64,000 bases of DNA from Clostridium sp. Marseille-Q2269. Its GTDB lineage: Bacteria > Bacillota > Clostridia > Clostridiales > Clostridiaceae. Position 1 is the stretch's first letter. Every line of letters begins with the position of its first letter. Shown here piece by piece: positions 1 through 64,000 of this stretch. Below the pieces are notes generated by a model. The model made no database searches. It saw only the letters and a list, made by a program, of their open reading frames with translations, and had not been told where the DNA came from. The translations under genes and the position numbers were made by a program. The stretch is taken from assembly GCF_943736985.1 (NCBI RefSeq), contig NZ_CALSFS010000001.1, forward strand, positions 310,001-374,000. The letters are read 5' to 3'.

Positions 1-1040
1 GGATATTTTCCATAGGTTCTACCTGCCTCCATAAACATCTCAATATTTTCTATTGGTGTATGCATAGGAATTTGACATCCTGTACTCAAAACATAGCCTT
101 TCTTAGAGTCATGTCCTTTTTTAATACATTGTTTAACTGATTGAAATATAGCTTCTTTATTGCCATTATATACTACATCAACAGGAGGAACATTCCCTGT
201 AATAACTACTCTATCTCCCATTATTTTTTTAGCTTCCTCTAGATCTTCTACATTATCTATACTAAAATTAGAAATTCCTGTATTTACAACATCTTCCCAA
301 ATCTCTTTACTCTTTCCACAGATATGTATAGCTGGAGCTCCTCCTGTCTTCTCTTTTATCTTATCCACATTTTTTTGAAGAGCAGGAAGAGAAAATTCTC
401 TAAATTGTTTTGGACTTATAAGACTGGTAGATGAAACTGGATCTGCAAATCCGATAGATACTCCTAGCTTAGCTACTTCTTCTATATACCTATTGTTAGA
501 TTCTGCTATTATATCCATTAAGATATGGACTTTTTTAGGATACTTTATCATCCATTTTAATAAATTTTCTGTGCCCACAGCAGAAGCTGCAACACTAAAT
601 GGCCCTGACATAGCTGCACTAACATCCACTTCATCTATAAGAGCATCTCTAGTAAGTCTTATTGCATCAATCAAAGTTGGAAGATTACCATCTTTTAAAG
701 GATCAACTATTTTAAGTGATTCTATATCATCTATAGAACTAATAGCAGGTTTTATTAAATAAGAAATACCATAATCAGGATAGCCAACTTTAGATCCCAT
801 AGCCTCTGCCACTCCTCTAAGACTAGTAGATATTCCTACACCATCATGTCTAAGTCTTCTAAATAAAGCTATTTCTAAATCTGCCATAAGTTGTGCTGAA
901 TGATAATAGTCTTTGGCTGTTACACCAATAAAGGGTGCCATAGTAACTCCCATATCAGGTATACATATTACTCTATCAATTTCGTCACCTTTAGAAAAAG
1001 CCTCAATTCTTTCTTTAGGTGTCATTTCTTCTTTAATCAA
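1..1040 (-). CDS. UroD/MtaA-family corrinoid methyltransferase (partial, C-terminus off window)
   Basis: The protein belongs to the uroporphyrinogen decarboxylase fold family. About 346 residues are visible and the gene runs off the left edge. A His-x-Cys (IHICG) followed about 70 residues later by a Cys (STGCQIP) matches the zinc-binding pattern of the methylcobamide:coenzyme methyltransferases MtaA/MtbA/CmuA. True UroD lacks it, so a methyl-transfer role is preferred over haem synthesis. The start is taken as TTG at 1040 because AGAAAGGAC lies 8 nt upstream; an in-frame ATG at 1025 has no comparable site. Family membership is seen in the sequence; the methyl donor is unknown. A link to methylated-amine use is only a guess from the betaine locus 30 kb away. 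Confidence 0.75.
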   Translation of the reverse strand, partial: MIKEEMTPKERIEAFSKGDEIDRVICIPDMGVTMAPFIGVTAKDYYHSAQLMADLEIALFRRLRHDGVGISTSLRGVAEAMGSKVGYPDYGISYLIKPAISSIDDIESLKIVDPLKDGNLPTLIDAIRLTRDALIDEVDVSAAMSGPFSVAASAVGTENLLKWMIKYPKKVHILMDIIAESNNRYIEEVAKLGVSIGFADPVSSTSLISPKQFREFSLPALQKNVDKIKEKTGGAPAIHICGKSKEIWEDVVNTGISNFSIDNVEDLEEAKKIMGDRVVITGNVPPVDVVYNGNKEAIFQSVKQCIKKGHDSKKGYVLSTGCQIPMHTPIENIEMFMEAGRTYGKY

Positions 1041-1214
1041 ATAAACCAGTCCTTTCTAGTAAAATACATTAATCTTGTAATTAATATATAAATTTTTATT
1101 ATTGCTTTCAATTCCGTATTCTAGCATTACACTAATGATTTTTCTATAATTATATAAAATTTGAATAACCAAAAGTTTTTGTATAAAATTTTCATATATT
1201 GCTTTTATTAAATA

Positions 1215-1254
1215 AAAAACTTCTCTCTGAATTATAATTATAATCAGAAAGAAG
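1215..1254 (-). terminator. Rho-independent terminator after the 51-aa gene
   Basis: An 11-bp stem with one mismatch (arms 1220-1230 and 1244-1254) is followed on the minus strand by a run of T. It lies 48 nt past the stop of the small gene at 1302-1457 and separates it from the methyltransferase. Confidence 0.7.
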
Positions 1255-1301
1255 TACTTATCTTTATACAAGGTTATAATACAATATATTTTATTATAAA
1301 A

Positions 1302-1457
1302 TTAATATCCCTTTTTCTTAGCTTCTATACCACTTTCATTCATACCTGGCTCTTCCACAGTAGTATTAAGCTTATTTTTAGCCCATTGATTTTGAGTTTT
1401 ATTTCCATTAGCTAAATAATTTTCTTTTGTCCATTCTCTTTTTTCTTTTGGTTTCAT
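1302..1457 (-). CDS. small hydrophilic protein, 51 aa, unknown function
   Basis: This short reading frame starts with ATG behind a very good ribosome binding site (GGGAGGGA, 5-6 nt spacing), ends in TAA and is followed by a terminator. All of that argues it is expressed. The product is highly polar and Lys/Asn/Glu-rich, starts MKPKEKREW, has no membrane segment and no cysteine. In size and composition it resembles small acid-soluble or other minor spore proteins of clostridia, but no named SASP signature was recognised, so no function is assigned. It lies 80 nt downstream of the patatin gene on the same strand and could be co-transcribed with it. Confidence 0.65.
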   Translation of the reverse strand: MKPKEKREWTKENYLANGNKTQNQWAKNKLNTTVEEPGMNESGIEAKKKGY

Positions 1458-1537
1458 AATAATCCCTCCCAAGTTTATTTACATTACATATTTAGTATAA
1501 GTAAATTTCAAATAAATATTTATTTGAATTAAAATTT

Positions 1538-2455
1538 TTATATTCTATAGGATCTTATGTATGTTCTAAAATCCCATCGCTTTAAAAACTTATCTGCTTT
1601 TTCATAGCCTTCATTATACAATTTCTTCTTGGTTTCTAAGGATATATTAAATTCTGTAGTTTTTACGCCTAGGGCAGGTATAGATATAGTTCTAATTTTA
1701 TCTTTATCATTTAAATAACTCTCATCATAGGAATATATAGTTGTTTCTATCACATCCATTATATAAGATATGAAATCTCTATTTTCTATAGTTCTGTTAT
1801 ACTCTTCACCATTACCTAATTTAAAACCAAAAGTGGGCCATCTGGGGATATTTTTTACATCAAATATCCATATAGGATAATTGCTAGTTATTCCTCCATC
1901 TACTATATAGGCTTCTTTCCCCAGGTACTTCAATTTTACTGGTTTAAAGAAAAAAGGTATACTTATACTCATTGTTACTGCTTTAGATATTTCTAATTCC
2001 ATAGGATTTAGACCATATTTCTTTAAATCATCTGGCAATATAACTAATCTTTTATTAGTAACATCCGATACTATTATCTTTAAAGGAGATCTTCCATTTA
2101 AACTTATATGCTTAAACTTAGTTTTCCCTTTATCTTTAAATACTTGTTGAAGATACTTTTCTATATATGTTGTACTAAAAATTCCTTTTTCAAATAAGAG
2201 ACCTAAAGTTTTTTGACCAAAAGGGAATTTTTTAATAGCAGTAGTATTGCCTACATTTTCATAATCTAATTCATACATTATGTTTCTTATCTCTTTTCCT
2301 GTGTATCCAACAGCTAATAAAGATGCGATTATAGCACCTGCAGATGTCCCCGCTACCCTTTGCCAATTAACACCCTCTTCTTCTAACCTACAAATAGCTC
2401 CTGTAAAAGCTGTAGCCTTAACTCCACCACCTTGAAAAACAGCATCTGCTTTCAA
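1538..2455 (-). CDS. patatin-like phospholipase
   Basis: 305-aa bacterial patatin-like serine lipase/acyl hydrolase. The family landmarks are in order: the glycine-rich oxyanion motif QGGGVKA near residue 8, the nucleophile elbow GTSAG with Ser38, and the catalytic Asp of VDGG at Asp186, forming the Ser-Asp dyad. There is no signal peptide, so it probably acts on membrane lipids from the cytoplasm. The start is TTG at 2455, since AAGGTGA lies 6 nt upstream and no better start is nearby. Length is normal for the RssA-type group. The physiological substrate cannot be read from sequence. Confidence 0.88.
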   Translation of the reverse strand: MKADAVFQGGGVKATAFTGAICRLEEEGVNWQRVAGTSAGAIIASLLAVGYTGKEIRNIMYELDYENVGNTTAIKKFPFGQKTLGLLFEKGIFSTTYIEKYLQQVFKDKGKTKFKHISLNGRSPLKIIVSDVTNKRLVILPDDLKKYGLNPMELEISKAVTMSISIPFFFKPVKLKYLGKEAYIVDGGITSNYPIWIFDVKNIPRWPTFGFKLGNGEEYNRTIENRDFISYIMDVIETTIYSYDESYLNDKDKIRTISIPALGVKTTEFNISLETKKKLYNEGYEKADKFLKRWDFRTYIRSYRI

Positions 2456-2541
2456 ATAAAATCACCTTAATATTTATTGCTTCATGTTATACTATGTTTA
2501 TTAAATACTTATTATACTTTTAGATTAAATTCAAATAAAAA

Positions 2542-2600
2542 AATTCAGTTACTATGTGATTTAATATAAATTTAAAATTAAATCATATAGTAACTGAATT
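2542..2600 (-). terminator. terminator hairpin
   Basis: A long near-perfect inverted repeat (about 20 bp arms, AT-rich loop) ends on the minus strand in seven T. It follows the stop of the gene at 2629 and separates that gene from the patatin gene. Confidence 0.8.
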
Positions 2601-2628
2601 ACATATAACATATCAGAAAATTATATTT

Positions 2629-3189
2629 TTAAAAACTGATTTTGAACTTACCACCTTCAATTTTTATATCTTTTACTTTAACTTTAGTAATTCCTTTATC
2701 TATAATAATTTCTTCTCCATTACTTTGTATATTAGGAATGCTTGATTTATTTATTTGATCAAGTAAAATATGCTTAGGTACTGATATTTTACCCATTTTT
2801 ATATTATCTATTTTATAAATTATTTTGTCATCTCTAGTACTTACATTACCATAAGAAGACATAAGTAGATCTAATCCATTATATCTAACTGGTATAGATA
2901 AATTTAATTTATTGTCTTTAGTATCAACTTTAACGGATTTTACTAATATATTTCCTACATTTTTTTCATTTTGGAAATAAACCTTTAACATGTCATTTAC
3001 ATCATCTTCACTTACAGTTAAGGTTCCTTTATTAAGCTCTATATTTTTTAACTTATCTATCACATTTTCATTTTTGATGGAATTATCGCTTAATTTATCT
3101 CCTTGGTATGTAGCCATCTTAAAAAACATAAACCCAGCTATACCTATACATATACAGATAATAAGCAATATTTTTATTATTTTTTTCAT
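2629..3189 (-). CDS. membrane-anchored extracytoplasmic protein, unknown function
   Basis: 186 aa with one N-terminal hydrophobic segment (about residues 5-25) after a Lys-rich start, then a soluble beta-rich region. This looks like a signal anchor with an outward-facing domain. The overall pattern (anchor, a segment repeating LNKGTLTVSEDDVNDML, and a GKISVPKHIL motif) is reminiscent of the YpmS/DUF2140 family of Gram-positive bacteria, but the match is weak and not claimed. Start ATG at 3189 with GGGAAG upstream. It begins 27 nt after the carbonic anhydrase stop on the same strand, suggesting one transcript that ends at the hairpin at 2542-2600. Confidence 0.6.
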   Translation of the reverse strand: MKKIIKILLIICICIGIAGFMFFKMATYQGDKLSDNSIKNENVIDKLKNIELNKGTLTVSEDDVNDMLKVYFQNEKNVGNILVKSVKVDTKDNKLNLSIPVRYNGLDLLMSSYGNVSTRDDKIIYKIDNIKMGKISVPKHILLDQINKSSIPNIQSNGEEIIIDKGITKVKVKDIKIEGGKFKISF

Positions 3190-3216
3190 TTTATATACTT
3201 CCCTTCCCCCATAAAA

Positions 3217-3759
3217 CTAATCCTCTTTAACTAAATATAATAAATTATCATCCACATTATAAAATAATGGTGCTATTAATATTTTAGGATATTTTGTTCT
3301 TAGTCTTTTTGTTTCACCTAATAAAAAACTAATTTCATTTTCTATTTCAAACATAGGAGCAAAACTCATAAAATGCTCCTCTGCTTGTGCCTTATCCCAT
3401 CCAGCATTATTAACTAATCCCTTAATAAATTTTTCTTTTTTACTGATCAAATTTACCATTCCACAATTATTATGACCTATTAATGCTAAAGTCTTAACTC
3501 CTCCAACTGCCACAGTATATGATATCTTAAATTCACTATATCTTAAATTTCCTCCACCAGTTCTAAGTATATAAGCAAAATTATTTGGTATTTTAAGCTG
3601 TTTTCTGTTATCCATGCACATTCCTACTAATAATTCTGCACTATTATATTCATCATGTTTACAATCTAAATTATGATATCTAAAAAGTTTTTCAATAGCT
3701 GTATTTTTATAAATAGGTAATATATCTTCAACATTTTCTACTTTCATTAATCTATCCAT
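3217..3759 (-). CDS. beta-class carbonic anhydrase-like protein
   Basis: 180-aa member of the beta carbonic anhydrase family (interconversion of CO2 and bicarbonate, zinc enzyme). The zinc ligands and catalytic dyad are all present: Cys48 in CMDNR with Asp50/Arg52, then His96 and Cys99 in GHNNCGM. The product is short compared with E. coli Can but typical for the small clostridial forms. The start is uncertain. ATG 3759 has no Shine-Dalgarno sequence, while ATG 3747 has a weak GGAT. A better ribosome site lies upstream in front of a 13-codon mini-reading frame whose TAA overlaps ATG 3747 as TAATG, suggesting translational coupling. It is followed closely by the anchored protein at 2629-3189. 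Confidence 0.8.
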   Translation of the reverse strand: MDRLMKVENVEDILPIYKNTAIEKLFRYHNLDCKHDEYNSAELLVGMCMDNRKQLKIPNNFAYILRTGGGNLRYSEFKISYTVAVGGVKTLALIGHNNCGMVNLISKKEKFIKGLVNNAGWDKAQAEEHFMSFAPMFEIENEISFLLGETKRLRTKYPKILIAPLFYNVDDNLLYLVKED

Positions 3760-3788
3760 ATTTTATTTATGGGACAATATAATCCCAT
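3747..3788 (-). other. possible 13-codon leader peptide before the carbonic anhydrase gene
   Basis: ATG at 3788 is preceded by GGTGGTGAAGTTTT, a better ribosome site than any in front of the downstream gene. The frame encodes MGLYCPINKIWID and stops at 3747-3749, sharing bases with an in-frame ATG of the carbonic anhydrase gene. Seen directly; that it is translated is inference. Confidence 0.35.
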
Positions 3789-3799
3789 AAAACTTCACC

Positions 3800-4101
3800 A
3801 CCTTTATCTATAACAATAATATTTTTATTTCATGACTATCTATGTTAATATCTTTAAAATCATTAAGCATAGTACTTTGATCCTAGTAAGTAATTGCATT
3901 ATAAGATAGTTAATTTTCTAAGTCATCTTTGTTAAATGGAAATTTTAAGAAATTATTTTAAAAAACTTATACTATAGACTAAGAATTTTTTGATGTCATT
4001 ACTAAAAAATTATAAGTTCGATCTTAAGTAGCACCTTATATTTAGCTATTGAAATTAAGTAATTTTATATAATAAATCATTATTCAAATGTTTTATAAAG
4101 A
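3800..4101. other. intergenic, no gene seen
   Basis: About 300 bases of AT-rich DNA between two minus-strand genes. Presumably it holds the promoter of the carbonic anhydrase operon. No reading frame with a ribosome site, strong hairpin or recognisable RNA was found. Confidence 0.5.
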
Positions 4102-5244
4102 TTATTTTTCATAATACTTTTTAGTAGGTTCTAATCCTATATATTGATAATAATAACATTTCAATCTTCCATTATATAATTTCCTATTCCTATTAGATTT
4201 CTCACCAAATATCTTTTCAAAACCTTCATAAGAAGTTAATACAAAGCAAGACCAGTCTTCCAATTCTGAGTATACTTCCCCTAGATTTTTATAAAGCTTT
4301 TCTACTTCTTTTAGAGTATTTAATCTTTCACCATAAGGTGGATTAGTTATCATAACTCCATATTTCTTTTTTGATTTAAATTCTTCCATAGGCATCTTTT
4401 GAAAAGCTATATAATCAGAAACTCCTGCTTTTTGTGCGTTATCTCTAGCGGTTTTTAATATTCTCCCATTTATATCTGAAGCTAATATTCTAAAGTCATT
4501 ATTGTTTATACAGTTTTTAGCATGTCGTCTTACTTCTTCCCACATATTTACAGGTATTATATCCCAATCTTCTGCTGCAAATCTCCTATTTAAACCTGGT
4601 GCTATATTTTTACCTATTAAGGCCGCTTCTATAGCAATGGTACCAGAACCACACATAGGATCTGAAAGTATTCTTGAAGGTTCCCACTTACTTAAAAGTA
4701 CCAAAGCTGCTGCTAGCGTTTCCTTAAGAGGTGCTTCTCCTGCATTTTCTCTATATCCTCTTTTATGAAGTCCTGCCCCTGAAGTATCCAAGGTTAATGT
4801 TACTATATCTTTTAAAATAGCTACCTCTATTTTATATTCTGGTCCATCTTCACTAAACCAATCCTTAACATATTCTCTTTTCATGGCTTCTATTACAGCT
4901 TTTTTTACTATAGACTGACAATCTGGAACACTATGTAGTGTAGATTTAATAGATTTTCCTGTTACATGCATAAAGCCATCTTCTGAAATATATTCTCCCC
5001 AAGGTATTCTCTTAGTCCCTTGGAAAAGTTCCTCAAAACTTTCTGCCTTAAATTCTGCCATTTTTATTAAAACTCTATCTGCAGTCCTAAGCCACATATT
5101 GCATGTAACTATATCTCTTTCATCACCTATAAAAGCAACTTTACCATTTTCTATTTTTAAATCATCATATCCTAATTCTTTTAATTCATCCGCTACTACT
5201 TTTTCTAGTCCGAAGGTTGCTGTAGCAATTAGTGTATATTCCAT
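4102..5244 (-). CDS. THUMP-domain rRNA (guanine-N2) methyltransferase, RlmL/YpsC type
   Basis: 380 aa. An N-terminal RNA-binding ferredoxin-like/THUMP region (about 1-160) precedes a class I methyltransferase domain. The S-adenosylmethionine site is seen in DPMCGSGTIAIEAA and the catalytic motif IV as NPPYGERL, typical of N2-guanine methylases of the RlmL/RlmK N-terminal half and of B. subtilis YpsC. The C-terminal RlmK half of the E. coli fusion is absent, as usual in Firmicutes. Start ATG with AGGAGATG upstream. It is a stand-alone gene, 48 nt ahead of the exonuclease III gene on the same strand. Confidence 0.88.
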   Translation of the reverse strand: MEYTLIATATFGLEKVVADELKELGYDDLKIENGKVAFIGDERDIVTCNMWLRTADRVLIKMAEFKAESFEELFQGTKRIPWGEYISEDGFMHVTGKSIKSTLHSVPDCQSIVKKAVIEAMKREYVKDWFSEDGPEYKIEVAILKDIVTLTLDTSGAGLHKRGYRENAGEAPLKETLAAALVLLSKWEPSRILSDPMCGSGTIAIEAALIGKNIAPGLNRRFAAEDWDIIPVNMWEEVRRHAKNCINNNDFRILASDINGRILKTARDNAQKAGVSDYIAFQKMPMEEFKSKKKYGVMITNPPYGERLNTLKEVEKLYKNLGEVYSELEDWSCFVLTSYEGFEKIFGEKSNRNRKLYNGRLKCYYYQYIGLEPTKKYYEK

Positions 5245-5292
5245 TTTTTCATCTCCTACTTTAACATAATTTATATTTAATATATTAAATAT

Positions 5293-6054
5293 TTATTTTA
5301 TCTCTAACATTACAGGACAATGATCTGAACCATAAACTTCATTTAATATTTCTGTATTTTCTACTTTATCCAATAAATTATTTGAAACAAAATGGTAATC
5401 AATTCTCCATCCTGCATTTCTCTCTCTTGCTTTAAATCTGTAACTCCACCAAGAATATTTAATCTTGTCTGGATTTATGTTTCTAAAGGTATCTGTATAT
5501 CCTCTTTCTATTATTTTATCTATCCATTCTCTCTCTATTTTTAAAAATCCTGAAGTTTTTTCATTGGCTTTAGGATTTTTAAGATCTATTTCATTATGAG
5601 CAGTATTATAATCTCCACATATAACCAATTTTTTATCTTCTTTAACCAATTGATCACAATAATCAAATAAAGCTTCATAAAAATCTAATTTATATTGAAG
5701 TCTTTCTTCATCCCTTTGGCCATTAGGGAAGTATATATTTAGAAGAGTAAATTTTTTAAATTCTGTTATAAGTATTCTGCCTTCTGAATCAAATTTTTCC
5801 ACTCCTATACCGCGTTTTATAGAAATAGGTTCTTCCCTTGTATATGTAGCTACTCCACTATACCCTTTTTTTTCTGCAAAACTAAAATAAGAGTGATATC
5901 CTTCTATGTTTTTTATATTATCTTCTAATTGATTCTCCTGCAATTTTGTTTCTTGAATACATAATATATCAGGATCTTCTTCTTCTATCCACTGAAAGAA
6001 GTTCTTTTTTGCTACTGCTCTTAACCCATTAACATTCCAAGAATAAATTCTCAT
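5293..6054 (-). CDS. xth: exodeoxyribonuclease III / AP endonuclease
   Basis: 253-aa exonuclease III family protein that cuts DNA 5' of abasic sites and trims 3' ends in base-excision repair. The signature blocks are the N-terminal SWNVNGLRA, the metal-binding Glu in CIQETKLQ, the GDYNTAH block with the active-site Asp and Asn, and the C-terminal GSDHCPV containing the catalytic His. The ATG at 6054 is chosen because AAAGGTGG is 5 nt upstream; a longer frame opening at a TTG further upstream would run through that ribosome site. Full-length for the family. Often named exoA in Firmicutes. Confidence 0.93.
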   Translation of the reverse strand: MRIYSWNVNGLRAVAKKNFFQWIEEEDPDILCIQETKLQENQLEDNIKNIEGYHSYFSFAEKKGYSGVATYTREEPISIKRGIGVEKFDSEGRILITEFKKFTLLNIYFPNGQRDEERLQYKLDFYEALFDYCDQLVKEDKKLVICGDYNTAHNEIDLKNPKANEKTSGFLKIEREWIDKIIERGYTDTFRNINPDKIKYSWWSYRFKARERNAGWRIDYHFVSNNLLDKVENTEILNEVYGSDHCPVMLEIK

Positions 6055-6072
6055 AATACCACCTTTTCTCAA

Positions 6073-6395
6073 CTTGTTTTAACCAATATGATTTAATAAC
6101 TATTATTAAATTATACCAAATTTTTTTAAAAAACACACGTTAAACAATGAAATTGTAATTTTTTTAAAAGCTTTACTGAAGTATAACATAAAAAATTTAT
6201 TAAAATAACGTATATAATCCAATATTTCACTAAATCAAGATTAATAAATAGCTCATAAATCTATCTAAAATTAAATATTGAATTTTAATAAGTAGAATAA
6301 GGCAAGATGTTATTAATAACTAAAATCATCTTGCCTTATTATAGATTAATTTTATAGTTTGTAAAACTTATTATTATTATAAAAATATTAAAACC
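6073..6395. other. intergenic with one hairpin
   Basis: AT-rich spacer. The only structure is the hairpin at 6296-6340 listed separately. No small gene with a ribosome site was seen. The promoter of the exonuclease gene is expected here but was not identified. Confidence 0.5.
6296..6340 (-). terminator. probable terminator (14-bp stem, poor T-run)
   Basis: A perfect 14-bp inverted repeat AATAAGGCAAGATG with a 17-nt loop lies 56 nt past the stop of the membrane-protein gene at 6396. No clear T-tract follows on either strand, so termination is probable rather than certain. Confidence 0.5.
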
Positions 6396-6704
6396 TTATA
6401 TGTGTATTTTATATACATTAGTCTCATCTTTATGTGTAAAATTAATAAAATTCAGCATAATTCCTGATATAATTCCAGTTAATATATAAATAATAATATC
6501 TGAAAATACTCCAACCACACATATTATAAATGATAATATAAGCATACAAGCTATATAAAATACAGGTTTCCAATATGAGTTAAATATACTAAGACTAGAA
6601 TCTAATTTTTTTATGAAATTGTATTTTTTAGCTATCTTATTAAATATAATATAGCTAAATAAACAAGATATCAACATTGGCAAAAAATCTACAAACCTAA
6701 TCAT
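6396..6704 (-). CDS. small integral membrane protein, unknown function
   Basis: 102 aa with three predicted hydrophobic segments (about residues 5-22, 46-68 and 70-90) separated by short basic loops. No soluble domain and no recognisable family. The ribosome site AAGGAGATG lies 5 nt before the ATG at 6704, and a hairpin follows the stop, so the gene is probably real. It is isolated from both neighbours by more than 200 nt and appears monocistronic. Confidence 0.6.
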   Translation of the reverse strand: MIRFVDFLPMLISCLFSYIIFNKIAKKYNFIKKLDSSLSIFNSYWKPVFYIACMLILSFIICVVGVFSDIIIYILTGIISGIMLNFINFTHKDETNVYKIHI

Positions 6705-6887
6705 ATTTTCATCTCCTTATTATTCAATTTTTAAATATAGCAAATCTGTTTCGCTTATACTTATCCTGTATATTACATTTTATTGAAATATATTACAATT
6801 ATAACAATATCTCTTACAGAATTCAACTTAATTTAAAACTTACATTGCGTATTCAACACAAATATAATTACTAAATATTCAAAAAAT

Positions 6888-6921
6888 AAAAATACTAATG
6901 CAAAATTACATTAGTATTTTT
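6888..6921 (-). terminator. terminator of the pyrR-uraA operon
   Basis: A perfect 13-bp stem AAAAATACTAATG with an 8-nt loop carries T-rich DNA on both sides. It lies about 30 nt beyond the uraA stop, so it ends that operon. Confidence 0.8.
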
Positions 6922-6950
6922 CATTATACATATAATATATTTAATGTTTT

Positions 6951-8291
6951 CTAAACTACATTTTTTTCTATAGGTTTAACAGATTCTTCATTTAAATTCT
7001 CTTCATTATCGGCTTCTTCTGTCCTACTTTCTTTTGGAAGTATTAAATTTAATATTATTCCAACTAGTGTTGCTAGTGCAACTCCTGCTACTTCTACATC
7101 AGAGCCTGCCAATTTAAATTTTACTGCAGCTCCTCCTATTCCTAATACTATTATTACAGAAGATATTATCAAGTTTCTCTTTTTACTGAAATCTATTTTA
7201 TCTTCTACAAATACTCTAAATCCTGAAGAAGCTATTATTCCAAATAATAATATGCTAACCCCACCCATAACTGGCATTGGTATTGTAGCTATTAATGTAG
7301 CTACAGGGCCTATAAATGAAAGTATAATGGCTATTATAGCAGCCCCTACTATTACCCACACACTGTATACTTTTGTTATAGCCATAACGCCTATATTTTC
7401 TCCATAGGTTGTATTTGGAGGGCCACCTATAAATCCTGCTAATAAAGTAGCTATACCATCTCCTAGTATAGATCTATGAAGTCCAGGATCCTTTGTAAAA
7501 TCTTTCCCCACTACGTTATTAGTTACATAAACATGTCCTATATGTTCTGCTAGTGTTACAAAAGCTACTGGTGCCATTAATACCATAGCATTTATATTGA
7601 ATTGTGGTTTCATAAATGGTGGAAGTTGAAATAAAGGTGCACTTGCTATTTTAGCTAAAGTTTCTTGAGATATAACCCCTAAAGCTAATGCTGAAATATA
7701 GCCGCATATCATGGCTATAAGAATTGGTATTACTCCTAAAAATCCTTTAAAATACATTGTCCCTAGTATTCCTATTCCCAAAGTTATCATTGAAACTGTA
7801 ATCCATGCCCACCTTGGTACATTTTGCATTGACTCTACTGTAAAGCTGGAGTTAAGGCCTGCCCAGTTTACTGCTACTGCTGCCAACCCTAATCCTATTA
7901 CTATTACAACAGAACCAACAACTATAGGAGGCAACACTTTATTTAACCAATCTGTACCTGTAAAACTTATTATGCCCGCTACTAATATATAAATTAATCC
8001 TGCAGCTATTATTCCAGATAGCATAGCATTAGGTCCATAAGCCGCTGATGCCACTGTCATAGGTCCTATAAATGCAAAAGATGATCCTATATATGCTGGT
8101 AATTTTGCTTTGGTACAAAGAACATAAAGAAGAGTTCCTATACCACTTCCAAACAATGCAATGGAAGGACTCATGCCTGTAAGCATAGGTACTAATATAG
8201 TGGCTCCAACCATTGCAAACAAATGTTGAAAACTTAAAGGTATAGTTTTTAAGATAGGTAATTTTTCATTTACGTCTATATATTTTTTCAT
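6951..8291 (-). CDS. uraA: uracil permease
   Basis: 446-aa nucleobase:cation symporter-2 (NAT/NCS2) family transporter that imports uracil across the cytoplasmic membrane. About 12-14 hydrophobic segments are visible. The family blocks PLSFQHLFAMVGATILVP at the N-terminus and the substrate-region segments VALAEHIGH-like (TLAEHIGHVYVTNN) and GGPPNTTYGENIGVMA are present; the latter is typical of uracil permeases. The C-terminus is a charged tail. Start ATG with GGGGG 7 nt upstream. It lies 43 nt after pyrR on the same strand and shares its attenuator, so it should be repressed by uridine nucleotides. Confidence 0.93.
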   Translation of the reverse strand: MKKYIDVNEKLPILKTIPLSFQHLFAMVGATILVPMLTGMSPSIALFGSGIGTLLYVLCTKAKLPAYIGSSFAFIGPMTVASAAYGPNAMLSGIIAAGLIYILVAGIISFTGTDWLNKVLPPIVVGSVVIVIGLGLAAVAVNWAGLNSSFTVESMQNVPRWAWITVSMITLGIGILGTMYFKGFLGVIPILIAMICGYISALALGVISQETLAKIASAPLFQLPPFMKPQFNINAMVLMAPVAFVTLAEHIGHVYVTNNVVGKDFTKDPGLHRSILGDGIATLLAGFIGGPPNTTYGENIGVMAITKVYSVWVIVGAAIIAIILSFIGPVATLIATIPMPVMGGVSILLFGIIASSGFRVFVEDKIDFSKKRNLIISSVIIVLGIGGAAVKFKLAGSDVEVAGVALATLVGIILNLILPKESRTEEADNEENLNEESVKPIEKNVV

Positions 8292-8334
8292 ATTGTTTCC
8301 CCCTTTTAGTCTCTCTGGACTATTTTAAAAGACG

Positions 8335-8907
<573 letters not shown>

Positions 8908-8990
8908 TTAAGTTAGTTTTTTATCCCTCTCAATATTAATTAAATTAATTAATAAGCTTTAAATTTATTATACAAAATGTCATACTTGAA

Positions 8991-9023
8991 TAAAAAAATG
9001 CCCTTACTCTGCAAGTAAAGGCA
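8991..9023 (-). terminator. attenuator terminator in the pyrR leader
   Basis: On the minus strand an 11-12 bp stem (ATGCCTTTACT pairing with AGTAAGGGCAT) is followed by seven T. It sits 120 nt before the pyrR start and just after the PyrR-binding element, the expected place for the regulated terminator. Confidence 0.85.
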
Positions 9024-9050
9024 TAATAATTCTATATAAATTTATTCATA

Positions 9051-9084
9051 GCCTTATGACCTCACAGGATCATTTTAAAGGTAA
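9051..9084 (-). promoter_or_regulatory. PyrR-binding anti-antiterminator element
   Basis: The minus-strand leader contains ATCCTGTGAGGTCA flanked by complementary CCTT...AAGG arms. This matches the conserved PyrR-binding hairpin core (UCC-N-G-N-GAGGU) of Gram-positive pyr leaders. Binding should stop antiterminator formation and allow the terminator at 8991-9023 to form. Confidence 0.85.
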
Positions 9085-9176
9085 AACATTTTCTATCATT
9101 ATACAACATCTATCATAAATTTTCAATAGATTTAATTTTTATTTTGTTTTCACTAATAAACATATTTTTATAATTT

Positions 9177-9326
9177 CTTCTTTTGTTCTTGTGATCAAAA
9201 ATTACTTCTTTTGTGTATTATATATTCCTTTGTTACAAATTTATTTTATCTTCTGTTCTTAATTTTTTTTCTTTTGTTCTTGTTAAAATTTTTCTTCTGT
9301 ACATATTTTCTTTTATCTTTTGTAAC
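9177..9326. repeat. array of seven CTTYTGT motifs at about two-helical-turn spacing
   Basis: Copies of CTTYTGT, often followed by TCTTGT (minus strand ACARAAG, up to ACAAGAACAAAAGAAG), occur with their G at 9185, 9213, 9232, 9255, 9276, 9299 and 9322. The steps are 28, 19, 23, 21, 23 and 23 bases. The array fills the gap between rluD and the pyrR leader. No function is known for it. It may be upstream regulatory DNA, part of an untranslated RNA, or a chance product of pyrimidine-rich composition. Confidence 0.5.
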
Positions 9327-9358
9327 ATTTATAGACATATATTATCACTATTTTATAA

Positions 9359-10276
9359 TTAAATCAATTCATTTCTCAAAATTTTGACTATTTTTTTAAA
9401 ATACTCTGGTACTTCACTTTGAAATTCTACATATTTTCCTGTACTAGGATGAACAAATCCTAATAATCTAGCATGTAACATCTGCCCTTTTAAATTAAAT
9501 CTTTGCTTCTTATATCCATAAACTGGGTCTCCAACTAAAGGATGCTTTATATGAGTCATATGGACTCTTATCTGATGTGTTCTTCCTGTTTCAAGCCTGC
9601 ATTCTACCAAAGTGTGACTTTTAAATCTTTCTATAACTTTATAATGTGTTACGGCATGCCTTCCATTTTTCACTACTGCCATCTTTATTCTATCTACAGG
9701 GTGTCTACCTATAGGCGCCTCTATAATACCCTGTTCATTCTTTATTGTGCCCTCTACCAATGCCATATATACTCTAGAAATAGAATGTTCTTTAAATTGA
9801 GCTGCTAAATTATTGTGAGATTTGTCATTTTTCGCCACTACTAATACGCCTGAAGTGTCCTTATCTATTCTATGTACAATTCCAGGTCTTGCTACTCCAT
9901 TTATACCTGATAAATCTGTGCAGTGCTTTAAAAGAGCATTAACTAAAGTTCCCGAATATAGCCCTGGTGCAGGATGAACTACCATTTCCTGAGGTTTATT
10001 TACAACTATTATGTCTTTATCTTCATATAATATATCTACTTCAATATCTTCTGGTTCTATCTCAAGCAACTTAGGTTCTGGTATATTCACTTCAATATTA
10101 TCTCCAAGTTTTAATTTGTAATTTCTTTTTTTTTCTTTATTGTTTATTAATACATTACCATTATTTATTATTTCCTGAAAATAAGATCTAGATTTATCTT
10201 CAAAAATCTGAGATAAATATAAATCTAATCTTACATTATCAAATTCCTTTTCTACTGTTAAAAATATCTTTTCCAT
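9359..10276 (-). CDS. rluD: 23S rRNA pseudouridine synthase, RluD type
   Basis: 305 aa. An N-terminal S4 RNA-binding domain (about 1-75, VRLDLYLSQIF...GNVLINNKEKKRNYKLKLGD) precedes the RluA-family catalytic domain with the active-site Asp in HRIDKDTSG. RluD-type enzymes make pseudouridines in helix 69 of 23S rRNA. The ATG at 10276 is 3 nt past the lspA stop, with GGAAGAG overlapping the lspA end, so translation is probably coupled. The lspA-rluD pair in front of pyrR is the usual Firmicute arrangement. Confidence 0.9.
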   Translation of the reverse strand: MEKIFLTVEKEFDNVRLDLYLSQIFEDKSRSYFQEIINNGNVLINNKEKKRNYKLKLGDNIEVNIPEPKLLEIEPEDIEVDILYEDKDIIVVNKPQEMVVHPAPGLYSGTLVNALLKHCTDLSGINGVARPGIVHRIDKDTSGVLVVAKNDKSHNNLAAQFKEHSISRVYMALVEGTIKNEQGIIEAPIGRHPVDRIKMAVVKNGRHAVTHYKVIERFKSHTLVECRLETGRTHQIRVHMTHIKHPLVGDPVYGYKKQRFNLKGQMLHARLLGFVHPSTGKYVEFQSEVPEYFKKIVKILRNELI

Positions 10277-10279
10277 AAA

Positions 10280-10723
10280 TTACTCTTCCTTTAATATGTA
10301 TATTACTAATAGTATAGTCCCTATAACCACTAATGTGTCCGCTATATTAAATGTAGGGAAATAATATTTATCTTTATAATGTAACATTATAAAATCTACT
10401 ACAAATTTATAATAAATTCTATCTATTAAGTTTCCTATAGCGCCACTTATTATTAGTGCTAAAGATATTTTTAATAGCCTAGAACCAGGTTTATACTTTG
10501 TAATAAAATATGCCACACCTATAATAACAACTACAGTGATTATAGCTAAGAAAATTAATTTATTTTGGAATATTCCAAAAGCTGCTCCTCTATTTTCTAA
10601 ATAAGAAAAGGTAAATAAATCTTTTATTATAACTATATATTTACCAGAGGCTAATGTATTCAGAGCCCATAATTTACTTATTCTATCTAATACTATACCT
10701 AATATTAATATAATTATTTCCAC
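10280..10723 (-). CDS. lspA: lipoprotein signal peptidase (signal peptidase II)
   Basis: 147-aa membrane aspartyl protease that removes signal peptides from prolipoproteins after lipid attachment. Four hydrophobic helices are visible. The family motifs are NRGAAFG and the catalytic region with GNLIDRIYYKFVVDFI and FNIADTLVVIG, holding the two active Asp residues. The start is GTG at 10723 with GGGGGA about 6 nt upstream. It is 3 nt ahead of rluD and probably forms a two-gene operon with it. Confidence 0.94.
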   Translation of the reverse strand: MEIIILILGIVLDRISKLWALNTLASGKYIVIIKDLFTFSYLENRGAAFGIFQNKLIFLAIITVVVIIGVAYFITKYKPGSRLLKISLALIISGAIGNLIDRIYYKFVVDFIMLHYKDKYYFPTFNIADTLVVIGTILLVIYILKEE

Positions 10724-10871
10724 AATATTCCCCCTAAATTATATACAACTATAATTTGTTTAATAATATAGTTTATAAATTTGTTTAACACTTAAATTAA
10801 TATTGTATACAAGCTATACTTGTGCTATTAACTCTCATATAAAATTGTTGTTATATAAAATATTGTTAAAA

Positions 10872-10963
10872 CTCAGATGGAAAGGACATTCATTGTCATG
10901 AAAAACTCCATCTGAGCCTTATAATAAAGCACATTATAAATTGTAGTTATTCTAATGTGCTTT
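10872..10963 (-). terminator. two tandem terminator hairpins after the TraR/DksA gene
   Basis: The first hairpin (arms 10926-10936 and 10953-10963) spans the stop codon of the gene at 10947. The second has a 10-bp perfect stem CTCAGATGGA (10872-10881 with 10908-10917) and is followed on the minus strand by TTTT. Confidence 0.65.
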
Positions 10964-11567
10964 TATAATATTCATTACTTATTTTCTCTACCGGTTCTAC
11001 ATAACCTTCTTCTTCTAAATCCTCTTCTTCTTGTACATTATAGTATTCATGCATATTTTTTATTTTATTAAAAAATTCTACACTTTGATAACAATCTTCT
11101 GCATCGAATTCTACTTTTGTTGTCTTATCATTATAACCATATCCAAAAGGATATCCTAATACTTCTTCTTCAACAGGCCTTTGGATTTCATTAATATTTT
11201 TTTCACTAATTTTATCTTGGCATTTAATACAAAGCTCTGCATAAGGAACAAGTTCTAATCTCTCTTTTGGTATGTTTTTACCACAGCCTTTACAAATTCC
11301 ATAACTTCCATCTTCTATATTTTTCAATCCATCATTTATTTTTTTTATTATAGATATTTGATTCTCTTTAAGTGCTAATCCTTTTTCTTTTTCAAAAAGT
11401 TCTGAACCTGTGTCTGCAGGATGATTGTCATAATTGGATAACTCCATATTTATAGCAGAATTAGAATCTATACTTTCATTATTTTTCATTTCCTGTAGTA
11501 GAGAGTTTACTCCTTCTTTTTCTCTTATAAGTTTATTTTTAAAATATTTTAAAGAATTTTCATCCAT
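10947..11567 (-). CDS. TraR/DksA-type C4 zinc finger protein (YteA-like)
   Basis: 206 aa. A long charged N-terminal region with coiled-coil character leads into a C4 zinc finger C-x2-C-x17-C-x2-C (CKGCG...LCIKC), the DksA/TraR signature. A Glu-rich tail follows. DksA/TraR proteins act on RNA polymerase through the secondary channel. The Bacillus-type YteA relatives share this layout, and their role is not well defined, so direct transcription control is inference. Start ATG 11567 with GGAG about 10 nt upstream. It is upstream of lspA but separated by hairpins, so it is probably its own transcript. Confidence 0.82.
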   Translation of the reverse strand: MDENSLKYFKNKLIREKEGVNSLLQEMKNNESIDSNSAINMELSNYDNHPADTGSELFEKEKGLALKENQISIIKKINDGLKNIEDGSYGICKGCGKNIPKERLELVPYAELCIKCQDKISEKNINEIQRPVEEEVLGYPFGYGYNDKTTKVEFDAEDCYQSVEFFNKIKNMHEYYNVQEEEDLEEEGYVEPVEKISNEYYKSTLE

Positions 11568-11698
11568 AGGTTATAAACTCCTTTCTCCATAGAACTTTTA
11601 CTTTCTTAATGATATTTTAACTATATTTTTTTTATTTATTCTATGTAAAAAGATTCAAATTAACCTAATTTAAATTATTCTTTATATAATAACTATGA

Positions 11699-12499
11699 TT
11701 ATAAAATATTATTTATTTTCTCTACTCCCTGTATTAGTTCCTTCATATCTTTAATGTTTATAGTCTGTCTGGCATCAGATACTGCATCATCTGGATTCAC
11801 ATGACTTTCTATTATAAGGCCATCTGCTCCTGCTGCTATAGAAGCTAAAGACATTGGCTTTACATATTCTCTAAATCCTGTAGCATGACTAGGATCTACT
11901 ATTATAGGAACTCTATATTTATCCTTTATTACTGCTACGGTATTAAGATCTAATGTATTTCTTGTATAGCTCTCAAAGGTTCTTATTCCTCTTTCACATA
12001 ATACTATATTCATGTTACCTTCACTCATAATATATTCTGCTGCGTAAATCCATTCTTTAAGTGTAGCACTCATTCCTCTTTTTAAAAGAACGGGCTTATT
12101 TGTTCTTCCTACTTCTTTTAAAAGAGTATAGTTATACATATTTCTTGAACCTATTTGTATCATATCAATATAATGGCATGCTTCTTCTATATCTCTTGCA
12201 TCCATTATTTCACTTACTATAGGCATATCAAATTTATCTCCACAGTTTTTTAAAATTTTAAGTCCTTGAAATTTTAAACCCTGAAAAGAATACGGAGAAG
12301 TTCTTGGCTTAAAAGCTCCTCCTCTTAACATGTGAACTCCTAATTTTTTAAGATTCTGTGCTATAGACATAACTGTTTTTTCATCTTCCACCGCACAAGG
12401 ACCTGATATAATTACTTTTTCTTCTCCACCTATAATTATATCTTTTACTTTAACTTTAATATTCTCACCGTTTTTTTTATCTATTAACAATTTTTCCAT
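11699..12499 (-). CDS. aroF: 3-deoxy-7-phosphoheptulonate (DAHP) synthase, KdsA-like type
   Basis: 266-aa first enzyme of the shikimate pathway, joining phosphoenolpyruvate and erythrose 4-phosphate. The short form lacks an N-terminal regulatory domain. Blocks seen include ISGPCAVEDE, LRGGAFKPRTSPYSFQG, IQIGSRNMYN, the metal-binding Cys/His/Glu residues in VLCERGIRTFE and VDPSHATG, and ESHVNPDDAVSDA. This is the I-beta class of DAHP synthases, related to KDO8P synthase. The KPRTSPYSFQG block supports DAHP rather than KDO8P synthase. Start ATG with AGGTGA upstream. It is third in line after aroB and mtnN. Confidence 0.92.
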   Translation of the reverse strand: MEKLLIDKKNGENIKVKVKDIIIGGEEKVIISGPCAVEDEKTVMSIAQNLKKLGVHMLRGGAFKPRTSPYSFQGLKFQGLKILKNCGDKFDMPIVSEIMDARDIEEACHYIDMIQIGSRNMYNYTLLKEVGRTNKPVLLKRGMSATLKEWIYAAEYIMSEGNMNIVLCERGIRTFESYTRNTLDLNTVAVIKDKYRVPIIVDPSHATGFREYVKPMSLASIAAGADGLIIESHVNPDDAVSDARQTINIKDMKELIQGVEKINNIL

Positions 12500-12549
12500 T
12501 AAAATATCACCTACGAAAACTTCTTTTCTCTTTAGAATAAAATCTTTAT

Positions 12550-12583
12550 GTATTTAAAATAATAATAAAATTATTTTAAATAC
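12550..12583. repeat. perfect AT-rich palindrome between mtnN and aroF
   Basis: Two 14-bp arms GTATTTAAAATAAT around a 6-nt loop. It follows the mtnN stop and precedes aroF. Without a T-run it may be a weak terminator, an RNA-processing site or an operator. Confidence 0.45.
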
Positions 12584-12600
12584 ACTGAAAACTGTAATGC

Positions 12601-13293
12601 TTATATACTTAAAAGCATTCTTTTTAATATATGAGTAGAATTTTTAATAGCTATACTCATAAAGTCCTCATATTCCATATGTGCTCCTATACTGGCGTTG
12701 TCTGATATGGATCTTATAACTACAAAAGGAATACTGTTTAAATATGAAACTTGAGCTATGCTTCCACCTTCCATTTCACAAGCCAATGCATTAAATTCTT
12801 TGCACATCCATTGAACTTTTTCTTTATCATTTATGAATTGATCTCCTGTAACTATTCTTCCCACCAAACATTTATGATCTTTTTCATCTTCAAAAGCTTT
12901 TTTCGCTTTTTCTATTAATTCAACATCACATTTAAAATCAAAAGTATCTAATCTTGGAATTTGTCCTATTGGGTCTCCAAAAGCAGATGTATCCATGTCA
13001 TGTTGAATTAAACTATCTGCTACTACTACATCTCCTGGTAATACATGTTCTGCTGTTCCTCCAGCTATACCTACATTTATTATTTTATCCACTTTAAAAT
13101 CATCTATTAATATTTGAGCACAGATAGCTGCATTTACTTTTCCTATACCGCATCTTACGGCAACTACACTATTACCCCAAAGCTTTCCTGAGTTAAAGGT
13201 CATATTGGCTTTAACTTGCTTTATTTCTGGTTTTAATTCCCTTAATAATAATTCTAGTTCCTCATCCATTGCACCTATAATACCTATTGTCAT
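12601..13293 (-). CDS. mtnN: 5'-methylthioadenosine/S-adenosylhomocysteine nucleosidase
   Basis: 230-aa enzyme that releases adenine from MTA, SAH and 5'-deoxyadenosine, clearing by-products of SAM chemistry. The PNP/UDP family blocks are all seen: IGAMDEELELLL, GIGKVNAAICAQ, NVGIAGG, the purine-site CEMEGGSIAQV and the catalytic Asp in RSISDNAS. Full-length. The ATG immediately follows the aroB stop (TAAATG), with GGGAGGAAG inside the aroB end, so the two are translationally coupled. The placement between two shikimate genes is probably operon convenience. Confidence 0.94.
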   Translation of the reverse strand: MTIGIIGAMDEELELLLRELKPEIKQVKANMTFNSGKLWGNSVVAVRCGIGKVNAAICAQILIDDFKVDKIINVGIAGGTAEHVLPGDVVVADSLIQHDMDTSAFGDPIGQIPRLDTFDFKCDVELIEKAKKAFEDEKDHKCLVGRIVTGDQFINDKEKVQWMCKEFNALACEMEGGSIAQVSYLNSIPFVVIRSISDNASIGAHMEYEDFMSIAIKNSTHILKRMLLSI

Positions 13294-14382
13294 TTATTCT
13301 TCCTCCCTATCTATGCTTTCTTTCATAGCTTTAACAATTTCACTTTCTTCTACTTCCATTTTTACTTTTACTTTACCTTTTTTCTCTAATAAAGTAAATC
13401 TAATTTTGTCCCTATTTTTTTTATCATGTCTTATAGCATACAAAAATATCTTATAGTTGTCAACTCTATAGAAAAGTGGCAAATTTAACTTTTTATATAA
13501 CTGCACTATATTCTTATATACGTTTTTATCTAAATTTAACTTTTTTTCTGATAACTTTAAAGCTACTAATACTCCCAAAGCTACAGCTTCTCCATGTGAT
13601 ATACTATAATTAGAATCAACTTCTATAGCATGACCTACAGTGTGACCAAAATTTAAAGAATTCCTTATTCCCAAATCTCTAAAGTCTTCTTCTACAATAT
13701 TTGCCTTTATGGATAAACATTCTTTTACTATATAAATAAGTTTATCTTGTTCTCTCTCCAATATAAACTTAATATTTTTTTCTATGAAATAATCTAAATC
13801 ATTATCTTTTATTAAAGAATACTTTATTATTTCGCCTAATCCATTTAGAAATTCTTTTTTACTTAAAGTTTTTAAAAAACTAGTACTTACGTAAACGAAT
13901 AAAGGATTATAAAAATTTCCTATTAAATTTTTTGTCTCTCTGTGGTTATAACCTACTTTGCCTCCTATTGAACTATCCACTTGAGACAATAACGTAGTAG
14001 GTATGTTTATAAATCTTACACCTCTCATATAAGTAGATGCTACAAATCCAGTAATATCACCTACTATGCCTCCACCAAAAGCTATTAATACACTATGCCT
14101 ATTAGCATGATTTTCTATTAAAAAATCATATATTTTGTTTATTGTATTAATATTTTTATTTTCTTCTCCTTGATCCATTTCAAATACAAAATATCTATTT
14201 TTATTTATAAATTGTTCTATTCTGTCTTTATATAAACTATATACATTTTTATCAGTTATTATAAATATATTATCTGTATCTTTTATTTTGTTTTCTAAAA
14301 GTATATTATGAAATCTATTTAAGTTATTATTTATGTATACCCTATGTTTTAGCTCTACACTTTCTAATATTATTTCTTTCAT
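13294..14382 (-). CDS. aroB: 3-dehydroquinate synthase
   Basis: 362-aa second enzyme of the shikimate pathway (DAHP to 3-dehydroquinate, NAD and divalent metal dependent). Key blocks are GGGIVGDITGFVAS for NAD binding, PTTLLSQVDSSIGGKVG and the metal-site residues in NLIGNFYNP, NFGHTVGHAIE and SHGEAVALG. The C-terminus is rich in Lys/Glu. Start ATG at 14382 with GGGGA upstream. It leads aroB-mtnN-aroF. The 215 nt upstream, behind the divIVA terminator, should contain its promoter. Confidence 0.93.
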   Translation of the reverse strand: MKEIILESVELKHRVYINNNLNRFHNILLENKIKDTDNIFIITDKNVYSLYKDRIEQFINKNRYFVFEMDQGEENKNINTINKIYDFLIENHANRHSVLIAFGGGIVGDITGFVASTYMRGVRFINIPTTLLSQVDSSIGGKVGYNHRETKNLIGNFYNPLFVYVSTSFLKTLSKKEFLNGLGEIIKYSLIKDNDLDYFIEKNIKFILEREQDKLIYIVKECLSIKANIVEEDFRDLGIRNSLNFGHTVGHAIEVDSNYSISHGEAVALGVLVALKLSEKKLNLDKNVYKNIVQLYKKLNLPLFYRVDNYKIFLYAIRHDKKNRDKIRFTLLEKKGKVKVKMEVEESEIVKAMKESIDREEE

Positions 14383-14566
14383 ATAATTCCCCTACTTTCA
14401 TATGTAAAGTAATTTTAAGGTTTAATTATAGTTATTATTAGTAATTTTGACATTCAGATAAATTTATTATACCATACACCTAATATTTTATTAGTATATT
14501 GAGACTACAATTTAAATTTTTTATTTATTAAGATTATATATTTTCAAATTTATTATATATATTTAA

Positions 14567-14595
14567 AGGAGTTTTTGCTATATGCAAAAACTCCT
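14567..14595 (-). terminator. terminator of the division operon (after divIVA)
   Basis: A 12-bp perfect stem AGGAGTTTTTGC with a 5-nt loop, immediately past the divIVA stop and followed by TTTAAAT on the minus strand. Confidence 0.75.
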
Positions 14596-14598
14596 CTA

Positions 14599-15249
14599 TT
14601 AATCTTCTTTTATATAAAAACTTTTTATTTCATTATTGTTTTTGTTTAAAAAAGAATTATCTATGGTAATATCTGAAACTTTAAAATTATGTTCTTTAGT
14701 TTCTGAATTATCCACTAAAGCTGCACCATCTTCAATTTCTATCTCTTTTTCTGATACAAATCTTTCTTCTACACCAGTACCAAGATTATAGTTTTTCATA
14801 AATTCTTTTTCCATTTCATAAAACATGTCCATCTGGGTTTTCATGAACGTTTTATATCTATTTCTAAATTTATTAAATTCTTGTTTTGTATACTGGAATT
14901 CATCATTTATTTTCATAACGTCTTCTTGAGATTTTTCTATAACTCTTTTAGCAGAATCATTAGCATTTTTTATTATTAAATCTGCTTCCTTTTGAGCTGT
15001 CTCCTTTGCTTGCTCTGCTGCATTTTGGGCTAATAAAAGAGTATTTTGTATAGTTTCTTCCATTTTATCATAATGATTTAATCTATCTTCTAATGTAATT
15101 ACCCTTTCACTTAAAGATGAATTTTCTTTATACAGTTCTTCATAATTCTCTGATATTTTATCTAAAAATTCATCTACCTCTTCACAATTATATCCTCTCA
15201 TGGATTTTTTAAATATTTTATTAGTAATATCCATTGATGTTATCTTCAT
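14599..15249 (-). CDS. divIVA: DivIVA-family cell division/polarity protein
   Basis: About 216 aa. The DivIVA N-terminal membrane-curvature domain is clear (MDITNKIFKKSMRGYNCEEV, then DEFLD), followed by a long coiled coil (about residues 30-150) and a poorly conserved acidic tail. It recognises negatively curved membrane at poles and septa and recruits partners. Start chosen at ATG 15249 because GAGGTG lies 6 nt upstream; an in-frame GTG three codons earlier is part of that ribosome site. It is the last gene of the ylm-type cluster yggS-sepF-yggT-ylmH-divIVA, as in many Firmicutes. Confidence 0.93.
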   Translation of the reverse strand: MKITSMDITNKIFKKSMRGYNCEEVDEFLDKISENYEELYKENSSLSERVITLEDRLNHYDKMEETIQNTLLLAQNAAEQAKETAQKEADLIIKNANDSAKRVIEKSQEDVMKINDEFQYTKQEFNKFRNRYKTFMKTQMDMFYEMEKEFMKNYNLGTGVEERFVSEKEIEIEDGAALVDNSETKEHNFKVSDITIDNSFLNKNNNEIKSFYIKED

Positions 15250-15264
15250 AGAACACACCTCAAA

Positions 15265-16035
15265 TCAAATAAATTTTTTAAATAATATTTTAATTCGTCC
15301 CTTAGCTGTTTCTCCTACCAAAGAATCCATTTTAAATTTACCATATCCTCTTATAGTAATTATAGAATCCTTATGTATCTCCTTATTTTTAGAATTTACT
15401 TCATCATAATCCACAAACACCTTTGAAGATTCTATTAGATTCAAAGCTCTATTTCTAGATATATTACATAAACATGCCACTATAGAATCAAGTCTATTAG
15501 AAGAAACAATAATACACTTTTCTTCAAAATTAAACTCAGGAATCACCTGAGTTTTTAAATCTACATTTTCTATTCTACAGGGTGCCTTAGCTATATGATT
15601 CAAATTCATGTTTACATATTCATATAAATCTTCATATATAGGTACATAACAATTATCTTGTTTTAAAATTAAATCTCCCATTTTTTCTCTCTTTATACCT
15701 AAAGATGTTAAAGAACCTAAAAAATCTTTGTGCTTTAAGTTAATAAATTTAGAATTATAACTTATTTTAGCCAGAATCAATGGAAAATCTTGAACATCGT
15801 AAACATTAAATCCTATAACTTTTCTTTCTGCATCCTTAAAAACTCCAAAAGTATCTATTTTCAAATTTAAAAAGTCCGCTAATTCGTGAGAAACTTTGCA
15901 TATATTGTTAGTACAAAAATAAGATGAAAATAATTGTTTTCCTGTTTTTTCTGCTAATATGGCTTTATTATATATATCCAGCAACATACTCTTATCTTCT
16001 ATATTTACTTTGTTTAAAAACTTTTCTTTATTCAT
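15265..16035 (-). CDS. ylmH: YlmH-type S4-domain RNA-binding protein
   Basis: 256 aa. A non-catalytic N-terminal region precedes a C-terminal S4 RNA-binding domain (about 180-256, SNRLDSIVACLCNISRNRAL, then KVFVDYDEVNSKNK). YlmH proteins sit in division clusters and bind ribosomal RNA, with a reported link to ribosome rescue in B. subtilis. The ATG directly follows the yggT stop (TAAATG) and has no separate ribosome site, implying translational coupling. Followed by divIVA 16 nt downstream. Confidence 0.88.
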   Translation of the reverse strand: MNKEKFLNKVNIEDKSMLLDIYNKAILAEKTGKQLFSSYFCTNNICKVSHELADFLNLKIDTFGVFKDAERKVIGFNVYDVQDFPLILAKISYNSKFINLKHKDFLGSLTSLGIKREKMGDLILKQDNCYVPIYEDLYEYVNMNLNHIAKAPCRIENVDLKTQVIPEFNFEEKCIIVSSNRLDSIVACLCNISRNRALNLIESSKVFVDYDEVNSKNKEIHKDSIITIRGYGKFKMDSLVGETAKGRIKILFKKFI

Positions 16036-16311
16036 TTATAAAAATCTTAAAATATAAAAAACTAAATTTCTTATAATATCTAATAAAACCAAAGCAAATA
16101 TAGGCGAAAAATCTATCATCAAATTTGGTGCTATTTTATTTTGAAAATTCCTTGCGGGCTTCATAAGTGGATTTGTAAGGCTGTGTATGAAATTAGTAAA
16201 AGGATCCTGTTTTCCTGGAGCTACCCAAGATAACACTACATCAATCAAGATTGCCCCTTCTAAAAGCCTAAATAAAAGTGATATAGCTGTTATTATAGTG
16301 TTAGATACCAT
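16036..16311 (-). CDS. yggT: YggT-family membrane protein (YlmG)
   Basis: 91 aa with two hydrophobic segments joined by the family loop, including VVLSWVAPGKQDPF and the NPLMKPARNF repeat-type motif. YggT/YlmG proteins are associated with septum or membrane organisation, but the biochemical role is unknown. ATG 16311 is chosen since GGAGG lies 5 nt upstream; a TTG four codons earlier falls inside that ribosome site. It lies between sepF and ylmH. Confidence 0.88.
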   Translation of the reverse strand: MVSNTIITAISLLFRLLEGAILIDVVLSWVAPGKQDPFTNFIHSLTNPLMKPARNFQNKIAPNLMIDFSPIFALVLLDIIRNLVFYILRFL

Positions 16312-16325
16312 ATTTGCCTCCAAAC

Positions 16326-16784
16326 TTATTTATTCCAATTAAATATTCCCTTACTAGATATTAATTGACTTTTTAGTTCATTAGTAACTTCTACTGTTGA
16401 GGGTGCTAATATATAAACAGATTTTTCAACTTCTTCTAAACTGCCACCTAATGCATAACTTGCACCACCCATAAAATCTAATAATCTTTGGGCTATTTTA
16501 GTTTCTAAATCGGTAGTATTTACTATTATTATTTTTCTATTTTTTAGTTCATCACATATATCTACAGCTTCTTCATAACTAGTTGGCTTTATTATTTTAA
16601 CCTTAGCTGAAACGGCTGTATGTATACTTACCACCTTATTATTTCTTTTAGTGTTTGAAGATATAAGTGGAGTTACTTCTTCCTCTACTTTTTGTTCTCC
16701 CTCTTCCATTTCCTCTAAATCCTCTTCTAAATCATCTTCTAGGCCTAGAAGTCCAGCCATTTTGTCAAAAATTTTACCTGCCAT
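16326..16784 (-). CDS. sepF: cell division protein SepF
   Basis: 152 aa. An N-terminal amphipathic membrane-binding segment ([14 protein letters not shown]) is followed by an acidic linker and the SepF/DUF552 core (about 60-150) with [20 protein letters not shown] and [18 protein letters not shown]. It tethers FtsZ filaments to the membrane and can replace FtsA; no ftsA is present in this cluster. The second of two close ATG codons is used because it is 9 nt from GGAGG. It is 21 nt after yggS. Confidence 0.93.
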
Positions 16785-16805
16785 AAACATTTACCTCCTT
16801 AATAA

Positions 16806-17483
16806 TTACTTTATATCATAATTTCTCTTTCCAAAAATTCCTTGTCCCACTCTTATCATGTTAGAGCCTTCCTTTATAGCAATAGGATAGTCTCCCGTCA
16901 TTCCCATAGATAAGTACTTCATTTCTATATTGTTAAAGTTCTTATTCTGTAGTAATGAAAATATATTTTTTACTTGTCCAAAGTATTTAGCACATTCTTC
17001 ATTAGAACCTTTAGGTATTATACTCATAATTCCTTTAATTTTTACATTTTTACATTTTTCTATAGCATATATAATATTTTCTAGTTCTTCTTCATATATT
17101 CCATATTTACTTTCTTCTTTTGCTATATTTATTTGAATTAATGCATTAGCTATTTTATCAGCTTTTTTATATTTATTTTCTATCTCTTCTAAAAGCCTAA
17201 TGCTATCTAAAGAATGTATCAAATAAACTTTTCCTACTACATACTTCACTTTATTTCTTTGAAGATGACCTATTAAATGCCACCTTATGTCTTTTTTTTC
17301 TTTAAAATACTCTATTTTATCTACAAGTTCTTGTACCTTATTTTCTCCAAAATCTCTCAATCCAGCTTCATATGCTTCTTCTACATATTCTACTGGTTTA
17401 GTTTTGGATACCCCTATAAGAGTTACATCTTTGGGCAAGTTTTTCTTTATGCTATTAATATTGTCTCGTATTTCCAAAGCCAT
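16806..17483 (-). CDS. yggS: YggS/PLPBP-family pyridoxal-phosphate homeostasis protein
   Basis: 225 aa, the PLP-binding barrel family without a C-terminal domain. The cofactor Lys is in TLIGVSKTKPVE. The blocks FGENKVQEL, WHLIGHLQRNK, HSLDS, MSMGMTGDYPIAI-type (KYLSMGMTGDYP) and MIRVGQGIFG complete the signature. It buffers PLP and affects amino-acid metabolism; no enzyme activity is established for the family. The start is ambiguous: ATG 17483 is only 1-2 nt from GGGGGC, while TTG 17477 has better spacing. Known as ylmE in B. subtilis. Confidence 0.92.
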   Translation of the reverse strand: MALEIRDNINSIKKNLPKDVTLIGVSKTKPVEYVEEAYEAGLRDFGENKVQELVDKIEYFKEKKDIRWHLIGHLQRNKVKYVVGKVYLIHSLDSIRLLEEIENKYKKADKIANALIQINIAKEESKYGIYEEELENIIYAIEKCKNVKIKGIMSIIPKGSNEECAKYFGQVKNIFSLLQNKNFNNIEMKYLSMGMTGDYPIAIKEGSNMIRVGQGIFGKRNYDIK

Positions 17484-17569
17484 GCCCCCTTACAGCCTAA
17501 TTATTATTTACTTTATAATATTCTGCATAAAATTTAAAAGTCCTTCAGAATTAAACACTTTTAAACTAA

Positions 17570-18301
17570 TTATTTTTCTGTAGATTTAATATTTTTAGGT
17601 TTTTTATCACCACTATAGGCTGGTACTATTATTTTATCTTTTTCTTGTATATCTACATATATTTTTCTAACCATTAATATTTGAAGATATCCATCACTTC
17701 TAAGCATATATTCTCTAATAGATGTTTTATCTCCTATTACATCAATATAAAAAGGAGCTAACAGTTTTATTCCACCATTTATACCTATAAGAGTACCGTC
17801 ACAATATACATCAGAAGTATTAGTTATTCTCTGTCCATTTAAGGATATAGCTTCTACGCCAGAATTTTTCAAGTCATTTATAACCTGTATAAGATCTGTA
17901 TTATGTATTAACTTTAACTGATTTTCTTCGTAAGTTCCTCCTTCAAATAACTTCTTATCTGCATCTTTTAACACTATTCTTAATCCAGGTCCTTGTACAG
18001 CTATATTTCCTAACTGTAATCTATTTTCAAAAATTTCTTTTCCAACTTCCTCTCTTATTTCTTTTTGATCTGATAATTTACTTTCATATTTTTTTAACTT
18101 TTCGTAATAATCATTATATTTTTCCTTTAAGTTGCTGTTTTCTGAATATAATTTATTTTTTTCATTAATTGCTTCTTGGTACTGTTTGCCATTTAAAAAA
18201 GTTCTAGCATTTACCTTTTTAAAACTTATATTCATGGATATCAATATCCCTATAGCTATAGAAGCTATAAATATGAATATAGTAGCTTCATTATTTCTCA
18301 T
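17570..18301 (-). CDS. DUF881-family membrane-anchored protein (second copy)
   Basis: 243 aa. One N-terminal transmembrane segment (about 6-24), then a coiled coil (about 45-80, with NSNLKEKYNDYYEKLKKYES), then the DUF881 domain with GPGLRIVLKD, GVEAISLNGQRI and the APFYIDVIG block. Proteins of this family (YlxW/YlxX) are consistently found in division clusters next to the small basic protein, and their role is unknown. ATG at 18301 directly follows the sbp stop codon TAG, with GAGGTG upstream inside sbp. A paralogue lies on the other side of sbp. Confidence 0.85.
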   Translation of the reverse strand: MRNNEATIFIFIASIAIGILISMNISFKKVNARTFLNGKQYQEAINEKNKLYSENSNLKEKYNDYYEKLKKYESKLSDQKEIREEVGKEIFENRLQLGNIAVQGPGLRIVLKDADKKLFEGGTYEENQLKLIHNTDLIQVINDLKNSGVEAISLNGQRITNTSDVYCDGTLIGINGGIKLLAPFYIDVIGDKTSIREYMLRSDGYLQILMVRKIYVDIQEKDKIIVPAYSGDKKPKNIKSTEK

Positions 18302-18652
18302 CTATTTCACCTCAGTATGAGATTTAGCTTTTTCTATAAGTATTCTCCTTATAACTCCGAAATTATCAAATATCCTACCTCCAAAAACTACTACAGCAGC
18401 TAAATATATAGGTACTCCCATTTTATCTCCTAAATAAGCCAATCCTGCTGCCAGTACTGCATTTCCAAAAAATCCCGATATAAATATATCTGCATGGAAA
18501 TTTTTAGCAAGCGAAGCTCTTAAAGCTCCAAAAACGGAATCTAAACAAGCCAATATAGCCACTGATATATATGGTGAAAATTTATCTGGTATATTAACTT
18601 GAAAAACAGCTCCTATTATAATACCTATTATAAGACCAAAAAAACCTATCAT
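18302..18652 (-). CDS. sbp: small basic protein Sbp (DUF1290)
   Basis: 116-aa membrane protein with about three hydrophobic segments and the family block SVFGALRASLAKNFHADIF, then GFFGNAVLAAGLAYLGDKMG. It is conserved in Firmicute division operons between ftsQ/DUF881 genes and ftsA/ftsZ, with unknown biochemical role. Start ATG with GGAGGG upstream. It is flanked on both sides by DUF881 paralogues and overlaps neither. Confidence 0.88.
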   Translation of the reverse strand: MIGFFGLIIGIIIGAVFQVNIPDKFSPYISVAILACLDSVFGALRASLAKNFHADIFISGFFGNAVLAAGLAYLGDKMGVPIYLAAVVVFGGRIFDNFGVIRRILIEKAKSHTEVK

Positions 18653-18685
18653 ATTAAAGGCCCTCCTAATTACTTTTAGTAGAAA

Positions 18686-19399
18686 TTATTTTTCTTCTAC
18701 AGGTTTTGCATACTCATTTTTATAAACTTTATTATATTTTGACATTTTTATATTATCCTTTTTTTCATACTTTACATCACATATAGCCTTAAAATCCACA
18801 AATACTTCTGGGAAATCTAATGTAGCGTATAATAAATCTTTATTTCCTATAGCTTCTATGGTTATTCTCTTATTTGGTGATACTCTCTCATCGTTAATCA
18901 TTATATAGCTTCCAGCAATTCTTATACCTGTTCTATTAACTACTCTTATACCATTTATTGCTATAGATTCAGCTCCTGCAAATCTTAATTCATTTACCAA
19001 ATAAACTAAATGTTTATCTGTTATTTTGTCCTTTGGACCAGAGCCAAATATATCTGTTATAGGATTTAAATATATTACTATTCCAGGTCCTTCTACATCT
19101 GTATTTCCTGTTAAAAGTCTTGTAGTTTTTAATTCATCAAGCAAATTTTTAGTAGCATCACTTTTAGAAGAAGCTTTATTTTCATAATCCTTTAATTTAC
19201 CTTGTAATTCATCTATTTTTTTCTCTAGTTCTGTTTTTTCTTTTTTATATTGATCTATTGCTACAGTAACATCTTCGCTACTTTTACTTGGCATGTTTAA
19301 AGTCTTTTCTTGTTTTACTATAGATTTAAACTGATGAGCTAACATAAATCCAAGTATAGCACAAACCAATGCCACACTAATTTGTGAAGTTTTTTTCAT
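18686..19399 (-). CDS. DUF881-family membrane-anchored protein (first copy)
   Basis: 237 aa with the same architecture as the paralogue at 17570-18301: an N-terminal transmembrane anchor (about 5-22), a coiled coil (about 48-75), and the DUF881 domain with GPGIVIYLNP, GAESIAINGIRVVN and ITIEAIG. It begins 10 nt after ftsQ with AGGAGG in between. The two copies share motifs but are clearly diverged, so this is an old duplication. Probable extracytoplasmic division-associated factor. Confidence 0.85.
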   Translation of the reverse strand: MKKTSQISVALVCAILGFMLAHQFKSIVKQEKTLNMPSKSSEDVTVAIDQYKKEKTELEKKIDELQGKLKDYENKASSKSDATKNLLDELKTTRLLTGNTDVEGPGIVIYLNPITDIFGSGPKDKITDKHLVYLVNELRFAGAESIAINGIRVVNRTGIRIAGSYIMINDERVSPNKRITIEAIGNKDLLYATLDFPEVFVDFKAICDVKYEKKDNIKMSKYNKVYKNEYAKPVEEK

Positions 19400-19409
19400 T
19401 TCTTACCTC

Positions 19410-20180
19410 CTATTTTTCTATATAAAATACAGGATTACCTTCATAACTAACATCTAGATATCCTTTTTTAGCTTTTTTGAGTTCATCTCTTTTTAAAATA
19501 TTTATAGCTTTATTTAATTTTTTCTCTAATTCATCAGATGTACCTATCTTTACACATATTCCTCTAGAATATATTTTAATATCTAATAGATTTGTTAAAT
19601 CTAAATTATTAAAGAATATGTCAGATGTATTATCTTTAAGCAACACTCCAAAATTATTTAAAATTTTTACTGCTCTATCATCATTAGCTTTTAAAGGACT
19701 TCCTATTTTAGATTTGTTAAATTGAAATCCTTGTAAATTAACAAGATTCATATTATTAATTTCTTTTCTTTTTTCTAATAAACACCCATTTTTAGATATA
19801 ACTAAGAAATCTTTATCAACTTTATTAAAGAACAAAGCCTCTCTTTCTTTAACATATATTTTCAATTTATTTGGTAACTCTTTCTTTACTTTTACATCAT
19901 CTATGTATGGATTTAATGAAATACTTTCTACTACATCCTTTTTATTGGCATAAAATATATTATTTCCAATTTTAACGGCAGAAATATCTTTTATTACATC
20001 CTTAGATATATTAACATTACCTTCTACATCAATTGATTTAATATTAAAATAAGGTATTTTAAGACATAAAGTTATTAATATAGATATTAAAAATATAAAC
20101 AATATTACTATTTTTTTTATTCTTTTTCTCTTTTTCTTTATTTTTATATATTCATCTGTGCTCAGTAAATTTTTATTCAT
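19410..20180 (-). CDS. ftsQ: cell division protein FtsQ/DivIB
   Basis: 256 aa. A Lys/Arg-rich cytoplasmic N-terminus, one transmembrane segment (about 24-43), then a POTRA domain (about 47-115, IKSIDVEGNVNISKDVI, NPYIDDVKVKKELPNKLKIYVKER) and the beta domain. It links early and late divisome proteins outside the membrane. Start ATG with a GGTAGG-type site. It heads the second half of the cluster and is separated from the SEDS gene by a terminator and 320 nt, so it should have its own promoter. Confidence 0.9.
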   Translation of the reverse strand: MNKNLLSTDEYIKIKKKRKRIKKIVILFIFLISILITLCLKIPYFNIKSIDVEGNVNISKDVIKDISAVKIGNNIFYANKKDVVESISLNPYIDDVKVKKELPNKLKIYVKEREALFFNKVDKDFLVISKNGCLLEKRKEINNMNLVNLQGFQFNKSKIGSPLKANDDRAVKILNNFGVLLKDNTSDIFFNNLDLTNLLDIKIYSRGICVKIGTSDELEKKLNKAINILKRDELKKAKKGYLDVSYEGNPVFYIEK

Positions 20181-20473
20181 TATTATACCTACCTAAATAT
20201 TCAATTTGTTATAATTTAAGTCTAAATTTATTTTAACATTTTAATTAATATATTTCATTAAAAATTATTTACAATATTTTAAAATTAATAAATTGCTTGT
20301 CCATATTATATATTATATTTTTTAATAAACCTTTATCTAACAATTATTATTTTATAGAAATTCTTGTAATTTCTTATAATAAAATTATAGTACACTTCTC
20401 AATATAAAGCCAGTTAACTATATTATAGTATTTTAAAATTAATATTAATTTAATGTTAATTAATATATACATA
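20181..20473. other. intergenic between the SEDS gene and ftsQ
   Basis: About 290 bases of very AT-rich DNA. It must hold the ftsQ promoter. No gene, repeat or clear regulatory RNA was seen apart from the terminator at 20474-20504. murG, usually found near here, is absent. Confidence 0.5.
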
Positions 20474-20504
20474 AAAAAATAGCAACTAAAAGTTGCTATT
20501 TTTT
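20474..20504 (-). terminator. strong terminator at the end of the SEDS gene
   Basis: A 14-bp perfect stem AAAAAATAGCAACT around AAA, with T-tracts built into the arms so it can work in both directions. It overlaps the stop codon at 20503 and splits the dcw cluster into two transcription units. Confidence 0.85.
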
Positions 20505-21615
20505 ATACAGTATTCTCATTTTGCCTGGATATATTGAGCAATATTCCCATGGCTATTAAATTTATGGCTATGGAAGATCCTCCATAACTTATAAAAGGAA
20601 GAGGAACTCCTGTAACAGGCATAGAACCTGTAACAACGGCCATATTTATTATAGCTTGAACTGCTACTATAGAAGTAATACCCGTAGCTAAAATAGTTCC
20701 ATATGTATCTTTAGCTTTAGTAGCTATAACTATTCCTCTCCATATAAATATTGAAAACAAAATAACTATAAAGATGCATCCTATTAAGCCTAATTCTTCA
20801 CCTATTATTGAAAATATGAAATCATTATGAGGTTCAGGTATATAATAGCACTTCTGCCTTGATCTCCCTATACCTACTCCCCATATGCCTCCAGATCCTA
20901 ATGCTAATAAGGACTGAATAAGCTGATATCCTGTATTTTGTGGATCCTTCCAAGGATTTAGAAAACTTAAAAACCTAGCCACTCTAAAAGGTTCAAAATA
21001 AATACCGGCTACTCCAGCTAATGCAACTACAAACATTACAAAAGATATATGTTTAGTTCTAGCTCCTGACACATATAAAATTATTAAAGTAACTATCATT
21101 ATAACTGATGCTATACTAAGATTTTTTTCTAAAAATACTAATCCAGCATAAAATCCTGATACTAATAAATATGGAACTATACCATAAGCAAAAGTTTTAA
21201 TTTTTTCTCCTTTAGACTCTAAGCTTTTTGCCATATATATAACTATCATATATTTTGCTATTTCTGACGGTTGAATAGAAAGTGGACCTAATCTTATCCA
21301 TCTTCTGGCTCCCTTTACTGGATCAAATATGAAAACCATCAGTAATAACACTATAGTTATAAGCATCAATTTTTTTGTATGTTTTTTTATTTTATGGTAA
21401 TCCATTTTAATTGTAAAAAGCATACATACTATTCCTACAATTGCTGCTGCTCCTTGTTTCTTTAAAAAATAAGTACTATCTTTTATATGTGGATTAAAAA
21501 AGGCACTATAAGAACTAGCACTAAAAACCATTATTACTCCTATAGATACCAATAAAGTTATAGTAACAAAAAGAGTAAAATCTATAGTGCCTAATTTAGT
21601 TTTAGTTTTTTTCAT
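20503..21615 (-). CDS. SEDS-family peptidoglycan polymerase (SpoVE/FtsW)
   Basis: 370 aa with about ten membrane segments. SEDS signatures include KGARRWIRLGPLSIQPSEIAK, NDFIFSIIGEELG and TGVPLPFISYGGSS. These proteins polymerise lipid II and pair with class B penicillin-binding proteins. The partner here is probably SpoVD, encoded four genes upstream, so the spore-cortex protein SpoVE is a good candidate. FtsW cannot be excluded, because no other SEDS gene is visible in the window. Start ATG is 12 nt from AGGAGG, a long spacing. Last gene of the first half of the cluster. Confidence 0.9.
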   Translation of the reverse strand: MKKTKTKLGTIDFTLFVTITLLVSIGVIMVFSASSYSAFFNPHIKDSTYFLKKQGAAAIVGIVCMLFTIKMDYHKIKKHTKKLMLITIVLLLMVFIFDPVKGARRWIRLGPLSIQPSEIAKYMIVIYMAKSLESKGEKIKTFAYGIVPYLLVSGFYAGLVFLEKNLSIASVIMIVTLIILYVSGARTKHISFVMFVVALAGVAGIYFEPFRVARFLSFLNPWKDPQNTGYQLIQSLLALGSGGIWGVGIGRSRQKCYYIPEPHNDFIFSIIGEELGLIGCIFIVILFSIFIWRGIVIATKAKDTYGTILATGITSIVAVQAIINMAVVTGSMPVTGVPLPFISYGGSSIAINLIAMGILLNISRQNENTV

Positions 21616-21702
21616 ATTCCAATAATTCCTCCTATTAGATTGCTTATAGGTTCAAAAGTAAAATAAATTCATATCTATAGCTACTATATTAACCTGCACT
21701 GA

Positions 21703-22656
21703 TTATACTGCCAAAAAGGCCACTAAACATAATATTACTGTAACTATTGAAAAAACAGATACTACTTTAGTTTCATGCCATCCACTTAATTCAAAATGAT
21801 GATGTATAGGGCTCATTTTAAATACCCTTTTTCCTGTAAGTTTAAAGGAAATAACCTGTATTATAACTGATAAAGTTTCTAATACATATATCCCCCCCAC
21901 TATTACTACTAAAATTTCTAATTTTAGTATCATAGCTACTGCAGCCACTGCTCCTCCTAATGCCAATGATCCTGTATCTCCCATAAATACTTGAGCTGGG
22001 AATGCATTGTATCTTAAAAATCCTAAAAGAGCTCCTGCTACTACTGCACAAAATATAGCTAATGTATAATGTCCCATTCCAAAACTTATCAAAGCAAAAA
22101 ATGTCATAACAAGTAATGTAACAGAAGTGGCTAATCCATCTAATCCATCAGTTAGATTAACAGCATTAGTGGTGGCTGCAAAATATATTACTATGCATGG
22201 TATATAAAATACTCCTAAATTTATACTTGTTCTAGTAAAAGGCAATATTATTGAAGTACCTATATTAGGATTATTGGCAGAATAATAGCCAAATATACCA
22301 GATACAATTAAAATTAATAACATTTTTTGGTAAGCTCTTAAACCTAAATTATCCTTATGAATAATTTTCAATCCATCATCTAAGGCTCCTATTATTCCAA
22401 AGGCTATAAAAGCATATAGAGATATCATAGCTTCATCCCCAGGCCTTTTTACAGTCAAAGCCATTGTTATTATAGATGATAATATAAATATTACTCCTCC
22501 CATAGTAGGGGTACCTGCTTTTTTTCTATGACTTTTTGGACCCTCTTCTCTTATATTTTGTCCGAATTTAAATTTGTGTAATAAAGGTATTAATATTGGT
22601 CCTCCTAATATAGATATCAAAAAGGCCAAAAGCACTGCATATACTATTCTATTCAT
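21703..22656 (-). CDS. mraY: phospho-N-acetylmuramoyl-pentapeptide transferase
   Basis: About 317 aa, ten membrane segments. It attaches UDP-MurNAc-pentapeptide to undecaprenyl phosphate to form lipid I. The catalytic Asp motifs are present in GALDDGLKI and [13 protein letters not shown], with the loop [15 protein letters not shown] near the end. ATG 22656 is preferred as it starts the conserved hydrophobic N-terminus, although the AGGAGG at the murF stop is 32 nt away. A small hairpin between them would bring the two to normal distance (see 22663-22684). The longer GTG start would overlap the ribosome site. Confidence 0.93.
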
Positions 22657-22662
22657 AAATAA

Positions 22663-22684
22663 TTGCTCTAAATTATTTGAGCAA
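22663..22684 (-). promoter_or_regulatory. hairpin between the ribosome site and the mraY start
   Basis: TTGCTC and GAGCAA (6-bp perfect stem, 10-nt loop) lie between GGAGG (22689-22693) and ATG (22656). When folded, the remaining spacing is 4 plus 6 nt. Seen in the sequence; the translational role is inference. Confidence 0.4.
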
Positions 22685-22692
22685 GTCACCTC

Positions 22693-24081
22693 CTATTTTT
22701 CTTGTCTTATCCTTAGTTCTTCTACTACTTCTTCTAATTTCATAGATCTTGATGCTTTAACTAATATTATATCACCATCTCTTATTATATTTTTTATGTA
22801 TTTTGCTGCTTCTTTATTATTTAAAAAGCTTTTATAATTATCTTTATTAGTTTCTTTGAACCCATCTTTGAAGGCATCATTAAATTCCCCTATAGAAAAC
22901 AATAAATCCACTTCTTTTTCCTTTGCATACTCTGCAACTTCTCTATGAGCTTTATAACTCTCATCTCCAAGTTCTTTCATAGAACCTAATAAAGCTATAG
23001 TTCTTTTTCCTTTTATATTTTTCATTACATCTATAGCCGCTTTAACAGAATCCGGGCTTGAATTATAGCAATCATTTATTATAGTAAATCCATTTCCCTT
23101 AATAATATCTAACCGCATAGAAGTGGCTTTTAAATTTGTTATACCTTGTTGTATGTCATTATAATCCATATTTAAAGCTCTTCCACAAGCTATAGCTGTA
23201 AGTGAATTAAGAACATTATGTTTTCCTGGTACATTTACTTTAAATCCATTAAATTTAAGTTCTTCCTTTTCTGATATATCAAATTGTACACATTCTTCTT
23301 GTAAATTTAAATTAATTCCTTTAAAATCAGACTTCTTCTCTGTACCTATTTTCAGCACTTTATATTTATCACTTTCAAAGTTTGATAAAAGGTCATTGTC
23401 ACCATTTATTATCAATATATTATCCTCATTAAAAAAATCTGTTATTTCTAGTTTTGCTTTTAATATATTTTTTCTACATCCTAAATTTTCTATATGGGAT
23501 ATTCCTATATTAGTTATTATAGCTATATCTGGTCTAGCTGCTTGTGCCATATTGTGTATTTCATTAAAATGATTCATTCCCATTTCTAGTACAGCTACAT
23601 CATAACTTTTATCTAAGCTAAAGATCATAAGAGGAAGACCTATTTCATTATTGAAATTTCCTTCTGTTTTAAAAACTTTATATTTTTGTGAAAGTACGGC
23701 TGCTACCAAATCCTTTGTAGATGTCTTTCCTGTAGATCCAGTAATAGCAACCACTTTTATATCTAATTTGCTCTTATAATATTCAGCCAAATCTAAAAGA
23801 GCCTTGTTAGTATTATTCACCTTTATTATATAAGAAGATTTACCTATTTTATCTTCTGAAAAGTCTATCTCACTTACTATACATAAGGATGCTCCCTTTT
23901 CTATAGCTGATTGTACAAACTTATTACCGTTAAAATTTTCTCCCTTTAGAGCTATAAATATATCACCTTTTTTTATTTTTCTTGTATCTGTACTTACTGA
24001 ATTATATTCATCTTTTTCTCCAGTTATCACTAAATCACCATTAACTGCTTTTAGTACTTCTTCCAGCTTAATATTTTCCAT
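22693..24081 (-). CDS. murF: UDP-N-acetylmuramoyl-tripeptide--D-alanyl-D-alanine ligase
   Basis: 462-aa Mur ligase that adds D-Ala-D-Ala to the UDP-MurNAc-tripeptide. The three-domain order is clear: an N-terminal UDP-binding domain, a central ATPase with P-loop ITGSTGKTSTKD and NEIGLPLMIF, then the C-terminal domain with INDCYNSSPDSV and GSMKELGD. These last blocks are MurF-specific. Start ATG after a weak purine stretch. It follows murE by about 100 nt and its stop overlaps the mraY ribosome site. Confidence 0.94.
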   Translation of the reverse strand: MENIKLEEVLKAVNGDLVITGEKDEYNSVSTDTRKIKKGDIFIALKGENFNGNKFVQSAIEKGASLCIVSEIDFSEDKIGKSSYIIKVNNTNKALLDLAEYYKSKLDIKVVAITGSTGKTSTKDLVAAVLSQKYKVFKTEGNFNNEIGLPLMIFSLDKSYDVAVLEMGMNHFNEIHNMAQAARPDIAIITNIGISHIENLGCRKNILKAKLEITDFFNEDNILIINGDNDLLSNFESDKYKVLKIGTEKKSDFKGINLNLQEECVQFDISEKEELKFNGFKVNVPGKHNVLNSLTAIACGRALNMDYNDIQQGITNLKATSMRLDIIKGNGFTIINDCYNSSPDSVKAAIDVMKNIKGKRTIALLGSMKELGDESYKAHREVAEYAKEKEVDLLFSIGEFNDAFKDGFKETNKDNYKSFLNNKEAAKYIKNIIRDGDIILVKASRSMKLEEVVEELRIRQEK

Positions 24082-24183
24082 ACTAACACTCCTATTTTCT
24101 AGAGTAATTTATTAATGTAATTTCTACAATATATTATTTTATATTCAAATATTCATAACTTTATTTGTTAAAACAAAAAATAA

Positions 24184-25641
24184 CTAGTTATATTTTTGTT
24201 TTATTATTTCTTCTATTACTTCTCTCTCATCAAAATGTATAGTTTTATCCTTCAATATTTGATAATCTTCATGACCTTTTCCTGCAACCACTATAACATC
24301 ATTTTCTTTTGCTATTTCCATGGCCTTTTTTATGGCCTCTCGTCTTTCTTCAACTACTATATAGTTATCTTTTTCTATACCTTCTAATACATCTTTTATT
24401 ATAAGTGCTGGCTCCTCTGTTCTTGGATTATCTGAAGTTACTATAGCTATATCACTTAAGTCTGAACCTACTTTTCCCATAATAGGTCGTTTTGTTCTAT
24501 CTCTATCTCCACCACATCCATATACACTTATTAATCTTCCCTTTGTAAATTCTCTAGCAGTTTTTAATATGTTTTCTAATCCATCTGGAGTATGAGCATA
24601 ATCCACTATAACATCATAGCCCAAATTATGATTTTTAGTTACAATTTCACATCTACCAGGTACAGATGGCATATCTTCTAATGCTTCCTTTATAACTTTC
24701 AAGAAAATTCCTTCTAAAAGACAAGCACCAATACTGCCTAATGCATTGTACACATTATATTTTCCTGGTATATTTAAAATTATTGTTTCCTTTTCATCTT
24801 TAAACGTAGTATCAAATTTAACACCTCTAGAATGCATATGTAAATTTTTAGCTTTTAAATCACAATTTTTTTCTACTCCATAGGTTATTTTATTTCCTAT
24901 AGTTTCTTCTAAAACTTTTTCTCCATAACTATCATCTATATTAATTACTGATCTTTTAGAATTCTTAAACAAGATCATTTTAGAATTGAAGTAGTTTTGA
25001 AAAGTTTTATGAAAATCTAAATGATCCTGTGTCAAGTTTGTAAATATACCTTCTTCAAATTCTACTCCATAAACTCTATCTAAATACAGTGAATGTGAAG
25101 ATACCTCCATAACACAATAATCCACATTTTCATCTACCATATCTTTAAATAATTTTTGTAATTCTAAGGATTCTGGAGTAGTTCTATGTGACTCTATTTT
25201 TTTATTTCCTATATAATTAGCTATCGTACCTAAAAGACCTACCTTATACCCTGCTTTTTCTAATATAGCCTTCATCATAAAAGTTGATGTAGTCTTTCCG
25301 TTTGTCCCTGTAATCCCTATTATCTTTATGTTCTTGGATGGGTTCCCATAATAATTAGAAGCCATTATAGCTAAAGCCTTTCTACTATCTGGAACCTTTA
25401 CTATAGTACAATCCTTATAATATGATAAATCATCCAGATTATTTTGACAAATAATTACTTTAGCTCCGTTATCATATGCTTTTTTTGCATATTTATGACC
25501 ATCTGTTGCATATCCTTCTATACAAACAAATAAATCTCCATATTCAATTTTTCTTGAATCATATTCTATTTTTTTCACTTCTTTTTCATATTCTTTTATA
25601 AAAGAATATTCCAATGACTTTAATACTAAATTTAAATCCAT
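24184..25641 (-). CDS. murE: UDP-MurNAc-L-alanyl-D-glutamate--2,6-diaminopimelate ligase
   Basis: 485-aa Mur ligase adding the third stem-peptide residue. P-loop [12 protein letters not shown]-type ([13 protein letters not shown]), TTPESLELQ, and the C-terminal DNPRTEEP motif, which marks meso-diaminopimelate as the substrate rather than lysine. Full-length. Start ATG with AAGGAAG upstream. It follows spoVD after a 225-nt gap with a hairpin and precedes murF. Confidence 0.94.
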
Positions 25642-25819
25642 TATAACACTTCCTTACCTTAGTCATATTTACTTAATATAATAACAATAAATCACATTGA
25701 TTTTTGTAAACAAAAAAATTCCCCCTGAAGCTATAACATATTCTTATACTATTATAGTTTCTTATGAAAACTTTTTAAAGTGTATTAAGTAAATTATATA
25801 TGTAGCTAACAAAACATTA

Positions 25820-25854
25820 GCATGCAGCGCACAGAACTCTGTACTACTGCATGC
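25820..25854 (-). terminator. hairpin after spoVD
   Basis: Outer stem GCATGCAG with CTGCATGC and inner ACAGA with TCTGT. It is the most GC-rich structure in this region and lies just past the spoVD stop. The T-run is poor (TAATGTTTTG), so it may be a partial terminator or an RNA-processing hairpin controlling passage into murE. Confidence 0.5.
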
Positions 25855-25868
25855 CAATTTTTGTTGTA

Positions 25869-28049
25869 TTAATCTCCTATTGGTTCTGCTTTTAAGTTAA
25901 CCATAGTTCCCTTTTTAACTTCTTTATTTGCTTCTATACTTTGATGAGAAATAATTCCATCACCTTCTATATCTCCTCTTAATCCTATACTATTTAATAA
26001 AGCCATAGCCTGTTCTACAGTATTTCCTTTTAAGTTTGGCACAATTACTACTTTATTATAATTTTCACTATTACCTGTGTAAAGAACGATTTTACTACCT
26101 TCTTTCACAGTATAACCTGGTTTAGGATTCATATCTACTATATAGTCTCCTTTAGATTGTATTTCACAGTCTAACTTTAAATCCTTTAACATTTTTTGTC
26201 CTTCTTCTTTTGTCTTACCTCTAACTTCAGGAATAGTTATATCTTTCAAAAGGCTTTTAGCTATATCTTCACCATCTGCATCACTTTTCAATGCCAGATA
26301 ATTAAATATATCTTTAAATAGCCCTTGAGCTGCCGGTGCTGCTATTTGACCTGCATAATAATTAGAAGGATCTGGTTCATCTATAGAAAGAAACACAGTT
26401 ATTCTTGGATTGTCCGCTGGTGCCATTCCTGCAAAAGAAGCTACATACTTGCCTGGCATATATCCACCTTTACCAGCTTTTTGCGCTGTACCAGTCTTAC
26501 CACCTATATGATAACCTGCTATATACGCCTTTTTGCCTCCACCTTCTGATACTACTTTTTCTAAATAACTTCTTAATGTAGCTACTTTATCCTTATTTAA
26601 AATTTGTTTACCTTTCACATCATTTTTCTTCTCTATTATTTCTTTATTTTTTTCTTCATCAAAACTTCCCATCTCTTTCATCACATGGGGTTTTACAAGA
26701 GTTCCTCCATTAGCTACTGCATTAAATGCCTGTAGATACTGAACTATAGATAGAGTGTTAGCTTGACCAAATGATATAGTAGCTAAATCTATATCTGATA
26801 TATCTTGCGTTTTCTTTGTTATTCCTGGAGCTTCCCCTGGAAGATCTATTCCAGTCTTCTTGCCAAAGCCAAATTTTTCAATATATGAATTTAATTTTTC
26901 TTTTCCTATCTTGTGACCTAATTGTGCAAAACCCACGTTACAAGAATTTTTAAGTATTTCTATAAAATTTTGAGTGCCATGCCCTGTAGTTTTCCAGCAG
27001 CGTATAGTTCTTTTGCCTATAGTTATGCTTCCATTACAAGTAAACTTATCATCAGATGTTATCAAATTTTCTTCTAGAGCGGTTGCTGCAGTAAAAACTT
27101 TAAATACAGATCCTGGTTCGAAGGTATCATTTACCGCACGGTTTCTCCAATTCTTTTGAAGTTCTTCATAACTCTTACCGTCTTGCCAAGGATCATTAGG
27201 ATTATAATCTGGTTTATTAGCCATAGCTAATACTTCTCCTGTTTTAGGATCCATAACTACTACACTTACAGCCTTTGCTTTATTGTCTTTCAAAGCTTGT
27301 TCTGCTGCTTTTTCACTGAAATGCTGTATCATTTCATCTATAGTTAATATTAAATCTTTTCCATTCTCTGGTTTAGTATATTCTGAAATAGTATAAGGTA
27401 ATTCCTTGCTTTTATTATCCGTTTCGGCAATTCTCACCCCTGGTTTACCAGATAATAAATTGTTATAGTATAATTCTACTCCTGTAAGCCCTTTTCCATC
27501 TGAATTTGTGTGTCCTAACACATGAGATAAAAAGTTATTATTGGGATAATACCTTTTTGTATCTGCTGATACCAAAACGCCCCTCAAATCTAAATCTCTT
27601 ACCTTGTCAGCCTTATCCTTTTCTATTCTTCTTTTTAAAGTAGCGGACCCTAAAGGTAACCCATTAGGAAGTTTCTTTGTTAATATTTTTTCTACTTCTT
27701 TTTGTTCCATATCTAATGCTTTAGCAAGCTTTGATGCCACCTCACTATTAGATAGTCCTTTTTCTTTTATGGTAGGCCTTAAGGCATTCATATCTAAATC
27801 AACTCTATAAACATTAGCACTTACGGCTAGCTCATTACCATTCCTATCTAATATTCTACCTCTTTTAGCATCTATTTTCACTTCACTTGTCCACTGTTTC
27901 ACTGCTAATTCTTTTAATTTTGGAGACTGACCTATCATTATAGTTCCCATCTTTATTACTAAAGCTATAAAACCTAAAATTAGAAGAGCAAATATAACTA
28001 CCATTCTCTTTCTAATTATCACCTTGTCTCTGTACTTACTCTTTGACAA
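25869..28049 (-). CDS. spoVD: class B penicillin-binding protein SpoVD with two PASTA domains
   Basis: 726-aa transpeptidase with one N-terminal membrane anchor (about 15-35), a dimerisation region (about 60-230) and the transpeptidase domain with SVFK (Ser314, Lys317), SCN (369-371) and KTG (518-520). Two C-terminal PASTA domains start at about 605 and 670. SpoVD makes spore cortex peptidoglycan. A single class B enzyme at this dcw position may also serve division, so FtsI/PBP2B is the alternative. The start is TTG at 28049 with GGAGG 8 nt upstream. Preceded by ftsL. Confidence 0.9.
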   Translation of the reverse strand: MSKSKYRDKVIIRKRMVVIFALLILGFIALVIKMGTIMIGQSPKLKELAVKQWTSEVKIDAKRGRILDRNGNELAVSANVYRVDLDMNALRPTIKEKGLSNSEVASKLAKALDMEQKEVEKILTKKLPNGLPLGSATLKRRIEKDKADKVRDLDLRGVLVSADTKRYYPNNNFLSHVLGHTNSDGKGLTGVELYYNNLLSGKPGVRIAETDNKSKELPYTISEYTKPENGKDLILTIDEMIQHFSEKAAEQALKDNKAKAVSVVVMDPKTGEVLAMANKPDYNPNDPWQDGKSYEELQKNWRNRAVNDTFEPGSVFKVFTAATALEENLITSDDKFTCNGSITIGKRTIRCWKTTGHGTQNFIEILKNSCNVGFAQLGHKIGKEKLNSYIEKFGFGKKTGIDLPGEAPGITKKTQDISDIDLATISFGQANTLSIVQYLQAFNAVANGGTLVKPHVMKEMGSFDEEKNKEIIEKKNDVKGKQILNKDKVATLRSYLEKVVSEGGGKKAYIAGYHIGGKTGTAQKAGKGGYMPGKYVASFAGMAPADNPRITVFLSIDEPDPSNYYAGQIAAPAAQGLFKDIFNYLALKSDADGEDIAKSLLKDITIPEVRGKTKEEGQKMLKDLKLDCEIQSKGDYIVDMNPKPGYTVKEGSKIVLYTGNSENYNKVVIVPNLKGNTVEQAMALLNSIGLRGDIEGDGIISHQSIEANKEVKKGTMVNLKAEPIGD

Positions 28050-28064
28050 TTATGTTACCTCCGT

Positions 28065-28562
28065 TTAAAACAGCAATTTCTTTAAATTAGATAAAAGCTC
28101 TAAAAACACATTATCTTTTTCTGAAACATGTACTTTAGAATTTTCTTTTTTAAAATTATTATAACTTAAATCTGCATATATTACTGAATCCTTACTAGGT
28201 GATATCATCTTTAATTTTTCCCCTGCAGTTTTTTCTATATTCTTCAAATTATTATAATGAACTAATTCAACCTTTAAATTTTCATTATCTTTTTCCACTT
28301 CTGATATCTGATTCTTTACATTACTCAAATCTTTTTGCATACTATATAACATTCCATATCTAGTAACTAATGCAACTCCTATTATAAAAGCTATAATAAT
28401 ACTTCTTAATGTTTTAAATTTCTTTTTTAAAAGCTTTTGTTTAACTTTCTTATTTCTTTTGTATTGCTCTTTTTTTCTCTTGTCTTTTTCTATCTGTGGA
28501 TCATACTGTGGCTTTAAAACTGTATTCCCATTAAATGTATTTTTTCCTTCTAACATTACCAA
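28065..28562 (-). CDS. ftsL: FtsL-like cell division protein
   Basis: 165 aa. A basic N-terminal cytoplasmic region, one transmembrane segment (about 51-71), then a heptad-rich coiled coil (about 74-110, LSNVKNQISEVEKDNENLKV) and a short tail. Sequence similarity to FtsL is generally poor; the call rests on this topology and on the position between rsmH and spoVD. It should bridge divisome proteins together with DivIC/FtsB and FtsQ. The start is TTG at 28562 (GGAGG 9 nt upstream); the ATG two codons later has worse spacing. Confidence 0.8.
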   Translation of the reverse strand: MVMLEGKNTFNGNTVLKPQYDPQIEKDKRKKEQYKRNKKVKQKLLKKKFKTLRSIIIAFIIGVALVTRYGMLYSMQKDLSNVKNQISEVEKDNENLKVELVHYNNLKNIEKTAGEKLKMISPSKDSVIYADLSYNNFKKENSKVHVSEKDNVFLELLSNLKKLLF

Positions 28563-28654
28563 TTTATTCAGCCTCCTTCTGTTTTATAACTATATTTCTA
28601 AAGTATTAGATATAAAATTATGAAAAGAATCAAGTCTATATTAAGCTTTTATGC

Positions 28655-29584
28655 TTATATTCTTTCACACACTCTTAGTTTTGCACTTTTACTTCTTGAG
28701 TTCATTTCTTTTTCTTCATTTGAAGGATCTATTGGTTTTTTTGTTATTATTTTTACCTTTGGTTCTTTCCCACAAATACAAATAGGAAAACTTGGTGGGC
28801 ACGTACAAGGTTTTTCTAATTCCTTAAATTTTACTTTCACTGTCCTATCTTCTAAGGAATGAAAAGTTATTATACTCAATCTTCCATCTTGATTTAATCT
28901 ATTCACAGAATCCTCTATAGCCTGATTTAATATTTGAAGTTCCTTATTTACTTCTATTCTTATAGCTTGAAATGTTCTTTTAGCTGGATGTCCCTCTTTT
29001 TGGAACTTGGCTGGAATGGCCTTCCTTATTATTTCCACTAATTCTCCTGTAGTTTCTATAGGCTTTTTTTCTCTTTTTTCCACTATAAATCTTGCAATTT
29101 TTTTAGAAAATTTTTCTTCCCCATATTTTTTTAATATCTTATAGAGCTCTTCTTCTTCATATCCATTTATTACATCATAAGCTGAAAAATCTTCATCTCT
29201 ATTCATTCTCATGTCTAAAGGTGCATCTTTCATATAGCTAAATCCTCTTGAAGCCTCATCTAATTGATAAGAGGATACACCTAAATCCATCATTATTCCA
29301 TCAACCTTATCTATATTTAATTCTTCTAAAATGCTGTCTATATTATAAAAATTATTATGTACATAAGTTACATTTTCATAATCTTTTAATGCTTCTTTAG
29401 CGGCCTTAAGAGCACTAGTATCTTGATCTATACCTATTAATCTACCTTTATTGGATAATCTTTTTAATATTTCTTTAGAATGACCCCCGCCACCTAAGGT
29501 ACAGTCTACATATATACCATTTTCTTTTACATTAAGTGAATCTATAGTTTCTTCTAATAATACCGATACATGTTTAAACTCCAT
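28655..29584 (-). CDS. rsmH: 16S rRNA (cytosine-1402-N4)-methyltransferase
   Basis: 309-aa SAM-dependent methylase (formerly MraW) acting in the ribosomal P site. Motifs: [11 protein letters not shown] at the N-terminus, [15 protein letters not shown] for SAM binding, [19 protein letters not shown], and the C-terminal [11 protein letters not shown] with [11 protein letters not shown]. Full-length. Start ATG with AGGAGG upstream. Second gene of the mra operon. Confidence 0.95.
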
Positions 29585-29663
29585 ATATATCCTCCTAATT
29601 TAATGCATTTACACTTATTTTATAATTAAAACCAAATCTAAATATTCTAAAATATAATTATTT

Positions 29664-30092
29664 CTATATTCCAAGCTGGCTCATCTGCTCTGCTATACTA
29701 TCATAATCTATATTAGAGTTATTATATTCTTCCCATTTTCCCTTACTCCAAATCTCTATTCTATTGGAAACTCCTATACTTACTATTTCTTTTTGGATTT
29801 GTCCATATTCTAAAAGATTTTGAGGTATTAATGTTCTTCCTTGTTTATCTAATTCTAATTCATGAGCTCCTGAGAAAAAAAATCTTACAAAAGCTCTAGC
29901 GTTTTTATTGGTTAAAGGTAGAGTTTCTAATTTTTTCTGAAGAATTTCCCATTGACTTTTGGGATATACGTAAAGACATCCATCTAATCCTTTAGTCAAT
30001 ACAAAGTTCTTTCCTAATTCTTCTCTAAACTTGGCTGGAATTATAATTCTATTTTTTGTATCTAGGCTATGATTATACTCCCCTATAAACAT
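29664..30092 (-). CDS. mraZ: transcriptional regulator MraZ
   Basis: 142-aa protein with two SpoVT/AbrB-like halves, MFIGEYNHSLDTKNRIIIPA and ELDKQGRTLIP, each with the double-psi loop. MraZ binds repeats in its own promoter and damps expression of the mra/dcw operon. Here three AGTGG repeats lie 29-53 nt upstream of the start. The ribosome site GGTGGAG is 5 nt from ATG. First gene of the cluster and divergent from ychF. Confidence 0.95.
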   Translation of the reverse strand: MFIGEYNHSLDTKNRIIIPAKFREELGKNFVLTKGLDGCLYVYPKSQWEILQKKLETLPLTNKNARAFVRFFFSGAHELELDKQGRTLIPQNLLEYGQIQKEIVSIGVSNRIEIWSKGKWEEYNNSNIDYDSIAEQMSQLGI

Positions 30093-30120
30093 ATCTCCAC
30101 CCCAATTGTTAATTTATGCT

Positions 30121-30145
30121 CCACTTTGCCCCACTTCAAACCACT
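30121..30145 (-). promoter_or_regulatory. MraZ operator: three AGTGG repeats, 10-bp period
   Basis: The plus-strand pentamer CCACT begins at exactly 30121, 30131 and 30141, reading AGTGG three times toward mraZ. MraZ operators in other bacteria are short G-rich direct repeats with about 10-bp period upstream of mraZ, so autoregulation is a strong inference. Confidence 0.75.
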
Positions 30146-30430
30146 ATTAAGTTTTATATTCTATATTTTAATTAGAATTCCTTCTATTAATTTAAATATT
30201 TTTACTGTATTTTTTAAATTAATTTAAATATTAATAAGATTACTAGAATAAGGCTTTAAAAGAAGAATAATAATTTTTTTGAAATTTTATTTGTTTTTTT
30301 AAGGTATTCCTACTTATTTATATGCATTATAGTCATAAAAAAACAAAATCTTATTTAATATTTTATTAATTTTTAGACATATTTTGATAAAATGTTTTTT
30401 CCATTATATCTAAATATAATCACCCTATTG

Positions 30431-30459
30431 TTGAAATAAACTTTAGCCTTTAGTATAAT
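30431..30459 (+). promoter_or_regulatory. sigma-A promoter of ychF
   Basis: TTGAAA and TATAAT separated by exactly 17 bases, pointing toward ychF. The start of transcription would be near 30466, giving a leader of about 84 nt. Confidence 0.7.
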
Positions 30460-30549
30460 TTAATAGGAAATTATAAAACTAATTTTTATAAATTTTTTAT
30501 ATTTTTTGAATTACATAAAGTCAATACACAAAGAAAGGACTGTACATAT

Positions 30550-31647
30550 ATGAAATTAGGAATAGTTGGGTTACCTAATGTAGGTAAAAGCACATTATTT
30601 AATGCAATAACAAAAGCAGGAGCTGAATCTGCTAACTATCCATTTTGCACAATTGAACCAAATGTTGGAGTAGTTAGTGTCCCAGATAAGAGATTAGATG
30701 TTTTAGAAAAAATGTATAATTCTAAAAAAAAGGTTCCTACAGCTATTGAATTTTATGATATTGCTGGATTAGTAAAAGGTGCAAGTAAAGGAGAAGGATT
30801 AGGAAATAAATTCTTATCTCATATAAGAGAAGTTGAAGCTATTGTTCACGTGGTAAGATGTTTTGAAGATTCTAATATAGTCCATGTAGATGGTTCTGTA
30901 GATCCTATTCGTGATATAGAAACTATTAGCTTAGAACTTATTTTCTCTGATATAGAATTAATGCAAAGAAGAATAGAAAAAAACAGTAAATTAGCTAAAA
31001 GTGGAAACAAAGAAGCAAAAGCAGAAGAAGCTCTTATGCAAAAAATAGTATCCCATTTAGAAGATGGTAAACCTGTTAGAACCTTGGAACTTACAGAAGA
31101 AGAAGGGCAATTAGTTAAAAATTATTTTCTTTTAACATCAAAACCAGTTTTATATGCAGCTAATGTATCTGAAGATGATTTAATGTCTGGAAATCCTGAA
31201 AATGAATTTGTGCAAAAAGTTAAAGAGTTTGCAGAAAGTGAAAGCTCTCAAGTAATAACTTTATGTGCAAGACTTGAAGAAGAGTTATCTACATTGGAAG
31301 ATGATGAAAAAGATGAAATGCTTTCTGAATATGGATTAAAAGAATCTGGTCTTGATAAATTAGTTCAATCTAGCTATAAATTATTAGGTCTTATAAGTTT
31401 TTTAACTGCAGGTCAAGTTGAAGTTAGAGCTTGGACTATAGTTAAAGGTACAAAAGCTCCTAAAGCTGCTGGAAAAATTCATAGTGACATTGAAAAAGGC
31501 TTTATAAGAGCAGAAGTTATTTCCTACGATAAACTTATAGAATGCGGTTCTGAAGTCCATGCTAAAGAAAAAGGCTTCTTTAGACTAGAAGGTAAAGAAT
31601 ATGTAATGCAAGATGGAGATATTGTTAACTTTAGATTTAATGTTTAG
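30550..31647 (+). CDS. ychF: ribosome-associated ATPase/GTPase YchF (OLA1 family)
   Basis: 365-aa Obg-related nucleotide-binding protein. The P-loop GLPNVGKSTLFNAIT, switch region NYPFCTIEPNVG, DIAGLVKGAS and a C-terminal TGS-like domain with GQVEVRAWTIVKGTKAPKAA and IHSDIEKGFIRAEV are all present. YchF prefers ATP over GTP and binds ribosomes; it is linked to stress responses. Start ATG with GAAAGGAC upstream. Transcribed alone from a good promoter, with a palindromic element just after the stop. Confidence 0.95.
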   Translation: MKLGIVGLPNVGKSTLFNAITKAGAESANYPFCTIEPNVGVVSVPDKRLDVLEKMYNSKKKVPTAIEFYDIAGLVKGASKGEGLGNKFLSHIREVEAIVHVVRCFEDSNIVHVDGSVDPIRDIETISLELIFSDIELMQRRIEKNSKLAKSGNKEAKAEEALMQKIVSHLEDGKPVRTLELTEEEGQLVKNYFLLTSKPVLYAANVSEDDLMSGNPENEFVQKVKEFAESESSQVITLCARLEEELSTLEDDEKDEMLSEYGLKESGLDKLVQSSYKLLGLISFLTAGQVEVRAWTIVKGTKAPKAAGKIHSDIEKGFIRAEVISYDKLIECGSEVHAKEKGFFRLEGKEYVMQDGDIVNFRFNV

Positions 31648-31720
31648 TTAAAACAAACATTATAATTAATTGAGATTTGTATATTAAGATAAAAAATTTC
31701 AAATGAAATATTTAAAATAA

Positions 31721-31815
31721 GGGGCTGTCGCACTAAGAATAAATTCTACAATATATTGTGTTAACTTTAAACTGTAAAACAATATATTGTGCTTAAATTC
31801 TTTAATACGACAGCC
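31721..31815. repeat. palindromic MITE-like element, copy 1
   Basis: 95 bp bounded by GGCTGTCG and CGACAGCC, with an internal imperfect palindrome containing two ACAATATATTGT cores. A second copy at 42433-42545 has the same ends and core, so the unit is dispersed. It lies between the convergent ychF and grdA genes and may also act as a two-way terminator. The ends resemble transposon inverted repeats, but no parent element is in the window. Confidence 0.7.
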
Positions 31816-31829
31816 TGTATACTCATATT

Positions 31830-32306
31830 CTAATCAGTGAATTTACAAAATTCTTCTCTTATATCTGTCATTTCTTCTATAATATCATCTATATCCAAAA
31901 CCATTTCCATCATACCTATTTCTTCTTCATAAACTTCTTCATCTACTTCTTCTTTAAATTCTGGCTCTACAGCATGATAAACTCTTAGTCCTAACTGGAC
32001 ATTGGACAATGGACCTGCAAAAGTTGGATCTCCATTAGTAACAGTCTCTGCAGCAAGACCTGCTGCTTCTCCTTCTGCTGCACCTAAAAGTACTAATATA
32101 TTTTCAGCACCATATTTTTCTGTTAATGTTTTTACTCTTTTTTGATTTTCCAAATCCATTGCTCCGGCGGCAGTTCAAACGAAACATTCTGTGGATGAGA
32201 AAACCACTTCTGCTTCTGTTCCTTCTATGCATTTTTCTATAGCTGGGCCTGGTATTCCATCCCTATCTCCAATTATTATTAATTTTTTTCCTTCTAATAA
32301 ACTCAT
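31830..32306 (-). CDS. grdA: glycine/betaine reductase selenoprotein A
   Basis: 158-aa selenoprotein A, the small shared component that carries the carboxymethyl selenoether from protein B to protein C during reductive amino-acid fermentation. It starts at ATG 32306 behind AGGAGG ([17 protein letters not shown]) and contains an in-frame TGA at 32175-32177 read as selenocysteine 44 in the motif CFVU followed by TAAG. The frame is open on both sides of the TGA, the family length is exactly matched, and the motif is the known GrdA active site, so this is not a frameshift. It lies 40 nt after the BCCT transporter gene and is last in the locus. The copy is probably dedicated to betaine reduction. 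Confidence 0.95.
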
Positions 32307-32346
32307 TAATATTCCTCCTGTTGTTTATTTATACCTAAAGTATATT

Positions 32347-33837
32347 CTAACTTTTTTCCTCTTTTAATGCTTTCATTAAAGACACACATGCAAAAATCAT
32401 TATAAATATGAACGGAAATGCCGCTGCCACAGATATAGTCTGTAAGCTCTTTAATCCTCCACTTATTAAAAGAACTGTAGCTAACAATGCTTGTATTACT
32501 CCCCATAAAATCTTCTTTAGATTTGATGGATTTAAATCTCCCTCCGAAGTAAACATAGCAAGTACAAACGTAGCTGAGTTTGCTGATGTAATAAAAAATG
32601 TACATAAAAGAATTATAGTTATTATTGAAATAATGCTAGCTAACGGATAATGTTTAACTACTAAAAATAGAGCTGTATCAGAAACTTTGGCCATTTCTTT
32701 AAGCGCCGTTAGTGTCAAAGTATTCTTTAGATTAATTCCTAATGTTCCAAAGGATGCAAACCATATAAATGAAGCAATTGATGGAGCTATCATAACTCCA
32801 AGTACAAATTCTTTAATAGTTCTTCCTTTTGAGATTCTAGCTATGAATGTGCCAACAAATGGAGCCCATGCAATCCACCATGCCCAATAAAATACTCTCC
32901 AACTATTAATCCAAGCATTATCACCAAAAGCTTCTATTTTTAAACTATCCTTAATAAAATCTCCTATATAAAAACCTAATCCATTAGTTAATGAGTTAAA
33001 TATTTTTAAAGTAGGTCCTATAAGTATGATTAAAATAAGAAGCAAGAATGCCAAACCTAAATTAATATCAGACAGTAATTTTATTCCTTTTTCGATACCA
33101 CTCACTGCAGTCCAAATAAATATTATTGTAATAACTACTATTATGATTAATTGAACTAATGTAGTCTTAGGTATATTAAATAAAAAATTCATTCCGCTAT
33201 TTATTTGAAGAGTACCAAGACCTAAAGAAGTGGCAACTCCTGCTACTGTGGCAAATACTGCAAATCCATCTATTAATTTGCCAATAGCACCTTTAGCTCG
33301 TTCTTCACCTATAAGAGGTATAAATATACTACTTATAAGCCCTGCTTTATTTTTTCTAAATTGGAAATATGCAAGAGCCAATCCAATTATGCTATAACTT
33401 GCCCAAGGATGAAATCCCCAATGAACAAATGAAGTTTTGATTGCAAAGTTGGCTGCTTCTGTAGTTCCTGGCTCTAATCCAGGTGGATTTGCGAAATGTG
33501 ATAGTGGTTCTGCAACACCCCAGAACACTAATCCTATTCCCATTCCTGATCCAAATAGCATTCCAAACCATGAAGTCGTTTTATATTCTGGCTTAGAATC
33601 ATCTGAACCTAATTTTATTTTTCCATATTTACTGAATGCTAAAATTAAAGCAAATACTACAAAGAAGAACATAGAAATTAAATACAACCAACCAAACTTA
33701 TCTGATAAAAAAGTATATACTACATTACTGACATTTGTAAAATTTGTTGGAGAAATCAATCCCCATATAACTATTAAGAATACTACCAATAGAGATACTA
33801 CAAACACTTCATTGTTATATATCTTTTTTTTCACCAT
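32347..33837 (-). CDS. BCCT-family betaine/carnitine/choline transporter
   Basis: 496 aa with 12 membrane segments. The family TM8 signature is clear in FYWAWWIAWAPFVGTFIARI, with its tryptophan box, and ISKGRTIKEFV follows. It takes up quaternary amines such as glycine betaine using an ion gradient. Placement between grdH and grdA makes betaine the likely substrate and nutrition, rather than osmoprotection, the likely purpose. No long regulatory C-terminal tail of the BetP kind is seen, which fits a non-osmotic role. Start ATG with AAGGGG upstream. Confidence 0.88.
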   Translation of the reverse strand: MVKKKIYNNEVFVVSLLVVFLIVIWGLISPTNFTNVSNVVYTFLSDKFGWLYLISMFFFVVFALILAFSKYGKIKLGSDDSKPEYKTTSWFGMLFGSGMGIGLVFWGVAEPLSHFANPPGLEPGTTEAANFAIKTSFVHWGFHPWASYSIIGLALAYFQFRKNKAGLISSIFIPLIGEERAKGAIGKLIDGFAVFATVAGVATSLGLGTLQINSGMNFLFNIPKTTLVQLIIIVVITIIFIWTAVSGIEKGIKLLSDINLGLAFLLLILIILIGPTLKIFNSLTNGLGFYIGDFIKDSLKIEAFGDNAWINSWRVFYWAWWIAWAPFVGTFIARISKGRTIKEFVLGVMIAPSIASFIWFASFGTLGINLKNTLTLTALKEMAKVSDTALFLVVKHYPLASIISIITIILLCTFFITSANSATFVLAMFTSEGDLNPSNLKKILWGVIQALLATVLLISGGLKSLQTISVAAAFPFIFIMIFACVSLMKALKEEKS

Positions 33838-33858
33838 AAAAACAGCCCCTTATTTATA

Positions 33859-33923
33859 ATATAGTATTAGATCTTCATATTTTTTAAAACTCATTAAAAA
33901 TATACTATGATCTAACACTATAT
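33859..33923 (-). promoter_or_regulatory. intercistronic hairpin between grdH and the transporter gene
   Basis: 15-bp arms ATATAGTATTAGATC (33859-33873) and 33909-33923 with one mismatch, and a 35-nt AT-rich loop. It may set the transporter level relative to grdH by partial termination or RNA protection. Confidence 0.45.
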
Positions 33924-33943
33924 TTTATAATAAATGATAAGCC

Positions 33944-35257
33944 CTAAATTTTAACGTCAAATACAGTTTGATCTTCAATATCCTTTCCTAAGGAATCTAT
34001 AGCTACACCTACTCTGTGATATCTTAATTTCCATTGCTGTTCTTTTGTATCTTTTGGATCTCCAAGGGGATATGGTATAGAAATTGTTGGTACCATTCTA
34101 TTTGCCCCAACAGTTTTTGCAACGGGTATTAAATTACACATTTGAACAACAGTAATTCCTGCCCTTTCTATCTCTTTTACCATAGTTGCTCCGCAACGAG
34201 TACAAGTTCCTCATGTAGAAGTTAATATAACACCATCAACATGATCTTCTTTTAAGCATTCTACCATTTCTCGTGCCATTCTAGCTGCTTCTGCTTCAGT
34301 TGTACCTGTTCCAACTGTTGAATAGAAATACTTATGAAGTTTGCCTATTTTCCCCTCCCTTTCATAAGCTTTTAAAGCATCTAATGGTACTATAACGTTT
34401 GGATCTTTATCAGCTGCTGCTGGGTCAAAACCTGCATGTATAGTCTTATAAACACCGCCTTCTAATGTATCTATTTCTGATACATCATATCTTCCCCATC
34501 TTGTAGCAGAAGCAGACTGTATTCTATCTGGATTATCTACTGGAACTATTCCTCCAGATGTTACACACGCTATATTAGCTTTACTTAAGTCCTTTATAGC
34601 ATCTGCAATTTTTACTCTATCTAGTTTAGGGATTGGTAACTCTGTTTCAAATTCCTCATTATTTAACTTTTTAATCATCATATCTACAACTCTATTTGCT
34701 GCTGGCTCTAAAGAATCAAGCCAAACTTGATGTCTTATACCTCTTGTAAAATAACCTTCTTCATCTGCTGACAATAATTTTTCTCCTGCTAGAATCTTAT
34801 CACCAAATTTAGCCATTGGTTTTATGTCTTTTCTCATTCTTCCTGCATTGTTTCCACCTTTAAATATATAAACATGTTTTTTAAACATATCTACTCCAGG
34901 ATTTTCTTCATGCATAGATGTTATGACTGGTACATTAAACTTTTCTTTTACGGCTTCACATATAACCCCACAAGCTACACCATATCTGCCTGCTTGGAAT
35001 GCAGGACCTGCAAAGAATATGTCAAATTCTATATTTTCTAAAAATCCTAATATTTTTTCTAAGGCTTCCTCTTTTTTCGATCCCATAAAATTATCTCCAC
35101 ATATTATTGTGTGAGTAATTTCAGCATTCATAAGCTTTTTATCTAACTCTGTAGCCGGTCCAACTAATCCTTCCCTTATTTCTGGAGGAAAATCCGCTTT
35201 ATCTTCTCCACCTATTTGTCCAAAGAATTGATTTAAATATAATATTGCCTTCTTCAT
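33944..35257 (-). CDS. grdH: betaine reductase protein B, selenocysteine subunit
   Basis: 437-aa selenoprotein of the GrdB/GrdF/GrdH family, the large subunit of substrate-specific protein B that activates the amine substrate. An in-frame TGA at 34211-34213 is read as selenocysteine 349 within TST-U-GTCTRCGATM, the UxxCxxC centre of this family; the frame continues for 88 residues. Conserved N-terminal FFGQIGGED and GDNFMGS blocks are present. Assignment to betaine (GrdH) rather than glycine or sarcosine rests on the adjacent BCCT transporter and the divergent regulator, and needs phylogeny to confirm. Start ATG about 12 nt from AAGGAGG. Confidence 0.88.
34185..34197 (-). promoter_or_regulatory. 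possible bacterial SECIS hairpin in grdH
   Basis: The mRNA forms GTTGC-GGA-GCAAC, a 5-bp stem with a GGA loop, beginning 13 nt after the grdH UGA. This is the position and G-containing loop expected of a bacterial SECIS element that recruits SelB. The grdA UGA is followed by a less clear hairpin with a similar CGGAGCA core. Confidence 0.45.
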
Positions 35258-35274
35258 AACAACTTTACACCTCC

Positions 35275-36603
35275 TTAAAACTCTTTCATTGTTTTAACTG
35301 ACCATCCTGATACTTGGTCCCCACAAAACATAGCATTATTTTCCATAATTATTGACCCATCCGCTCTAACAGACGGTCCTAAAATTTCATCATTTGCCCA
35401 TCCACCAGAAAGACCATCTCTTGCTAAAGATTCAAGTTCTCCTATAACTGTTTCCATAGGTGGAAGTTCTATAAGTTCAGAAACATTTCCACAGGATACA
35501 ATAGCATTAGCTTTTTCATCTAAAGTAACTAATGGTTGGGATTGACCATCTCTACCTGTACATTCATTAGTTATTCCTACTGTTTTAACTCCAGCATCTT
35601 CTAACGCTACAATACATTCTATAAAATCGGCATCTGGATTTCCATACCCTTCTTCTGCAACTATTGCCCCATCAGCTCCAAGTGATTTAGCCATTTGTGC
35701 TACAAATATTGCTGCACGCTTTTTTTGCTCTAAAGCAACATTTAAATTTGACATTATAATCCCTAAAAAATTAATTGATTTTCCATGTTCTTTATAAAGC
35801 TTCTTTATAGTCAGATTATTCTGAAAATCATAAGTAGACCATTTAGAAGAGCATGGCATGAAGCTTCCTGATACTACTGCACCATCTAAAACTTCATTTG
35901 GATGCATAAATGTTGGTACCATATGATTTGCATCCCATCCATAAACTAAATCATTATATCCCATTTCCTCCATTTGGGATTGCGGTTGCATTACAAAAAC
36001 CACTGATGGCAAATTAGAAACTTCTTTTGATCTTTTTGTAATTGCTTCCAATTCATATTCTTCAATCTCTGCGGGTGTTAAATCCTTTACACACTGAGCT
36101 ATATACTCTGCTAATTTATGCCCTGCCAACCTCAATGCTCTGTTTTTCTTTTGTTGCTCATGTTTTTCAAAATCTTCGTCAGTATCTGCCACCAGTACTA
36201 TATTTTTAAGTTTCGAAAAATAAGTATATTTGGCGCCTTCTCCACACATATCTATAAGTCCATCCTGAAATCCACCCCAATGTTTTCCAACAACTAAAAC
36301 GCTACATTCCTTTAATGCATGAGTTATACCATATCCAGTTTTAGCCACTTCTCCTATGAATCCTGGGAAAATTGTTTTGCCACCTTCTACTTTTGCTCTG
36401 GGTTCAATAGCTTCTTTAACAGGAACAAGTCTAACTTTATCCCCGGGTCTTACAATGAAAATATCTGCATCTGTTATATGTTCATCTTCTTTAACAAATT
36501 CCAAAGCTTCCTCCTTATTAATTGTTAGAACTCCATCTTTGTAACATAGTGCTGTTCCAAATTGAATATCATCCACCGGGAAATTTCCAATTTGCAATTT
36601 CAT
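35275..36603 (-). CDS. grdI: betaine reductase protein B, proprotein subunit
   Basis: 442-aa homologue of the GrdE/GrdG/GrdI proproteins, which are cleaved at an internal cysteine to give two subunits, the C-terminal one bearing a carbonyl (pyruvoyl-type) group that forms a Schiff base with the amine substrate. The likely cleavage residue is Cys251 in SGSFMPCSSKW, about the position known for GrdE. Betaine has no free amine, so the carbonyl's role here is unclear, as noted for betaine reductases. Start ATG with GGGG 8 nt upstream. It is first in the locus and 17 nt ahead of grdH. Confidence 0.88.
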   Translation of the reverse strand: MKLQIGNFPVDDIQFGTALCYKDGVLTINKEEALEFVKEDEHITDADIFIVRPGDKVRLVPVKEAIEPRAKVEGGKTIFPGFIGEVAKTGYGITHALKECSVLVVGKHWGGFQDGLIDMCGEGAKYTYFSKLKNIVLVADTDEDFEKHEQQKKNRALRLAGHKLAEYIAQCVKDLTPAEIEEYELEAITKRSKEVSNLPSVVFVMQPQSQMEEMGYNDLVYGWDANHMVPTFMHPNEVLDGAVVSGSFMPCSSKWSTYDFQNNLTIKKLYKEHGKSINFLGIIMSNLNVALEQKKRAAIFVAQMAKSLGADGAIVAEEGYGNPDADFIECIVALEDAGVKTVGITNECTGRDGQSQPLVTLDEKANAIVSCGNVSELIELPPMETVIGELESLARDGLSGGWANDEILGPSVRADGSIIMENNAMFCGDQVSGWSVKTMKEF

Positions 36604-36700
36604 TATTTACACCCCTTTTCCATTTTTTAAAATTAATACAATGAATAAGCATTTTTTCTTTATACGTTTACAATAATCTGTCTTGTTCTAATATTACCAC

Positions 36701-36737
36701 AAAATAAACGTGTTTGTAATATAAACACGTTTATTTT
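36701..36737. promoter_or_regulatory. palindromic operator between grdI and the TetR gene
   Basis: Perfect 15-bp arms AAAATAAACGTGTTT around a 7-bp AT-rich centre (36716-36722). It lies about 100 bp upstream of grdI in a divergent promoter region, the classic place for a TetR-family autoregulator to bind. Binding of this particular regulator is inference. Confidence 0.7.
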
Positions 36738-36821
36738 TGTTATTAAAATAACAAATGAACTTAATAACTTTTGATTATAAATAATCTAAAATGCATATAG
36801 TAATTTTTTCCTTATAATTGC

Positions 36822-36851
36822 TTTACTTTTTATTAACCTCTAAGTTATAAT
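36822..36851 (+). promoter_or_regulatory. probable promoter of the TetR-type regulator gene
   Basis: A perfect TATAAT (36846-36851) with TTTACT 18 bases upstream (4 of 6 consensus positions). Transcription would start near 36858, about 34 nt before the ATG. Confidence 0.45.
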
Positions 36852-36891
36852 ACTTATAGCTTTTAATAATATAAAAAGAATGGTGATTAAT

Positions 36892-37548
36892 ATGGATAAA
36901 AAAATTATTCAGAAAAGAAGAATGATGAAATATTTTATAGATGCTACTCAACAAATAATAGAAAATGAATCCTTTGATTTAGTAACTGCAAGAAAAGTTT
37001 CTAATCTGGCTGGCTTTAATAGTGCTACTATTTATAATTATTTTAAAAACTTAGATGAATTACTATATTTTAGTTGTATAAAATATCTAGCAGATTATTC
37101 AAAAGATAAATATGATATAGTGAATACAAAAAATCATAAAAATACATTTGAATATTACATAAATATATGGAAATGTTTTTGTTATCATTCTTATAGAAAT
37201 CCTAAGATTTATTTTCATTTATTTTTTACTAACTATACTTTATACCAAAGTTCTATTGAAGAATACTTTGAAATGATATTTGACGATATAGATGATACTG
37301 GAAAAAATTTGTTACCATCATTATTAAAAGAAAATATTTACCATAAAAATCTATCCTTACTAAATAGCTTTGTAAGAAATAATATTGTATCTGAAAAAAA
37401 TTTAAATGCTTTAAACGAAATGATAATATGTATATATCAAAGTATGCTATATAACATACTTAATAATTTGGTAGATTATTCTATAGATACAGCCACTGAA
37501 AAAACTTTAAAATACATAAATCAAACTATACTATCCTATACTCTTTAA
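36892..37548 (+). CDS. TetR-family transcriptional regulator
   Basis: About 218 aa. The N-terminal helix-turn-helix is recognisable (TARKVSNLAGFNSATIYNYF, then KNLDELLYFSC), followed by a Tyr/Asn-rich helical ligand domain of low conservation. ATG 36892 is preferred since GGTGA is 6 nt upstream; an earlier in-frame ATG at 36880 is within that region. Divergent from grdI with a palindrome between them, so it probably represses or senses for the betaine reductase locus. The inducer is unknown; betaine or a breakdown product is a reasonable guess. Confidence 0.8.
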   Translation: MDKKIIQKRRMMKYFIDATQQIIENESFDLVTARKVSNLAGFNSATIYNYFKNLDELLYFSCIKYLADYSKDKYDIVNTKNHKNTFEYYINIWKCFCYHSYRNPKIYFHLFFTNYTLYQSSIEEYFEMIFDDIDDTGKNLLPSLLKENIYHKNLSLLNSFVRNNIVSEKNLNALNEMIICIYQSMLYNILNNLVDYSIDTATEKTLKYINQTILSYTL

Positions 37549-37647
37549 TAATTTATACATATTCATATGTTAATTTTTATTAGCAATCTATACGTGTTTT
37601 TACCATTATAGTATAATATAATATATATTATAAAAGGAGATATGTTT

Positions 37648-38286
37648 ATGTTAAATGAATTTTACACTAAAGGTGAAGAAATAGCCAATGCTATAACTCA
37701 CGGTATTGGTGCTTTATTGTCTATAGCCGGTCTAGTTATTTTGATTGTGTTTTCAGCTAAATATGGAGATGCTTGGTATGTAACAAGTTACAGTATATTT
37801 GGTGCATGCCTTTTTATATTATATTTAGAATCTACTTTATACCATAGTCTTCAGGGTAAAAAAGTTAAAAAGGTATTTAGGATATTCGATCATTCGTGTA
37901 TTTTCCTTTTAATTGCAGGTACTTATACCCCTTATATACTTACTTCTCTTAGAGATCCATTGGGTTGGACTATATTTGGTATAGAATGGGGTCTTACTTT
38001 AATAGGAATAACTTTAAAGGCATTTACTACTGGAAAATACGAAAAACTTTCCACTGGTATATACATTTTTATGGGTTGGCTTATAATGCTTCATGCTAGA
38101 AAGCTAATTATGGTTATACCTAAAATATCTCTTATATATCTTGTATTAGGAGGAGTTCTTTATACTGTGGGAGCATTTCTTTTTATGTTAGATCATATAC
38201 CTTATAACCATCCTATATGGCATTTGTTTGTAATTGGAGGAAGTGTTTTTCATTTTTTCTCTCTTTTTTATATGATACCCAGATAA
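37648..38286 (+). CDS. hemolysin III / PAQR-family membrane protein
   Basis: 212 aa with seven membrane segments. The family motifs seen are EIANAITHGIGA, STLYHSL, FDHSCIFLLIAGTYTP and the C-terminal LDHIPYNHPIWHLFVIGGSVFHFFS, holding the metal-site His residues of the CREST/PAQR superfamily. Despite the name, a toxin role is not established. The second ATG is used because it is 8 nt from GGAG, whereas the first is only 2 nt away. Monocistronic, with a terminator after it. Not obviously connected to the neighbouring betaine locus. Confidence 0.9.
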   Translation: MLNEFYTKGEEIANAITHGIGALLSIAGLVILIVFSAKYGDAWYVTSYSIFGACLFILYLESTLYHSLQGKKVKKVFRIFDHSCIFLLIAGTYTPYILTSLRDPLGWTIFGIEWGLTLIGITLKAFTTGKYEKLSTGIYIFMGWLIMLHARKLIMVIPKISLIYLVLGGVLYTVGAFLFMLDHIPYNHPIWHLFVIGGSVFHFFSLFYMIPR

Positions 38287-38331
38287 ATGCAGATATGACA
38301 ATTATTAAATAATATTTTCAAATTAAATAAT

Positions 38332-38369
38332 AAACACTATGAAATTATATAATGTTTTCATAGTGTTTT
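38332..38369. terminator. two-way terminator between convergent genes
   Basis: A stem of 13-14 bp (AAACACTATGAAA and its complement) with a 10-nt loop and T-rich flank on the plus strand. It separates the hemolysin III gene from the convergent M28 peptidase gene. Confidence 0.8.
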
Positions 38370-38407
38370 TCTTTATATATAAAACTTTAAATTTCTCATA
38401 TTTAAGA

Positions 38408-39334
38408 TTAAATTATATTAAGTACTTCTCTTGTTAACCATTGAATATTATCAAGTTCTAACACATTATCCTTTGTACAATGTATATTAGGTATATAGTA
38501 TCCACCTGGTATTATACTATTATTAGAAAAAATTATGCTTACAGCTGGGTTTTCTTTAAAAGAAAAATCATCAGATAGTGGATAATATTTACACACAAAT
38601 TTATTACTATTACTTTTATGTAAACTCAAGGTATTATACAATAAATTAGCTAAGTTACTATCCATTTTTTTCGAATAATAAACCATAGGTATATTCCCTC
38701 TTCCTACACAATCAAAATTAATTATCTTCTTTTCTTTAAAGTATTTATCATTTTCTTTCCAATACTTTGATAACAAACTAGAACCTAAAAGTCCGCTTTC
38801 TTCATTATCTAAAAGAACTATTTTTATTCTATGTGCCTTATTTTTTAAATCCTCATTATTTTTTAATTCATAAGCAATATTTAAAAGAGTTATAACTCCA
38901 CTTGAATTATCATTATAATTTTTTTTATTCTTTACAAGAATGGGAAAGAACATTAATATTCCTAATATCATATAAGATATACTTACATTTAGTATATTTC
39001 TTATAAATGAAATTATAAATAAAATAGTAATTATATATACTATAGTACCTATTATTTGTCTTGTATGTCCAAAGAGTTTAAATATAAATGCAAACAATTT
39101 GGGCATTGTACCTGGAGTATCGTAATGAGCAGTAAATATAATATCTGCATTATTCTCTTTAGTACATAAGTTTCTGCATATCTTTATGTTCTTCCCTTGT
39201 ATTATTTCTGTTTCATATCCCAAAGATTTTAATTCCATGTCTATAAACTCTAAAAAATTTGTCTTTTCAATATAAGTATGTCTTATTCCAAATTCTTTAG
39301 CAACCTTATTAGAAATATAATTTAAATAACTCAT
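38408..39334 (-). CDS. M28-family metallopeptidase with membrane segments
   Basis: 308 aa. Zinc-aminopeptidase features: FTAHYDTPGTMP with the first His/Asp, NDNSSGVITLLNIAYEL with the bridging Asp, LLDNEESGLLGS with the catalytic Glu, FDCVGRGN with a metal Asp, and NIHCTKDN with the last His. An insertion with two hydrophobic helices (about 85-140) between the first His and the bridging Asp suggests membrane attachment with the active site on the cytoplasmic face. Substrate unknown. Start ATG with GGGG upstream. Confidence 0.8.
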   Translation of the reverse strand: MSYLNYISNKVAKEFGIRHTYIEKTNFLEFIDMELKSLGYETEIIQGKNIKICRNLCTKENNADIIFTAHYDTPGTMPKLFAFIFKLFGHTRQIIGTIVYIITILFIISFIRNILNVSISYMILGILMFFPILVKNKKNYNDNSSGVITLLNIAYELKNNEDLKNKAHRIKIVLLDNEESGLLGSSLLSKYWKENDKYFKEKKIINFDCVGRGNIPMVYYSKKMDSNLANLLYNTLSLHKSNSNKFVCKYYPLSDDFSFKENPAVSIIFSNNSIIPGGYYIPNIHCTKDNVLELDNIQWLTREVLNII

Positions 39335-39709
39335 ATAACCCCTTCTAATCTTCTTATTTATAAATTTATCTATAAACTATTAATTATAATAATGATAATA
39401 AATATTATTATAGCATAGGCTTTATTTAAATAAATTATATCACGTTCATTTTACTATGAAATATTAATAAAATATTATTTACATTGATAAATCATCTATT
39501 CACGCTTTGCATAATTTTCAAAATTTACACATAATATATTAAATTTTGAAAATTAAAGAAATGTTTATAAAATTAAAGAATAATTTATAATTTTAAACTT
39601 ATTGTAAATAAATAGTAAATTTTCAAGTTTGTTCTTGAACACTTTCAAATATATAATTAATATTGTAAGTTTTAACTATCAACAAATTATATTGGGGGTT
39701 AAATTATTT
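39335..39709. other. upstream region of the M4 protease gene
   Basis: 375 bases without a gene. It contains the inverted repeat at 39513-39554 and several short AATTAAAGAA-type repeats just after it. The last 20 bases before the ribosome site are shared with the upstream region of the truncated paralogue. The M28 gene promoter must also be here. Confidence 0.5.
39513..39554. repeat. 14-bp perfect inverted repeat upstream of the M4 protease
   Basis: Arms AATTTTCAAAATTT and its complement around a 14-nt AT spacer, about 155 bp before the protease start. It could be an operator for the secreted-protease promoter or the end of the divergent M28 leader. It is not present before the truncated copy. 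Confidence 0.45.
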
Positions 39710-41437
39710 ATGAAAAGTAAAAAATTATTAGCTACAGTATTAAGTGCTGTAATCACTTTTTCCGCAGTTTCTGCAGTTTCAGCTGCGCCTGTAGGAAAAG
39801 AAAGTAAAAACGAACCTAAAACTACAACAATCTTTTGGGAGAAAAGCAAACAAAATACTAGGAAACCTACTACTGATGTAACTCAAAAGAAATTTAGAAG
39901 TTCAGAAGAAATAAACAAATTCTTTAAAGAAAACATCTCTAAATTTGGTTTAAAAAAAGGTGATCTTAAAAATACTAAATCTGTAAAAGATGCAAAAGGC
40001 AAGACTCACTATCATACAATTTATCAAGTAGAAGGGATACCTGTTTACTATGGAAGAATTGTTTTCACAACTGACCAAGATGCTACTATGAATTCTATAA
40101 ATGGTAGAATCGACACAGCTTTTGAAAATGAAAATTGGAAAAATAAGATTAATATTTCAAAAGATGATGCTATAGCAAAGGCTAAAAATAATATCAAGGA
40201 TGAAGAAATATCAAAATCAGAAGGAAAATTATATCTATATAATTTTGAAGGAACTCCTTATGTAGTTTACCTAGTAGATTTAGTTACTGATAGCGGTAAT
40301 TGGAAAGTTTTTGTTAATGCTGAAAATGGTTCTATAGTTAATAAATTTAACAATACTCCTACTTTAATTGATGATAATGATCAAAAATTACCCAATGCTA
40401 AAGAAGTTAAAGCTGAAGCTGAAAAAGCTAATAAAACAAATAATATAATCGATGTTCAAGGTCAATCTGTTAAAGGAAAAGGTAAAACTTCATTAGACGG
40501 AATAGTTGATATTGATCTAACTTATAAAGACGGAAAATACTATTTAAAAGATAGTAATAAAAATGTGTTCACTTATGATATAAACAATAGCTGGTTACCT
40601 CTATACAATGTATCTAAATCATATATATTACAATATTCAAACCTTGTAGAAAATAACAATAATAATTTTATAGATGATAAACATGTTTCTGCTGTAGATG
40701 CTCATGTAAACTTAGGCAAAACTTATGATTATTATAAATCTAAATTAAATAGAAACAGTATAGATAACAAAGGTATGAATGTAGAAGGATTTGTTCATGT
40801 TGGTCAAAGCTACAATAATGCTTTTTGGAGAGATGATCTTGGCTCTATGTTCTTTGGAGATGGTGATGGAAAATTATTTTCTCCTCTATCAAAATCTTTA
40901 GATGTTGTAGGTCATGAAGTAAGCCATGGTGTAACTAGTAAAGAATCTGCTCTTATTTATGAAGATGAATCTGGTGCTTTAAATGAAGCATTCTCAGATA
41001 TTATGGGAGTAGCTATTGATGGTAAAAACTTTGAAATAGGTGAAGAGTGCTTTACACCTAAAGTTGCAGGAGATACAATGAGAGACATGAAAGATCCATC
41101 TAGAGGAGATCAACCTGCCCACATGAAAGATTTTGTATACACAAATGAAGATCATGGTGGTGTTCATACAAATTCAGGCATAATAAACCACGCAGCTTAT
41201 TTAATAGCCGATGGATTAGAAAAAGCAGGTGCAAAAGATAGCAAAGACATTATGGGAAAAATATTCTATGATGCTAATTGCTATCAATGGGACGAAACAA
41301 CTAATTTTGCTAAATGTAGAAATGATGTAGTTAAAGTTACTAAAAATCTTTATGGTGAAAACAATAACTATGTTAAAATTGTAGAAAATGCTTTCGACAA
41401 AGTTGGAATATCTGCTACACCTCAATTACCATTATAA
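39710..41437 (+). CDS. secreted thermolysin-like neutral metalloprotease (M4)
   Basis: 575-aa preproenzyme. Signal peptide about 1-26 (MKSKKLLATVLSAVITF, ending SAVSAAPVG), FTP inhibitor domain (about 35-105), PepSY domain (about 120-205), then the catalytic domain. The zinc site HEVSH has His402, Glu403 and His406, with the third ligand Glu426 in NEAFSDIMG, exactly 24 residues after the first His as in thermolysin. The catalytic His is probably in the later GGVHTNSGI region. ATG 39710 is chosen as it opens the signal peptide and is preceded by TTGGGGG. It resembles the tandem npr genes of proteolytic clostridia and feeds amino acids to fermentation. Confidence 0.94.
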   Translation: MKSKKLLATVLSAVITFSAVSAVSAAPVGKESKNEPKTTTIFWEKSKQNTRKPTTDVTQKKFRSSEEINKFFKENISKFGLKKGDLKNTKSVKDAKGKTHYHTIYQVEGIPVYYGRIVFTTDQDATMNSINGRIDTAFENENWKNKINISKDDAIAKAKNNIKDEEISKSEGKLYLYNFEGTPYVVYLVDLVTDSGNWKVFVNAENGSIVNKFNNTPTLIDDNDQKLPNAKEVKAEAEKANKTNNIIDVQGQSVKGKGKTSLDGIVDIDLTYKDGKYYLKDSNKNVFTYDINNSWLPLYNVSKSYILQYSNLVENNNNNFIDDKHVSAVDAHVNLGKTYDYYKSKLNRNSIDNKGMNVEGFVHVGQSYNNAFWRDDLGSMFFGDGDGKLFSPLSKSLDVVGHEVSHGVTSKESALIYEDESGALNEAFSDIMGVAIDGKNFEIGEECFTPKVAGDTMRDMKDPSRGDQPAHMKDFVYTNEDHGGVHTNSGIINHAAYLIADGLEKAGAKDSKDIMGKIFYDANCYQWDETTNFAKCRNDVVKVTKNLYGENNNYVKIVENAFDKVGISATPQLPL

Positions 41438-41505
41438 TAAAAATATTATTAAACCCATAGATATATTTATGTAACGTTATTTATAAATAATATTAAAAAT
41501 TAAAA

Positions 41506-41553
41506 TAAATAAGATGATTTCTTAATATTTAGAAATCATCTTATTTATTTGTA
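41506..41553 (+). terminator. terminator of the M4 protease gene
   Basis: A perfect 17-bp stem TAAATAAGATGATTTCT with an 8-nt loop, T-rich on the plus side, 70 nt past the stop. Confidence 0.85.
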
Positions 41554-41746
41554 ATAATTATAATGTTTTTACTTCATAATAATTATAGTTTATACATTTC
41601 ATAATGATTATTTTTCATATAAATATTTAATAGTTTAACTGATTGTGCTAGTTAAAGTCAACTTATAGAATCATATTTATCCTTATATATAACTAACATT
41701 ATGAATTAACAAATATAATTAAATAATATTGGGGGTTAAGATATTT

Positions 41747-42427
41747 ATGAAAAGGAAAAAATTATTAGCCACAGTTTTAAGTTCTATAATCACTTTCTCA
41801 ACAATTTCCACAGCTTATGGAGCCCCTATAGGGAAAGAAAGTAAAAGTGAACCTAAAACTACAACTATATTTTGGGAAAAAAGCAAACAAAAAAACAAAA
41901 TAGCCACTACAGATATAACTCAAAAGAAATTTAATAACTTTGAAGAAATAAATAAATTTTTCAAATATAATATCTCTAAATTTGGCTTGGAAAAAGGTTC
42001 TCTTAAAAGTACTAAAATTTTAAAAGATAATAAAGGTAAAACCTACTACCATACTATTTATCAGGTTGAAGGAATACCTGTGTACTATGGAAGAATTGTT
42101 TTTACAACTGATAAAGACTTTTCAATGGATTCTATAACTGGTAGAGTTGATACTTCTTTTGAAAATGGTAATTGGAAAAATAAGATTAAGCTATCAAAAA
42201 ATGATTCTATAGAAAAAGCTAAAAATACCATAAAATATAAACATTCATCTGAACCCAAATCAAATTTATATTTATATAACTTTAATGGAACTCCTTATAT
42301 AGTTTATCTCATAGATTTATGTACAGATGAAGGAGATTGGAAAGTATTTGTTAATGCAGAAAATGGTTCCATAATAAATAAATTCAATAATACACCTACT
42401 TTAATTGGCACCAATAAGCAGATTTAA
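41747..42427 (+). pseudogene. truncated M4 protease paralogue: signal peptide and propeptide only
   Basis: 226 aa, closely matching the first part of the full-length neighbour: signal peptide, FTP domain (TTTIFWEKSK, then TTDITQKKFNN) and PepSY domain (TYYHTIYQVEGIPVYYGRI, WKVFVNAENGSIINKFNNTPTLI). The similarity stops a few residues later, and the frame ends just 6 bp before the palindromic element at 42433. No catalytic domain remains. The ribosome site and start are intact, so a secreted 200-aa propeptide could still be made. It is best called a pseudogene fragment, but it may act in trans as a foldase or inhibitor of the neighbouring protease. Confidence 0.8.
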
Positions 42428-42432
42428 AGAAT

Positions 42433-42545
42433 GGGCTGTGGCACTAAAAATAAATCCTACAATATATTGTGTTACCTTTGTGTAAAGAGGATTCATATAA
42501 CTTCAGACAATATATTGTACTTAAATTCTTTAATACCGCAGTCCC
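42433..42545. repeat. palindromic MITE-like element, copy 2
   Basis: 113 bp starting GGGCTGTGGCACTA and ending CCGCAGTCCC, sharing with copy 1 the block CTACAATATATTGTGTTA near one end and the ACAATATATTGT plus TTAAATTCTTTAATAC block near the other. The centre differs and is longer. It sits directly after the break in the truncated protease gene, suggesting that insertion or later deletion caused the truncation. Confidence 0.7.
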
Positions 42546-42614
42546 TTTAAATCTGTCACTAATTTTGTATAAATTTAAATCATATTAGAGAATATAGATA
42601 AATTTATTACATTT

Positions 42615-44921
42615 TTATTTATATCTTCTAAATCTTTTATTATATTTTTTTACCTCTTTCTCTATTTCTAATATTAAATCATTGAATCTTAAATTTTTGG
42701 CAGCTAATAGTATTTTTACTGCATCTTCTAAGTTTTCCATAGTATATATACTAAGCTCTCCTTTTTGAATGGCTTCCTCTACTTCTTTATTTAAAACTAA
42801 ATTCTCTTCATTTGTTTTGGGTATTAGTACACTCTTTCCTTTTACATCTTTTTTATGCCTACATACTTCATAAAATCCTTCTATTTTTTCATTAACTCCA
42901 CCTATAGGTTGAACCTGACCAAATTGATTTATTGACCCTGTAACTGCTATATTTTGTCTTACAGGAATATTACTTAAAGCTGATAGCATTGCTACAGCCT
43001 CTGCAACTGATGCACTATCTCCATCTACTTTTCCGTATATTTGTTCAAAGCTCAAATGGAAATCTACCGGCAATGTGTCGTATTTTCCTATTACACTATT
43101 TATATATCCCTTTAAAATACTTATAGCCTTATTGTGTATATTTCCGCTTAAATTACTTTCCTTTTGAATATCTATTATATTTCCATTTCCTTTATAACAG
43201 CAACAAGTTATTCTAATGGGTCTTCCAAAGCTTGCATATCCTAAATCTACTACGGATAATCCATTAACTTGACCTACTTTGTTTCCTTTTACATCTATAA
43301 ATATTTTATCTGTTTCATATGCTTCCATTATTTCTTTTTCTATTTCTTCTTTTTCATAACCTATAAATTGGATATCCTCCTTTGTTATTATATCTCTATC
43401 TTCTCCATTAGCCCTGTTATCTGCCTGTATTAACAATCTATATATTTCATAATTATCAAGATAAAATTTATTTTTGTTTTCAACTTTCCTTGATAGATAT
43501 TTACATAGTTCTTTTAAAGCTTCTTCATCTATATTTCTTATTTGTTCATTTTGGCATACATTATATATTTTTTCACATATCCATCTCTTACTATCACTAT
43601 TTATATCTACTACCTTATTATATTCTGACTTTAATTTAAATATATTTTTAAAATCCTCATCATAATTATAAAGTAAATTATAAGTTTCGTAATCTCCTAT
43701 AATTATTACCTTCAATTTTGCAGTTATTGGCTCTGGTTTTAACCCTCCTAATGACAATACTTCAAGATATCCTTTATTGTATTCAAAATCTATCTTATCA
43801 TTCATAAGAGCTTTTTTTAAATGAAAATAAGCTGAACCATTTGTAAATAAACTATTAGCTCTTATAATTAAGCAACCTTCATTGGCCTTTAAAAGAGATC
43901 CTGCTTTAATCAAACTAGCATCTGTATAATATGCTCCATTCTTATTTTCATATTCTATACTACCAACTAAATTATTTACTGATGGATTCTCTTCGAATAT
44001 AACTAGTGGACTCTTATTTAAAGTATTATCTACTATTACATTTACTTTGTATTTATATATAGCATGTGCTATAAGTTCTTTATCATCTTCATAGCTTGAA
44101 GTGTATATGTCTATTAGTTCATTTTCTATATTTCTACAAACGCTGTTTAAAAAATCCAATGCTTGAACATTATCTTCAAATTCTATTCTATATTCCTCTT
44201 TTAAACTTTTCATTTCTAGTTCAAAATATATCTTCATTATATTTTTTATCTTTTCTAATCCTTCCAACTCTATATCAGCCAGTACTTCCAAAGAAATTTC
44301 TGCTTTTTCTTTTAATTTAGATACTTTTTTTAATATTTCATCCTTTTCTTCTTTATCTAGATCTTCATATTCACTTTCAGTTAGAGCCTCATCATCTCTT
44401 ATAGGCATAAAAACAAACCCTGATACACCTGTTTTTATCTCAAATCCTTCTTTTTTTGATTCTTCTATAAGTTCATTTACTATTTCATTTCTCTTTTTTT
44501 CCATACTATCCAAAATGATTTCTTTCTCTTTATTAGCAGATTTATTATAAAATTCATATATACATTCACTATATTCTGTTTGAATATCATCTAACTTTTG
44601 TTTTAAAACCTTCCCTTTACCATTTTGAAGATATATACCATAGGGATATTTTTCCTCTTCTAAAACCACATAACAAATATCTTTTGGCTTACTCCTTTTT
44701 TCTAACTTTTCATTTATAAAATTCATTATACTATCTAATTTTTCTTTAGAAAAATCATCTACTAAGTATAAATTATATCCTGGTTTATCTATACCTAATG
44801 CAATATTTATCTTTTCATATATAGAGTTATATTCTGGAATATTCTTTTTTGTTTCATCTATATTAATATCATCAAATTCTAAATTATATAACAAGTCTTT
44901 GGGTTGTATTTTTCTTAACAT
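42615..44921 (-). CDS. Lon-like (S16) protease with degenerate AAA region
   Basis: 768 aa. The C-terminal Lon protease domain (about 560-750) has the Ser-Lys dyad: Ser636 in GDSAS and Lys679 in GGVNEKIEG, 43 residues apart as in E. coli Lon. The N-terminal part follows the LonB/LonC (AAA_32) plan with a long coiled insertion (about 175-270). However, the P-loop expected near residues 45-65 after GYNLYLV is missing (VDDFSKEKL) and the Walker B region reads GCLIIRANS. ATP-independent action, as described for LonC, is therefore likely. Start ATG with GGGGGAG upstream. Monocistronic. Confidence 0.85.
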   Translation of the reverse strand: MLRKIQPKDLLYNLEFDDINIDETKKNIPEYNSIYEKINIALGIDKPGYNLYLVDDFSKEKLDSIMNFINEKLEKRSKPKDICYVVLEEEKYPYGIYLQNGKGKVLKQKLDDIQTEYSECIYEFYNKSANKEKEIILDSMEKKRNEIVNELIEESKKEGFEIKTGVSGFVFMPIRDDEALTESEYEDLDKEEKDEILKKVSKLKEKAEISLEVLADIELEGLEKIKNIMKIYFELEMKSLKEEYRIEFEDNVQALDFLNSVCRNIENELIDIYTSSYEDDKELIAHAIYKYKVNVIVDNTLNKSPLVIFEENPSVNNLVGSIEYENKNGAYYTDASLIKAGSLLKANEGCLIIRANSLFTNGSAYFHLKKALMNDKIDFEYNKGYLEVLSLGGLKPEPITAKLKVIIIGDYETYNLLYNYDEDFKNIFKLKSEYNKVVDINSDSKRWICEKIYNVCQNEQIRNIDEEALKELCKYLSRKVENKNKFYLDNYEIYRLLIQADNRANGEDRDIITKEDIQFIGYEKEEIEKEIMEAYETDKIFIDVKGNKVGQVNGLSVVDLGYASFGRPIRITCCCYKGNGNIIDIQKESNLSGNIHNKAISILKGYINSVIGKYDTLPVDFHLSFEQIYGKVDGDSASVAEAVAMLSALSNIPVRQNIAVTGSINQFGQVQPIGGVNEKIEGFYEVCRHKKDVKGKSVLIPKTNEENLVLNKEVEEAIQKGELSIYTMENLEDAVKILLAAKNLRFNDLILEIEKEVKKYNKRFRRYK

Positions 44922-45097
44922 TTTTCACTCCCCCTTTTAGTCATTAATATATTAATATTCATTGAGCTTTGTTTTAGTAACTAAAGATATTGTTGTTTTA
45001 TTAATAAAAACATAAAAATCAGCTATTTTATTAATATCTCTTTCAAATTTATCTATAACTATAAGATTTTTATATACAATTATTTTATTGCCATCAT

Positions 45098-45197
45098 AAG
45101 AAAACTACCTAAAAAATGATTACTTTAAGAATTAATATAAATAATGTTTTGTTTATACTTTTATTCCTATATATTAATCCTTTAGGTAGCTTTACTT
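45098..45197. repeat. imperfect inverted repeat, about 23-bp arms
   Basis: Arms built on ACTACCTAAA and TTTAGGTAGC plus GATTA and TAATC, with about 50 nt between. It could be a remnant of a small mobile element or a second terminator. No other copy was noticed in the window. Confidence 0.35.
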
Positions 45198-45282
45198 AAA
45201 TTATAAAATCATTTATATAAACCATATAAAGACTTTTTTATATTTATATATATAATTTAGAGATAATTTTTAAATATATTAT

Positions 45283-45326
45283 CAAAAAAAGTCAAACTAC
45301 TTAATAACAACAGTAATTTGACTTTC
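45283..45326 (-). terminator. terminator of the 47-aa membrane peptide gene
   Basis: Stem AAAGTCAAA with TTTGACTTT, ending in seven T on the minus strand, 18 nt past the small gene's stop. Its presence supports that gene being transcribed. Confidence 0.65.
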
Positions 45327-45343
45327 TTATTATTCATTATATA

Positions 45344-45487
45344 TTAAAGAAGAACATTTCTAAGCCTTATAAGTACATATGTTATGGCTACAGCTGCACC
45401 ACTTAATAGAAAAGTTATAAAAACTCTACGCAAAGCGTAGTTATTACTACCCACAAAACCACTTCCTATTTTTTTTCTTTTGACCAT
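45344..45487 (-). CDS. small membrane peptide, 36-47 aa, unknown function
   Basis: A short frame with one clear transmembrane helix (RVFITFLLSGAAVAITYVLI) between Arg-containing ends (LRRV before, RLRNVLL after). From ATG 45487 it is 47 aa with a basic start MVKRKKIG but no ribosome site. From GTG 45454 it is 36 aa with GGAAGTGG 4 nt upstream. A terminator follows directly. In size and charge it resembles small membrane peptides that attach to larger membrane complexes or act as toxin-like peptides, but no family was recognised. A palindrome CTACGCAAAGCGTAG lies inside the coding part. Confidence 0.5.
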   Translation of the reverse strand: MVKRKKIGSGFVGSNNYALRRVFITFLLSGAAVAITYVLIRLRNVLL

Positions 45488-45931
45488 ACTATATAAATAT
45501 AATAATATATATATGTTTTTCAATCAAATTAAGTAATTGCTAAATTTTCTTAAAATTGCACCATAAAATTGATTATATATTAATATGCTATTATCTTAAC
45601 AATTTTTTCTCTATATTTCTTCTCATATTTATATAAATAAATATGAATATATGCTCATTCTATAGCAATTTATTCAATTTATTATTTTTCTATTACATCT
45701 TTAAATATGAATTATAACTTTCATTAATATTTAAAATTTAGCTTATTTTCATTAAAGCTAAAGTAATTTCTTTAAAAATATTAATTTTATAAACCCATTT
45801 ACAAATTTTTTTATATTTGAAATAAATAATCTTTTTCAAACTATGTTTATATAATTCAATTCATTAAAAATACGTTAAAAATTGTTTTAATAATACTTCA
45901 CTGTAAATAACTTTAATGTTAAAAATAAAAA
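45488..45931. other. intergenic, no gene seen
   Basis: About 445 bases of AT-rich DNA with many TTTAA/ATATT tracts. No reading frame with a ribosome site and no strong fold before the terminator at 45932. It should carry the promoter of the small membrane peptide. Confidence 0.45.
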
Positions 45932-45970
45932 ATACACTTCATAAACTAATCCATAATTTATGAAGTGTAT
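45932..45970 (-). terminator. terminator of the aminopeptidase P gene
   Basis: 14-bp stem ATACACTTCATAAA and complement, then TTTTTTATTTTT on the minus strand, 107 nt past the stop. Confidence 0.75.
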
Positions 45971-46077
45971 CTATTATATTTTCTATATTAAATTTATTTT
46001 AATATAGTAGTTATTTTTTATTTTTATTGATAGAACTACAATTTTAAAGTTTGTATTTTATGCTTAAATATATTAAA

Positions 46078-47871
46078 TTATATTTCTCTAGTATATTCCT
46101 TTAACCATTCTTTTTCCTCTTCTGTTAAATGAGAAGCAATTTTTTCAAATACTAGTTTGTGATAAGAATTTAAATATGCTTTCTCCTCATAAGTCAATAA
46201 GTCTACATTTACAGCATCTAGATCTATAGGAGCATAAGTTATAGCTTCAAAACTCATAAATTGTCCAAATTCATTTTTCTCATCTTTTTTAACTACTAAT
46301 TCATTTTCTATTCTTATTCCATGTGAACCTTCAATATATATACCTGGCTCATTAGTTATTACATTTCCTTCTTCTATTTGTTCATAATCTAGTTTTCCTA
46401 TGACCTTTTCCCATCTAAATCCCATTGGACCTTCATGAACATTTAATAAAAATCCTACTCCATGGCCTGAGCCACATTTATAATCAATACCTAATTGCCA
46501 TATTGGATTTCTTGCTAATATATCTAGATTATATCCTCTGGCTCCATATAAAAACTTAGCTCTTGATAAGCTTATCATACTTCTTAATACAGTAGTAAAA
46601 TGTTTTTTTAGCTCCTCTGTTAAGTTGCCTAATGCTATAGTTCTTGTTATATCTGTAGTTCCATCACAATATTGACCACCTGAATCTATTAAAAATAAAT
46701 GTTCTGGTTCCAATTTAACATCACTTTCTTTTGTAGCACTATAATGCATCATAGCAGCATGATCTTTGTATCCTGCTATAGTACCAAAGCTTAAATCTAA
46801 AAATCCTTCCTGCTCTTTTCTTAGTTCTGCTAGTTTTTCACTAGCGCTTAATTCTGTTATTTCTTCTTTTTCTATGTTTTTCTTTAACCAATACATAAAT
46901 TTAGTAAAAGCTACTCCATCTTTTACATGACAGTTTTTTAAATTTTCTATCTCTATTTCATTTTTTCTAGATTTCATATATGTGGTTGGATTTATGTCAT
47001 CTATTTTTTCTACTTTTTCTGGAATATCATTATATATACTATAATTAATCTTAGTTGTAAATAATATCACCTTTTCTTTTTCATCTATAGCCTTAACAAA
47101 ATCATATATGCCAAAATAATCTTTTAGGATTACTTTTTCTTTTTCCAAGTCTGATAATATTTCATCATTTAGCTTTGCCTTATCTATAAATAGATAAGTT
47201 TCATTTAGTGTAACTACTGTATAAGAAAGAACTACAGGATTAAATTGAACATCCCCACCTCTTATATTAAAAAGCCATGCTATATCATCAAGACTTGCTA
47301 TAATATTCATAGTAGCCCCTTGCTTTTTCATTTTATCTCTTAATATAGTTATTTTATCTCCTGTACTTACCCCAGCATATTTTAAATCTAATTTAAATGC
47401 TTTTGCATCAGACATACTTGGTCTATCTTTCCATACATCTCCTATTAAATCACAATCATATTTTATCTTCATATTCTTAGATGATAGTTCTTTTTCTAAT
47501 GTTAGTCCATCATAAGCTGATACAACTCTCCCATCAAATCCTACTACACTATTTTCTTTCAAACTATTATATATGTATTGTTCATAGGTAGGAACATTTT
47601 CTTCTCCCATTTTGAACAAAGTTACTCCTGTTCCTTCTAATTCCTTAGCAGCTTGGATAAAGTATCTTCCATCAGTCCAAAGTCCAGCTTCTTCTTTAGT
47701 TACTACTACTGTTCCTGCAGACCCAGTAAATCCTGATATAAATTTTCTACATTTAAAATAATCTCCTACGTATTCACTTTGATGATAATCTGAGGAAGGT
47801 ATAATATAAGCATCTATTCCCTTTTCATCCATAAGTTTTTTAAGTGCACTTATTCTTTCTTTTATGTTCAT
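46078..47871 (-). CDS. pepP: Xaa-Pro aminopeptidase (M24B)
   Basis: 597-aa cytoplasmic metalloenzyme that removes N-terminal residues before proline. Two creatinase-type N-terminal domains (about 1-300) precede the pita-bread catalytic domain, as in the long eukaryote-like form. Metal ligands: the two Asp of DSGGQYCDGTTDITRT, His in GHGVGFLLNVHEGP, and Glu in NEPGIYIEGSHGIRIEN. A short C-terminal domain ends EEEKEWLKEYTREI. Start ATG with GGGGGCAG upstream. Its role in peptide catabolism fits a protein-fermenting organism. Confidence 0.92.
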   Translation of the reverse strand: MNIKERISALKKLMDEKGIDAYIIPSSDYHQSEYVGDYFKCRKFISGFTGSAGTVVVTKEEAGLWTDGRYFIQAAKELEGTGVTLFKMGEENVPTYEQYIYNSLKENSVVGFDGRVVSAYDGLTLEKELSSKNMKIKYDCDLIGDVWKDRPSMSDAKAFKLDLKYAGVSTGDKITILRDKMKKQGATMNIIASLDDIAWLFNIRGGDVQFNPVVLSYTVVTLNETYLFIDKAKLNDEILSDLEKEKVILKDYFGIYDFVKAIDEKEKVILFTTKINYSIYNDIPEKVEKIDDINPTTYMKSRKNEIEIENLKNCHVKDGVAFTKFMYWLKKNIEKEEITELSASEKLAELRKEQEGFLDLSFGTIAGYKDHAAMMHYSATKESDVKLEPEHLFLIDSGGQYCDGTTDITRTIALGNLTEELKKHFTTVLRSMISLSRAKFLYGARGYNLDILARNPIWQLGIDYKCGSGHGVGFLLNVHEGPMGFRWEKVIGKLDYEQIEEGNVITNEPGIYIEGSHGIRIENELVVKKDEKNEFGQFMSFEAITYAPIDLDAVNVDLLTYEEKAYLNSYHKLVFEKIASHLTEEEKEWLKEYTREI

Positions 47872-48355
47872 TTCACTGCCCCCTATCTAAAATTTAATAT
47901 TTATTAAATAGTAACACATTAGATATGCTTAAACAATATATTGTAAGAATTTTTGCACTCTTTTAAATATTATATTAGTGAAATTTATTTTATTATACTT
48001 CAAAATATTTGATATTTATTTTATTTTTTATAGTTTTATTTAAATTTATTTATATATATAAATATTTTATATTTTAATATTGTATAAAAATATAAAATTA
48101 CCCTACATTTATATATGTATATTATGCTATAAATATTTCATCTTATATTTATAAATTATTACTGTATTGTTACAATCTTTATGGTAATACTATTATAGTA
48201 ATAAGTCACAAATTTATTATATAATAAGTAATTTTTTATATGGCAATAGCTTTAAAATTATATTATTTTAAATTTATCAATACTATGTTATAATATACAT
48301 AAATTATAGCAATTATTTATTGTTTTAAATACATATTAGTAAAGGAGTTATACTT
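47872..48355. other. intergenic, AT-rich, possible half-copy of the palindromic element
   Basis: 484 bases with no gene seen. Minus-strand 47929-47960 reads like one core half of the palindromic elements (AAATTCT then ACAATATATTGT), but no terminal repeat is found. The divergent promoters of pepP and the gene at 48356 should be here; neither was assigned. Confidence 0.4.
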
Positions 48356-48763
48356 ATGGGTTTTAAAGAAAAACTTGGATCATACTACACAGACGCATAC
48401 CTAAAAAAATATGGGGATAGAATTACTCAAGTTCAAGGTAATGTAATTTCAGCTAAAGTTGAAAAAAAATCTATACTTTGGATTTTTAATAAAATCACAG
48501 TAATTTTACTTGTAAAACCTGAAAGAAGCAAAAATGTTATCAAATGTACTTATATAAAGAAAAAATGGTTTAAAAAGCCTGAATTTATAAATGTATCACA
48601 GGGAAATTTCATTCTTGTACAAGGTTTGAAAGGTAAAAAAGGTAAAGAAAACAGAGAATCTATTGAAATAATAAATGTTAGAAATATGACTACTAAAAAA
48701 GATTTAATACCTATGGAAGGTAATGTACAAAAAGTTAGAAAAGTACAAAGAGTAAAAAAATAG
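48356..48763 (+). CDS. basic protein of unknown function, 135 aa
   Basis: Starts at ATG behind AAAGGAG and ends inside a strong terminator, so it is a well-formed monocistronic gene. The product is very Lys-rich (highly basic), without signal peptide. Central beta-type segments (GNVISAKVEKKSILWIF, KITVILLVKPE, NVIKCTYIKKKWF, NFILVQGLKGKKGKENRESI) look like a small beta-barrel, OB-like nucleic-acid-binding fold. This is an impression from pattern, not a family match. No neighbouring gene suggests a role. Confidence 0.6.
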   Translation: MGFKEKLGSYYTDAYLKKYGDRITQVQGNVISAKVEKKSILWIFNKITVILLVKPERSKNVIKCTYIKKKWFKKPEFINVSQGNFILVQGLKGKKGKENRESIEIINVRNMTTKKDLIPMEGNVQKVRKVQRVKK

Positions 48764-48792
48764 AACTTAGTTCCATCTAAGTTCTATTTTTT
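48758..48792. terminator. shared terminator of two convergent genes
   Basis: 13-bp stem AAATAGAACTTAG with a 6-nt loop, followed by TTTTTT on the plus side. It contains the stop codons of both the 135-aa gene and the convergent ferritin-like gene. Confidence 0.85.
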
Positions 48793-49347
48793 ATTTATTA
48801 TATGTATATGATCTATTTCCACATTTTTTAAAGCTTGAAAAACTATGTGCAAAGCTTTTGAATTAACATTCTTACTATATTTATTATAATAATTCACTGC
48901 ATGTTTTTCTCTCTTCTCAGCTATTTCTAATAATATATTATCATTATCATATTTATCATAATTTATTTTAGTAAGCTTTGGCATCTCCTTTATACCAGCC
49001 AAATTTTTATGCACCATAGCATGTCCATATTCTATATTAGCTAAGGCTTTAAAAAGTTTTTCTACTTCTTCACTATGAGATAATTGTGAAGCTCTTTTAT
49101 AAAAATCACCATTGAATACTTCTAATTTTACAGCATGATCTAATATTTTACACACCTCTTTAGTAAGCTCGTCCTTTTCTAGTTTATATATAAACTTTTC
49201 CTTAGTTAAATATTTTAAAGGTGCTCCACATATAGGACAAAATCTTATAAAATCAAAAGTATTCTCATGTGAAAAAGCCTCCTTATTAAAACTGTAGTTT
49301 CTTTCATTTATTTCTATGCCACAAATATTACAAAATAACTTTTGCAT
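48784..49347 (-). CDS. rubrerythrin-like protein with N-terminal metal ribbon
   Basis: 187 aa. A four-cysteine ribbon at the N-terminus (Cys6/Cys9 and Cys37/Cys40 in CNICG and CPICG) precedes a ferritin-like four-helix domain (about 60-187) with Glu/His residues spaced as iron ligands (HAVKLE, NIEYGHAMVH, EKREKHAVNYY, NVEIDHIH). The domain order is reversed relative to classical rubrerythrin, whose rubredoxin part is C-terminal, and the 27-residue spacing between Cys pairs is not that of rubredoxin. A role in peroxide or oxygen protection is plausible but not proven. Start ATG with AGGGGG upstream. Confidence 0.72.
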   Translation of the reverse strand: MQKLFCNICGIEINERNYSFNKEAFSHENTFDFIRFCPICGAPLKYLTKEKFIYKLEKDELTKEVCKILDHAVKLEVFNGDFYKRASQLSHSEEVEKLFKALANIEYGHAMVHKNLAGIKEMPKLTKINYDKYDNDNILLEIAEKREKHAVNYYNKYSKNVNSKALHIVFQALKNVEIDHIHIINKK

Positions 49348-49521
49348 AATGTTTCCCCCTATTATATTACTGATTATAATTATACAATAAGCTCCAACTT
49401 TTACCTATACAGTATAACATAACTATAAGAAAAAGCACAAAAATTTTTATTGCTTATTTTAACAGTTTGTTATAAAATTATTGTTGTTATTATAAATTTG
49501 ACATCATAAAGGGAGGATTTT

Positions 49522-50745
49522 ATGAAGAATCGGAAAAAAAGTTCTTTTCTTAATTTAGGAACTGCAATTATAATTTCTATGATATTAGGAATCTTAGTAG
49601 GAGCATTAATGGGAAAAAAAGCTAGTATGTTTGCTCCTTTAGGTAATATCTTTATGCAACTCATAAAGATGGTAATAATGCCTTTAGTATTTTGTTCAAT
49701 AGTTTCTGGAGCATCATCTATTGGTGAAAGTAAATCGGCAGGTAAGATGGGGATTACAACCTTTGTATACTATTTAGCAACTACAGCTATAGCCGTTTGC
49801 ATAGGCCTTTTATTTGGAGAACTATTTAAACCTGGTGCATCAGTTGAAATAGAAGCTTTTAAATCTATGTTCTCAAATGAATTTGCATCTAAGGGACATA
49901 TACCAGGCTTTTGGGAAACTGTACAAGGCTTCATTCCTGACAATCCTATTAAAGCTTTAGTAGAGGGGAACATAATACAAGTTATATTTTTTAGTTTATT
50001 TTTAGGATTTGGTATTTCTTCTTTACCAAAAGAAAAAAAAGAACTGCTAACTAATGTTTTTAATTATACTAATGATGCTTTAATATATGTTATAACAAAA
50101 GTTATGTACGTAGCCCCAATAGGTGTTTTTGCTCTTATGGCAGATGCCACAGGAACCTTTGGATACAAAATATTAAAAAGTTTATTATTCTTGTTAATAG
50201 TAGATATATTAGCTTTATGTGTTCATAACTTTGGAGTTTATTCTTTATTTATTAAACTTCTTTCCAAAACTTCATTAAAAAAATTTTGGAAATCTATATA
50301 TAAAGTTCAATTAATGGCTTTTTCAACGTCTTCATCTATGGCAGCTTTACCTTTAAATATAGAAAGTTGTGAAAATGATTTAGGAGTATCAAAAGAAACT
50401 GCTTCTTTTGTATTACCTTTGGGTGCTACCATTAATATGGATGGTAATGCAATATATTATGCTTTAGTAGCTTGCTTTTTTGCTCAGGTATTTCATATAC
50501 ATCTAGGACCAGCCCAATACATAGCTATAATATTTACAGCAACTATAGGTTCAATAGGACAAGCAGGTGTTCCAGGTCCATCGCTATTAGTTGTAGCAGT
50601 GTTACTAGCTGCAAATATCCCTGTGGTTGGTCTTCCTCTTTTATTTGGTGTAGATAGAATATTTGATATGTTAAGAACATCAGTAAATGTAGTAGGGGAC
50701 GCTTCTTGTGCAGTTATAGTAGAAAAAATTAAACAAACCTCATAA
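49522..50745 (+). CDS. dicarboxylate/amino acid:cation symporter (DAACS family)
   Basis: 407-aa sodium- or proton-coupled transporter of the glutamate/aspartate family. About eight membrane helices and two re-entrant loops. The serine-rich HP1 motif is seen as STSSSMAALP, the TM7 motif as NMDGNAIYY and the HP2 region as IGQAGVPGPS. The exact substrate is uncertain: glutamate, aspartate, serine/threonine or C4-dicarboxylates are all possible. Start ATG with GGGAGG 6 nt upstream. Monocistronic with a strong terminator. It fits an amino-acid-fermenting lifestyle. Confidence 0.9.
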   Translation: MKNRKKSSFLNLGTAIIISMILGILVGALMGKKASMFAPLGNIFMQLIKMVIMPLVFCSIVSGASSIGESKSAGKMGITTFVYYLATTAIAVCIGLLFGELFKPGASVEIEAFKSMFSNEFASKGHIPGFWETVQGFIPDNPIKALVEGNIIQVIFFSLFLGFGISSLPKEKKELLTNVFNYTNDALIYVITKVMYVAPIGVFALMADATGTFGYKILKSLLFLLIVDILALCVHNFGVYSLFIKLLSKTSLKKFWKSIYKVQLMAFSTSSSMAALPLNIESCENDLGVSKETASFVLPLGATINMDGNAIYYALVACFFAQVFHIHLGPAQYIAIIFTATIGSIGQAGVPGPSLLVVAVLLAANIPVVGLPLLFGVDRIFDMLRTSVNVVGDASCAVIVEKIKQTS

Positions 50746-50749
50746 AAAC

Positions 50750-50792
50750 AAAGTGTTTCAAAATAAAGTTTATTTTGAAACACTTTTATTTT
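50750..50792 (+). terminator. terminator of the symporter gene
   Basis: A 17-18 bp perfect stem AAAGTGTTTCAAAATAAA, followed by a T-rich run, 5 nt past the stop. Confidence 0.85.
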
Positions 50793-50935
50793 TTATATTA
50801 TACATTGCTATTTAGTAGAATATATTTTAAATTCTTCTCATATTTATTAAGTGTTAGTATTTTATTAATTTTATATTTTGAAATATTACAACTATATCCT
50901 GCCAATCACTTTATAGGAGTTGAATTATATTTCTT

Positions 50936-52453
50936 ATGCTAAAAAAAAGAAGTACTTTTTTTAAAGAATCTCTTACATTAATAGTTTCTAATTTAACTAC
51001 AGGAATCTTTGGCTTTACCTTCTCTATACTTATCTCTAATAAACTTGGAGCTGAGGGTATGGGACTTTATGGATTAATTATGCCTATTTATGATTTATTC
51101 ATTTGCCTTATAAACGGTGGTATGACTGCAGCCATATCTAGAAATTGTGCTATTTATTTTGGTAAAAATGATTTTGGTAATTTACATAAAACCGTAGAAT
51201 CTACTCTAACTTTTGATACTATATGGGCTATAATTGTGGTATGCTTTGTTTTTATTAATTCTTCTTACATAAGCTCTCATATAATAAAAGACCCTAGATC
51301 ACTTAAAGCTTTGAGAGTTATGTGCCCTGCTATGATTTTTATTGCTCTATCTGCCATATTGAAGGGATATTTTTATTCAATATCAACATCTAAGATTCCT
51401 GCTATTATAGATATAATAGAAAAAGGACTTAGAGTTGTGGTATTTTCTATTATAATTTATTCCTTAAATATTTCTTCAGTATCTGGAACTGTAACCACTG
51501 CTTATACTACTCTAACTATAGGTGAATTTATAAGCTTAATTTTTCTATATATTTTTTATATAAAAAGCAAATTAAAGTATAAATTTAACTATAAAAAATC
51601 CGAAGACGGTCTCCAACTTCTTTTTAATGTACTCATAGTATCTTTACCTTTATGCTTAAATGGTTTTTTAACTACAGCTTTATCTACACTTTCAACGCTT
51701 ATAATACCAAGAAGATTAGTAAGTGCTGGAATAAATTACAAACAAGCTTTAGCGTTGATAGGTAAATTTTCTAATATGGCTTTATCTATACCTTTATTTC
51801 CTTCAATAATATTAATTTCTATTTGTACTATATTAATACCTGATTTATCAGAAAGCATGAGTAAAGGTAATTACTTTTCTATGGAAAATAGGATAGTAAA
51901 AATCATAAAGATAGCCTTAATATTGAGTTTAAGTACTCTAGCTATTTGTGTTGCTATACCTAATGAATTAGGATTTATGTTTTTTAATAGAAAGGATCTT
52001 GGAAATTATATAAGATTTTTATCTTTTTCTGCTCCTTTTGTATATGTATCTACCATCAGTTATGCTATATTAAATGGTATAGGAAAACAAAAAATACTTT
52101 TAAGGAATTCTATAATTGTATCTATAGAAGATTTAATATTATTGTATATATTAACAGGATTATCTTTTATAAATATATATGGATATGGTATTACTTTAAT
52201 AATAACCTCTATAACGTCCATAATACTAAATTTTATAGAAATAAAAAAATATTGTTTTATAAAAATAGATTTACATGAAAAAATAATATACACTTTATGC
52301 ACAGTTTTAGTATATCTTATATTGAACCTTTTAAATAATGTTATATTTATACACAATATTTATATAAAAAATATTTTAATAATATTTCTTGGATTTTTAT
52401 TAATGTTTATGCTTATAAATATTACAAATAAAAACAATAGATTAGCAAAATAA
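50936..52453 (+). CDS. SpoVB/MurJ-like polysaccharide flippase
   Basis: 505 aa, about 14 membrane segments, MVF/MOP superfamily. The N-terminus (LIVSNLTTGIFGFTFSILIS, then NKLGAEGMGLYGLIMPIYDL) and central region are typical of the SpoVB/Wzx branch that flips lipid-linked saccharides outward. It is paralogous to, and convergent with, the gene at 52474-54081, but clearly diverged and poorer in the conserved charged residues. ATG 50936 lies 16 nt from GGAG; an ATT four codons earlier has better spacing, so the true start is uncertain. Substrate unknown. Confidence 0.82.
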   Translation: MLKKRSTFFKESLTLIVSNLTTGIFGFTFSILISNKLGAEGMGLYGLIMPIYDLFICLINGGMTAAISRNCAIYFGKNDFGNLHKTVESTLTFDTIWAIIVVCFVFINSSYISSHIIKDPRSLKALRVMCPAMIFIALSAILKGYFYSISTSKIPAIIDIIEKGLRVVVFSIIIYSLNISSVSGTVTTAYTTLTIGEFISLIFLYIFYIKSKLKYKFNYKKSEDGLQLLFNVLIVSLPLCLNGFLTTALSTLSTLIIPRRLVSAGINYKQALALIGKFSNMALSIPLFPSIILISICTILIPDLSESMSKGNYFSMENRIVKIIKIALILSLSTLAICVAIPNELGFMFFNRKDLGNYIRFLSFSAPFVYVSTISYAILNGIGKQKILLRNSIIVSIEDLILLYILTGLSFINIYGYGITLIITSITSIILNFIEIKKYCFIKIDLHEKIIYTLCTVLVYLILNLLNNVIFIHNIYIKNILIIFLGFLLMFMLINITNKNNRLAK

Positions 52454-52473
52454 TTCTTGCTAATCTATTGTTT
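52434..52473. terminator. shared terminator of the two flippase genes
   Basis: 15-bp stem ACAATAGATTAGCAA, short loop, T-run on the plus strand. It spans the stop codon of the first gene and directly abuts the end of the second. Confidence 0.85.
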
Positions 52474-54081
52474 TTATTTCATTCTTTTTATAATAAAATC
52501 CGGTATTAACTTTCTCAACTTAGAAGGCATCCTATCTAAATCCTTCTTTTTTAATCCTCCTATTAATATCAAGGAATAAGCATATATAAATATGCCTAAT
52601 ATTATAGCCAGCATAGTTGCCACTGCATTAGCTATATAAACTTTCTTAAGCCCAACTATTATACCATTATTAACTACAGTATAAACAGGTACTATTACAA
52701 ATCCCATTATTTGAGCAGATATAAAAGGCCTTATAGCAGGAGTTATAATATTAAAATTCACCTTTAGAGATTTTTTAATCATCCTATGATTTAATATAAT
52801 AGGTATTAAAAAACCAATGGCACTACCATATATTGCTCCCATTATATTTATAGTTGGATTTGCTATTAATAAATAATTAATAGCTATTTTAAAACATATT
52901 CCTATAACAGAATATAATGTAGCAGCATAAAGTTTACCTATACTTTGAAGTATAGTAGTTTGTATTTGGGCTACAGCCATTAAAACTAATACTATAACCC
53001 CATATTTCATTATATCTACACCGCCACCTATATGTAACATACTATATATAGGTTTTGCTAAGAAACCTAATCCCACAGCAGCTGGTATAGAAATTAAAAA
53101 ACAAGATTTAAAAGCATAATTTATATTATTTTTAACCTGTTTTTTATCTCCTTTTGCTGCTGCCGCCGCTATAACAGGAAGCACCGCCATAGAAAGAGAA
53201 CTTATAATAGCTATTGGAACATTTATAAGTTGCTGGTACTTAGCTAAATACCCGTAGAGTACAGTGGCATTTACTTCATTAAATCCACCCACCATAAGTC
53301 TTGCTTTTGTATTATATAAATCAACCAAAGCTCCTGCAGAATTCATGCCTACACACAATGTTATTGGCAATCCATAGTGTACAATTTTTTTCATTAAATA
53401 TGCCATGCTATATTTTTCATCTTTTATATTACTTTTATCTCTTACTTTTATAGCTCCGTCTTTTTTATGACAATAAATTAAAAACAAAGCAGAAACCAAC
53501 GCTCCTAAAGAAGTTCCAACGGTACCGCCTGCACATCCTGCCTCTAAACCATATTTTATAAACATGACTGCAAATAATAAAGAAAATATTATATTTACAA
53601 GTTGCTCTATAACCTGAGATATTGCAGTAGGTGTCATATTACCCATACCTTGAAAATATCCTCTATAAGCAGAAGAAACAGATGTGAATAATATAGATGG
53701 TGCTAAAGCTAATACTGCTAATTGAGCTTTTTCATATCCTATAATCTTAGATAACACTCCTGATGCACAAACAGTAAATAAAGCCATGATAAATCCTAAA
53801 AATAGTAACATATATCTAGCTATTCTAAAAGACTTTAGGGCATCTTTATAGTTTTCTGTTGCTATAAGCTCTGATACAAGCTTAGATATGGCCACAGGTA
53901 TACCAGAATTAGTTAAAACAAATATAAATGCAAAAATCTGATAAGCAGCCATATAAATACCATACCCTTGATCTGTAAGTATATTTATTAATGCCGGTAT
54001 GTAAATTAAAGAAAAAACTTTTGCCAACATTCCCGCTATAGATAATATGGCAAATCCTTTAGTTACTGATTGCTTTTTCAT
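52474..54081 (-). CDS. stage V sporulation protein B-like flippase
   Basis: 535 aa with about 14 membrane segments, MOP superfamily. The start KGFAILSIAGMLAKVFSLIYIP with GYGIYMAAYQIFAFIF and the loop SSAYRGYFQGMGNMTPTA are characteristic of SpoVB/YtgP/MurJ lipid II flippases in Firmicutes. SpoVB is needed for spore cortex; a general lipid II (MurJ) role is the alternative. Start ATG with GGGGAG 6 nt upstream. It lies 32 nt downstream of the RluA-family gene on the same strand and may be co-transcribed with it. Confidence 0.85.
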   Translation of the reverse strand: MKKQSVTKGFAILSIAGMLAKVFSLIYIPALINILTDQGYGIYMAAYQIFAFIFVLTNSGIPVAISKLVSELIATENYKDALKSFRIARYMLLFLGFIMALFTVCASGVLSKIIGYEKAQLAVLALAPSILFTSVSSAYRGYFQGMGNMTPTAISQVIEQLVNIIFSLLFAVMFIKYGLEAGCAGGTVGTSLGALVSALFLIYCHKKDGAIKVRDKSNIKDEKYSMAYLMKKIVHYGLPITLCVGMNSAGALVDLYNTKARLMVGGFNEVNATVLYGYLAKYQQLINVPIAIISSLSMAVLPVIAAAAAKGDKKQVKNNINYAFKSCFLISIPAAVGLGFLAKPIYSMLHIGGGVDIMKYGVIVLVLMAVAQIQTTILQSIGKLYAATLYSVIGICFKIAINYLLIANPTINIMGAIYGSAIGFLIPIILNHRMIKKSLKVNFNIITPAIRPFISAQIMGFVIVPVYTVVNNGIIVGLKKVYIANAVATMLAIILGIFIYAYSLILIGGLKKKDLDRMPSKLRKLIPDFIIKRMK

Positions 54082-54112
54082 AATGTACTCCCCATCCCAT
54101 ACTTATATATTA

Positions 54113-55066
54113 TTAGAACTTAAACACATCTTTTTTTATTTTCTTAAAAATAGGTGGTAAAGTTTCTGCTATGGTTTTATTTTTCATATATTCTAAATTG
54201 CCCATAGTTTCTCTAAATATAAGTTTATAGGAATATAAATATTGATAACTTAATCCATATTTATTGTGGAAGAAACTATTTAGCTTTTTATCTCCATATT
54301 TAGAGTCTCCTACTATAGGATTTCCTAAATGACTTAAATGAGCTCTAAGTTGATGACTTCTTCCTGTTAAAAGTTGTATCTCTATAAATGAAAAAGATCC
54401 ACAAGTTTGAATAGTTTTAACATTCATTGCTATTTTTTTAGTATTAGGTTTTGATTCATTATATATCTTAGACATATTCATATCTTCATTTTTAGATATA
54501 TAAGCTTCATAAGTACCATCTTTAATTCTACCCTTTACTAAAGATGAATAATATTTTTCTATTTTTCTGTCTCTTATCATTTCATTTAAATTTTTTAATG
54601 ATTCATAATTCTTACCGAATATAACTATACCAGAAGTATTTCTGTCTAATCTATTGCAAGGTGCTGGTGTAAAAGTAACCTCTAGCTCTGGAGTGTAATC
54701 CCCTTTATCATAAAGATAAGACAGCACATAGTCTGTTAAAGTAGGCTCTCCTTCTTTCTTATCTGAATGAACTAAAACTCCTGGCCATTTTTCTACCAAT
54801 ACCATATTTTCATCTTCATATGTAATCTTAAGATTATTATCTATTCTAACAAATTTCTTTTTTTCTCCTTTAGATTTTACATTAAAAGATTCTACTAAAT
54901 CTCCTTCTTCAATAAAATACTTTTCCTTAGACTTTTTACCATTAACCTTTATTTCACCTTTTCTTATAGACTTATATATAGCACTTAAAGGTACATCTTT
55001 AAGCCATTTTCTACAAAATTTATCTAATCTTTGCCCTGCTTCATTAGCTCCTATTACTATTTTCAT
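54113..55066 (-). CDS. RluA-family pseudouridine synthase
   Basis: 317 aa. An N-terminal S4 domain (about 12-75, GQRLDKFCRKWLKDVPLSAI, GEIKVNGKKSKEKYFIEEGD) and the RluA catalytic domain with the active Asp in NRLDRNTSG, plus LTGRSHQLRAHLSHLG. The CNRLDRNTSG block and overall pattern are closer to RluC (23S positions 955/2504/2580) than to RluD, but the target is not certain. Start ATG with AAGGAG upstream. It precedes the SpoVB-like gene. Confidence 0.88.
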   Translation of the reverse strand: MKIVIGANEAGQRLDKFCRKWLKDVPLSAIYKSIRKGEIKVNGKKSKEKYFIEEGDLVESFNVKSKGEKKKFVRIDNNLKITYEDENMVLVEKWPGVLVHSDKKEGEPTLTDYVLSYLYDKGDYTPELEVTFTPAPCNRLDRNTSGIVIFGKNYESLKNLNEMIRDRKIEKYYSSLVKGRIKDGTYEAYISKNEDMNMSKIYNESKPNTKKIAMNVKTIQTCGSFSFIEIQLLTGRSHQLRAHLSHLGNPIVGDSKYGDKKLNSFFHNKYGLSYQYLYSYKLIFRETMGNLEYMKNKTIAETLPPIFKKIKKDVFKF

Positions 55067-55543
55067 GAAAACACTCCTTACAGTACAACTTTATTATTTA
55101 TATATTATGCATCCTTGTAATTCCTATGTAGTATACCCTTTCTTATTTTTGCTAAAAATGCACAATTTCCTTCTAAATTATGTAATTTATGATTATAATG
55201 TATATACTAACAACTTATTATATATTACTATCATATTTTTATCAAGTAAAGAAACCTCTGACCATCATTAGCTTTATGAATAATAATATAATAATTTTAA
55301 TATTATATTATCCTTTCTTAACAAAATTTAATTTATATACTAGCTCAATATATAAACTAAGCATACTAATCTAACAAACTTACTTAAATGAAATATCTCC
55401 CTAAAGCAGAATCTTGATAAAATCTACCTTAGAGAGATCTCATAATACATCTCAAATAAATTTTTATTATCTAACGTTACTTATTTAAGCCCAATACTTT
55501 CAATTAAACTACATATTATTCTTATTTATACTATTAAAATATA
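55067..55543. other. intergenic with one hairpin
   Basis: 477 bases, AT-rich, no credible gene. The hairpin at 55395-55438 (minus-strand ATCTCTCTAA...TTTAGGGAGAT with further pairing inside) lies 106 nt past the amidohydrolase stop and probably ends that transcript, though the T-run is poor. The promoter of the RluA-family gene lies at the left end. Confidence 0.5.
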
Positions 55544-56722
55544 TTAAGAATTTAGGATATCAAAGGCAGCTCTACAATGAAGTGCTACTCCCAATGATAG
55601 GGAATCTTCATCTATATCAAATAAGTTGCTATGAGCTGGATGTACTATACCTTTTTCTTCATTTCTACAACCTAAATAATAAAATACTGAAGGTTTTTCC
55701 ATAGAGAAATAGGCAAAACTCTCAACTCCCATGCTTGGTTCTTCTAACATTTTTATATTTTCTTCTCCTATTATACCTTTTGCAGAAGTTATAAAGCTGT
55801 TCAGCATTTCATCATTATTATAAAGGCATGGATAGCTTTCCTCTATATTTATTTCACATTGGCCTCTCATAGCTTTACATATACCTTCTACTATTTCTCT
55901 CAATCTTTTCTTTACATATTCTCTATGTTCCTTTTTCATAACTCTTATAATACCAGAAAATACAACTTCCTCTGGTATTATGTTTTGAGCTGTACCTCCA
56001 TGGATAGTCCCTATAGTTATTACTCCTGGATCTGTAGGAGGCAATTCTCTACTTACTATATTTTGAAGAGCCACTACCACATTGCTAGCTATAATTATAG
56101 GATCTACAGAATTATTTGGTCTAGCTCCATGAGCTCCCTTTCCCTTTATTTTTATAGTAAAGGGATTTGATGCCGCATTTACTACACCTTTTCTTAATCC
56201 TATTTTGCCTGTTTCTATCTTTTCTTCCATATGAAGACCTATGACCGCATCTACTTCTGGTTCTTTAAGAACTCCTTCTTTAATCATAAGTCTAGCTCCA
56301 CCAGTAGTTTCTTCTGCTGGTTCAAATAATAATTTTACATTACCTTTTAAATCATGTTTTATAGAATTTAAAACCTTAGCTGTACCTAAAAGTATTGCTG
56401 TATGGGCATCATGGCCACAAGCATGCATTTTCCCTTCTACTTTTGAAGAGTAATCACAAACATTTTTTTCTTGTATAGGAAGAGCATCCATATCTCCTCT
56501 TATAGCTACTGTTTTGGAACCATTCCCTCTTATTATAGCGCAGACACCTGTACTAGCAGTATCGTAATACTCTATGCCTTCATTTTTTAAAAATTCTTTT
56601 ACCTTTTCACAAGTTCTAAAAAGATCATAATCTAGTTCTGGATGTTCATGAAAATCTCTTCTTAATTTTATAACTTCTTCTTTTATACCTAAAGCTTCTT
56701 TTAAAAAATCTATTTCCCCCAT
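55544..56722 (-). CDS. M20-family N-acyl-amino-acid amidohydrolase
   Basis: 392-aa metal-dependent amidase of the hippurate/IAA-amino-acid hydrolase branch. The signature motifs are HEHPELDYDLFRTCEKV, GDMDALPIQEK, MHACGHDAHTAILLG with metal Cys/His/Asp, and EPAEETTGGA with the catalytic Glu pair; the final metal His is in VHPAHSNLFDIDE. ATG 56722 is preferred as GGAGG is 5 nt upstream. It probably releases amino acids from acylated derivatives, but the natural substrate is unknown. Confidence 0.9.
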   Translation of the reverse strand: MGEIDFLKEALGIKEEVIKLRRDFHEHPELDYDLFRTCEKVKEFLKNEGIEYYDTASTGVCAIIRGNGSKTVAIRGDMDALPIQEKNVCDYSSKVEGKMHACGHDAHTAILLGTAKVLNSIKHDLKGNVKLLFEPAEETTGGARLMIKEGVLKEPEVDAVIGLHMEEKIETGKIGLRKGVVNAASNPFTIKIKGKGAHGARPNNSVDPIIIASNVVVALQNIVSRELPPTDPGVITIGTIHGGTAQNIIPEEVVFSGIIRVMKKEHREYVKKRLREIVEGICKAMRGQCEINIEESYPCLYNNDEMLNSFITSAKGIIGEENIKMLEEPSMGVESFAYFSMEKPSVFYYLGCRNEEKGIVHPAHSNLFDIDEDSLSLGVALHCRAAFDILNS

Positions 56723-56806
56723 ACTTACCTCCAATTTTATATTAATGTAATTTAGCTTTTTAATATTTAGTTGTCAACTATATACCTGTTTAAAATTACT
56801 TTTTAA

Positions 56807-59020
56807 TTACTCCCATTTTATTTCTATTGAATCTCCATCTTTTAAATTATCATGATACCCAGCGTTATTACCATTTAAAAGAAGAACTATTTGTCCCTTA
56901 GCTATGGATAAATCAAAATTAACATAATTAAATATGTCTATAAAAATATATTTATCTTTTCCCTTGAGAGTTACTTCTTCATTATTAACTCTAACTTTTA
57001 TATCTGTTTTATTTACATTTAAACTTTCCGATTTTATATTTTCATCATTGCTTTCTATAGAAGATTCCATAGTTAATGCAGCTTCTTTTTTCCATAGTTC
57101 TGTTTTATTTATTTTATTATCTCTATCCTCATTATAATTACTGTCTATTTTCTCTTCAAGAATTATTTTTTCATCAGTTTTAATTATTTGTTTTTCGTTA
57201 AATTCATCACTACCACTTTCTATTTCTTTTTCATCTGGTTTATTTATTTCAACATTTTCTTGGTTATCTACTTTTACTTCTTCTCTTAATTTATATATTC
57301 TATCTCCTTCTTTTATTATATAATTTTCTCCTATTTCTTCTCCATTTAAATAATATCTATAATCCTTCATATTCTCATAGTATTCCTTATAATGACCTAA
57401 GGTTTCAGGAAATAAAATTTTAACATTATCCCCTTCCTTTATTATATAGTTAACATGTGTTTTTTCATTATTTACAAAAGCTAATGGAATTAAATTTTCT
57501 ATAATATCATTTATAAAAAAGGTTATAGAATGCACTTTTTTTATATAATCCTTTAAAGTAGGCTTTGCATCATGTCCATTTTTAGCAAATTCTATTTCTA
57601 TTTTATCTCCTTCTTTTACATTGTCTTCTACAGATGCTTTACTTCCATTAATTTTTATAGATGCATTTGTAGCTAAAGTTCCAAAAGCCATTCTTTTTAT
57701 ACCGTTCAGTACAAACTTTACGGTTTTACCATTTTTGCCTAATAGCACTTTAGGATTTATTCCTGCCTGAAGTATTACATCCATAACTGTGTGTTTATGT
57801 GAGTTAAATAAGCTTATTATACTCCCATTTAGCATTACATCTATGAAGTCATTTCCTAATCTTCTTATTGATATCAATCCTATTCCTAATACTGTTACCC
57901 CTTCACTACCAAATTTACTATTATCAATGCTACAATCTATAACTGCTTCTCTATCTTTTACAGCGGCTCTTTCTAAAGGTATATTAAGCTTTTCACATAA
58001 AAATTCTTTTAAAAGAGGTGTATGAGCTCCACCTCCTACTAAAAATACAGCATTAGGAGATTTTTCTCCATTTATTTCAATTATCTTATTCCCTATTTCC
58101 TGTGATATTTTTCTAACTACTGGTTCTATAACTTTTTGTACTTCCTTTGATGGAATTTTATTAGATAGTCCTAAAACATCTATATATTCTACTGTTTGTG
58201 ATTGTGTACATTGCTTCTTTATTTTTTCTGCTGTCTCAAAATCTACCAAATAATTCTGAACAATAGATTCTGTTACTTCATCTCCCGCTAAAGAAACCAT
58301 GCCAAAAGCTGTTATACTATCTCTACTGCATATGGCTATATCTGAAGTTCCTGCTCCTATATCTATTAACGCCAAATTTAAAAGTCTTAATTTTTTAGGG
58401 ATAGCAGCTTCCATAGCGGCTATAGGTTCCAAAGTTAAGCTATCTACTATGAGTCCTACTTTTTTCATTACAGAGTAAAGACTATCTATAACATGTCTTG
58501 GAAGAAACGTAGCTATAACCTCTGCTGCTATTTTATATGCTTTTTGCAACATTAAGTTTCCTATAATATAATCATTTAAATAATAATTCTTAACAGTATA
58601 CCCTACACAATAAAGTTTACCACCAGATTTTTTACTTACTTCTTCCTCTGCCTTTTTTACTGATGTAAGCTCTAGACTTCTTATAGTATCTTTATCTATT
58701 TCCATTTCAGTGTCTATGTTTAATTCAGATTTAGCTGTATATGTCTTTAAAAATCTGCCTGCTGCAGCAATAGATACTTTATTTAATTCTATATCTAGTT
58801 TTTCTTCTAACTCTGTTTTTACTTTTTCTACTGCATTGGCTACCAGGGAAACATCATGAATTTGACCATCTATCATAGCCCTTTCTTCATGCTCTATGTA
58901 ACTTTCTTCTATAACATGAAATTTCTTATCTCTAACTATTCCTACTGATCCTAATATGGAACGAGTGCCTATATCTAAAGCAAATACTACATTCTGTTTA
59001 TCAAGATGAATTTTTTCCAT
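56807..59020 (-). CDS. FtsA/PilM-like actin-fold ATPase with C-terminal beta-grasp-like repeats
   Basis: 737 aa, nearly twice the length of FtsA. The first 370 residues are an actin-fold ATPase: phosphate-1 ALDIGTRSILGSVG, phosphate-2 LIDIGAGTSDIAI, adenosine loop FLVGGGAHTP, and an FtsA-type SHS2 (1C) region after TRSILG. From about 390 to 590 and again from 665 to the end come repeated units with xxLNG...hxEGDxIxI endings (VMLNGSIIS, NGIKRMAFG, YYLNGEEIGENYIIKEGDRI, LLNGNNAG with LKDGDSIEIKW), separated by an acidic low-complexity stretch (about 590-665). FtsA's amphipathic C-terminal helix is absent. A division or envelope role is likely but unproven. Confidence 0.8.
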   Translation of the reverse strand: MEKIHLDKQNVVFALDIGTRSILGSVGIVRDKKFHVIEESYIEHEERAMIDGQIHDVSLVANAVEKVKTELEEKLDIELNKVSIAAAGRFLKTYTAKSELNIDTEMEIDKDTIRSLELTSVKKAEEEVSKKSGGKLYCVGYTVKNYYLNDYIIGNLMLQKAYKIAAEVIATFLPRHVIDSLYSVMKKVGLIVDSLTLEPIAAMEAAIPKKLRLLNLALIDIGAGTSDIAICSRDSITAFGMVSLAGDEVTESIVQNYLVDFETAEKIKKQCTQSQTVEYIDVLGLSNKIPSKEVQKVIEPVVRKISQEIGNKIIEINGEKSPNAVFLVGGGAHTPLLKEFLCEKLNIPLERAAVKDREAVIDCSIDNSKFGSEGVTVLGIGLISIRRLGNDFIDVMLNGSIISLFNSHKHTVMDVILQAGINPKVLLGKNGKTVKFVLNGIKRMAFGTLATNASIKINGSKASVEDNVKEGDKIEIEFAKNGHDAKPTLKDYIKKVHSITFFINDIIENLIPLAFVNNEKTHVNYIIKEGDNVKILFPETLGHYKEYYENMKDYRYYLNGEEIGENYIIKEGDRIYKLREEVKVDNQENVEINKPDEKEIESGSDEFNEKQIIKTDEKIILEEKIDSNYNEDRDNKINKTELWKKEAALTMESSIESNDENIKSESLNVNKTDIKVRVNNEEVTLKGKDKYIFIDIFNYVNFDLSIAKGQIVLLLNGNNAGYHDNLKDGDSIEIKWE

Positions 59021-59050
59021 AGTATACTACCTCTTTTTCATAATTTAAAA

Positions 59051-59080
59051 GCTCATATTCTTAATTTTTAGAATATGAGC
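59051..59080 (-). terminator. terminator of the 102-aa gene
   Basis: 11-bp perfect stem GCTCATATTCT with an 8-nt loop, followed by TTTT on the minus strand, between the small gene at 59233 and the FtsA-like gene. Confidence 0.75.
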
Positions 59081-59232
59081 CTAATAAAATTATATAATAT
59101 TCTATTGAAACATTCAACAAAAGTAGCCTTTTTAAAATACCTATAAGCATATTATTATAATTATAATAATATCCTAATCTTGCATTTAAGTTATTGTTTA
59201 TATAAAAATATACAAATGTATACTATGATTTT

Positions 59233-59541
59233 TTATTGTTCTACTAAGGTTATTATACCATTGCTATCATTTATATAAGGTAAGTTTTTCACAATATCAC
59301 AAATACATTTCTTAGTTTCTCTACCGTTTTTGTCTATATCTATATCTATCTCTGTTACTTTATTAAAGCACAGCATATGACACCAAAAATCAACAAAGTC
59401 ATCTTTAGTTATAAATTCTGTTCCATGTTCTGTTTTTACTATAAATCCTGTTTTATAATTTTCAAGGATCTCTAGATTTTCTATTTCATTATCACTTAAA
59501 ATATTACATACATCATCCCACATTGTTTTAAAATGAATCAT
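59233..59541 (-). CDS. conserved-looking small acidic protein, unknown function
   Basis: 102 aa, no membrane segment, acidic, with several Cys and Trp residues (MWDDVCNIL, DFWCHMLCFNKVTEID, KKCICDIVKNLPYI). The mixed pattern of hydrophobic blocks and the DDFVDFWCHM segment suggest a folded single domain, but no family was recognised. A very strong ribosome site (AAGGAGGAAAG) precedes the ATG and a terminator follows, so the gene is probably real. Isolated between two unrelated genes. Confidence 0.6.
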   Translation of the reverse strand: MIHFKTMWDDVCNILSDNEIENLEILENYKTGFIVKTEHGTEFITKDDFVDFWCHMLCFNKVTEIDIDIDKNGRETKKCICDIVKNLPYINDSNGIITLVEQ

Positions 59542-59828
59542 GATTCTTTCCTCCTTAAACTTAAATGCTTTTAATCTCTATCATATTTTTCAAATATAGT
59601 ATACCATATTTTATTTTTATGTCAAATATATTAGAACTTATAAGACATTTAATACACATATTAATATGTATTTTAATATATTTTTATATATTTTTATATA
59701 GAAAAGGTTTTAAATAAATCTATTATATATAGTTATTCTTTAAGTCCTTCTCCCCATTATTTATAAATAGCTATAATATTTTACTTTGTCAGTTTTTATA
59801 TTTAATTATATTATTTATAGCTCTTGTT

Positions 59829-59945
59829 ATTATTAGTATATACATGATAATTTTATTGTTCACATAATTTATTTAAGATTATATTTCAAATAAATTATGT
59901 GAACATATACTAATAATCTACTATTTAAACTAATAGTAGATTATA
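59829..59945. repeat. nested inverted repeats
   Basis: The outer arms (12 bp, 59829-59840 with 59906-59917) enclose inner arms of 18 bp (59857-59874 with 59888-59905). A further 13-bp hairpin ATAATCTACTATT starts inside the outer right arm. The whole is too elaborate for a simple terminator. Confidence 0.6.
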
Positions 59946-59965
59946 CATCTATTTTCTCAAACTAA

Positions 59966-60003
59966 AAACAACATCATGAAATTATTATTCACAATGTTGT
60001 TTC
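59966..60003 (-). terminator. terminator of the helicase gene
   Basis: Stem AAACAACAT with ATGTTGTTT and internal pairing, followed by TTTTTAG on the minus strand, directly past the helicase stop. Confidence 0.65.
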
Positions 60004-60005
60004 AA

Positions 60006-62009
60006 TTAAATCTTTTTAATAATATTACTTTTAGTTATAACATTCATATCAAATTTTCTTTTCATACCATCCAAAAATACTATTTCTACATAGTCTTTTC
60101 CTTGACTTTCAATAATTCCCTCACCAAAGACTTTATGAATTATCCTTTCTTTTCCTTTGAAATAATCATTTTGTAGCAATTGATTATCTAACTTACACTC
60201 TTTTATAAATTTAGATGCTTCTTTATTTTTCCCTCTTATAGCTTTTGGCACAGTTAGGTATAAGTTTTCTTTTGTCCTTGTAATACCTACATAAAAAAGC
60301 CGTCTTTCCTCTTCTATATTAACTTTCTCATCAGCCTTATTATATGGAATATTCCCTTCATTACAATTCACAATAATTACATTTTTAAATTCCATACCCT
60401 TAACTCCATGAATTGTACTTAATATTACACTATTTTCATCTACCTCTTTTTTATTTATTTCTTTTTCTACTTCCTCTACATGAACTAAAAAAGTTAAAAT
60501 ACTTGTATATCCTTCAGCTGCTTCTTTTAATTCATCTACTATTTGTAAAAATTCTTCCTTGTCTACTTTTATTCTTTCACTATATTCTTTAATATACTGC
60601 TCATACCCTAAAGTATGCATTATATGACCTATTGCATCTCTAGCACTCATTTTATTCATTTTATTTATATCCTTTTCAACATCATCTAAATTCTTTATTT
60701 GAAAAGGTTGAATATCTTTTTGCTCTTTTAATATATCAAAACTATTCTTATAATATTTATGTCTTCTTAATCTTTCTACATTTAGTTTACTTACATATCT
60801 AAAAGGTTTATTTATAATTTTTATAAAGGTTTTTTTGTCATAAGGATCTATACATATCTGCATATAATTTAGTATGTCTTTACATACAAAATGATTAAAA
60901 AAATTATAACCTTTATCCAAAAGTCTAAATGGTATTCTTTTTTTGAAAAATAAATCCGTTAAACTTCTACTTTCCATATTGGTTCTATAAAGTATGGCTA
61001 CATCTTTATATGTATAACCTTCATTTATAATATTACTAATTATTCTACTTATTTCTTCTGCCTGCTCTCTTTCATTTAAAAAACACTTTAATAGTATTTT
61101 TTTATCATAATTATTATAAGCATCTATTTTTTTATTATTTCTTAACTTATTGTTTGAAATTAGATTTTTAGAAATATTTACTATATTTTTGGGGCTTCTA
61201 TAGTTATATCTTAAATATATCTTTTCTCCATTTTGAAAATATTGGCTGAAATTTACCATACACTCTGGTTTGGATCCTCTAAATGAATATATACATTGAT
61301 CCTCATCTCCTACTGCAAACAAAGAATTACCATTACATAACATTTGAAGAATATTTATTTGTAATATATCACAATCTTGAAATTCATCTACTAATATATA
61401 TTTAAATAATTTTTTATATCCATTAAGAAGATATTTATCCTCACTCAAAAGCTTAAACATATTTATTTGCAAATCATCAAAGTCTAAAAGTTCCTTCTTT
61501 TCTTTATATTCTTCATAACTATTAAAACAATGCTCAAATATACTTTTGTCAATTTTAGATACAAACTTATCCATAGTTAAATTACTAGTTTTAAAAAGAG
61601 AGATATCATTTAAAACATCTCTTACTTTGTCTTCATTTACAGAATCCAAATAGGATATCAGTATATTATTTATTAAAGAATAGGTTTCTTTTCTCCCTAT
61701 TATATTTATATTTTTATAGTATCTATTTAGTATTTTATAAAAAAGGCCATGAAAGGTTCCAAAAAAAGGTGCTTTTTTATTACTGCTTATTTCCTTATAT
61801 CTTTCTTTCATGTTCATAGCTGCAGCTCTAGTAAAAGTTATTACCAATATATTATTGGGATTTATACTTAGATTTTCTATTAAATATGCAACTCTATTTA
61901 TAATAACAGTGGTTTTGCCAGAACCTGGTGGAGCTACAATTAAAGTATTATCCTTATGGCTCTTCACCGCTTCTTTCTGATAGTGATCTAAAAAACTATA
62001 ATCTATCAT
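60006..62009 (-). CDS. UvrD/PcrA-family ATP-dependent DNA helicase
   Basis: 667-aa superfamily 1A 3'-5' helicase, somewhat shorter than PcrA/UvrD. Motifs: Q-motif LDHYQKEAV, Walker A APPGSGKTT, Ia VITFTRAAAMNMKER, motif II VDEFQDCD, III GDEDQCIYSFRGS, IV RYNYRSPKNIV, V STIHGVKGMEFKNVI, VI EERRLFYVGITRTK. The C-terminus (about 615-667, HKVFGEGIIESQGKDYVEIVF) is a PcrA-like Tudor region that can contact RNA polymerase. Whether this is PcrA itself or an extra UvrD-like helicase is uncertain given its size. Start ATG with GGGAG upstream. Confidence 0.88.
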   Translation of the reverse strand: MIDYSFLDHYQKEAVKSHKDNTLIVAPPGSGKTTVIINRVAYLIENLSINPNNILVITFTRAAAMNMKERYKEISSNKKAPFFGTFHGLFYKILNRYYKNINIIGRKETYSLINNILISYLDSVNEDKVRDVLNDISLFKTSNLTMDKFVSKIDKSIFEHCFNSYEEYKEKKELLDFDDLQINMFKLLSEDKYLLNGYKKLFKYILVDEFQDCDILQINILQMLCNGNSLFAVGDEDQCIYSFRGSKPECMVNFSQYFQNGEKIYLRYNYRSPKNIVNISKNLISNNKLRNNKKIDAYNNYDKKILLKCFLNEREQAEEISRIISNIINEGYTYKDVAILYRTNMESRSLTDLFFKKRIPFRLLDKGYNFFNHFVCKDILNYMQICIDPYDKKTFIKIINKPFRYVSKLNVERLRRHKYYKNSFDILKEQKDIQPFQIKNLDDVEKDINKMNKMSARDAIGHIMHTLGYEQYIKEYSERIKVDKEEFLQIVDELKEAAEGYTSILTFLVHVEEVEKEINKKEVDENSVILSTIHGVKGMEFKNVIIVNCNEGNIPYNKADEKVNIEEERRLFYVGITRTKENLYLTVPKAIRGKNKEASKFIKECKLDNQLLQNDYFKGKERIIHKVFGEGIIESQGKDYVEIVFLDGMKRKFDMNVITKSNIIKKI

Positions 62010-62294
62010 ATAAAAACTCCCTTAATCTTCTAATACTCAATCAAGTATACTTTACTAAAACCTAGAGAAAATATCAAATGTATGACAATGAAATTTATTA
62101 CAAAATATATATTTATATTCATTATAGAGATCTATATACAATATCTAAAGCTTTATATTTAAAACTGATTCTATAACTTTATAAATAGAATAAATATAAA
62201 ATTTCATTTATATTTAATTACTTCCATATATTCTCTATATTTTTTCATAAGGCTCATAAAAAAGTGACTAATATTTTAATTTTCATCACTAAGT
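62010..62294. other. intergenic between divergent helicase and pncB genes
   Basis: About 285 bases of AT-rich DNA before the pncB promoter at 62295-62337. No small gene or strong structure was seen. Confidence 0.5.
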
Positions 62295-62337
62295 ATTGTA
62301 ATAGATCTTGTAAAGTATTACAATGTTGTTATATATT
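62295..62337 (+). promoter_or_regulatory. pncB promoter overlapped by a palindromic operator
   Basis: Perfect 9-bp arms ATTGTAATA (62295-62303) and TATTACAAT (62316-62324) with a 12-bp spacer. They cover a possible -35 TTGTAA (62308-62313) and the spacer to TATATT (62332-62337). This is the layout of a repressor site. The NAD-pathway repressors NiaR and NrtR are candidates by gene context only; the site was not matched to either consensus. Confidence 0.5.
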
Positions 62338-62365
62338 TTTACTATTACATAGAGGAGAATTAATA

Positions 62366-63847
62366 ATGGAATACAGTAAAAACTTCGATGTTAGAAACAA
62401 TAGAAATCTTACCATGTTAGTAGATTTTTATGAACTTACTATGGGAAATGGATATTTAAAAAGTGGCATGGCAGACAAAATAGCCTACTATGATATGTTC
62501 TTTAGAAGAGTTCCTGATGGTGGGGGCTATTGTATTATGGCAGGAGTTCAACAACTTATTGAATATTTATCCACCTTGAAATTTACGGAAGATGATATAG
62601 AATATTTAAGATCTAAAAAACAATTTTCCGAGGAATTTTTAGACTATCTAAAAAACTTCAAATTTTCTTGTGATGTTTGGGCAGTACCGGAAGGATATCC
62701 TGTTTTTCCAAATGAACCTTTAGTTACAGTTCGTGGACCGGTTATTCAAGCTCAATTTGTAGAAACTATGATCCTTCTTACTATAAATCATCAAACTCTT
62801 ATAGCTACTAAAGCTAATAGAATATGTAGAGCTGCTGAAAATCGTCCTGTTATGGAGTTTGGTTCTAGAAGAGCTCAAGGCTATGATGGTGCTATTTATG
62901 GTGCTAGAGCAGCTGTAATTGGCGGTTGTAGTGCAACAGCTTGTACTATAGCTGAAGAAATGTTTGGTATACCAACTGCCGGTACTATGGCTCACAGTTG
63001 GATACAACTTTTTCCTACAGAATATGAGGCATTTAAAACTTGGGCAGAGGTAGATTCAGAGAATTGTGTACTTTTAGTAGACACTTATAATGTACTGAAA
63101 TCTGGTATTCCTAATGCTATAAAAGTATTTAATGAAGTATTAAAACCTAAGGGTATTAGGCCTAAGGGAATTAGAATAGACAGTGGTGATATAACTTACC
63201 TCACAAAAAAATGCAGAAAAATGTTAGATAATGCTGGCTATGAGGATGTAAGCATAGTAGTATCAAATTCTTTAGACGAATTTATAATAAGAGATGTTTT
63301 AAATCAAGGGGCCAAAATTAATAGCTTTGGTGTAGGAGAAAGACTTATAACAGCAAGATCTGAACCTGTTTTTGGTGGAGTATACAAGTTGACTGCAGTG
63401 GAAGCTTTTGACGGAATAATAACACCTAAAATTAAAATAAGTGAAAACGAAGAAAAAATAACTAATCCAGGATTTAAAAAAGTTTACAGAATATATGATA
63501 AAGATTCTCATCAAGCTATTGTCGATCTTATAGCTATTCATGATGAGAAAATAGATGAGACTAAACCACTTGAAATATTTGATCCTTTATTTACATGGAA
63601 AAAGAAAAAAATCAAAAATTACTATGCGGAAGAATTGCTAGTTAAAATATTTGATAAAGGAAATAAAGTTTACGAAAGTCCTAATGTTATGGATATAAAG
63701 CATTTTGCTAAAAAACAAACTGAAAGATTGTGGCCTGAAGTTTTAAGATTTGAAAATCCTCATAATTACTATGTGGACCTTTCTCCAAAACTTTGGAGAA
63801 TTAAACAAGAACTTTTGCATAAATTTTCAGAGATTTATGAAGAGTAA
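62366..63847 (+). CDS. pncB: nicotinate phosphoribosyltransferase
   Basis: 493-aa NAD-salvage enzyme making nicotinate mononucleotide from nicotinate and PRPP with ATP stimulation. Family blocks: LTMLVDFYELTMGNGYL, VPEGYPVFPNEPLVTV, EFGSRRAQGYDGA, the phosphorylated-His segment TMAHSWIQLFP, VLLVDTYNVLKSGIPNA and IRIDSGDITYL. ATG 62366 is chosen because GAGGAG is 8 nt upstream and the protein then has the usual length; an upstream extension would not be family-like. Monocistronic. Confidence 0.95.
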   Translation: MEYSKNFDVRNNRNLTMLVDFYELTMGNGYLKSGMADKIAYYDMFFRRVPDGGGYCIMAGVQQLIEYLSTLKFTEDDIEYLRSKKQFSEEFLDYLKNFKFSCDVWAVPEGYPVFPNEPLVTVRGPVIQAQFVETMILLTINHQTLIATKANRICRAAENRPVMEFGSRRAQGYDGAIYGARAAVIGGCSATACTIAEEMFGIPTAGTMAHSWIQLFPTEYEAFKTWAEVDSENCVLLVDTYNVLKSGIPNAIKVFNEVLKPKGIRPKGIRIDSGDITYLTKKCRKMLDNAGYEDVSIVVSNSLDEFIIRDVLNQGAKINSFGVGERLITARSEPVFGGVYKLTAVEAFDGIITPKIKISENEEKITNPGFKKVYRIYDKDSHQAIVDLIAIHDEKIDETKPLEIFDPLFTWKKKKIKNYYAEELLVKIFDKGNKVYESPNVMDIKHFAKKQTERLWPEVLRFENPHNYYVDLSPKLWRIKQELLHKFSEIYEE

Positions 63848-63884
63848 CTAAGAACAATTTATATTATAAATTTAAAGTTGAACT

Positions 63885-63925
63885 AAAAAGCTGTTGCTAA
63901 ACATATTTTATCAACAGCTTTTTTA
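63885..63925 (+). terminator. terminator of pncB
   Basis: Stem AAAAAGCTGTTG with CAACAGCTTTTTT, 37 nt past the stop. It may also serve the convergent gene at the right edge. Confidence 0.8.
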
Positions 63926-63937
63926 TTTATTATAAAA

Positions 63938-64000
63938 TTATCCTACAAAACTTTGTATTAGTAACATTATAGCAGATAATGCAGCTATATATCCCATAAG
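63938..64000 (-). CDS. C-terminal end of a membrane protein (cut by the window edge)
   Basis: Twenty codons ending in TAA read MGYIAALSAIMLLIQSFVG on the minus strand, a hydrophobic helix directly followed by the stop and then the shared terminator region. The rest lies outside the window, so neither family nor length can be judged. Confidence 0.4.
   Translation of the reverse strand, partial: LMGYIAALSAIMLLIQSFVG

Follow-up and report, generated by a model that had tools for sequence, protein, structure and literature searches.

The betaine locus of Clostridium sp. Marseille-Q2269 reads as a betaine-specific Stickland reductase operon, and it is quite probable that the product of a divergent TetR-family gene, GrdR, binds paired boxes at the grdI promoter, keeps the operon repressed and releases it with ligand. 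The gene identities, the operator, the pairing of operator with regulator type, and the recurrence of the operator at trx-grdA units are each supported by the analyses of the window, the whole 64-kb stretch of DNA that was analysed (G+C 27%), and of related loci. Betaine reductase chemistry, with its route from protein B to protein A to protein C, is established for the family. Following that route, glycine betaine would be imported by the BCCT carrier, and protein B, made up of GrdI and the selenoprotein GrdH, would cleave the C-N bond to free trimethylamine, leaving a carboxymethyl group that would pass to selenoprotein A (GrdA) and then be converted to acetyl phosphate by protein C (GrdCD), whose genes would lie elsewhere. 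GrdR would sit on the grdI promoter at a pair of palindromic boxes of 10 bp each, set 17 bp apart, would repress the operon and probably also its own gene, and would leave the DNA when a ligand, most likely betaine, is present.

Table 1. Features of the betaine reductase locus, with positions counted in the window
Feature	Positions	Strand	Details
grdI, betaine reductase protein B subunit alpha	35275-36603	-	442 aa; PF09338 642 bits (cut-off 22)
grdH, betaine reductase protein B selenoprotein, Sec349	33944-35257	-	437 aa; NF040795 betaine_GrdH
BCCT-family glycine betaine transporter	32347-33837	-	496 aa; NF047988 and PF02028
grdA, selenoprotein A, Sec44	31830-32306	-	158 aa; NF040748
grdR, TetR-family regulator gene, divergent from grdI	36880-37548	+	222 aa; PF00440
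SECIS element of grdH (bacterial)	34173-34210	-	Rfam RF01990 SECIS_4, 53.2 bits, E 1.2e-10
Predicted GrdR operator, dyad	36706-36732	no strand	between tetR and grdI
Promoter-like site for grdI, TTAATA-17-TATATT	36718-36746	-	consensus match 9/12
Long hairpin directly past grdA	31720-31815	-	fold of 31700-31830

The gene row proposed in the sequence-only reading, consisting of grdI, grdH, a BCCT transporter gene and grdA with a divergent tetR gene, was confirmed in both coordinates and families by open reading frames and profile scores (Table 1). The transporter passes the cut-off of the betaine BCCT model (684.9 bits, cut-off 650) and scores 641 bits with PF02028, and GrdA reaches 271.8 bits against a cut-off of 130. 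Translation of grdA, which starts at an ATG behind AGGAGG, runs through an in-frame TGA at codon 44 in the context CFVUTAAG, a CxxU motif; a plain list of open reading frames gives for this gene merely the 109-aa piece after the TGA. The closest match to GrdI in the genome collection, at 84% identity, comes from C. carboxidivorans, and the best match among 206 genomes from the family of G006 likewise stands at 84%. The four genes would be transcribed as one unit, and the hairpin past grdA (-38.7 kcal/mol, z -7.5) is probably the end of that operon, or a small palindromic repeat element.

The assignment of the locus to betaine is supported by the sequences of both protein B subunits. GrdH passes the cut-off of the betaine model (855.4 bits, cut-off 775) and falls below those of the sarcosine model (566 against 800) and the glycine model (512 against 602). 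Its gene has an in-frame TGA at codon 349 in translation, directly followed on the 3' side by a SECIS_4 element that exceeds the Rfam gathering score of 38; the same Rfam search found no SECIS element for grdA (E 0.5), and single-strand folds of 55 nt at the UGA of grdH and of grdA were of ordinary stability. In a tree, GrdI is split with a branch support of 1.0 from 13 GrdE/GrdG-type paralogues, two of which (L149 and L151) are included without confirmation by a family model. The processing site tells the same groups apart, being Ser-Phe in 14 of 14 GrdI proteins and Asn-Cys in 13 of 13 GrdE/GrdG-type proteins; the window GrdI has the sequence SGSFMPCSSK in place of an Asn-Cys pyruvoyl site, and the motif SFMP is found in GrdI of all 80 loci compared. 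That GrdI is not a proprotein has already been stated (PMC10838667). A grouping of the protein B subunits with glycine or sarcosine reductases, named beforehand as the outcome that would speak against betaine, was looked for with scores and tree and did not occur.

The window was searched throughout with the GrdC, GrdD, TrxA and TrxB proteins of locus L061, and at E 1e-3 none of the four had a relative there. Of 20 related genomes in which the grdI locus as retrieved lacks grdC, 18 have a complete GrdC over the cut-off, one has a partial match and one has none. The absence of GrdC/D and thioredoxin genes that had been read from the sequence thus stands for the window; the suggestion that this makes the locus peculiar does not, because the same compact layout, a betaine reductase cluster grdRIH lacking grdCD and trxAB, has been published for C. 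sporogenes DSM 795 (PMC4517662).

The regulator scores barely above the TetR_N cut-off with PF00440 (24.2 bits, cut-off 24), and a TetR fold is supported by its AlphaFold2 model (mean pLDDT 91), for which the top Foldseek matches in the PDB are TetR-family regulators with E values of about 1e-4. GrdR is 20-50% identical to 59 TetR proteins from grdI loci, in an alignment that leaves out L015 (start not found), L036b1, L018b1, L071, L075 and L080 and a tree that leaves out L036b1, L071 and L080, and, as a point against the proposed model, the window protein deviates at two near-invariant family positions, S147 and K156. A TetR match is present in 62 of 80 grdI loci.

Between grdR and grdI lies a perfect dyad of 27 bp, AAACGTGTTT-N7-AAACACGTTT, consisting of two 10-bp boxes, and its conservation at the divergent promoter marks it as the predicted GrdR operator. 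It matches the consensus without mismatch, and even with 3 mismatches allowed the window contains no second site. Among 81 regions upstream of grdI (80 loci and the window), 43 contain the consensus with no more than 3 mismatches in 20 positions, where shuffles lead one to expect 0.86, and 16 contain it perfectly, where 0.00 are expected, although the shuffle and Fisher values overstate independence because the consensus was derived from the counted loci, which are related to one another. The 7-bp spacer stands alone, with 34 regions at up to 2 mismatches as compared to at most 5 for any other spacer of 0-20. In a hold-out set the site (up to 3 mismatches) was recovered at eight of nine grdI loci, six of the nine having DNA 86-97% identical to a training locus; the three that are distant from the training loci (L194-L196) all carry it with 2 mismatches, L182, where the site was missed, shows no TetR match in the stretch examined, and L191, identical to training locus L057, was left out. 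No description of this regulator's operator was found in the literature searched, for which the earlier remark that TetR control of such loci is poorly described holds.

Pairing of the site with one type of regulator suggests which protein would bind it. For 70 loci the upstream sequence extends over 1.7 kb or more. A YN-type TetR lies within that distance in 34 of them, and 30 of these 34 carry the site, as compared to 4 of the 36 without such a TetR; the YN-type loci lacking it at 3 mismatches are L003, L047, L048 and L077, and at L048 a site lies farther upstream, beside a displaced tetR gene. A second type of TetR, with the recognition helix HNSTIYLYF, is accompanied by a different palindrome, TAAGCRYGCTTA, which, with 1 mismatch allowed, occurs in 14 of 15 such loci and in 0 of 55 others, the switch between the HNST and YN types counting as one evolutionary event; in this clade the boxes are 41 bp apart in 9 of 16 loci. 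A metagenome-assembled genome (G019) has both regulator kinds, with one grdI copy bearing the first operator and the other copy the second.

Searching 19 of 20 genomes whole (L005 was left out) yielded 27 sites at up to 1 mismatch, as compared to 9 for a reversed-pattern control. Nineteen of these are upstream of grdI, five, at three places, precede trxB/trxA-grdA units, such units carrying a site in three genomes, and three are elsewhere. The last, L099 (before a pair of open reading frames, with 0 mismatches), L101 (inside an open reading frame) and L103 (near antiporter-like genes), were taken as chance because the reversed control yields 9. From the recurrence of the site, its presence at trx-grdA units and the different palindrome that goes with the other helix, it follows that GrdR is very probably a repressor through which the betaine-specific components are coordinated.

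That GrdR represses rather than activates, and that betaine is its inducer, is nevertheless what we infer, and it is possible, if rather unlikely, that the dyad is a GrdR site at which GrdR activates transcription or senses something else, such as selenium or redox state, sarcosine or another amine, or acyl-CoA. The ligand is uncertain because the GrdR family is not restricted to betaine loci: one member (L171) adjoins a sarcosine reductase and another (L170) a BKACE/3-hydroxyacyl-CoA dehydrogenase unit. Paralogues of GrdR with no operator nearby also exist (L167, L169). Acyl-CoA-binding FadR proteins are among the closest solved folds, though as weak matches with an E of about 1e-4 and an rmsd of about 8. 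Six aromatic residues considered as a cage for betaine, W97, F100, F115, F116, Y129 and Y130, hardly vary, or do not vary at all, across the family; they do not prove a betaine pocket, because most of them are also retained in L171 from the sarcosine locus, and W97 is missing from L039 of a grdI locus. On the other side, the strongest family members in 20 genomes are mostly located at grdI, and the targets besides grdI are the trx-grdA units. Promoter placement also argues against activation. The -10 element of the promoter-like site falls inside the operator, and while a consensus match alone is no evidence of function, the mean promoter geometry on the grdI strand (7.23) is above all 100 shuffles (largest 6.88), with the best placements overlapping the operator; on the tetR strand it merely equals the largest shuffle.

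It is improbable that the locus is under some other control, by sigma-54 with an enhancer protein or by a CodY or CcpA type of regulator, with tetR a mere neighbour. Such control could accommodate the 18 loci that have no TetR match, and for Sporomusa sphaeroides SigL (sigma-54) promoters have been reported in a betaine cluster of 58 kb, although according to the same paper another cluster, grdACDHI, is expressed in a SigA-dependent manner (PMC12456013). The operator is paired with regulator type, which argues against a mere neighbour, and a -24/-12 pattern upstream of grdI was rare, at 1 of the 62 loci that have a TetR match and at 0 of the 18 that have none, on which ground sigma-54 control is rejected. 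It is highly improbable that the dyad serves to terminate transcription, or as a structural hairpin, instead of as an operator. The window copy does have the score of a terminator-like stem on the + strand, but both divergent genes of the window have it on their upstream side, and its counterparts in site-bearing relatives are near-palindromic boxes at a fixed 17-bp step, with runs of three or four boxes at times, as in L001 and L061.

The enzymes and the gene arrangement are already known, and tetR beside grdHI and opuD appears in a published legend (Fig. 4 of PMC6716910); what is new is a testable pair of regulator and operator with a predicted regulon. Betaine reduction is a direct bacterial route to trimethylamine and bears on gut TMAO and on methane formation in sediments. 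If GrdR is the switch, one short motif would predict which organisms control this route and which genes are part of it, and the protein would be a candidate betaine biosensor. We give about even chances to a broader proposal, that GrdR is a widespread, dedicated betaine sensor setting how much trimethylamine Clostridia release, that its two sister clades differ in operator and geometry (two AAWCRYGWTT boxes 17 bp apart, or TAAGCRYGCTTA boxes often 41 bp apart) and can function next to each other in a single genome without crosstalk, and that the same repressor also draws trxA-grdA units from other contigs into the betaine regulon.

Among known systems, the C. sporogenes cluster is similar in having grdR beside grdI and grdH, with glycine reductase and sel genes elsewhere, and differs in that grdA and a BCCT gene are not named in the cluster, nor an operator or mechanism given for grdR, in the available text (PMC4517662). 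Candidatus Betaina sedimentti and its reference loci likewise have grdHI with opuD (BCCT) and tetR among the drawn neighbours; unlike the window, the reconstruction includes trxA/trxB, and the available part of that paper does not analyse the regulator (PMC6716910). A TetR protein of C. autoethanogenum, CAETHG_0459, has a different motif, with betaine not mentioned in the text searched (PMC6873888). The protein B of glycine and sarcosine reductases (GrdE/GrdB and GrdG/GrdF) belongs to the same two-part selenoprotein B families, and the 13 GrdE/GrdG-type proteins compared have an Asn-Cys processing site where the window GrdI has Ser-Phe. BetI is a choline-responsive TetR repressor that, like GrdR, adjoins genes for quaternary ammonium compounds; it is the best NCBIfam match to GrdR, yet at 24.1 bits the match is far under the cut-off of 201.3, and the predicted target of GrdR is betaine reduction rather than choline oxidation. 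Repressors of the QacR type belong to the TetR family and bind their operator as two dimers, and the tandem palindromic boxes predicted for GrdR could likewise hold two dimers, although at a spacing of 17 bp at the GrdR boxes and of 41 bp at most HNST-clade loci.

The locus is an ordinary betaine reductase operon of a published type, as the sequence-only reading had it: grdI, grdH, a BCCT transporter gene and grdA lie in a row with a TetR-type gene divergent from grdI, and coordinates and strands agree with that description. The enzyme, the transporter and the gene order are already known, and in the matched passages of the respective papers the regulator is named grdR in Clostridium sporogenes (PMC4517662) and C. 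ljungdahlii (PMC13241827), and tetR in a figure legend (PMC6716910). The further claim that its control is little described also holds, as no operator or regulon for grdR was seen among the matches listed in a full-text literature search, subscription papers and theses lying outside its scope. What is added here is a predicted operator of the regulator, its clade-specific variants and its regulon, predictions that are well supported by sequence comparison.

Features of the betaine reductase locus and its surroundings in the window
Feature	Position	Strand	Remarks
grdI	35275-36603	-
grdH	33944-35257	-	437 codons; one in-frame TGA, codon 349
BCCT transporter	32347-33837	-
grdA	31830-32306	-	158 codons; one in-frame TGA, codon 44
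TetR-type gene (grdR)	36880-37548	+	divergent from grdI
Predicted operator	36706-36732		between tetR and grdI
Near-palindrome	31720-31815		past grdA
Single half-palindrome	42434-42447		after truncated protease gene
M4 protease gene and second ORF	39629-42427

The in-frame TGA codons of grdH and grdA both fall, on translation, at the known selenocysteine place, and a SECIS_4 element (Rfam) lies directly 3' of the grdH TGA. Intergenic gaps of 17 bp (grdI-grdH), 106 bp (grdH-transporter) and 40 bp (transporter-grdA) would fit, without proving, a single transcription unit of all four genes, and 276 bp separate grdI from the TetR-type gene. Past grdA lies a strong hairpin, a 96-bp near-palindrome (GGCTGTCGCACTAA ... 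TTAATACGACAGCC; fold z-score -7.5) that can be read as either a terminator or a small palindromic repeat element; a single half like it, with 1 mismatch, recurs in the window. Near this half, a thermolysin-type (M4) protease gene is followed by an ORF of 232 aa, in which domain searches found the propeptide (FTP, PepSY) and no catalytic domain, and which is probably a decayed tandem copy of the protease gene.

GrdH scores above the betaine-specific curated cut-off and below those for sarcosine and glycine, and the transporter and GrdA likewise exceed their own cut-offs. Because no betaine-specific alpha-subunit model matched GrdI, a tree of alpha subunits was built (26 sequences, 12 genomes), in which the window's GrdI groups with 13 grdI-type proteins and is split from 13 GrdE/GrdG-type proteins with support 1.0. 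By these cut-offs and this tree, the protein B subunits do not fall with the glycine or sarcosine reductases, and the betaine assignment stands. All 13 GrdE/GrdG-type proteins share Gly-Asn-Cys, replaced by Gly-Ser-Phe in 14/14 GrdI and likewise in 80/80 GrdI of the fetched loci. Asn-Cys is the cleavage site yielding the pyruvoyl group of GrdE, and its loss makes sense because Schiff base formation between that group and a quaternary ammonium substrate is impossible. The matched text of PMC10838667 already says that GrdI is no proprotein.

The predicted operator is a perfect dyad, AAACGTGTTTGTAATATAAACACGTTT; it has no mismatch, and the rest of the window holds no further match at <=3 mismatches, a laxity at which 0.55 matches are expected. 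In the upstream regions of relatives the design recurs as a pair of near-palindromic boxes, each of 10 bp and separated by 7 bp (consensus AAWCRYGWTT-N7-AAWCRYGWTT), present at <=3/20 mismatches in 43 of 81 regions versus 0.86 expected from dinucleotide shuffles, and perfect in 16 of the 81 versus 0.00; among spacers of 0 to 20, no length other than 7 comes near. Since the consensus was derived from the same loci as were counted, it was tested on nine further grdI loci from seven genomes, with L191 left out as identical to training locus L057. Six of the nine match a training locus at 86-97% identity for long stretches. Eight of the nine carry the operator at <=2 mismatches, including all three distant loci (L194, L195 and L196, 2 mismatches each); in the ninth, L182, the operator is absent at that level, and no TetR match was found in its DNA examined.

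The TetRs linked to grdI fall into two groups, with typical recognition helices YNSATLYNYF (YN-type; clade support 0.78) and FHNSTIYLYF (HNST-type; 16 sequences in one clade, support 1.0), the latter, going by record titles, mostly from Lachnospiraceae. Over 70 loci with enough flank, and uncorrected for kinship, the first operator occurs in 30/34 that have a YN-type TetR no more than 1.7 kb upstream versus 4/36 without, and in two of these four (L027, L060) a YN-type TetR lies at a greater distance. Apart from L055, which has it at 3 mismatches, the HNST group does not use this operator; instead, TAAGCRYGCTTA occurs at <=1 mismatch in 14/15 HNST loci with enough flank versus 0/55 others, again uncorrected for kinship. 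Boxes are stepped by 41 bp in 9/16 HNST loci, three of them nearly one locus, versus 17 bp in the YN group. Both operators meet in one MAG, G019, where an HNST-type TetR diverges from one grdI (L168) with the HNST palindrome. At the other grdI (L039), the first-type operator is perfect, a YN-type TetR lies behind the BCCT gene and the upstream flank ends at the contig end. The palindromic core common to both operators suggests that each box may bind one dimer. The switch between YN and HNST represents one evolutionary event. Seven betaine clusters (L062, L063, L065, L067-L069, L076) show no GrdR-type TetR match, no operator at <=2 mismatches and no sigma-54 pattern in the fetched DNA.

On the grdI strand, the best consensus -35/-10 pairs place the -35 at +8, -10 or +24/25 from the operator start, and all overlap the operator, the best exceeding all 100 shuffles; on the tetR strand, the best score merely equals the largest shuffle. 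The window has a promoter-like pair, TTAATA-17-TATATT, with its -10 inside the operator. Such overlap fits repression, in which GrdR at the operator would block RNA polymerase. The simplest guess for the ligand is betaine. Nevertheless, the TetR family seems to act at further protein B units as well, since a GrdR relative in G019 (L171, 4600-9745) directly precedes a sarcosine-type grdG, whose product scores 878 bits against a cut-off of 780, and a grdF-like gene; a transporter of the sodium:neurotransmitter symporter family follows them. Another G019 relative (L170, 1334-7325) lies amid genes for BKACE, 3-hydroxyacyl-CoA dehydrogenase, a short-chain fatty acid transporter and butyryl-CoA:acetate CoA-transferase. 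Most of the family members share the conserved aromatic residues found in the ligand domain, and the window's own GrdR departs from the family at positions 133, 147 and 156.

A scan of 19 whole genomes (about 65 Mb, <=1 mismatch) gave 27 sites, 19 upstream of grdI (17 genomes), 5 before trx-grdA units and 3 elsewhere, versus 9 matches for a reversed control pattern; sites with 2 mismatches, namely the grdI site of G018 and those of C. ljungdahlii (G005), lie outside this count. The five occupy three places, each immediately ahead of a trxA-grdA or trxB-trxA-grdA unit (L100, L102 and an array in L104/L061); the array comprises four boxes, with a step of exactly 17 bp, ahead of trxB-trxA-grdA (L104 3014-3074, from G018). 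The trxA-grdA unit and grdI are on different contigs in G007 and G016. Assignment by position, sequence and six fetched regions put none of the 27 at a glycine reductase cluster. Where the order is rearranged, the operator precedes grdA-grdI (L020) or remains beside a displaced tetR (L048, L011), placements by which it marks the promoter region common to tetR and the betaine unit. A 1-mismatch copy in G016 (L103 2242) lies between a 678-aa gene and genes that, by eye, resemble those of a multi-subunit sodium/proton antiporter, and is probably chance, though BCCT carriers couple betaine uptake to sodium.

As the sequence-only reading noted, the locus holds only the substrate-specific part plus selenoprotein A, and grdC, grdD, trxA and trxB were not found within the 64-kb window. 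Among 80 relatives, the fetched DNA has a TetR match in 62, a BCCT gene in 72 and both in 57; eleven TetR-bearing loci have all of trxB, trxA, grdA, grdC and grdD, and other loci are as short as the window's or shorter. Gene order is identical in Faecalicatena faecalis (L050), and L020 has the same gene set, starting with grdA and ending with the TetR gene. Of 20 genomes without grdC in the fetched grdI locus, 18 have GrdC above the cut-off (of the other two, one has a partial match and one none, and some loci end at contig ends), so supply of protein C from another locus is, as judged from gene content, normal among relatives. In the matched passages of the papers concerned, C. sporogenes DSM 795 shares the lack of trxAB and grdCD in its short grdRIH cluster (PMC4517662), and C. 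sticklandii has selenocysteine at GrdH 352 (of 440) and GrdA 44 (of 158), compared with 349 (of 437) and 44 (of 158) here (PMC3091704). A Sporomusa betaine cluster is reported to be under a different regime, that of sigma-54 (PMC12456013).
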